Both the position numbers and the translations under genes were made by a program. This document shows, in pieces, positions 1 to 33,096 of a stretch of DNA of 33,096 nucleotides. The notes beneath the pieces were generated by a model. That model did not search any database. It was not told the DNA's origin and saw nothing but the letters and a program-made list of their open reading frames with translations. The stretch spans positions 1 through 33,096 of the forward strand of contig PHDP01000009.1 in assembly GCA_002842655.1 (NCBI GenBank). The letters run 5' to 3'. How positions within the stretch are numbered: position 1 is the stretch's first letter; each line of letters begins with the position of its first letter. Source of the stretch: Bacteroidetes bacterium HGW-Bacteroidetes-14 (lineage in GTDB: Bacteria > Bacteroidota > Bacteroidia > Bacteroidales > UBA932).

Positions 1-1145
1 GCAATTCCCCTGATTCTCTCGGTTGCTCCCGGCTTAATGGCATTAAGCAGTGCACGCATTTCATTGCTCATGAAATTTGAAACCGGTTTGATTTTTTCCT
101 TGTACTCAACACCTTTTGAATCTCTTCTTGTAAGCTCTGCCACCAGGTTTTTAGTCTGATCCCATTCTGTGCCTTCGTATGTCTCTCTGTACAGTGCCAT
201 AACATCCTGAACAGAAACCTTTTTGTCGGGTTTTACTGAGAAAGGAAGCTCTTCTGAATCAAATTTCAATCCAAGTGAAGGGGCGAGGGTGTTCAATACA
301 AAATATTCTCTTATAGCAAAAGGTTTTCCGCCGTTGGTGATTTTCCAGAACTTAAACTCCTCTTTACCATCCCACAGACCCAGAGCTTTGCTTCTCTCCT
401 TAATGTCTGAACTGTACATGAAATGCTCAGAATCTTTGAAGTCTACAGTAGATATTCTTGGGATATTAGCAGAAATTCCTACATGTTCATCCGGAATTCT
501 CTGAGCAACCCATATTGCAGATGGCTTTCCGGGTCCGGATCCAAAAATTTCTAGCTGCCATACCTCTTTTTTGTCTGCAATGGTAATACACTCTCCGGAA
601 TCGCCATATCCGTAAAGTTCAGCAAGTTTACCAATAAGTTTGATGGCATCACGGGCAGTTGTACATCTCTGAAGTGCAATTCTCTCAAGCTCTTCTATCA
701 GGAATAGTCCGTTTGTGTTCTCCAGCATTTTTCTTCCTGTAATTGTTGTCTCGCCAATTGCAAGCTGCTTTTCATTAAGGCAGGGATATGCAGTATTAAG
801 ATATGCATAAGTCTCTTCAACAGCAGGAATGCGGCCCTTTTCGGTCACATTTCTCATATCCCACGGCTCCTCTGTATGAAGAGTTCCCCAGTAGACTGGT
901 TCTGTATCGCCGGGTTTGAATTTTTTACGGGAAGTCATCTCCACCCAGGTTCTGTAATTTGAGTCACAAGTGTGAGCAGTCATAACAGAGCCATCTGTGC
1001 TGGCTTTTTTGCCAACCATAATGGAGGTGCAGCTTTCGGTGAAGTCGGAATCATCGGGATTAACCGGAAACCAGGCATTTTGCGCCGTTGCTGTTCCCAG
1101 AACGAGTAGTGCCAGGAATAGAGAAAGAAGTCTCTTCAAGTTCAT
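1..1145 (-). CDS. C69-family dipeptidase, secreted; 3' end truncated by the window edge
   Basis: Reverse-strand reading from ATG at 1145 gives MNLKRLLSLFLALLVLGTATAQNAWFPVNPDDSDFTESCTSIMVGKKASTDGSVMTAHTCDSNYRTW..., open to position 1. The signal peptide and CTSIMVGKKAS-DGS-TAHTCDSNYR motif are typical of peptidase family C69. The ORF track missed it because it is truncated. Confidence 0.9.
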   Translation of the reverse strand, partial: MNLKRLLSLFLALLVLGTATAQNAWFPVNPDDSDFTESCTSIMVGKKASTDGSVMTAHTCDSNYRTWVEMTSRKKFKPGDTEPVYWGTLHTEEPWDMRNVTEKGRIPAVEETYAYLNTAYPCLNEKQLAIGETTITGRKMLENTNGLFLIEELERIALQRCTTARDAIKLIGKLAELYGYGDSGECITIADKKEVWQLEIFGSGPGKPSAIWVAQRIPDEHVGISANIPRISTVDFKDSEHFMYSSDIKERSKALGLWDGKEEFKFWKITNGGKPFAIREYFVLNTLAPSLGLKFDSEELPFSVKPDKKVSVQDVMALYRETYEGTEWDQTKNLVAELTRRDSKGVEYKEKIKPVSNFMSNEMRALLNAIKPGATERIRGI

Positions 1146-1243
1146 ATTTGTTTAAAGTTAAGTTTAATTAGTAAAAGCCTTGTAGGGCAAAAATACAAAA
1201 AAGGAGTTATCTTTACCATATCCAGATAAAATATACAAACATT

Positions 1244-2587
1244 ATGTACAAACTCATTCTGACTGCAATCCTGATACTATTGTTACCGGCTAATTCTCAG
1301 GCAGAGAAGAGAGATATTTTTGTAATACCTGTCAAGGGGGAAATCAGTGCTGCAACTCAGAGAACCCTTAAAAAGGGGCTTGAGGAGGCGAGAACAGCAA
1401 AGGCCGATTTTGTTATCATCCACATCAATACATACGGAGGAGCAGTTGATGCTGCTGACAGTATGAGAAGCGCCCTTCTGAGGTATGAGATTCCAACTGC
1501 AGCCTTTATAGATAATCAGGCAGTATCTGCAGGAGCACTCATAAGTATTGCATGTGATTCCATATACATGCGAACAGGGAGTACAATAGGTGCTGCGACA
1601 GTTGTAAATCAGTCTGGGGAACCTATGCCGGATAAATATCAGTCTTTTATGAGGGCCATGATGCGCTCCACTGCTCAGGCTAACGGGCGGAATCCACTCG
1701 TTGCAGAGGCAATGGTAGATCCGTCGGTTATTGTACCGGGCTTCGATGACAGTACCAAGGTGTTAAGTTTTACAATGGAGGAGGCAATTGAAAACGGTTA
1801 TTGCGAAGGTAAGGCTGAATCTCTTGATGAGGTTGCTGCAATGATAACTGAGGGAGATATATACAAAATCGAAAAACAAAGAGTAACTGCTTTGGATAAA
1901 ATTATTTCATTTTTTCTGAAACCTTTTATTCAGGGTCTTCTTTTGATGCTTATTATTGGAGGAATTTACTTCGAAATGCAGAGCCCCGGAATAGGATTTC
2001 CATCTGCAGCTGCGCTTCTGGGAGCAATTTTATATTTTTCTCCCCTTTATCTTGAGGGCATGGCAGAGAACTGGGAACTGATTGTCTTTATTCTGGGAAT
2101 ATTGCTTATAATGGCAGAGATTTTTGTCATACCAGGGTTTGGAGTAGCCGGAATATCAGGTATAATACTGACTGTTACCGGATTATCTTTTGCAATGATT
2201 GACAATGATCTCTTTTATATGAAGGGGGAGTATAATTTTCTTGTAATCATTAAACCACTTTCTATAGTTCTTCTCTCTGGATTCAGCTCACTTGTCCTCT
2301 CAATCTGGCTGGCCGGCAGATTAATACCCGGCAGGAGTTTTTCTGCACTGGCCCTTAATACAAAACTCGATTCAGGAAAGGGATATGTTAGTGTCGACGG
2401 ATCACTTGACCATCTGACCGGAAAAATTGGAACTGCCCAAAGCTCAATGCGACCATCAGGTAAAATCGAGATTGAGGGAAAATGGTACGAAGCCACAATG
2501 GAAATAGGAATGGCAGTAAAGGGAGACAAACTGGTTGTTACCCGATCCGCGGGCGGAAGACTTTATTGCGAGCATCTTCCTCAATAA
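1244..2587 (+). CDS. nfeD: NfeD-family membrane-anchored ClpP-class serine protease
   Basis: 447 aa ORF with signal peptide, N-terminal ClpP-like segment (INTYGGAVDAADSMRSALL, AVSAGALISIACDSIYM), multi-TM region and C-terminal NfeD OB-like domain (GKIGTAQSSMRPSGKIEIEGKWYEA). Confidence 0.9.
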   Translation: MYKLILTAILILLLPANSQAEKRDIFVIPVKGEISAATQRTLKKGLEEARTAKADFVIIHINTYGGAVDAADSMRSALLRYEIPTAAFIDNQAVSAGALISIACDSIYMRTGSTIGAATVVNQSGEPMPDKYQSFMRAMMRSTAQANGRNPLVAEAMVDPSVIVPGFDDSTKVLSFTMEEAIENGYCEGKAESLDEVAAMITEGDIYKIEKQRVTALDKIISFFLKPFIQGLLLMLIIGGIYFEMQSPGIGFPSAAALLGAILYFSPLYLEGMAENWELIVFILGILLIMAEIFVIPGFGVAGISGIILTVTGLSFAMIDNDLFYMKGEYNFLVIIKPLSIVLLSGFSSLVLSIWLAGRLIPGRSFSALALNTKLDSGKGYVSVDGSLDHLTGKIGTAQSSMRPSGKIEIEGKWYEATMEIGMAVKGDKLVVTRSAGGRLYCEHLPQ

Positions 2588-3896
2588 GCGAGAGCAACTT
2601 GTCTATAGCCTCATCCTGGGGTACTGACCTGTAAACAGGTGTTTTGCCCCGGTAAATGCTTACCTTGTTCCGGCCCTCTCCAACATATCCGTAATCTGCA
2701 TCTGCCATCTCACCAGGGCCGTTTACAATACAGCCCATTACAGCTATATTGTACCCTTTAAGATGAGAAGTGCGTCTCTTTACCTCCTCAAATACAGATT
2801 CAAGATCAAACAGAGTTCTGCCACAGCCGGGGCATGCTATATATTCCGGTTTGGTGAACCTTCTTCTTGCTGCCTGAAGCAGTTCGTCGCGGAATCTTGC
2901 AACATCCCCATCATTTGCCGGTTTACCATCTATAATAACATTTAATTTTATGTCATCTGCAATACTATCCAGCATTAAAGGCCCAAGATCACATGATGCT
3001 TTCAGAATAAAACTCTGCCAGTCAGGTTCAGAATATGTTGCTTCGATTACCGCTGGTTCGCTTCCTTTCCTGTATATATTGGGAATTACAAAATTTCTCT
3101 TTCTGTCAGAGAAATACTCTGCAATGAATCTGGCAACAGGGATCTCCTTTTGCGGGTCTTCTGTAAGTGAAACACGAATAGTGTCACCGATTCCTTCAGA
3201 TAGCAAAGTGGACAGTCCCACTGCCGATTTTATCCGTCCTGACTCTCCGTTTCCTGCTTCTGTAACTCCAAGGTGAAGAGGATAAGCTGTTCCCATCTGC
3301 TCAAAATCGCTGTAAAGCAGTCTGTAAGCATCTGTCATAACCCTTGTGTTGCTTGCTTTAAGGGAGACAATTATCTGGTCAAAATTAAACTCCTGTGCCA
3401 TTTTAATCCACTCAAGAGCCGACTCTTTCATGCCCATTGGTGAGTCACCATATTTCTCAATTATTCTTTCGCCAAGTGAACCGTGATTAACTCCGATTCT
3501 GATTGCAACACCTCGTTCCCGGCAAATTTCAGTAAGTTTTCTGAACTGGAATCTGGCAGTTTCGTGGTCTCTTGCGAAATTACCCGGATTGATTCTTACC
3601 TTATCTGCAACTTCTGCGGCAGCAAGAGCAACATCTGAGGTGAAGTGGACATCTGCAGAGAGGGGAGTGGTAATTCCTTCGCTGCGAAGTCTCTCTTTAA
3701 TCACCTTTAGGGCAGCTACCTCCTTCATACCCTGGGTTGTCAGCCTTATAAGCTGTGCTCCCGCTTTTGAAAGTCTTAAACACTGTTCAAATGATGCTTC
3801 AACATCTTGAGTTGGGGTATTGCACATAGTTTGTACAACAATTTGACTGTCACCTCCAAAGATGACATTACCTATCTTAACCTGAATCTTTTTCAT
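2538..3896 (-). CDS. ispG: 4-hydroxy-3-methylbut-2-enyl diphosphate synthase (GcpE)
   Basis: 452 aa; VQTMCNTPTQDV, VRINPGNF, GVNHGSLGERI, HLGVTEAG, and the Fe-S region IACPGCGRTLFD ... VMGCIVNGPGEMADADYGYVG. Confidence 0.95.
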   Translation of the reverse strand: MKKIQVKIGNVIFGGDSQIVVQTMCNTPTQDVEASFEQCLRLSKAGAQLIRLTTQGMKEVAALKVIKERLRSEGITTPLSADVHFTSDVALAAAEVADKVRINPGNFARDHETARFQFRKLTEICRERGVAIRIGVNHGSLGERIIEKYGDSPMGMKESALEWIKMAQEFNFDQIIVSLKASNTRVMTDAYRLLYSDFEQMGTAYPLHLGVTEAGNGESGRIKSAVGLSTLLSEGIGDTIRVSLTEDPQKEIPVARFIAEYFSDRKRNFVIPNIYRKGSEPAVIEATYSEPDWQSFILKASCDLGPLMLDSIADDIKLNVIIDGKPANDGDVARFRDELLQAARRRFTKPEYIACPGCGRTLFDLESVFEEVKRRTSHLKGYNIAVMGCIVNGPGEMADADYGYVGEGRNKVSIYRGKTPVYRSVPQDEAIDKLLSLIEEDARNKVFRPRIG

Positions 3897-4540
3897 TTGT
3901 CAAAAATATGGAAATATAGTGCTGCGCTCAATACCAGGTTATTCGGGTACGAATAGGTTGGTCTGGTGGCGCCTCCCTTGCGGGGATCACTCAAATGAGT
4001 GAGGGAGTAGTTGTAATTAGCTTCCAGGTGAAGTTCAAAAGGTCTGAGCACAAATGCCAGCCCGCCGCCGGCAATAAATCCAAACTCCAGCCTGTAATCT
4101 TCATCGTCAAACTGAATCTGTTGTTTAACAGGTTCTCCCGATGAATAATCGGTAAGAGTAAGTGTGTTACGATATCCTCCGTAAGCACCAAGATTAAGAA
4201 GTACTCTCATTCTCCAGAAGTTTACATGAAACTGTGAAACAAGCGGAACGGAATAAAGTTCTGTTCTGTATTCAGAGTCTGCCATTCTGTATCCGGTCTC
4301 ATTCAGGGAAACTCCTGTCTGAAAGCCAAAGTAAGGTGACTTTTCCCATATATCGTGATAATATGTATACAGCACAGAATAGTTTCTGGTTGTTCTTATT
4401 CCTTCGTGGGCCACTTCAGGAGTGAAGGAGACATTACTTAAGTTAAATCCCCACTTTACACCTGTAAGGTGTTCCCTGTTCTGAGCATTAAGTGAAATTG
4501 CAAATAAGACTAAAAATATAGCTGCTAATAGTTTCTTCAT
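3893..4540 (-). CDS. Outer-membrane beta-barrel protein, PorT/porin-like
   Basis: 215 aa; signal peptide ending SLNAQ, alternating aromatic/hydrophobic strands, C-terminal ...LVLSAALYFHIF. Start overlaps the stop of the upstream gene (ATGA). Confidence 0.7.
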   Translation of the reverse strand: MKKLLAAIFLVLFAISLNAQNREHLTGVKWGFNLSNVSFTPEVAHEGIRTTRNYSVLYTYYHDIWEKSPYFGFQTGVSLNETGYRMADSEYRTELYSVPLVSQFHVNFWRMRVLLNLGAYGGYRNTLTLTDYSSGEPVKQQIQFDDEDYRLEFGFIAGGGLAFVLRPFELHLEANYNYSLTHLSDPRKGGATRPTYSYPNNLVLSAALYFHIFDK

Positions 4541-6330
4541 TTGAAAATCTCATCAAGGTTAATGTTCTGTGAAAGTTCCATACCCTCTTTTAACTCAATA
4601 ACTGAAGATCCTGAAGGTAACAGATAGAGTCTTACCATCTCCGGCTGTCTGCGCTCCTTAAGGTTTCCTGAGTCCAGGATTCCATTGCTGTTCTCATCCC
4701 TGAATATTCGCAAAGAGTATTTCCCCTGATCGAGGTACGGAAACGCCAGCTCTGTGTCATGCATTACTTTGTAAGATCTGTAGACACGCTCCCGGCTCTG
4801 GTTTGTAAGCTCGATAACATAGGTTGCTCCCTTGGTTCCCTTAACAGTGAGATCTATTCTTGCAAGTCTCTCATTTTTGGGAAGCATGCTTTTGCTCACT
4901 ATAGTGTCATTTGTGTGCCCGTATATATCTCTGAAGGCAGCCTGGTTTAATGTTAGTACATAATCATGACCTTCAAGAAGCTTGTTTTTTGGCTTAATGT
5001 AATATTTTCTGAGTTCAACGGAATCTCTCCCGAAAGTGTACTCTTCTTTTGCTTCAATCCCTTTTGGAGTAACCGATTTAAATAATATCTCCTCCTTTTT
5101 AATAACAGAAACAGGTGCCGGAAATTCAAGTATATATCCATCTTTTTCAAGCAAGGCAGGATTTGCCTCAACCTTCATTTTAAGTAGGTCCTGTCTGATA
5201 TCTGTATTTCTTGAAGGCTGATTCTCTTCCTTTTTTCTGCGGGGAGCTGTCAGCTTAAGCCTCTCTCTGGAAGAGACGAGGTTGTCCAGGGAGTCAGATT
5301 TCATATATTTTATATTCAGATAAAGAGTATCCGGAACTCTTTTTATGCTGTCTCCCAGCCATAAAACAAGGCTGTCTCTTTTAACATTGAACTGACTTAT
5401 AACAAATGAGGAGTCAATGTTTTCAAAACCGACAGAATCAATTTGAACATAAGGTAAATTGAATTTTACAAAGGACATTCTGTCAAGAGGTCTTTCATAG
5501 TTTCTAATCATCTGTCTTCCTGCCTCCTCTCTGAACAGGTAAAGCTGCATCTCGCTTTTTCTGGCCAGCGAGGCAGTTGTATCCATGGGATCTACATATT
5601 TTAGCTGTTCAATTCCTTTTTTCATCACCACCCCTGGGGTGAAAAGAGTATCAAGGAAAGCAAGCTTTTCGTTTTCGGGATTGTAAATATTGTTGCCGTT
5701 TCCGTCTGCAAAGGCTATAACCCTGTATTTAACCGGTTTTATGTTGGTAAGCATAAAGTAGCCCCATTTATCGCTTTTGGCAACAGCATCAGGAAGACTA
5801 TTGTAAAGTACAGAGTCTTCATGGTTTTCATAAAATGCAATAGTCACGCCCGGAATTGGAAGGAGTGTCGCTGCATCTGCAACAGAGCCTGTTGCAAGCA
5901 TTGAGTCAATAGAACTGCCTGTAGAAAAGGCATATCTGTACTGAGGAAATATATTCCCCTCATTATTATCTACTATTGAGTTTCCGAACGACACAGTATA
6001 AGTGCGGGAAGAATCCAGCCTCTCCTTGAATTCAACAATTATGCTTTTCCCCCTGATTTTTGTCTCTGCTCTCTTCTTCTGAGGAGGAGAGATAACCATT
6101 TGCTTTTCAGGATCTTTGAGAACAGTATATTCATTGAACTTAAGTTCTATTTTTCCCTTTTCTCTCGGAAAGTTTATGCTGTTTGAATCTGGTGAGACCT
6201 TAACAAGTACCGGCGCCAGAGTATCTTTGAGACCGCCTGAAGGAGGAGCTGTGGTATTTGCACACGAGTGGGCAACAGCAAAGTAAGCTGTAATTAATAG
6301 AAGTATATGGGAAAGTCTTCTCTTTTGCAT
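4537..6330 (-). CDS. Ig-like domain lipoprotein typical of Bacteroidetes
   Basis: 597 aa; lipobox-like AVAHSCANTTAPPSGG; APVLVKVSPDSNSINFPREKGKIELKFNEYTVLKDPEKQMVISPP resembles the bacterial Ig-like N-terminal domain of this family. Confidence 0.75.
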   Translation of the reverse strand: MQKRRLSHILLLITAYFAVAHSCANTTAPPSGGLKDTLAPVLVKVSPDSNSINFPREKGKIELKFNEYTVLKDPEKQMVISPPQKKRAETKIRGKSIIVEFKERLDSSRTYTVSFGNSIVDNNEGNIFPQYRYAFSTGSSIDSMLATGSVADAATLLPIPGVTIAFYENHEDSVLYNSLPDAVAKSDKWGYFMLTNIKPVKYRVIAFADGNGNNIYNPENEKLAFLDTLFTPGVVMKKGIEQLKYVDPMDTTASLARKSEMQLYLFREEAGRQMIRNYERPLDRMSFVKFNLPYVQIDSVGFENIDSSFVISQFNVKRDSLVLWLGDSIKRVPDTLYLNIKYMKSDSLDNLVSSRERLKLTAPRRKKEENQPSRNTDIRQDLLKMKVEANPALLEKDGYILEFPAPVSVIKKEEILFKSVTPKGIEAKEEYTFGRDSVELRKYYIKPKNKLLEGHDYVLTLNQAAFRDIYGHTNDTIVSKSMLPKNERLARIDLTVKGTKGATYVIELTNQSRERVYRSYKVMHDTELAFPYLDQGKYSLRIFRDENSNGILDSGNLKERRQPEMVRLYLLPSGSSVIELKEGMELSQNINLDEIFK

Positions 6331-6338
6331 TTTGGGTC

Positions 6339-8633
6339 TTAATTTTCCTTGATTTCAGATCTTACTACGCTCATAACGCCTTTAACATTTGACATCTGTT
6401 TCATAAGTTTCTCAAGGTCTTCTACACTGTGAACATATAAATCTATATAACCCTCAAAAATTCCGTCGTGGGTTTCTATAAATATTTTTCTGATATTAAC
6501 GCTTAATACCAGGGTAATGTACTGAGTCAGCTCGTTCAGAATTCCAAGTCTGTCGATACCTCTCATATTTATTCTGGCAAGAAATGACAAGACAGTATGC
6601 TTGCTCCATTTTGCCTTAACAATCTTTTCACCATCTCTGGCAGCAAGCAGAATAGCTTCAGGGCAACTGTTCTTGTGAACTATAACAACATCGTCCTTAT
6701 CAATGAAACCAATCACCTTGTCGCCGGGAATCGGACGGCAGCATGTAGCAACCTGATATGAGAGGGTTTTGTCAATTGGATTCTCCTTTAGCAGAAAGTC
6801 CTTTTTAATGTCGATTCTGGAATGAGTCTCTTTTGAACCCTCTTCGCTTTTTGCAACGGTATCCTCAGGGAGCTCCTCCTCATTATCCCAGTCGTAAACA
6901 TGATCTGAATCTCCGCCTGTTATTCTTGAGAACTGAAGATTCCAGTATCTGACAAACTTATTGGTTGTATTCTTTTTAAGGACCTTGGAGAGATCTGTGA
7001 GATCTATAAGATCTGCACCAATTTTGCTAAAGAGCTCCTCACGGTTATTAAGCTTGTAATTTTCCGAAAGCTTCTTGTAAACTCTCGACTGAGGTTTAAT
7101 CCCCATCCCTTTAAGCTTTTCGTCAAGCATCTCCTGACCCTTTTTCTGAGAATCTTTAATTTCAGATTTCAGGGCATCAAGGATAAGACTTTTGGCTTTA
7201 GGTGTTTTGATGAATTCGAGCCACTCTCTTTGAGGCTTCTGTGATTCGGCTGTAATTATCTCTATCTGGTCTCCGTTTCTCAGTTCATATGTGAGGGGTA
7301 CCAGTTTAAAGTTTGCCTTGGCGGCAATAGATTTGTTTCCTACCTCCGTATGGATGGCATATGCAAAATCCAGAGCAGTTGAACCCTTTGGCAGGGCCTT
7401 AGATTCTCCTTTAGGTGTAAATACGTAGATTTCTGAAGAGAGCAGTCCTGTGTGAAATTTATCCAGAAACTCAAGAGCGTTGACATCGGGATTTTCGAGT
7501 ACCTCTCTCACCATATTGAGCCATTTGTCCATCTCTCCCTCAGAAGGTGATGCGCCTTTGTAGCTCCAGTGGGCAGCAACGCCTCTCTCTGCAAGGTCGT
7601 CCATCCTTTCGGATCTGATCTGAACCTCAATCCAGTTTCCCTGCGGACCCATAACTGTACAGTGAAGAGCCTCATACCCGTTGATTTTTGGAGTACTTAC
7701 CCAGTCTCTGATTCTGTCGGTTTTTGACAGATACAGTTCTGTTATAAGAGAATAAATGTGCCAGCACTGAATTCTTTCAGGCTGGTCAGGTTTTGCCTCA
7801 AATACAATCCTTACTGCATGAAGGTCATAAATCTGTTCAAACGGAATAGACTTGGTGTTCATCTTTCTCCAGATGGAGTAGGGGGTCTTGGTTCTTTTTG
7901 AAACAGTAAATTTGAATCCTGCCTGTTTCAGGCTTTCAGATATAGGCTCCATGAAGATATCCATGGCGCATCCTCTCTCAATGACTGTCTGTGATATCTT
8001 TGCCTGAATTAAATCATATTCTGCAGGCAGAGTATGCATCAGCCATATGTTCTCCAGTTCTGACTTTATACTGTACAGACCGAGTCTGTGAGCCAGAGGG
8101 ATGAAGATGTACATGGTTTCACTAAGAATCTTTGATCTTTTGTGCTCCGGCATAAACTCAATAGTCCTCATATTGTGCAGCCTGTCTGCAAGTTTTATGA
8201 GAATTACCCTCACATCATCATTCAGCGTGAGCAATATTCTTTTAAAGTTTTCTGCCTGACTGCTGGAGTTACTGTCAAATGCACTCTTGATTTTGGTGAG
8301 ACCATCTACCAGAGACGCAATTTTTGCACCAAACAGTCTCTCAATATCCTCTACATTGTATTCGGTATCCTCCACAACATCGTGCAGCAATGCAGACACT
8401 ATTGACTTATAACCGAGTCCAATCTCCTGAACAACAATTTTTGCAACAGAAATTGGATGCAGAATGTACGGCTCACCGGAGCGTCTTCGCACACCATTAT
8501 GTGCAGCTCTGGCAAAGTCGAAAGCTTTCAGGACAGTTTCGTACTCAGACTGATTTGCACACCTTTTAAGGCTGGACAATCTCAGCTCCTCGAATTCTCT
8601 GTCAATTAGTTCATTATCCTTTTCTGTAAACAT
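6339..8633 (-). CDS. rel: Bifunctional (p)ppGpp synthetase/hydrolase, RelA/SpoT family
   Basis: 764 aa; HD domain (SALLHDVVEDTEYNVEDIERLFG), synthetase (YDLHAVRIVF, YEALHCTVMGPQGNWIEVQIRSERMDDLAERGVAAHWSYK), TGS (VFTPKGESKALPKGSTALDFAYAIHTEVG), C-terminal ACT. Confidence 0.95.
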   Translation of the reverse strand: MFTEKDNELIDREFEELRLSSLKRCANQSEYETVLKAFDFARAAHNGVRRRSGEPYILHPISVAKIVVQEIGLGYKSIVSALLHDVVEDTEYNVEDIERLFGAKIASLVDGLTKIKSAFDSNSSSQAENFKRILLTLNDDVRVILIKLADRLHNMRTIEFMPEHKRSKILSETMYIFIPLAHRLGLYSIKSELENIWLMHTLPAEYDLIQAKISQTVIERGCAMDIFMEPISESLKQAGFKFTVSKRTKTPYSIWRKMNTKSIPFEQIYDLHAVRIVFEAKPDQPERIQCWHIYSLITELYLSKTDRIRDWVSTPKINGYEALHCTVMGPQGNWIEVQIRSERMDDLAERGVAAHWSYKGASPSEGEMDKWLNMVREVLENPDVNALEFLDKFHTGLLSSEIYVFTPKGESKALPKGSTALDFAYAIHTEVGNKSIAAKANFKLVPLTYELRNGDQIEIITAESQKPQREWLEFIKTPKAKSLILDALKSEIKDSQKKGQEMLDEKLKGMGIKPQSRVYKKLSENYKLNNREELFSKIGADLIDLTDLSKVLKKNTTNKFVRYWNLQFSRITGGDSDHVYDWDNEEELPEDTVAKSEEGSKETHSRIDIKKDFLLKENPIDKTLSYQVATCCRPIPGDKVIGFIDKDDVVIVHKNSCPEAILLAARDGEKIVKAKWSKHTVLSFLARINMRGIDRLGILNELTQYITLVLSVNIRKIFIETHDGIFEGYIDLYVHSVEDLEKLMKQMSNVKGVMSVVRSEIKEN

Positions 8634-8639
8634 ATGCTT

Positions 8640-10055
8640 TTAAAATAGCAAGTCTCTCTTTCCATTCTTAATAAGTTCGAGTTTGGCAGCTACATCTGCA
8701 CGTTTTGCCTCGTCCTTTATATACCCAAGTTCTCGTTCAATCAGTTCGTAACCTGCTTTTTTTGTTGCATCAGAAGAGTAATCTTCAATGTACTCAGCAA
8801 GTGTAAGCATAGCATTTGGTGTGCAGAAGCGGCCAATAAAGCCCGGTATAGCATATTCCATAAAGTGTTCACCGGTTCTTCCCACTCTGTAACAAGATGT
8901 ACAGAAGCTTGGTATAAAACCTCTTGTTAGCAGCCACTGAATTACAGAATCGAGTTCTCTCTGGTCTCCCACCTTAAATTGCTCGCGGTTTAGCTCCTGA
9001 TTTTTACCCCGCTCTTCCTGATAGCCTCCAATTTCGAGTCTGGTTCCTGCATCAATCTGAGATACTCCAAACTCAATAACGGCATCGCGAACCTCTGCAG
9101 TCTCGCGTGCAGTCATAATCAGTCCTGTATAAGGAACAGCCATTCTGAGAATAGCTACAAGCTGTTTAAATTGCTCGTCTGTAACCTGATATGGCAGATG
9201 AAGGTCAAGGCCGTAAGCAGGCTGAACTCTTGGGAAGCTTATTGTATGCGGACCAACTCCGTATCTGTCCTGAAGGTGGTGAGCATGTTCTACCAGTCCC
9301 AGAACTTCGAATCTCCAGTCGTACAATCCAAACAGAGCACCAATTCCCACATCGTCGTGTCCTCCTTCAAATGCACGGTCCATGGCGTTTAACCTCCACA
9401 TATAGTCGCTTTTGATTCCGGGACCCGGGTGGAATTTCTTATATGTCTCTTTATGATATGTCTCCTGAAATACCTGAAATGTACCTATACCTGCCTCTTT
9501 AACTGTTCTGAATCCCTCAATGCTCAAAGGGGCAGCATTGATGTTAACCCTGCGGATTTCACCATTTCCAACTTTAACATTATAGCATGTTTTTACAGTC
9601 TGTGCAATGTATTCCGGAGTATATTTCGGATGTTCCCCGTAAACCAGAATCAGCCTTTTGTGTCCCTCCTTCTCTAGTGAGGCTACCTCGGCAACAAGCT
9701 CCTGTTCGGAGAGGGTCCTCCTGACAGCAGCAGAGAGAGAACTTCTGAATCCGCAGTACTGACAATTGTTAATACAGTAATTACCAATGTACAGCGGAGC
9801 AAACAGAACAATACGGTTACCGTAAATTGACCGCTTTAGCTCCCTGGCGGTTTCGTAAAGTTCCTCCAGAAGTTCAGGAGATTTAATTGCAAGAAGCTGT
9901 GCAGTCTCTTCAACTGTTAATGCCTGTTTTGATTTGCTCTTCTGGAAGATTTCCCTGATACGAGCCTTATCTTCAAGAGTATTGTTTATGAGTGAATGGA
10001 GCTTGTCGTCGTTTATAAAATCGACGGCGTCCTTTGTAAGTTCGTAATTATTCAT
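8640..10055 (-). CDS. hydG: [FeFe]-hydrogenase H-cluster radical SAM maturase HydG
   Basis: Radical SAM CX3CX2C (YIGNYCINNCQYCGFR), GHKRLILVYGEHPKYTPEYI, GEIRRVNINAAPLSIEGFRTVKEAGIGTFQVFQETYHKETYKKFHP, C-terminal HydG cluster motif SFCTSCYRVGRTGEHFMEYAIPGFIGRFCTPNA, terminal GKRDLLF. Start taken at MNNYELTK (10055) rather than the longer ORF start at 10109, which would overlap yihY by 62 bp. Confidence 0.93.
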   Translation of the reverse strand: MNNYELTKDAVDFINDDKLHSLINNTLEDKARIREIFQKSKSKQALTVEETAQLLAIKSPELLEELYETARELKRSIYGNRIVLFAPLYIGNYCINNCQYCGFRSSLSAAVRRTLSEQELVAEVASLEKEGHKRLILVYGEHPKYTPEYIAQTVKTCYNVKVGNGEIRRVNINAAPLSIEGFRTVKEAGIGTFQVFQETYHKETYKKFHPGPGIKSDYMWRLNAMDRAFEGGHDDVGIGALFGLYDWRFEVLGLVEHAHHLQDRYGVGPHTISFPRVQPAYGLDLHLPYQVTDEQFKQLVAILRMAVPYTGLIMTARETAEVRDAVIEFGVSQIDAGTRLEIGGYQEERGKNQELNREQFKVGDQRELDSVIQWLLTRGFIPSFCTSCYRVGRTGEHFMEYAIPGFIGRFCTPNAMLTLAEYIEDYSSDATKKAGYELIERELGYIKDEAKRADVAAKLELIKNGKRDLLF

Positions 10056-10983
10056 TGTTAATATTGTATGTGTCAACGTTTTGATATGCATGAGAGAGCT
10101 CTGCTCCAAAGAGAATCAGTGTCCAGCTGATATTCATCCAGACAAGGAAAAGAGGTATTGCGGCAAAAACGCCGTAAACAGCGTTGAGCCCGGATACCAG
10201 TAACTGCGTTTCAAGATAAAAGAACTGTACTACTACGAAAGCAAATGCCACAACCAGGGCAGAATTGAATGCCGCGGCAATTTTAACTTTAATATTTGGA
10301 ATGAAGTAATACATTACAGTAAATACGCCAGTTACAATTGCGTAAAATGTGAGCCAGGTGAAAATGGAAGTAAGCGGTATGATACTGTCAATCTGAAGGC
10401 CTGCGGATTTTAGTGTGTCTGTGTAAATAAGACTCAGAGACATAAAAATTACCACAATAAGAGGGGAGACAAGCAGCAAAAGAGGGTAGTAGAGAGCTCT
10501 TTTCCCAAAAGAGCGATAACGTTCTACCTTCCAAATGTCATTGAATGATTTTTCTATGCTGAGCATCAGCCATATAACTGTCCACAACAGGAACAAGAAA
10601 CTGAATATCCCAAACAGGCCATTTTCTGCTGACTTAATTACATTATTTGCAAACTGCAGAAGATACTCAATAATATCTTCATTTTCTGCAAAATATGTTC
10701 TCAAAAGAGTTTCCAGCCTTTGGGCCAGGCCAAAACCTTTAGTAATTGCAAACATTAATGCAACAAAAGGCACAAGCGACATAGCAGAGAAAAAACTGAG
10801 AGCCACAGACTGCAGCCCCACTTTGTCACTGTTGAATCCTCTTAATGTTATAATCAGAACTTTAAGATATCTGACCATTCGGGCCTTCATGATACTTAGC
10901 TCAGAAAGATCCAGATGCCAGATATCAGTTAAAACAAACTTGAGAATTCTCTGATATGTATGCTTTACCTTATTCTTTTTCAA
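10048..10983 (-). CDS. YihY/BrkB-family inner membrane protein
   Basis: 311 aa multi-TM protein; SFFSAMSLVPFVALMFAITKGFG, PNIKVKIAAAFNSALVVAFAFVVVQFFYLETQ, YGVFAAIPLFLVWMNISWTLILFGAELSHA are typical of the YihY family. Confidence 0.9.
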   Translation of the reverse strand: MKKNKVKHTYQRILKFVLTDIWHLDLSELSIMKARMVRYLKVLIITLRGFNSDKVGLQSVALSFFSAMSLVPFVALMFAITKGFGLAQRLETLLRTYFAENEDIIEYLLQFANNVIKSAENGLFGIFSFLFLLWTVIWLMLSIEKSFNDIWKVERYRSFGKRALYYPLLLLVSPLIVVIFMSLSLIYTDTLKSAGLQIDSIIPLTSIFTWLTFYAIVTGVFTVMYYFIPNIKVKIAAAFNSALVVAFAFVVVQFFYLETQLLVSGLNAVYGVFAAIPLFLVWMNISWTLILFGAELSHAYQNVDTYNINNE

Positions 10984-11351
10984 GATATTTTATTAAGAAA
11001 CTTAGCCGGATTAATAATGTATCTCAAATGAGTACCTGTGCCTATCACTCCTTTTTCGTCATATGCCGTTACTTTGAAAGTCAGAACTTTCCCATCAACT
11101 GATATTAGTTCTGCCTCGGCATAAACCTTTGCTCCAAGCGGACTTGCCTTTAAGTGCTTTATGTTGACTTCAACACCTACAGTGTCCTGAAATTCCGGAA
11201 GAAAAGACTTTGCTAAAAGGTGAGCTGTCTGTTCCATGAGTGCAATCATTCCAGGTGTTGCGAAGACTTCAAGTAGTCCTGAGCCGTAATATGCGGCAGT
11301 GTCACTTTGTGTTACAACCTTTTCAATCTTGAGCTTTTTCCCGATTTCCAT
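10980..11351 (-). CDS. Hotdog-fold thioesterase, FlK-like
   Basis: 123 aa; VFATPGMIALMEQTAHLLAKSFL ... TVGVEVNIKHLKASPLGAKVYAEAELISVDGKVLTFKVTAYDEKGVIGTGTHLRYII. Confidence 0.85.
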   Translation of the reverse strand: MEIGKKLKIEKVVTQSDTAAYYGSGLLEVFATPGMIALMEQTAHLLAKSFLPEFQDTVGVEVNIKHLKASPLGAKVYAEAELISVDGKVLTFKVTAYDEKGVIGTGTHLRYIINPAKFLNKIS

Positions 11352-11353
11352 GA

Positions 11354-12529
11354 TTATAAAATGTTTTCTGCTACAGAGCGGAATCCATCCATCTTCATTT
11401 CATCTGGAGCTCCGATGAGTTCAACCGGTTCTGCAATTTTATTCCAAGAGACCTTTTCACTAAATGCAAGCAGCGATTTAAGTCCGCCGCCGTTCCAGCT
11501 GTATGAACCAAAAAGAGCATAATTTTTATCTTTTGGTCCCACAACCGAGAGTTCATGACAGAGATGCTCCATCATTGGGTGCATTCCTGCATTGTATGCG
11601 CTGGATCCAAGGACTACACCCCGGTATTTCCATATTTCACTTATAATGTACGAAGCATGTGTTTTGGAAACATCAAAAATTCTGATGTTTTTAATTCCTC
11701 TTTCTGCTATGAGCCTTGCCAGGTAATCTGCCATCTTTTCTGTGTTACCATACATAGAAGCATAGGCAATTACAACACCCTCTTCAGATACATGCCTGCT
11801 CCACTTGTCGTAAAGTTCAACAGCTTTTGACGGATTGGATCTCCATACAGGTCCGTGTGAAGGGCATATAATTTTAATTTCCAAATCTTTAAGCTTGGCA
11901 AAAGCTTTTTGCACCATATTACTGTACTTTCCAACGATATTTGAGTAGTATCTCCTCATTTCATCCTCATAAAATGAGAAATTGATTTCATCGTCGAAGA
12001 TTCCTCCGTCCAGGGTACCGAAACTTCCAAAAGCATCACATGAGAAGAGTACTTTATCTGTAGTATCGTATGTCATCATGGTTTCCGGCCAGTGTACCCA
12101 GGGAGTGATGTGAAAAGCAAGCTTGTGATAGCCTAAATCAAGAATCTCTCCCTCCTTTACCTCCATAAAGTTTTCATGTGAGATTTTGAAATATGCTTCA
12201 AGCATTTTAAATGCCTTAATATTAGAAACTACCTTTACACCGGGATAAAACTTAAGCAGAACTCCAATCATACTGGAGTGATCTGGTTCCATGTGATTAA
12301 CAACAATGTAGTCAAGTTCTTTCCCGTTCAGATGACTTGCAATTACATCCAGATAATCGTCTTTTGAACCGAATTCAAGGGTGTCAACCAGCGCTGTTTT
12401 TTCATCGTTTATGAGATAGGAATTATATGCAACTCCATTGGGTAATGGCCAGTTGTTTTCGAATAACTCCTTTTTGCGGTCGTTAGTTCCCAGATAGTTG
12501 ATTTTGTTGCTGATAACAATCTGTTTCAT
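11354..12529 (-). CDS. fprA: FprA-family A-type flavoprotein (flavodiiron protein)
   Basis: Diiron metallo-beta-lactamase motif VVNHMEPDHSSMIGVLL and flavodoxin motif YASMYGNTEKMADYLARLI. ATG start (MKQIVISNKINYLG) preferred over the longer ORF start at 12592. Confidence 0.92.
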   Translation of the reverse strand: MKQIVISNKINYLGTNDRKKELFENNWPLPNGVAYNSYLINDEKTALVDTLEFGSKDDYLDVIASHLNGKELDYIVVNHMEPDHSSMIGVLLKFYPGVKVVSNIKAFKMLEAYFKISHENFMEVKEGEILDLGYHKLAFHITPWVHWPETMMTYDTTDKVLFSCDAFGSFGTLDGGIFDDEINFSFYEDEMRRYYSNIVGKYSNMVQKAFAKLKDLEIKIICPSHGPVWRSNPSKAVELYDKWSRHVSEEGVVIAYASMYGNTEKMADYLARLIAERGIKNIRIFDVSKTHASYIISEIWKYRGVVLGSSAYNAGMHPMMEHLCHELSVVGPKDKNYALFGSYSWNGGGLKSLLAFSEKVSWNKIAEPVELIGAPDEMKMDGFRSVAENIL

Positions 12530-12578
12530 AAATGGAATAAATGGTTGGTTAATCCTGTTTTTAAGAATGTAAAAGTAA

Positions 12579-14606
12579 TCAATTATTTTCAATTAGCTTC
12601 ATGAATTCCTCTTCATTGAGAATCTTAATTCCAAGACTTTTTGCTTTTTGAATCTTTGAGGGGCCGGGCTCTTCACCGGCCAGGAGGAATGATGTTTTTG
12701 AGCTGACTGATCCGCTGTTTTTGCCGGAGTGCTCTTCAATTAATTTTTTGATCTCATCTCTTGATACAGAAAAATTTCCTGATATTACAATGATTTGATT
12801 TAAAAGCAGTTCAGACTTAGTATTTGCAGCAATTCTCTGCTGAGAAAATTGCAGTCCGGCCTCTTTTAATTCCAGAATAATTTTCTTTGAAGCATCTCCT
12901 GCAAAGTATCCACAAATTGATTCTGCCAGTTTTGCCCCTACATCATCTACCTGTAACAGTTCATCTTTTGAAGCATTTGCCAGGTTATCAATGGTTTCAA
13001 AATGGCTGGCAAGGCTTTTCGCTGTGGTTTCTCCCACATGTCTGATACCAAGTGAGAAGAGAACCTTGTGGAATGGTGCACTAACCGAGTCAGAAATACT
13101 CTTGAGGAACCTTTCAGCAGACCTCTCTTTCCACCCGTCAAGCTGTAAAAGTTCCTCGGTTGTTAGTTTATAGAAGTCAGAAATATTTCGCACAAAACCC
13201 TTATTATAAAGCTGTTCAATTGTTGCATCTCCAGCAAGGATGTTCATGGCTTTTCTGCTGCAGAAATGCAACAGTGATGCTTTGAGCTGAGTAGGACAAG
13301 AGATGAAATTTGGACAGTAATGTCTTGCTTCACTTTCATCTCTTGTTAATGTTGTTCCGCAATCGGGACAACTTTCAGGAAATAAGGGCTTTTGTGAAGT
13401 GATATCTCTTTTTGAAAGTTCGACCCCCGTAATTTTAGGGATTATTTCGCCTCCTTTTTCAACATAAACATAATCGTTCATATGAATATCAAGCAATTCA
13501 ATCTGGTCAAGATTGTGAAGCGATGCCCTTTTAACAATTGTTCCGGAGAGAAGCACAGGCTCAAGGTTAGCTACCGGTGTAATTGCACCCGTCCTGCCCA
13601 CCTGATAATCTATAGAAACTAACTTTGTAAGAGCTCTTTCTGCTTTAAATTTATATGCAGTTGCCCATCTTGGTGATTTTGCGGTGTAACCAAGTTTTGA
13701 CTGGAGTTGCAGGTTATTCACCTTGATAACAACACCATCTGTGGGGTAGGGAAGCTTCTTTCTCTCAATATCCCACAAATCCAGAAAATTAAAAACCTCT
13801 TCTATTGATTTGCAAATCTTAGTATAGCCGGAAACCGGCAACCCCCACGATTTTGCAGCTTCCAGTGCCTCCGAGTGGTTTGAGAAGCGATTTTCATCAG
13901 ATATATAATGATAGAGAATAGCCTCGAGACCTCTCTCTTTGACCAGAGTTGAATCGAGTAATTTTAGTGACCCGGCTGCAGCGTTTCTGGGATTTGCAAA
14001 CAGCTGCTCCTCATTCTCCTCTCTTGATTTGTTCAGCCTGTCAAAAGCGCTCCATGGCATAAATATCTCACCTCTTATCTCAAATTCATCAGGATAGCCG
14101 TAACCTTTAAGGAAACGGGGGACAGATCTTGTGCTTAGAATGTTTTCAGTGACAATATCTCCCTTTTCGCCGTCACCTCTGGTAACTGCATCTTTTAGCT
14201 CTCCCTTATGATATGTAAGCGAAATTGCCGAACCATCAATTTTAAGTTCGCAAACATATTCAACATCAACTCCTGCTATCTTTACAACTCTCTCATTAAA
14301 AGCTATTAGTTCTTCTTTATCGTAAGTATTGCTTAATGAAAGCATAGGGTACTTGTGGAGTTTCTGACTGAACTCATTTTGAGCTCCGCTTGAAGATAAA
14401 TCGCTTCCAACTCTTACAGTTGGAGATGTGTCGGATTTAAAAACCGGGTATTTTTTTTCGAGAGTCTGGAGTTCATTAATAAGAATGTCGAACTCAAAAT
14501 CAGAAATAACAGGTTGATTATCTATGTAATAACGCCTGTTATGTTCATCAATTGTATTTCTTAGCTGCTCAATTCTGGCTGCAATATCTTCAGTGTTTTT
14601 TTTCAT
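12579..14606 (-). CDS. ligA: NAD+-dependent DNA ligase LigA
   Basis: YYIDNQPVISDFEFDILINEL, active-site CELKIDGSAISLTY, TRGDGEKGDIVTENI, Zn finger CPDCGTTLTR...CPN--SCP, HhH and C-terminal BRCT. The ORF-track start at 14618 is GTG; ATG at 14606 fits better. Confidence 0.95.
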   Translation of the reverse strand: MKKNTEDIAARIEQLRNTIDEHNRRYYIDNQPVISDFEFDILINELQTLEKKYPVFKSDTSPTVRVGSDLSSSGAQNEFSQKLHKYPMLSLSNTYDKEELIAFNERVVKIAGVDVEYVCELKIDGSAISLTYHKGELKDAVTRGDGEKGDIVTENILSTRSVPRFLKGYGYPDEFEIRGEIFMPWSAFDRLNKSREENEEQLFANPRNAAAGSLKLLDSTLVKERGLEAILYHYISDENRFSNHSEALEAAKSWGLPVSGYTKICKSIEEVFNFLDLWDIERKKLPYPTDGVVIKVNNLQLQSKLGYTAKSPRWATAYKFKAERALTKLVSIDYQVGRTGAITPVANLEPVLLSGTIVKRASLHNLDQIELLDIHMNDYVYVEKGGEIIPKITGVELSKRDITSQKPLFPESCPDCGTTLTRDESEARHYCPNFISCPTQLKASLLHFCSRKAMNILAGDATIEQLYNKGFVRNISDFYKLTTEELLQLDGWKERSAERFLKSISDSVSAPFHKVLFSLGIRHVGETTAKSLASHFETIDNLANASKDELLQVDDVGAKLAESICGYFAGDASKKIILELKEAGLQFSQQRIAANTKSELLLNQIIVISGNFSVSRDEIKKLIEEHSGKNSGSVSSKTSFLLAGEEPGPSKIQKAKSLGIKILNEEEFMKLIENN

Positions 14607-14621
14607 AATTTTCAACACAAA

Positions 14622-14652
14622 TTTACATATTTTTTAATTATTGTTAACTTTG
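14622..14652 (+). promoter_or_regulatory. Bacteroidetes-type promoter for the phosphofructokinase gene
   Basis: TAACTTTG at 14645-14652 matches TAnnTTTG exactly; upstream TTTA at 14622-14625 is one mismatch from TTTG, with a 19-nt spacer. Confidence 0.55.
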
Positions 14653-14670
14653 CGGGCTCAATAAAGTAAC

Positions 14671-15906
14671 GTGATGAAAAAATCAATTGTAATTTTGACG
14701 GGTGGAGGACCCGCGCCAGGAATGAATACTGTAGTAGGCAGTATTGCAAAAACCTTCATTTCAAACGGATACCGTGTTCTTGGATTTCATGGGGGATACA
14801 AAGGAATCTTCTCAAAAAATCCTAATTTCACCGAAATCGACTTCTTAATGGCTGACTCAATATTTAACAGAGGCGGTTCATATTTGATAATGAGCAGGTA
14901 CAAGCCAACTCCTGTTGATTTCGAACAAAATTTCAATCTGGAATTTTTCAAGGAAAACAACATTAAACTTCTTGTTACAATAGGCGGAGACGATACTGCA
15001 TCAACAGCCAACAGAGTTGCCAAGTTTCTTGCAGAACACAACTTCCCTATTTCAAACATTCACGTACCAAAAACAATCGACAACGATCTTCCACTTCCTC
15101 TGGCCAGGCCAACATTTGGATATGAGTCAGCAAAGTCTGAGGGTGCACGCCTTGCAACAACTGTATATGAAGATGCAAGAACCAGCAATAACTGGTTTGT
15201 AGTTTGCGCAATGGGCCGTTCGGCTGGCCACCTGGCATTTGGTATTGGTTCAGCTGCTCACTATCCTATGATTGTGATTCCGGAAATGTTTGATAAAACA
15301 ACAATAACTATAGATAAGATAGTTAAACTTGCTGTTTCATCAATGGTTAAGAGATTAACTCTTGGTATTAATTATGGTGCAGTAATGATCTCAGAAGGTG
15401 TCTTCCACGAATTGAACGAAGAGGAACTGAAGATGTCAGGAGTTACATTCTCATATGATGAGCATGGTCATCCTGAACTCGGAAAGGTTTCCAAAGCTCA
15501 CATTTTTAACGAAATGGTTGAGAAGGAGATTAAGAAGCTTGGAATTAAAATTAAATCAAGACCGGTAGAACTGGGTTACGAACTCAGATGCCAGTCTCCT
15601 AGTGCATACGATCTTGTATACTGCACAGAGCTTGGAATTGCTGTTCATCAGCTGTTTGATGAAGGAAAAACAGGCTGTATGGTATATATTGATAACCTTG
15701 GAAAGGTTGAGCCTCTTTACCTTAAAGATATTCAGGATCCTGTAACCGGCAAAATTCTGCCAAGACTTGTTAGTCTTCATTCAGACAGGGTACAGGCAAT
15801 CATCAATAATATTATGCACTATATCACTAAAGAGGATTACGAAGCAGCAAAAGAGTATCTTAAGAACCCGGAAGAGTACGATTTCAGGAAGATTCTTAAC
15901 TGGTAA
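14671..15906 (+). CDS. pfp: 6-phosphofructokinase, residue signature of PPi-dependent type
   Basis: TGGGPAPGMN, TIGGDDTAST and HVPKTIDNDLPLP. GGDD plus PKTIDND is the classical PPi-type signature; ATP-type enzymes have GGDG plus PGTIDND. GTG at 14671 or ATG at 14674. Confidence 0.88.
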   Translation: MMKKSIVILTGGGPAPGMNTVVGSIAKTFISNGYRVLGFHGGYKGIFSKNPNFTEIDFLMADSIFNRGGSYLIMSRYKPTPVDFEQNFNLEFFKENNIKLLVTIGGDDTASTANRVAKFLAEHNFPISNIHVPKTIDNDLPLPLARPTFGYESAKSEGARLATTVYEDARTSNNWFVVCAMGRSAGHLAFGIGSAAHYPMIVIPEMFDKTTITIDKIVKLAVSSMVKRLTLGINYGAVMISEGVFHELNEEELKMSGVTFSYDEHGHPELGKVSKAHIFNEMVEKEIKKLGIKIKSRPVELGYELRCQSPSAYDLVYCTELGIAVHQLFDEGKTGCMVYIDNLGKVEPLYLKDIQDPVTGKILPRLVSLHSDRVQAIINNIMHYITKEDYEAAKEYLKNPEEYDFRKILNW

Positions 15907-15911
15907 TAACT

Positions 15912-17561
15912 GTGAGACGAAAATTCGTCATATATCAGCTTTTGCCGAGATTGTTTGGGAATACGAACGATGTTTGTATTCCCAATTCTTTTTCTGATGT
16001 AAATGGTTGCGGCAAACTTGCTGACATTACACCGGAAGTAATTAAGTCTATAAAAGAACTTGGGTGTACACATATTTGGTTTACAGGGATATTAGAACAT
16101 GCTACTCAAACCGATAATTCAGCTATCGGCATTCCTCCTGACCCTTCAACTGTTGTAAAAGGAAAGGCAGGTTCTCCATATGCAATTAAGGATTATTACG
16201 ATGTAGCCCCGGACCTGGCAATCAATCCTGAACGCAGAATGGATGAGTTCAGAGAGCTCGCAGAAAGATGTCACTCTCTTAATGTAAAAGTTTTAATAGA
16301 CTTTGTACCTAACCATCTGTCAAGAGTTTATAAATCTGATTCAAATCCAGGAAGAGTAGGAGAGTTTGGTGAAAATGACAATCAGTTCATTAGTTTTTCG
16401 CCTGAAAACAACTTTTACTACTTACCGGGAGAGACCTTTGTGTCTCCGGCAGAGACTAATGACATCTATTTTGAGATACCGGCAAAGGCAACAGGAAATG
16501 ATTGTTTCCGTCCAGATCCATCTGTAAATGACTGGTATGACACTGTTAAACTTAATTATGGTGTTAATTATCAAACAGGTGAGAGCTTTTTCTTACCTGT
16601 ACCTGATACATGGGTTAAAATGCTTGATATCTTGCAATTCTGGTGTGAGCGTGGTGTCGACGGATTCAGATGCGATATGGCAGAGATGGTACCTTCTGAG
16701 TTCTGGAGTTATTCAATTTCTGCAATTAAAGCGAAGTATCCAGAAACACAGTTTATTGCAGAAATATACAATCCTGGCAGTTACCGAAAATATCTCGGGT
16801 CTGGTTTTGATTATCTGTACGATAAGGTAGGACTTTATGATACACTTAAAGATATAGTAAAAGGTTTTAAACCTGCTTCTGAAATAACATCCTGCTGGCA
16901 AACTCTGTCTGATATACAGGATTCCATGCTTAATTTTCTGGAAAATCATGATGAACAGAGAGTTGCTTCTCCTTTTTTTGCGGGAAATCCCGCAAAAGCA
17001 TTACCGGCCCTTGCAGCAGGTCTGCTCTTAAACAGAGCGCCTTACATGATTTATTCAGGTCAGGAACTGGGCGAACCGGGAATGGACAGCGAAGGATTCA
17101 GCAATTGTGACGGAAGGACATCAATATTTGATTACTGGTCTGTTAAAACAATAAGAGATTGGTTTAAAGGAGAATATGACAAAAAAATAAGAGACAGCTA
17201 TTCATTTTTGCTAAATCTTTCTCTCTCTGAGAAAGCATTCAGCCTTGGAGATACTTTTGATCTCCAGTATGCAAATACGGATAATTCTTCTTATTGCAGC
17301 GGCAATCTTTACTCTTTTATAAGAAAGTTTCAGAATGAGCTGATAATTGTAGTTGTAAATTTTTCATCTTCTGATTTTTCTGTAAAACTGAACATCCCAA
17401 AACACCTCTTTGAGTATTTTGACATAAAGGACGGAAATGAATGTCAATCTTTTGATCTGCAAACCGGAAAAAGGGAAAATTTAGTGTTCTCAAGTGAAAT
17501 TCAGTTTGAAACTTTTGTTCCGGAATGTAGTTACTCTTTAGTTAAACTTTTACTTCAATAA
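15912..17561 (+). CDS. GH13-family alpha-amylase-like glycoside hydrolase, apparently cytoplasmic
   Basis: 549 aa, GTG start 5 nt after the PFK stop; YQLLPRLFGNTN, VLIDFVPNHLSR, GVDGFRCDMAEMVP, FIAEIYNP, FLENHDEQR. No signal peptide visible. Confidence 0.9.
   Translation: MRRKFVIYQLLPRLFGNTNDVCIPNSFSDVNGCGKLADITPEVIKSIKELGCTHIWFTGILEHATQTDNSAIGIPPDPSTVVKGKAGSPYAIKDYYDVAPDLAINPERRMDEFRELAERCHSLNVKVLIDFVPNHLSRVYKSDSNPGRVGEFGENDNQFISFSPENNFYYLPGETFVSPAETNDIYFEIPAKATGNDCFRPDPSVNDWYDTVKLNYGVNYQTGESFFLPVPDTWVKMLDILQFWCERGVDGFRCDMAEMVPSEFWSYSISAIKAKYPETQFIAEIYNPGSYRKYLGSGFDYLYDKVGLYDTLKDIVKGFKPASEITSCWQTLSDIQDSMLNFLENHDEQRVASPFFAGNPAKALPALAAGLLLNRAPYMIYSGQELGEPGMDSEGFSNCDGRTSIFDYWSVKTIRDWFKGEYDKKIRDSYSFLLNLSLSEKAFSLGDTFDLQYANTDNSSYCSGNLYSFIRKFQNELIIVVVNFSSSDFSVKLNIPKHLFEYFDIKDGNECQSFDLQTGKRENLVFSSEIQFETFVPECSYSLVKLLLQ
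15955..15995 (+). other. 14-bp near-perfect hairpin followed by a T-rich tract, inside the GH13 5' coding region
   Basis: TTGGGAATACGAAC (15955-15968), GAT loop, GTTTGTATTCCCAA (15972-15985); one G.U pair; followed by TTCTTTTTC. Confidence 0.7.
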
Positions 17562-18804
17562 TGTCATCCCATGATGTTGTATATCTTTTAGATAACATAT
17601 TTTGATTTGATTTAATTTTCTCTACTCCGGCAGCTGCTGTGTAAAGTGAATGTCTACCGTAACGCATATTAATTTCATCCATAACAGACATCAGTGAGCT
17701 CTCTTTGTCTGCTTTAGAACTATCTTCAAACAGAGAGAGGGTTAAATCTGATTTTCTGGATATTTCGGATAATATAACTCCTGCTTTTTTATAACCGTAT
17801 CCCTCTCTGAAAATATCTCTCAGAGCGTTACATGCTGCTCCCGCTATTGTAAATGTGCTGTCTGAGTGGGTTTCAAGGTTAACTGCTGCGCTCTGATAGT
17901 GTTGTTTTGCATTATCTTTGAAGGGATTAGTCAGGATAAATATTAAAACCTCCCTGCATGCTCCCTTCTGATGCCTGAGTTTTTCTGCAGATGCGGCAGC
18001 AAAAGTTGCAACAGCCTTGCAGATATCTTCAAAATCATAGAGATCTTTTGCAAAACTTCTGCTGGTACAAATCTGTTTTTTATCGAGGGTGCGGTCTTCG
18101 AGTCTGATACAGGCCTCTCCTCTGAGTTCCCTCCAGCTTTTAACTCCCGGAACTCCCATTCTGGATTTAATCCATTCCGGAGATTTTTTAGTAAAGTCAG
18201 TGGCGGTTTCAATTCCGTGTGATTTTAACATTTTTGAATATGCCCTGCCCACACCCCAGATATCCTCTACGGGAAATTTTGAAAGGACCTTAGCTATGTC
18301 TTCCGGTTTCTCCATCAGACAGAATCCCTTTGTTGCAGGATATTTTTTACTCAGCCTGGTTGCCACCTTTGCAAGTGTTTTTGTGTGAGATACACCAAGA
18401 CTGACAGGAACACCCACATCCTTTTTTATTCTTCTGACTATCTCCGGTCCCGTCTGAAAAATATCCTTTTCCGGAACTCCTGTAAAATCAAGAAACGCTT
18501 CATCAATTGAATAAATTTCAATCCCCGGAGAAAAAGACCTGAGTTTATCCATAACTCTTGCAGAAATATCTCCGTAAAGTGAAAAGTTGGCTGAAAAACA
18601 TGCAATCCCTTCGCGTTTTACTATCTCCTTCATTTTGAATATGGGCTCACCCATCTTCACGCCCAGGGCTTTGGCCTCATTTGAGCGCGATATGACGCAG
18701 CCGTCGTTATTGCTGAGAACAACCACAGGTTTGCCGTTTAAGGAGGGATTAAACAACCTCTCGCAGCTTACATAGAAATTATTGCAGTCTGTCAGGCCAA
18801 ACAT
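17542..18804 (-). CDS. umuC: Y-family DNA polymerase V catalytic subunit UmuC
   Basis: MFGLTDCNNFYVSCERLFNPSLNGKPVVVLSNNDGCVISRSNEAKALGVKMGEPIFK, YSIDEAFLDF, LGVSHTKTLAKVATRLSKK. Start reassigned from 18942 to ATG at 18804. Confidence 0.95.
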   Translation of the reverse strand: MFGLTDCNNFYVSCERLFNPSLNGKPVVVLSNNDGCVISRSNEAKALGVKMGEPIFKMKEIVKREGIACFSANFSLYGDISARVMDKLRSFSPGIEIYSIDEAFLDFTGVPEKDIFQTGPEIVRRIKKDVGVPVSLGVSHTKTLAKVATRLSKKYPATKGFCLMEKPEDIAKVLSKFPVEDIWGVGRAYSKMLKSHGIETATDFTKKSPEWIKSRMGVPGVKSWRELRGEACIRLEDRTLDKKQICTSRSFAKDLYDFEDICKAVATFAAASAEKLRHQKGACREVLIFILTNPFKDNAKQHYQSAAVNLETHSDSTFTIAGAACNALRDIFREGYGYKKAGVILSEISRKSDLTLSLFEDSSKADKESSLMSVMDEINMRYGRHSLYTAAAGVEKIKSNQNMLSKRYTTSWDDIIEVKV

Positions 18805-19195
18805 TGTCAATAAATTTTCGGAATACGAATATGACCAGTGTGCCGGAGATAATTGCAATAAAATTTGCTGCCAGATCAAAAAGATCTGACTCTCTGGCCG
18901 GATTGAGTTTCTGTAACGTCTCCGCGATAAAAGCAAGACCAAAACCAGATAACAGAACTATAATTTGAGGAAATTCAGGAAACAGCTTTCTCAGACTTCC
19001 CTTTAAAGCAAGCCATGCCGAGATGGGATAAGGAAAAAACATAATGAAATGGGCAACTCTGTCTGCCCTTATCCCAAATATGTATTCAGACAGATTGATT
19101 CCTGTATCGCCGAATGAGTATAGACAGAAAAAGAAGACTAATGCAATGTAAATTGCAAACAGGTATCTGAATAAACGGACTATAGATTTTATCAT
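18779..19195 (-). CDS. VanZ-like small membrane protein
   Basis: 138 aa with several TM segments; RADRVAHFIMFFPYPISAWLALK and SDLFDLAANFIAIISGTLVIF resemble the VanZ family. Overlaps umuD (ATGA) and the umuC start. Confidence 0.75.
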   Translation of the reverse strand: MIKSIVRLFRYLFAIYIALVFFFCLYSFGDTGINLSEYIFGIRADRVAHFIMFFPYPISAWLALKGSLRKLFPEFPQIIVLLSGFGLAFIAETLQKLNPARESDLFDLAANFIAIISGTLVIFVFRKFIDNVWPDRLQ

Positions 19196-19623
19196 ACTTT
19201 TTTGATGAGGTATTTTACTATTCCCCAGATGTAAAAATCATTATCTCTCTTAACTCTTATAGGTTTATATTTTTTGTTGGCAGGCATGAGCAGGAGATCG
19301 TCCCCGTCAATTTTCACTCTTTTAAGTGTGAATTCGCCTTCAAGGAAACAAACAGCAAGGCAATTTTCATGGGGTTCTGAAGATTTGTCAATAACCAGCA
19401 GGTCTCCCTCCTCAATACCATCATCAATCATGCTTTCTCCCTTAACCCGGGCGAAAAAAGTAGAGGATGGATTTTTTATGAGTGCCTTATTCAGATCGAG
19501 TTTATTTTCCAAATGATCATCGGCAGGAGAGGGGAACCCTGCACAAATAGGTGTATCTGTGATTGTTACATATATTGGCGTCTCTTCGTCCGGGCGAAAA
19601 ATCTCAATTGTTTTGTTTTTCAT
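19192..19623 (-). CDS. umuD: UmuD-like S24 peptidase, translesion polymerase accessory subunit
   Basis: CAGFPSPADD (autocleavage region), ARVKGESMIDDGIEEGDLLVID (catalytic Ser), GEFTLKRV (catalytic Lys). Confidence 0.93.
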   Translation of the reverse strand: MKNKTIEIFRPDEETPIYVTITDTPICAGFPSPADDHLENKLDLNKALIKNPSSTFFARVKGESMIDDGIEEGDLLVIDKSSEPHENCLAVCFLEGEFTLKRVKIDGDDLLLMPANKKYKPIRVKRDNDFYIWGIVKYLIKKV

Positions 19624-19656
19624 CTGGAGATTTTTGAATATTTAAAATAGAACATG

Positions 19657-19664
19657 CAAATTTA
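19657..19664 (-). promoter_or_regulatory. Possible -7 element for umuD
   Basis: Minus-strand TAAATTTG matches TAnnTTTG exactly, about 34 nt upstream of the umuD ATG; no clear -33 TTTG. Confidence 0.35.
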
Positions 19665-19753
19665 ATTTATTAATTTCATATTGCACTTTCATTTTACTCT
19701 CTTAGGGCTAATAAGTTAACTTTAGAAAAAAAAACGTAATAAATTCAAATTAA

Positions 19754-19785
19754 TTTGATTAGGTTAGAAAAATTAGTTACATTCG
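19754..19785 (+). promoter_or_regulatory. Bacteroidetes-type promoter upstream of the YjbH-like cassette
   Basis: TTTG at 19754-19757, 20-nt spacer, TACATTCG at 19778-19785 (one mismatch from TAnnTTTG); ATG at 19816. Confidence 0.55.
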
Positions 19786-19815
19786 CAGAGTGAAAAACTT
19801 TGTAGCCTAAACTTA

Positions 19816-21039
19816 ATGAAATCAATGCTTTTAAACATATTTACCTCAATTCGCCCCAAAGTTGCAATACTTTTTTTCTTGCTTGCAGGCACTGGTATAT
19901 ATGCTCAGAACTCTGTTGAGAAGGCTTTATTTACTGAAGGATTCGAAAATGTAAGGCATATTTCAAAAGCAGGCAAAGAGATAATTTTCATTGAAAGTGA
20001 GTCTTTTACTTACGGAGACAGAGTGATTGAATCTGTCAAAGGAGCAATAGAATCACTATACCCTGAGTTTAAATCGAAAAATGTAGAAGTTTTTCTCATG
20101 GATGATAGAATACCAAAGTTCAGGATGTACTCAACACTTGCAGGGGATGCCTCAGGTGCGAAATGGTATTCAGACTTTAATGTAAGCGAAGGTATTGCAG
20201 AACTTAATAAACTTGATGGTAAAAAATTCGAGAACTCTTCATTCGGAAAGGTAGATTTGAAGTTTTATCCTATTTTCCGTTTTAAAAACGCAAGGCTTGA
20301 TGTAATGTATTTACTTCAGCTGAATATTAACCCAACACTTGAAATATCATTATGGAGAGGTGCCACTGCAACAGCACAGGTAATTTTTCCACTTGTAAAT
20401 GACTACTCAACAGAAGAGGGCAGAATAAGACCTGGTTTTCTTACTTTATCCCAGCAATTCAGACTTCCATTCAATATCCATGCTATGGCCACTGTTGGAA
20501 ATTTCAACATGTTCAGAGCAGGAGCAGATTTAAAACTTTATAAACCGGTGGGATCAAGAATTGGTGTTTATGCGCAAATGAGTTATACCGCATATTCAAT
20601 TCCTTTTTTCAGTGACTGGTATTACACAAGCCCGGATAAATTTACCTGGAAAGTTGGTGCCAATTATATTGTAAAGCCCTGGAATCTTATGTTTAACATG
20701 AATCTGGCCAAGTATCTTGGAAATGATTTGTCTGTAAGGGGAGAGGTTACCAGATATTTCCGCAATGCAGCTGTTGGATTCTATGTTCAGACAATGGACA
20801 TTCCGGATTTTCCTGTCAACGGCGGGTTTTATTTTGCAATTTCATTACCACCATATAAACATAAACGAAACAAATTTGTTAGAGTTTCAGCGGGAAACTA
20901 TTTTCCGCTTGAGTATATCGCCAGACCATATACAGAACATGGCAGATATTTTACGACATCACCCGACGAGAATTCGTCGTACAACTTTTTTACCAAAATG
21001 CGCTTAAATCAAATAATCTTAAATTCAACCAATAATTAA
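19816..21039 (+). CDS. Exported beta-barrel protein resembling the C-terminal part of YjbH/GfcD
   Basis: 407 aa; signal peptide ending GIYAQ; SVRGEVTRYFRNAAVGFYVQTMDIPDFPVNGGFYFAISLPPYKHK has the pattern of the YjbH C-terminal region (repeated barrel strands then F-x-x-G-x-Y-x-x-IP/LP). Confidence 0.6.
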   Translation: MKSMLLNIFTSIRPKVAILFFLLAGTGIYAQNSVEKALFTEGFENVRHISKAGKEIIFIESESFTYGDRVIESVKGAIESLYPEFKSKNVEVFLMDDRIPKFRMYSTLAGDASGAKWYSDFNVSEGIAELNKLDGKKFENSSFGKVDLKFYPIFRFKNARLDVMYLLQLNINPTLEISLWRGATATAQVIFPLVNDYSTEEGRIRPGFLTLSQQFRLPFNIHAMATVGNFNMFRAGADLKLYKPVGSRIGVYAQMSYTAYSIPFFSDWYYTSPDKFTWKVGANYIVKPWNLMFNMNLAKYLGNDLSVRGEVTRYFRNAAVGFYVQTMDIPDFPVNGGFYFAISLPPYKHKRNKFVRVSAGNYFPLEYIARPYTEHGRYFTTSPDENSSYNFFTKMRLNQIILNSTNN

Positions 21040-21050
21040 CCAAAAATTCT

Positions 21051-22385
21051 ATGAAAGCAAGCAAAATCTTTTCAAGACTTATGGGAGCGGCCACAGCCAC
21101 TCTTCTGGTTGCTGCACTCGTAGGTGCAGCCTCATGTACAAAAGTACCTGAGCCAACTCCTACACCGGAGCCTCAGCCAGCTACCTACACAATTAAGGGA
21201 CAGGTGTTCAATAACACTACCAAGGCATATCTGCCTGGCGTTACCGTTACTATGGGTACCAAAACAGCAACTACTGACAGTTTTGGTAAGTTTGAATTTG
21301 CTAACCTTACAACTGCAGGCAAATACAACATCGTTCTGACCAAGGCCGATTTCTATTCTGCTCAGTACTCTCTCGAGTTCCCTACAGCAGGCCTTAACCA
21401 CAATCTGGTATACAGCATCACAATGACTATGGTTCCTTATGTACCTGGAATCACTCCGCTTGATCCTCTTGCCGGAGGTACAATTGCAATTGAAGGCGGA
21501 ACTAATGATGCAGCCCTTACAATTCCAGCATCTACAACTGTAAAAGATGCTAACGGAGCTACAATCACAGGCCCTATCAATATTACCGCAGTTGAAGTAA
21601 ATGACATCGTTATTGCAGGTGCAGTTAACAATCCTGGTATCATGACTCTTCGTTTCGAGCCTACAGGACTTGTATTCAGCAAACCTCTTACTGTTGCAGT
21701 TGACAACCCTCTTACTGCTTACAAATACGCAGAACTTCAGCTTGAATATTTCAACAATACACTAAGTAAATGGGAAATCCAGCCTACTCAGGTAACATAT
21801 GCACCTGCTACTAATGATTACGTTACCTCAATTACTCACTTCTCGCTTTACAAAGTATCTTTTAAAGCTCCTGTTGTGGACGAGCCTTCAACTACAGAGA
21901 AAATTAAAGTTCTCGACAGCCTTATGATTAACAGAGGTCTGACTCCTTACAATGTTACAAGCATCAGATATGTTGAGAAGCAAGGTTATAAATTTACAGA
22001 ACCTCTTGCAACAACACTTACCAATGCAGGTATCACAGGTGCAGACCAGACTGAATTGATTTCATCTATTACTGCACTTGTTACAAACCACTTCAATGGT
22101 ATTGCTCCTCTTGCTGCTTTTGGAACTCCAACCTATACAAAAGCTGTTACAAGAACAATTCAGCCAATGTACTATCAGGTTACAACAGCTAATCAGACTT
22201 TCACCAAGAAGAAGTTTACCATTAAAGTATCCAACACTGCTGGTACAGTTACAAAAACTCTTGAAATCAGAACTATCATGGCCGGCACTGTTGACCTGGT
22301 ATTCCAGGATCTGATTTATGACGACCACGCACACGCACACCTCCATGGTCATGACCACGGTCTTGGCGGCGGTGGAACAATCTAA
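21051..22385 (+). CDS. Surface/periplasmic lipoprotein with carboxypeptidase-regulatory-like domain and His-rich C-terminus
   Basis: 444 aa; lipobox VGAASC, PEPTPTPEPQP linker, TIKGQVFNNTTKAYLPGVTVTMGTKTATTDSFGKFEFANL (CarboxypepD_reg-like), tail DDHAHAHLHGHDHGLGGGGTI. Confidence 0.75.
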   Translation: MKASKIFSRLMGAATATLLVAALVGAASCTKVPEPTPTPEPQPATYTIKGQVFNNTTKAYLPGVTVTMGTKTATTDSFGKFEFANLTTAGKYNIVLTKADFYSAQYSLEFPTAGLNHNLVYSITMTMVPYVPGITPLDPLAGGTIAIEGGTNDAALTIPASTTVKDANGATITGPINITAVEVNDIVIAGAVNNPGIMTLRFEPTGLVFSKPLTVAVDNPLTAYKYAELQLEYFNNTLSKWEIQPTQVTYAPATNDYVTSITHFSLYKVSFKAPVVDEPSTTEKIKVLDSLMINRGLTPYNVTSIRYVEKQGYKFTEPLATTLTNAGITGADQTELISSITALVTNHFNGIAPLAAFGTPTYTKAVTRTIQPMYYQVTTANQTFTKKKFTIKVSNTAGTVTKTLEIRTIMAGTVDLVFQDLIYDDHAHAHLHGHDHGLGGGGTI

Positions 22386-22390
22386 TCAAT

Positions 22391-22411
22391 TTCAGAAAAA
22401 CAATTTCTGAA
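22391..22411 (+). other. Perfect 8-bp hairpin reaching the start codon of the next gene
   Basis: TTCAGAAA-AACAA-TTTCTGAA; the last A of the stem is the A of the ATG at 22411; no T tract follows. Confidence 0.6.
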
Positions 22412-23136
22412 TGAGATTTAAAGCACCTATCAGGATGATGTTGGGAGCAGCGATGCTGCTCCTGACATCTTCTTTTTTAAATGCCCAGAGCACTCTTGGT
22501 GTTACCGGACTCTTAAACAGCCCCAATGCCGAGATGTCAGAAGACAAAACCGTAAAGATTGGAGGTAACTTCCTTCCAAAACAGTTTACTCCTGATACCT
22601 GGGATTACCATACATTTAATTTCTTTGTCAATATCACTTTTGTCCCGTTTGCAGAAATTGCAATGACAAACACTGCCTTTGATCTTTGGGATCAGGGTAG
22701 GTTCAGTAATGTCGACAGATCAATTTCACTTCGTGTAAGACCTCTTAAGGAGGGTAAATACTGGCCGGCTGTGGTTATTGGATCTAATGATGTAATATCC
22801 ACTTCATCTTTGCTTGGATATGCATCCGGAAATAAGTACTTTGGTACGACCTATCTTGCAATGACAAAACATTTTGACCTTGGCGGAAATGAACTTGGAA
22901 TTCATGCGGCCTACAATATTCCTGTCAGCGTTCATGTTCAGCAGAAATTTCCTGTTTCAGGAGGTATCAGTTTTTCACCAAAATTTTACAAAGAGCTGAA
23001 CATTATTGCGGAATACGATACTAAACACTTTAACCTTGGTGCAAATGTTGTTTTATTTAAGTATCTGTATCTGCAGCTGCTTTTAAACCAGCTCAAGTAT
23101 CCTGTAATTGGTATTCATGCACAGTTTACTATTTAG
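22411..23136 (+). CDS. Exported beta-barrel protein resembling the N-terminal part of YjbH
   Basis: 241 aa; signal peptide ending FLNAQ; TLGVTGLLNSPNAEMSEDKTVKIGGNFLP ... FFVNITFVPFAEIAMTNT ... RSISLRVRPLKEGKYWPAVVIGSNDV follows the YjbH N-terminal pattern (G-L-x-x-x-P-x-A-x-M-x-x-D). Confidence 0.65.
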   Translation: MRFKAPIRMMLGAAMLLLTSSFLNAQSTLGVTGLLNSPNAEMSEDKTVKIGGNFLPKQFTPDTWDYHTFNFFVNITFVPFAEIAMTNTAFDLWDQGRFSNVDRSISLRVRPLKEGKYWPAVVIGSNDVISTSSLLGYASGNKYFGTTYLAMTKHFDLGGNELGIHAAYNIPVSVHVQQKFPVSGGISFSPKFYKELNIIAEYDTKHFNLGANVVLFKYLYLQLLLNQLKYPVIGIHAQFTI

Positions 23137-23161
23137 ATAAGGTTAAATTGTATTAAATTGC

Positions 23162-23189
23162 AGCTTGTAATCATTTACAAGCTTTTTTT
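23162..23189 (+). terminator. Intrinsic terminator ending the YjbH-like cassette
   Basis: AGCTTGTAA-TCAT-TTACAAGCT (9-bp perfect stem) followed by a T run (23183-23189). Confidence 0.88.
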
Positions 23190-23202
23190 ATTTTAAAAAC
23201 TC

Positions 23203-24585
23203 ATGAAAAGACTAATTTTTTCAATCACTGCATTTATCCTGACTACTTCAATGTATGCCCAGGAGATCACCGGAAGCTGGTACGGCAAAATCTCAGTTCA
23301 GTCACTAGAGATGAGGCTGGTCTTTAATATTTCTGCAAGCGATACTGCCTTTACTGCGACTATGGATAGTCCGGACCAGGGAGTTGCGGGAATTCCGGCA
23401 ACATCTGTCTTTTTTATTAATCCTATGATTAAAATTGTAATTGCAAATGCGGGAATTGAATATAACGGAGTCTTTACTGGTGAGACTATATTAGGCACTT
23501 TCAGACAGGGTGGGATGTCTGTTCCGATGAATCTCTCCCGGAGAGCACCAGAGGGCCCCAAAAGACCTCAGGAGCCCAGAAAACCTTATCCATACAAATC
23601 AGAAGAGGTAACATTTTTAAATCAAAAAGATAAAATTGAGCTTGCCGGCACTCTGACTTTACCTGCAGATGGAAAACCAGTGGCTGCAGTTATTCTGGTT
23701 TCCGGAAGCGGACCACAGAACAGGGATGAAGAGCTTGTTGGCCATAAACCTTTCCTTGTGATCTCTGACTATCTGACAAAAAGAGGTATAGCTGTTTTAA
23801 GATATGACGACAGGGGTGTCGGAAAATCAAAGGGTAAACATTCTTCAGCAACTACATTTGATTTTGCCTCAGATGCATATGCTGCTGTTGAGTATTTAAG
23901 AAACAGGGAGGAGATGAAGGGGATAAAAATTGGAATAGCCGGCCACAGCGAAGGCGGAATAATTGCGCCTCTTGTTGCAGAAAGGGATAAAGAGTTAGGT
24001 TTTATAATTCTGATGGCAGGCCCCGGAGTTAGCGGTGCACAGATTATTATATCCCAGCAAAGACTTATTGGTGAGAGATCTGGTGCAGATAAGGCCACTC
24101 TGGATGAGTATGAGAGCATAACAAGAGATCTTTACAAATTGATTGAAACAGAAAAGGATAATCCGGATATCAAGGTGAAATTGATGGATTTTTTCAGTAA
24201 AAATGCTCCTGAAGCATCTGAAAAACAGCTTGAAGCCCAGATAGCAGCAGTTGCATATCCATGGATGATAACATTTGTCACGCATGACCCATCTGAAACA
24301 CTTACAAAACTTACTTTACCTGTTTTAGCCATAAACGGCACCAATGACCTGCAGGTACCTTACAGGGAGAATCTCGGTAAAATCAGGAGTTCTCTTTTGA
24401 AGGCGCATAATAATAATGAAGCCTCTTTTTCAAAGAATGTAGAGATTATTGAATATGATGGTTTGAATCACCTGTTCCAGCATTCAGAAACTGGATTGCC
24501 GGCTGAATATGGCAAAATTGAAGAGACCATCTCACCAGATGTTCTGGAAAAGATGGCCTCCTGGATAATATCAAAATCAAAATAG
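23203..24585 (+). CDS. Secreted alpha/beta hydrolase
   Basis: 460 aa; signal peptide MYAQ; VILVSGSGPQNRDEE, LRYDDRGVGKS, nucleophile elbow GIAGHSEGGIIAP, INGTNDLQVP, DGLNHLFQ. Confidence 0.9.
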   Translation: MKRLIFSITAFILTTSMYAQEITGSWYGKISVQSLEMRLVFNISASDTAFTATMDSPDQGVAGIPATSVFFINPMIKIVIANAGIEYNGVFTGETILGTFRQGGMSVPMNLSRRAPEGPKRPQEPRKPYPYKSEEVTFLNQKDKIELAGTLTLPADGKPVAAVILVSGSGPQNRDEELVGHKPFLVISDYLTKRGIAVLRYDDRGVGKSKGKHSSATTFDFASDAYAAVEYLRNREEMKGIKIGIAGHSEGGIIAPLVAERDKELGFIILMAGPGVSGAQIIISQQRLIGERSGADKATLDEYESITRDLYKLIETEKDNPDIKVKLMDFFSKNAPEASEKQLEAQIAAVAYPWMITFVTHDPSETLTKLTLPVLAINGTNDLQVPYRENLGKIRSSLLKAHNNNEASFSKNVEIIEYDGLNHLFQHSETGLPAEYGKIEETISPDVLEKMASWIISKSK

Positions 24586-24629
24586 TATTTCAGGCAGTTT
24601 CGACTTTTAACAATACAAGAATTATATAT

Positions 24630-26129
24630 CTATTGTATATAAAGAACATTGCTCAATGCAGATGTTTTTCGGCCGTTAACGGCAATTACAATATAGTTCT
24701 TTTGTGCACTTCCGTTAAAGGTGAGCTGAGTACCAATTTGTCTGGCAACTGCATCCCAGGTGCCGGAAGTACCTCTTCTTTTCAGTTCATAAACAGCATA
24801 TGCGGTTGCGTTGCCGGCAGCGCTCCAGTTTATAGTATTGGAAACATTGGTAATTGCAGGAGTACCGGGAATAGTATACTGTTTTGTACCCATTTCAGGT
24901 ACTAGACTCATAGAGGGATAAATTGTACTTAAAAGATATGACGCAAAACTACTGCCAAGTATGTTCTGAGACCTGTACCAGCATACACCTTTTATATTAG
25001 GTAAAGATCTGCAAAGTTCAACCTGATTATAAAATTGAGTCATTGAGGCATATGCGGGATATTGCGAATCTCCGAATTTGTAGGCAGCCACACCAGGAAA
25101 AATTGGTTTGGAAAAGGAGTTTGTATTCCAGTAACGGGCAAGTCTGTCAAAATCAGCAGTAGAGTGACCAATTTCCCAGTAAATTTGAGGAGCCAGATAA
25201 TCAATCCACCCATTTTGAAGCCAGGTTAAAGGATTTGCATAAAGGGCTAAAGCGTTTTCTATTCTTCCTGAAGGAGAAATACCAAAAATAACATCCTCTT
25301 TTGAAGCTTTTATTGATTGGCTAACGCCTTTGACAAGCTCGTCAATATTGAATTCCCTCCATTTATCGAGGGTCATTCCTGCATTATACTGGTCATACTG
25401 AGCTTTATCGTTGAATTTGTATGGATCAGATGTTGATTTGGCACCGCTGGGATAGAAGTAGTCGTCAAAATGGATTCCGTCGATATCATAATTATCCACA
25501 ACCTCCTTTACGACATTTTTAATATGATTTCTTACTTCAGGCATTCCCGGATTCCAGTATCTGGAACCTTCAAATGTTACATACCAGTCAGGATGAAGCA
25601 GTGCAGGATGACCAGGTGCATAGTACTGAGTAGTAGTGCCAATTCTGTAAGGGTTCATCCAGGCATGAAGTTCTATTCCTCTTTTATGAGCCTCCTCAAT
25701 TGCAGTTTGCAACGGATCAAATCCGGGATCCACACCCTGGGTTCCTGTCAGGTATGAAGACCATGGAGAGATTGTCGATTGATAAAAAGCATCAGAAGAG
25801 CATCTAACCTGAAAGTAAATTACATTAATATTAAGATCTTTTAATCTGTCAATCATTGATACCAGCGCTGCTTTCTGGGCAGTTGCACCTGTTGTTCCTG
25901 CAGGCCAGTCAAGTCCCCATGCTGTTGTTAACCACGCAGCCCTAAGTTCATGATTTACAACAATATTATCTGTTGCAGGATTGAAAATCTTAGATGGATC
26001 GTTATTTACCGGAGGATCTGGATCCGGGTCAACAGGAGGTACTACATCTTTTGAACACGAAGCAATAATAATGAATGTCGCAAGAGAGAGAGCTTTAATA
26101 AAGCTGACGCAGATATTGCTGATTTTCAT
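24630..26129 (-). CDS. Family 10 glycosyl-hydrolase-like (GHL10/DUF187) lipoprotein
   Basis: 499 aa; lipobox IIASC; ELRAAWLTTAWGLDWP, VIYFQVRCSSDAFYQS, ELHAWMNPYR, DGIHFDDYFYP, FGISPSGR, YLAPQIYWEIGH. Confidence 0.92.
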   Translation of the reverse strand: MKISNICVSFIKALSLATFIIIASCSKDVVPPVDPDPDPPVNNDPSKIFNPATDNIVVNHELRAAWLTTAWGLDWPAGTTGATAQKAALVSMIDRLKDLNINVIYFQVRCSSDAFYQSTISPWSSYLTGTQGVDPGFDPLQTAIEEAHKRGIELHAWMNPYRIGTTTQYYAPGHPALLHPDWYVTFEGSRYWNPGMPEVRNHIKNVVKEVVDNYDIDGIHFDDYFYPSGAKSTSDPYKFNDKAQYDQYNAGMTLDKWREFNIDELVKGVSQSIKASKEDVIFGISPSGRIENALALYANPLTWLQNGWIDYLAPQIYWEIGHSTADFDRLARYWNTNSFSKPIFPGVAAYKFGDSQYPAYASMTQFYNQVELCRSLPNIKGVCWYRSQNILGSSFASYLLSTIYPSMSLVPEMGTKQYTIPGTPAITNVSNTINWSAAGNATAYAVYELKRRGTSGTWDAVARQIGTQLTFNGSAQKNYIVIAVNGRKTSALSNVLYIQ

Positions 26130-26284
26130 AAAAAATTAATTATAGTTTAAGTTATGTTTTGGTCAGTAAAGGTAATGCTAATAATAATATTGTTAACAGT
26201 AATTGGAAAAATATGACAAAAGTTCAGATATATACTGGTTATCAGATGTGTAGCTGAAATTTTGACATGTTTAACAACTCCAAG

Positions 26285-26391
26285 AAAATCAAATTTTTCG
26301 TTCATTTTATGAAATTTTTCACTGACATTATGTCTTCAAAATTTGATTTTTTTTGATTAGGTATTGTGTTTGATATATATATGGTCAAACA
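26285..26391. promoter_or_regulatory. Nested inverted repeats over a promoter-like motif upstream of hsp20
   Basis: IR-A: AAAATCAAATTTT (26285-26297) / AAAATTTGATTTT (26338-26350). IR-B: TGTTTGA (26367-26373) / TCAAACA (26385-26391). Promoter-like TTTG (26342-26345)-N19-TGTGTTTG (26365-26372). Confidence 0.5.
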
Positions 26392-26426
26392 ATAACATTA
26401 TTAACTAAAATATAGGAGATACGACT

Positions 26427-26873
26427 ATGACACTAATCAGAAGAACAGAAAATTACCCTGCATGGTCAAACCTGTTTAATGAGTTTTTAAACCACGATTG
26501 GATTGACTGGAGCCACAGAAATTATTCAGATACTAATACTACTATACCATCTGTTAACATTCTGGAAAGTCCGGAAGATTTCAAAATAGAGGTTGCTGCT
26601 CCGGGTCTGAACAAAAACGATTTCAAAATTGAAGTAAATCAGGGTATCCTCAGGATTTCCTCAGAGAAAAAAGAGGAAAAGGAGAACTCAGAAGAGGGAA
26701 AATACAGCAGAAAAGAGTTTAGCTATCAGTCATTCTGCAGATCTTTTAATTTGCCACTTACTGTAGAAAGTGATAAAATTGAGGCAAAATATGAAAACGG
26801 AATACTTTCGGTTACAATTCCAAAAAGAGAAGAGGCAAAACCTAAACCTGTAAGAATGATTGAGATTCAGTAA
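26427..26873 (+). CDS. Small heat-shock protein, Hsp20/alpha-crystallin family
   Basis: 148 aa; PSVNILESPEDFKIEVAAPGLNKNDFKIEVNQGILRISSEKKEEKE ... YENGILSVTIPKREEAKPKPVRMIEIQ; AGGAGA upstream of the ATG. Confidence 0.95.
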   Translation: MTLIRRTENYPAWSNLFNEFLNHDWIDWSHRNYSDTNTTIPSVNILESPEDFKIEVAAPGLNKNDFKIEVNQGILRISSEKKEEKENSEEGKYSRKEFSYQSFCRSFNLPLTVESDKIEAKYENGILSVTIPKREEAKPKPVRMIEIQ

Positions 26874-26890
26874 TTAATCTGACAGAATTT

Positions 26891-27556
26891 TCAAAAGAGG
26901 AGATTTGTATTGTCTCCTCTTTTTTCTTTTAATTCAGGCAAAGGTGTTGCAATTAGTTTAACACTGTACGGGAATGCAAATCTTGTGTAGTCAGAACCTG
27001 TCAGCCACTCTTTTTCATCCTCCTCTTTCAGGATTACCGGCATTCGCTTCTTTGTGTTATGAATCCGGGACATTAAATCATTTGCAGCAGTAGTAACAAT
27101 TGTGAATGTATTTTTTACCAGACCGGAGGCGGGATCTTTCCAGTGAGAAAATAATCCTGCAAAAGCAAAGAGATCATCTCCGGGCAGAGTTATGAGAAAA
27201 CGCTCTCTGAATTTTTTCCCGTTTATAAAAGTATGTCTCCATTCATAAAATCCATCTGCGATAACCAGGCATCTGTTGTTTACATACTCTTTAAATGATC
27301 TGGTTACATTCAGGGATTCAATTCTTGCATTTAAAGTATAATCAGAAACTGAAATATCTGATGACCAGTCAGGAATAAGACCCCATGAGTAATGCTGGAT
27401 TATAGCAGAGTCTTCAGATGTTATAACGGGGCAGGAGGGATGTGAAAAGCCATTTATAATATCACTTTTAAGAAATTCTTCCGGATTTCTTACCTCTGCC
27501 CTGAATCTCTTTGCAGCTGTTAAAGCCTCCCTGGATTGCCTTGAATAGAAGCACAT
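26891..27556 (-). CDS. SOS response-associated peptidase (SRAP/YedK/HMCES family)
   Basis: 221 aa; Met-Cys2 start (MCFYSRQSRE), WGLIPDW, NARIESLNVTRSFKEYVNNRCLVIADGFYEWR, AFAGLFSHWKDP, IHNTKKRMPVIL. Confidence 0.94.
   Translation of the reverse strand: MCFYSRQSREALTAAKRFRAEVRNPEEFLKSDIINGFSHPSCPVITSEDSAIIQHYSWGLIPDWSSDISVSDYTLNARIESLNVTRSFKEYVNNRCLVIADGFYEWRHTFINGKKFRERFLITLPGDDLFAFAGLFSHWKDPASGLVKNTFTIVTTAANDLMSRIHNTKKRMPVILKEEDEKEWLTGSDYTRFAFPYSVKLIATPLPELKEKRGDNTNLLF
26893..26930 (+). terminator. Intrinsic terminator for hsp20 lying inside the 3' coding end of the convergent SRAP gene
   Basis: AAAAGAGGAGA (26893-26903), 9-nt loop, TCTCCTCTTTT (26913-26923), then TTCTTTT. Confidence 0.85.
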
Positions 27557-27567
27557 ATTAATGATTA

Positions 27568-30306
27568 TCAGGAGTATCTTTCAATCATACTGAACAATTC
27601 ATTTTTCCGGATAGGCTTAGAAATATAGTTATCACAGCCGGCTTCCAGAGTTTTCTCTTTGTCTCCTGAAATTGAATAGGCAGTCTGTGCAACTATTGGA
27701 AGCTCCGGCTTTTTAGCTTTAATTAGTCTTGTAGCATCAAGTCCGTTCATTTCGGGCATATTGATATCCATAAGGACTAAATTGATATCATCTCTTTCAA
27801 GAGCAATTCTGACAACCTCTGTGCCATTTTTTGCCCGGATAATCTCAATTCCTGTTTTCTTAAGTATGGCCTTTAAAAGCATATAACTTGGTTCGTCATC
27901 TTCTGCAAGAAGTAGTCTTTTGCCGGTAAAGTCAATAATTGGCTCATCCATAATTGTATTTCCTGTTTTAGCTTTATGTTCAAATTCAATGCCTGCAGGC
28001 AGGTTAAAATAAAAGATACTCCCCTTGTTAAGTTCTGATTTAACCCAGATCTCACCACCCATCTTGTTCAGCAGTTTTTTACAGATAGATAATCCAAGAC
28101 CTGTACCTCCATATGTACGTGTTAATGAGTCATCAACTTGCCTGAACTGATCAAATATTATTTTTTGTTTCTCTTTTGCAATGCCAATTCCGCTGTCTGA
28201 TACGAAGAATTTCAAATGGTTATGACCACTTACATTAATTACTGTGTAACCAAACTCAATGCTTCCGCTATCAGTAAACTTAAGCGCATTCTTGAGCAAG
28301 TTAACAAGAATTTGTTTCAGTCTCTTAACATCTGTAGAAATTCGTGAATGTATATTCTGAATATTCTCATCAAGTTTTATAGCCAGCCTTATATGCTGCT
28401 TGTTCATCATGGCCTGCTCCCTTGAAATTAGAGTGAAAACTTCATTTATTATCTCAGTTGCATCACAAATTTCGTAGTGAAGTTTTATCTGCCCTGTTTC
28501 TATCAGGCTGATGTCAAATATCTCTTCTATAAGTCCCAGTAAATGCTTCCCGCTTTTATTAATGGTAAGCGCAAATGAGTCAATATCCTCTTTTGGAATA
28601 TCATCCATTAACAAGTCAGAAAAACCAATAATTGCATTAAGAGGAGTTCTGAGCTCATGGGACATTGTTGCAAGAAATGTAGATTTAAGTCTGTCACTCT
28701 CTTCAGCAGTCTCTTTTGCATTGATAAGATCCTGTATAAGCTGGCGCTCTTTGGTTATATCATCCTTGATTGCAACAAAGTTTGTTATCTCACCGGATGA
28801 GTTCTCAATTGGGGAGATTGTCTCCCTCTCCCAGAATATTTCATTATTTTTCTTTTTGTTGGCAATCTCTCCGTTCCAGGTTTTGCCACTTTTTATTGTT
28901 TCCCACAGATTTTTGTAAAACTCTTTATCCTGTACCCCGGAATTAAAAAATGAAGGAGTTTTGCCTTTGATTTCACTGAATTCGTAACCGGTTATGGCTG
29001 TAAATGCAGGATTTACATATTCAACCTGACCATTACTGTCGGTAATTAATACACTTGCAGAACTTTGACTGACAGCCGACGATAGTTTTGAAAGCAAATC
29101 TTCATTTTTTTTGTATTCGGTAACATCGTGAACAATTGAGTAAAGAATTGTCCGGTTATCCAGAAGAAATCCGCCTGAATATACCTCAACATCACGAATT
29201 TCTCCGTTTTTAAGCCTGTGTTTAAACTGGAAACGTCGTTGTTTGTTGGAAGACGCTTTGGCAATTTCCTGAGTTAGAATATCTCGGGGCAAAGTATTGA
29301 TCGAATCAATATTCAGCTTAGTTATCTCATCATGAGTGTACCCGTAAAAGAGTGTTGCAGCATTGTTTGCATCCAGAATGCTTCCGCTTTCAGAATCGAC
29401 GAGTAATATAACTGTATGATTGTTTTCAAAAAGAAGTCTGAATCTCTCTTCGCTTTGTTTAAGTGCCTCCTCTGCATGCTTTCTGAATGTTACATCTCTT
29501 TGGATACCAAAATTTCCTGATATTCTGCCTTTTGAATCATAAAGACAAATGTAGTCTCCCTCAATATGAATTATACTTCCGTCTTTACGCGTCTCTTTGG
29601 TTTCAGTATGAAGCCGGCCATTATCAAAGAACTCTCTCCATACTGCCTTGCCATGTTCCAGATCATGTTTTAAAAAGTCAGCCGGAGTCAACCCGATTAC
29701 CTCCTCATACTTCATACCATATTGCTTTACAAATGCCTCATTTGCATCTGCAACTTTCATATTGTAAAATACCTTTTCAAGAATCTTATCTTTGTCTGCA
29801 GCGGAATTCCAGTCAACCGGTTCATCAAGTTCGAAAAAGAATATGCCCTCCAGGGCCTGCTCAAAAAAGAGTTTAACATACTGGTATGTCTCCTTGTGCT
29901 TTTCCTCAACTTGTCTGATCTCAGTAATATCATCTGCGAAAGTCAGAAGACACTCTTCATTTTCTACCACAATAAGGTGGCAGGTAACGCTTATAACTCT
30001 TTTCCCGGTTAACGGCAGTTCAATTTCAAGCTCTCTGTGATAAATCTTTCCTTTTAATGAGACCTCTTCAAGAATGTCTTTAACAGCCTCATAAGAAAAT
30101 TTAATATCAAGATTGTCAAGCGTTTGATTAATAATTGATGCCCTGCTTAATCCAATGAATTTTTCAAAATTTGAATTGACCTCGATAAACCTGATATCGT
30201 TCATCGTGGTTACGCAGATAGCCTGAGGGCTAAAATTTATAAAATCGGACAACAGCTCTCCGGACGGATGCACTCCAATCATTGCGTGAATTGAATAATT
30301 TTCCAA
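27568..30306 (-). CDS. Multi-PAS hybrid sensor histidine kinase with C-terminal receiver domain
   Basis: 912 aa; several PAS/PAC segments, HisKA (FLATMSHELRTPLNAIIGFSDLL), HATPase (LVNLLKNALKFT, GTGLGLSICKKLLNKMGGEIWV), receiver (LLLAEDDEPS, LVLMDINMPEMNG, YISKPIRK). No TM segment obvious. Confidence 0.93.
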   Translation of the reverse strand: MENYSIHAMIGVHPSGELLSDFINFSPQAICVTTMNDIRFIEVNSNFEKFIGLSRASIINQTLDNLDIKFSYEAVKDILEEVSLKGKIYHRELEIELPLTGKRVISVTCHLIVVENEECLLTFADDITEIRQVEEKHKETYQYVKLFFEQALEGIFFFELDEPVDWNSAADKDKILEKVFYNMKVADANEAFVKQYGMKYEEVIGLTPADFLKHDLEHGKAVWREFFDNGRLHTETKETRKDGSIIHIEGDYICLYDSKGRISGNFGIQRDVTFRKHAEEALKQSEERFRLLFENNHTVILLVDSESGSILDANNAATLFYGYTHDEITKLNIDSINTLPRDILTQEIAKASSNKQRRFQFKHRLKNGEIRDVEVYSGGFLLDNRTILYSIVHDVTEYKKNEDLLSKLSSAVSQSSASVLITDSNGQVEYVNPAFTAITGYEFSEIKGKTPSFFNSGVQDKEFYKNLWETIKSGKTWNGEIANKKKNNEIFWERETISPIENSSGEITNFVAIKDDITKERQLIQDLINAKETAEESDRLKSTFLATMSHELRTPLNAIIGFSDLLMDDIPKEDIDSFALTINKSGKHLLGLIEEIFDISLIETGQIKLHYEICDATEIINEVFTLISREQAMMNKQHIRLAIKLDENIQNIHSRISTDVKRLKQILVNLLKNALKFTDSGSIEFGYTVINVSGHNHLKFFVSDSGIGIAKEKQKIIFDQFRQVDDSLTRTYGGTGLGLSICKKLLNKMGGEIWVKSELNKGSIFYFNLPAGIEFEHKAKTGNTIMDEPIIDFTGKRLLLAEDDEPSYMLLKAILKKTGIEIIRAKNGTEVVRIALERDDINLVLMDINMPEMNGLDATRLIKAKKPELPIVAQTAYSISGDKEKTLEAGCDNYISKPIRKNELFSMIERYS

Positions 30307-30347
30307 ATTTATTCATTTAATTAATTCAATCCTTAATTATTGCATAA

Positions 30348-30989
30348 TTATATGCTATAATTTTCACTTTTTTTCAGAGATGTTAATGCATTCATTATTA
30401 ATCCCTCTGCATCAGAAACTGAAATGGAGTAACCCTCTTTGCGCAGAGATGTAACAAATTCGCTGTGAGATCTGCCTTTTCTGTAATCAGGCTCTTTGGA
30501 CGGATGCTTTAAGTATTTAGATATGAGATTAATATCTTCAGAAACATTTAACACTGCATGATAGAAAAGTGTATTGTTTTTCAGATACATAGATGATCCC
30601 ATAATTTTAAGATTTCCGATTGAAAGGTCTGAGATCCCTTTAGTGTTAAGATTTTGTATTCCGGCACTCTCAAAAGATGATATCAGATGAGAATTGATTT
30701 TGTCAAACACTGATCTTGGACGCTCTCTTGAAGTCTGTGGAAATTTAATTGAAAAAACGGCCATTGATGGTGTAAGTATAACGGTTTCACCGCCTGAAGG
30801 TCTTTTTAGCACCCTCAGTCCGTCCTGAATAACCTTTTCTGTGTAAAGTGCTGTCTCCGGATTATTTGCTCTCCCAAGCACAATGTATGTACTGTCCGGC
30901 CTCCATATACAAAAGTCGAACAGGGCAGGGGAGTTCATTATTTCGGAGTCTGGCAGATTATATGCCTCAACATTAACAGAGCCTTCCAT
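30348..30989 (-). CDS. Lipoate-protein ligase-like (BPL/LplA/LipB fold), divergent
   Basis: 213 aa; VLKRPSGGETVIL in place of the usual RRxxGGGxVxH, and LKIMGSSMYLKNNTLFYHAVLNV corresponding to the KI-x-GSA-x ... HG-x-LL region; next to E2 and E3 genes. Confidence 0.75.
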   Translation of the reverse strand: MEGSVNVEAYNLPDSEIMNSPALFDFCIWRPDSTYIVLGRANNPETALYTEKVIQDGLRVLKRPSGGETVILTPSMAVFSIKFPQTSRERPRSVFDKINSHLISSFESAGIQNLNTKGISDLSIGNLKIMGSSMYLKNNTLFYHAVLNVSEDINLISKYLKHPSKEPDYRKGRSHSEFVTSLRKEGYSISVSDAEGLIMNALTSLKKSENYSI

Positions 30990-31009
30990 CTGGTATTGGA
31001 AATTATTTA

Positions 31010-31038
31010 AAATAAGAGGGTACAGTTGTTGTACCCTC
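31010..31038 (-). terminator. Hairpin between lpdA and the lipoate-ligase-like gene
   Basis: Minus strand GAGGGTACA-acaac-TGTACCCTC (31038 to 31016) followed by TTATTTT. Confidence 0.75.
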
Positions 31039-31048
31039 CATTTGAATA

Positions 31049-32401
31049 TTATTTGTGAATCGCCTGGTCAACAGCTTCAAAGCCAGCTTCCATAAACACC
31101 TCGGATACTGTAGGGTGAGTGTGAACAGTCTGAGCTATGTCATACACCGTAGATTCTAGCTGAATATATGCTGCAGCCTCATTTATCATATCAGTCGCAT
31201 TCTGGGAGACTATCTGAACTCCAAGAACCTCGCCGATTTTATTGTCAGACAAAATTCTGACAAAACCTTCGGCTGCACCTTCGGTCTGGGCCTTTCCGTT
31301 TGCAGATAATGGAAACTCGCTCACCTTGTAATCATAATTACCGGCTTTGAGATCATCCTCGGTTAATCCAATCTGGGCCGCCTCAGGAACAGTGTACATG
31401 TTCATTGGAAGTTTAGTAATATCCAGTTTAGTCTCAATACCCTTGAGCTTGTTTATTACATGTAGTCCCTGTGCAGAACCAATATGAGCAAACATTGATA
31501 CTCCATTAACATCTCCAACTGCAAAAATTCCCTTAACTGAAGTTTCGCAATCTTCATTTACCTTTATGTACCCGTTCTCACTGGCAATTTCAATATCTGA
31601 ACTTATAATGTTCCCCTTTCTGTCACCGGCATTAATGATTATATCACAAGGAATCTCTTTTCCGGACAGATTAAGGATACCATCTTTCCAGATACCATCT
31701 GTTGAAGTAAGAGAAACATTATAAACAATGTCAATTTTCTCCTTTTTAAGCCTTGCAGCCATATAATTGCGAACATAAGAGTCTGCTTTTGGCATAATAA
31801 GAGATGTATCGGAAACAATTGTCACATTCCTGTCCATCATTGAAAAAAGCTGAGCCAGTTCAATTGCTACAGGAGTTTTACCAACTACTACAATATTTTG
31901 AGGAATCTCCCTCTCAGTAAATAGTTTTTTTGGTTCAACAACAAGTCCCTCCGATGAGTTCTGAATCTTTGGCGATGAAGAACCGGTAGCTATTATTATG
32001 TTCCTGGTTTCAAGCAAACGATTGTCTGCCAGGACACTGTTTGCACTCACAATTTTTGCCTCACCGGTAATAATTTCAACTCCGTTTTTCTTAAGCAAAA
32101 ACTCAACCCCTCCGGTGAGACGCTTTACAATAGTGTCAGCCCTCTTAATTGCTTTGCTCCAGTTGAAAGATACTGCTTTTCTGTCAATACCGTCAATACC
32201 AAATCTGGCCGAATCCTTAACGATTCTTTGATAGAACTTAACACTCTCCATCATGGACTTTGAAGGAATACAGCCCCAGTTGAGACACATGCCTCCAATT
32301 ACATTTTTTTCAATGATTGCTGTTTTGAGGCCGACTTGTCCTGCGCGTATAGCTGCCACATAACCTGCAGGACCTGATCCGATTATAATTAAATCATACA
32401 T
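31049..32401 (-). CDS. lpdA: Dihydrolipoyl dehydrogenase (E3)
   Basis: YDLIIIGSGPAGYVAAIRAGQVGLKTAIIEKNVIGGMCLNWGCIPSKSMM, FAVGDVNG, HTHPTVSEVFMEAG. Start at MYDL (32401), preceded by AAGGAGGAACAAATA. Confidence 0.95.
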   Translation of the reverse strand: MYDLIIIGSGPAGYVAAIRAGQVGLKTAIIEKNVIGGMCLNWGCIPSKSMMESVKFYQRIVKDSARFGIDGIDRKAVSFNWSKAIKRADTIVKRLTGGVEFLLKKNGVEIITGEAKIVSANSVLADNRLLETRNIIIATGSSSPKIQNSSEGLVVEPKKLFTEREIPQNIVVVGKTPVAIELAQLFSMMDRNVTIVSDTSLIMPKADSYVRNYMAARLKKEKIDIVYNVSLTSTDGIWKDGILNLSGKEIPCDIIINAGDRKGNIISSDIEIASENGYIKVNEDCETSVKGIFAVGDVNGVSMFAHIGSAQGLHVINKLKGIETKLDITKLPMNMYTVPEAAQIGLTEDDLKAGNYDYKVSEFPLSANGKAQTEGAAEGFVRILSDNKIGEVLGVQIVSQNATDMINEAAAYIQLESTVYDIAQTVHTHPTVSEVFMEAGFEAVDQAIHK

Positions 32402-32418
32402 TATTTGTTCCTCCTTCA

Positions 32419-33096
32419 TTAATCCATTATTATACTTACCGGCTCTGCAAGGTAGTCCATTACAGAATTTACAAATCTTGCTGTTTCGCCTCCGTCGGCT
32501 ATTCTGTGATCAACACTCAGCGACAAAGGAAGTACAAGACCAGGAACAACAGCATCCTCCTTAACAACAGGCCTCTTGCTGATTCTGCCGATTCCAAGAA
32601 TAGCTGCCTGCGGGTAATTTATTACAGGAACAGCAAACAGCCCTCCAATACTTCCATAGCTTGTAATTGTAAAAGTACCATCCTTCATATCATCTAGGGT
32701 CAGTTTCCCATCCCTTGCCTTGTCTGAAATTTCCTGAATCTGAGATGCTATCTCTTTTACGGAAATCTTGTCTGCATTCCGGATAACCGGAACAACAAGC
32801 CCTTTGGGAGTGTCTATTGCAATACCAATATTGTAATATTTTTTATAAATCATATTGCCTTTCTCCATGTCAATTTCTGCATTTAATGCCCTGAATTTTC
32901 TGAGAGAAAGAGCTACTGCCTTTACTATGAAAGCCAGATATGTAAGTTTGATTCCGTTCTGAGATAGTATCTCCTTGTATTTTTTTCTGATTCTGTCAAG
33001 TTCTGATATCTCAACCTCTTCAAAAACAGTCATGTGAGCAGCATTGTGTTTGCTTTGAATCATGTTTCTGGCAATAGTTTTGCGCATCTGAGACAG
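32419..33096 (-). CDS. 2-oxo acid dehydrogenase E2 acyltransferase, catalytic domain; 5' end outside the window
   Basis: Reading frame continues to the window edge (LSQMRKTIARNMIQSK...); HMTVFEEVEISELDRIRKKYK, GTFTITSYGSIGGLFAVPVINYPQAAILGIGRI, LSLSVDHRIADGGETARF. Confidence 0.93.
   Translation of the reverse strand: MSQMRKTIARNMIQSKHNAAHMTVFEEVEISELDRIRKKYKEILSQNGIKLTYLAFIVKAVALSLRKFRALNAEIDMEKGNMIYKKYYNIGIAIDTPKGLVVPVIRNADKISVKEIASQIQEISDKARDGKLTLDDMKDGTFTITSYGSIGGLFAVPVINYPQAAILGIGRISKRPVVKEDAVVPGLVLPLSLSVDHRIADGGETARFVNSVMDYLAEPVSIIMD

Follow-up and report, generated by a model that had tools for sequence, protein, structure and literature searches.

Two barrel genes homologous to the halves of GfcD/YjbH accompany a lipoprotein with a conserved C-terminal tail in Bacteroidota

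A three-gene cassette of Bacteroidetes bacterium HGW-Bacteroidetes-14 encodes, as two separate proteins, the counterparts of a single outer-membrane protein of E. coli. The N-terminal barrel of E. coli GfcD/YjbH has its homologue in gene 3, and the stretch made up of the periplasmic middle domain and C-terminal barrel has its homologue in gene 1; the break between the halves coincides with a domain boundary. Gene 2, which lies between them, encodes a lipoprotein with a short C-terminal tail that accompanies one of the two halves across the phylum, an association that hints at machinery of modular design for export or surface display. We lean, by a little, toward the view that the cassette specifies a two-subunit GfcD/YjbH double barrel with a dedicated lipoprotein, serving as an outer-membrane portal for a lipid-linked surface polymer, either capsule or exopolysaccharide, which it would move or anchor. 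Among open-licence papers we found no published description of the two-piece form or of the tailed lipoprotein. The window, that is, the whole stretch of 33,096 nucleotides analysed here (assembly GCA_002842655.1, contig PHDP01000009.1, positions 1 to 33,096), contains the cassette at positions 19754-23189, with the following features.

19754 to 19785, plus strand: promoter motif of the Bacteroidota type, TTTG-N20-TACATTCG, exact match
19816 to 21039, plus strand: gene 1, exported, 407 aa; GfcD/YjbH middle periplasmic alpha/beta domain and C-terminal barrel (C-half)
21051 to 22385, plus strand: gene 2, lipoprotein, 444 aa; CarboxypepD_reg domain and C-terminal H-x-GG tail (HGHDHGLGGGGTI)
22329 to 22382, plus strand: codons of the C-terminal His/Gly tail of gene 2 (HAHAHLHGHDHGLGGGGTI region), a tail conserved across lineages
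22411 to 23136, plus strand: gene 3, exported, 241 aa; GfcD/YjbH N-terminal 12-strand barrel (N-half) with a FapF-like fold
22437 to 22469, plus strand: covarying RNA hairpin of 15 pairs followed by a U-rich tract, within the signal-peptide codons of gene 3
23162 to 23183, plus strand: intrinsic terminator, a 9-pair stem followed by T7

The coordinates confirm the layout given in the original prediction, with three plus-strand genes separated by gaps of 11 and 25 nucleotides, the promoter motif upstream of gene 1 and the terminator directly after gene 3. The chance expectation for TTTG-N20-TACATTCG is ~0.17 one-mismatch matches in the window. A match to TTG-N(18-23)-TAnnTTnG is kept upstream of gene 1 in 12/12 same-genus loci tested, so the motif is probably a real promoter. 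The export signals claimed for all three products are plausible by eye: gene 2 has the lipobox LVGAASC, and the signals of genes 1 and 3 end in AQ. The cassette is flanked by a divergent S24/UmuD-like gene upstream and an alpha/beta hydrolase gene downstream, and both the three-gene order and the flanks are conserved in the genus. Gene 3 is present in 17 of 25 genus genomes, with gene 2 adjoining in every case. Gene 1 adjoins, in the order C-half, lipoprotein, N-half, in 13/13 loci with enough flank, and the contig ends in the other 4; this is the conserved neighbourhood that the original prediction had proposed to look for.

The suggested resemblance of the first and third products to the C-terminal and N-terminal halves of YjbH/GfcD is borne out by profile comparisons. 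Gene 3 matches Pfam YjbH (PF06082) at positions 2-119 above the cut-off (E=9.8e-11), and gene 1 matches at positions 479-599 below it (E=0.024). Profiles built from Bacteroidota homologues only, with E. coli excluded, matched E. coli GfcD 6-279 (iE 6e-26) and YjbH 2-277 (iE about 1e-24) for gene 3, and GfcD 308-650 (iE 5e-13) and YjbH 314-653 (iE 8e-16) for gene 1. The N-barrel of GfcD takes in residues about 20-280. In hhalign comparisons with GfcD/YjbH, gene 3 scored 97.7% and gene 1 scored 98.2%, and the control comparison of gene 1 with gene 3 scored 0.6%. Gene 1 differs from E. coli GfcD/YjbH in an additional conserved C-terminal extension, which is unaligned. The sub-threshold Pfam match of the window's gene 1 would be expected if genes 1 and 3 encoded ordinary, unrelated barrels that merely resemble YjbH halves. 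It is hard to give this any credence, given that gene 1 homologues of other lineages pass the curated cut-off (loci L026, L087, L085, and L198) and that the profile and hhalign matches are co-linear over ~300 residues against a negative control of 0.6%.

The predicted structures were compared with known folds. The AlphaFold model of gene 3 has 12 strands (pLDDT 73), and FapF, the functional-amyloid transporter of Pseudomonas, accounts for all 18 of the best PDB matches to this model (5o65, 5o67, and 5o68), with TM-scores of 0.42-0.52 and identity of ~10%. The N-barrel of GfcD/YjbH is likewise 12-stranded and FapF-like, and FapF is the fold match published for the GfcD N-half (PMC9603273). These matches raise the possibility of a FapF-like role, in which the N-barrel would secrete a protein or amyloid and the cassette would give rise to a matrix or fibre made of protein, an idea also raised for GfcD (PMC9603273). 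We consider it very unlikely here. The TM-score is at most 0.52, gene 3 and FapF share no significant sequence match, and no fap gene was recognised among the Pfam-scanned neighbours, nor any amyloid-like repeat protein, FapD-type peptidase or curli-type gene in the window annotation, whereas sugar transferases are frequent at loci with gene 3 alone. The AlphaFold model of gene 1 is of low confidence (pLDDT 65), with an alpha/beta domain at 44-119 and a barrel predicted at about 145-368, in which the strands around the expected gate are poorly defined. A lateral aperture toward the membrane has been predicted for the 13-stranded C-barrel of GfcD (PMC11494523). The gene 1 model matched only generic porins in Foldseek, and we therefore withhold any claim of a lateral gate from the model. 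A PDB search by sequence gave no solved structure matching gene 3 or gene 1, and we attribute a TnpX match at E=0.012 to chance.

The central non-barrel region of GfcD spans about 273-427 (PMC8592465), so the break between gene 3 and gene 1 falls between the N-barrel and the middle domain. In E. coli, GfcD/YjbH is a predicted double-barrel protein of the capsule (group 4) and yjb operons, with the two barrels and the middle domain in one chain; in the cassette they are distributed over two genes in the order C-half, lipoprotein, N-half. None of the Bacteroidota loci fetched has an ORF with both halves, and E. coli alone has one. Among 297 Bacteroidota genomes, nearly all PF06082 matches are in half-size ORFs, mostly of 230-320 aa for the N-part and ~380-450 aa for the C-part. 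In many families, homologues of genes 1 and 3 lie side by side, though not always in the same order. The order 1-2-3 is found in the window genus and in five other loci (L087, L089, L138, L143, and L144), so that C-half, lipoprotein, N-half recurs in several families outside the genus; B. fragilis has 3-1-2, and further arrangements include convergent pairs, 3-1, 1-3, and 1-2 where the fetched stretch lacks gene 3. The part of the original prediction that proposed a single-chain protein carried by two permuted genes with a lipoprotein between them stands, provided that "split" is read as an arrangement and not as a direction of evolution. Both genes are patchy, with gene 3 in 21/393 genomes of the order and gene 1 in 20/396 genomes of the phylum. 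Gene 3 homologues are also found without gene 1 in the neighbourhood, so the pair does not always work from one locus. In B. thetaiotaomicron, BT0292 and BT0293 are adjacent "YjbH domain-containing" genes in an expression table (PMC10434189) and, judged from annotation alone, probably have the same two-gene arrangement; that entry carries no description of the halves, a lipoprotein partner or a tail.

The tailed lipoprotein is a partner that the cassette has and GfcD/YjbH lacks. The gene 2 product had been described as a His-tailed lipoprotein, and a lipoprotein with a C-terminal His it is, but H-x-GG is the better name for the tail motif: a His and, no more than a few residues further on, Gly-Gly, Gly-Cys or, more rarely, one Gly (e.g., HDHGLGGGGTI, CHEGGGGE, PHDQGG, QHSGGKV, CHQGC, and CHNQG). 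The motif was first noticed in gene 2 homologues and later on lipoproteins beside gene 1 that cannot be aligned with gene 2, and it held in gene 1 loci fetched after it was noticed. Outside the genus, a tailed lipoprotein lies near the gene 1 homologue in 33/37 loci, unrelated bodies included, a count in which several tails that escaped the strict rule were scored by eye (e.g., L028, with the motif ~18 residues from the end). The four exceptions are L202 and three members of a divergent group whose gene 1 matches are weak (L092, L097, and L197). No tailed lipoprotein was seen at loci with gene 3 but without gene 1. The tailed lipoprotein thus goes with gene 1, the C-barrel gene.

A strict automatic rule found the tail on 39/47 lipobox ORFs lying no more than two genes from gene 1 and on 10/97 others, counts that include the 13 genus loci and are not made of independent data points; several of the 10 are cassette lipoproteins on contigs that end early. 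With a regular expression applied to the lipoproteins, 33/34 tail windows matched versus 19/679 internal windows. The expression was chosen after the motif was noticed, so these numbers describe the motif and are no blind test. When the tail is removed, the lipoprotein bodies fall into five BLAST clusters, one of them with 27 members. The possibility that the tail is an artefact of one lipoprotein family was dropped in view of the unrelated bodies at L028/L030/L031, L083/L095, L093, and L136. Haem binding through CxxCH was considered and dropped, since the spacing is not kept and Cys is absent from many tails. NCBIfam contains no C-terminal sorting model matching the tail, and weak TIGR04134 matches cover the N-terminal CarboxypepD region. 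The E. coli GfcA and YjbE tails are Gly-rich and Thr-rich, with no demonstrable link to the H-x-GG tail.

We also examined the polysaccharide genes around the cassette. The statement that no glycosyltransferase or Wza/Wzc-like gene is adjacent holds in this genus: none of the genus loci has a polysaccharide gene linked to the cassette, and no Wza/Wzc-type gene was recognised in the window. It fails in several other lineages. A PF02397 sugar transferase adjoins the cassette in L032, L083, and L091, Wza/Wzc homologues lie near it in L032 and L095, and WecG adjoins it in B. fragilis, which has all three genes (L026, 8001-11258). Sugar transferases are also frequent at gene-3-only loci. Within the genus, OPX is present in 16/25 genomes and a sugar transferase in 20/25, both unlinked to the cassette (OPX lies ~460 kb from it in G011). 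Three genus genomes with OPX (G010, G014, and G023) are without gene 3, and neither OPX nor PF02397 was found in the draft genome (82% complete) from which the window comes. GfcB and GfcC (PF11102 and PF06251) are absent from 25/25 genus genomes, with a positive E. coli control. Together with the lack of OPX/Wzc linkage and of an adjacent GfcA, GfcB, GfcC, GfcE, Etp or Etk gene at the cassette, this agrees with the earlier view that the cassette is no standard gfc/yjb operon.

For GfcD, lipid-anchored polymers have been proposed to exit via the lateral opening of the C-barrel, polymer first and the lipid anchor laterally, and this function is itself a computational proposal (PMC11494523). By analogy, gene 3 would be the 12-strand N-barrel of a two-subunit portal, and gene 1 would contribute the periplasmic domain and a C-barrel with a lateral gate like that predicted for GfcD. 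Gene 2 would dock on gene 1 via its H-x-GG tail, perhaps replacing GfcB/GfcC (YjbF/YjbG), the partners that bind GfcD (PMC8592465), and the three products would form an outer-membrane complex. Like gene 2, GfcB is a lipoprotein encoded next to the barrel; the domains of the two differ. Polysaccharide is the likeliest cargo, judged by homology and neighbourhood. Against a polysaccharide portal stand the lack of a linked polysaccharide gene in the genus, the OPX genomes without gene 3, and the window's genome, where OPX and sugar transferase were not found. The low-confidence gene 1 model with its generic porin matches and the gene 3 homologues that have no gene 1 nearby also weigh against the two-subunit portal.

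The constancy of the tail on bodies of at least five clusters (33/34 tails versus 19/679 internal windows) would also fit a different role for the lipoprotein, in which gene 1, alone or together with gene 3, would export the lipoprotein itself: the tail, as leading or recognition signal, would enter the C-barrel first and the lipid would leave last by the lateral gate to reach the surface. Gene 1 and a tailed lipoprotein indeed occur without nearby gene 3 or polysaccharide genes at several loci (L085, L088, L101, L193-L195, and L199-L201), and the GfcD model has the same sequence of events, with the polymer first and a lipid anchor able to exit laterally (PMC11494523). A docking tail would be equally conserved, however, and polysaccharide genes adjoin the cassette in several lineages. 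Moreover, the folded beta-sandwich bodies would need unfolding, with no chaperone or motor gene linked, and an N-terminal lipoprotein export signal already exists in Bacteroidota (PMC5080379). We thus regard export of the lipoprotein as unlikely. A bolder form of this idea, that the H-x-GG tail is an address tag for GfcD-type lateral-gate barrels and that tailed lipoproteins are cargo, tail first and lipid last, is speculative and in our judgment improbable; if true, it would mean a new route of lipoproteins to the Bacteroidota surface with interchangeable cargo bodies.

The composition of the tails could instead mean that the lipoprotein opens and closes the C-barrel, as a sensor or plug that responds to metal or redox state, with the tail His and, in many lineages, a Cys pair binding metal or forming a disulfide. 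His is in all tails, Cys often precedes it (CHEGGGG, CHNQG, and CHQGC), and extra Cys residues are found in the last 30 residues. The tails of the window genus, B. fragilis and others are without Cys, no metal gene is linked, and the motif is too short for a metal-site call, which leaves gating by the tail quite improbable. The two-piece form has practical value. According to PMC11494523, no group of multi-barrel outer-membrane proteins is larger than GfcD/YjbH, and what is understood of their function comes so far from simulation and indirect genetics. The natural two-piece form makes each barrel separately deletable, expressible and solvable. The tailed lipoprotein keeps to the C-half alone and so indicates which partner matters for that barrel; its short conserved tail is directly testable. 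Since B. fragilis has all three genes beside a WecG-type glycosyltransferase, genetics is possible in cultured Bacteroides.

Gene 3 also contains a terminator-like RNA structure that the original prediction overlooked. The 15-pair hairpin at 22437-22469, followed by TTCTTTTTT, is stronger than the terminator at 23162-23183. In 17 genus genomes, both sides have changed in 13/20 pairs and 86% of cells pair. The covariation is 0.454, compared with 0.07-0.19 for slid controls, and was reached by 0/500 shuffles. RNAalifold returned the same helix unprompted, and the single-sequence z-scores range from -3.7 to -7.6 (eight sequences). Rfam has no family matching the hairpin. Neither the gene 1 start nor the gene 2 start showed a comparable fold, and the same was true of the gene 3 start in 11 of the 12 other lineages tested, the exception being L094, where it also folds strongly. 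The hairpin is probably an attenuator that would keep the output of gene 3 under that of genes 1 and 2.

The signal-peptide codons of gene 3 (window 22437-22469) carry a covarying, terminator-like hairpin, which is kept with compensatory changes in 17 genomes of the genus and for which no family was found in Rfam. Unusually good folding (z -5.5) was also seen in the first 90 nucleotides of the ORF at 15912 (window about 15907-16000). The fold may belong to the preceding gene as its terminator, with a GTG start that would have been misassigned.

The cassette is partly duplicated in tandem in a relative, G011 (locus L073, 6852-10838). The duplication comprises a second gene 2 together with fragments of the other two genes, C-terminal for gene 1 and N-terminal for gene 3, with 90% identity across about 1.6 kb. 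Among gene 3 homologues, long C-terminal extensions were found at L144 (6686-8146 and 14607-16208), L145 and L151, and the one at L144 6686-8146 looks like a domain of the OmpA type. The gene 1 homologues of L028, L030 and L031 are devoid of the periplasmic alpha/beta domain, and short tailed lipoproteins of 145-177 amino acids are encoded beside them.

In some lineages, the tailed lipoprotein is followed by another small protein with a barrel-like ending (GPKIGxKLSYLF), found at these positions:

L136 1363-2010, small protein with barrel-like end
L138 1262-2011, the same
L142 470-1192, the same
L196 4110-5039, the same
L198 8506-9252, the same
L204 4240-4914, the same

None of the three such proteins scanned against Pfam gave a match. 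Glycine-rich, threonine-rich C-terminal ends are present in E. coli YjbE (L064 1907-2149) and GfcA (L065 10440-10745), namely GGGDGSNTGTTT and SGDGGSHNTSTTT, and these may be analogous to the H-x-GG tail.
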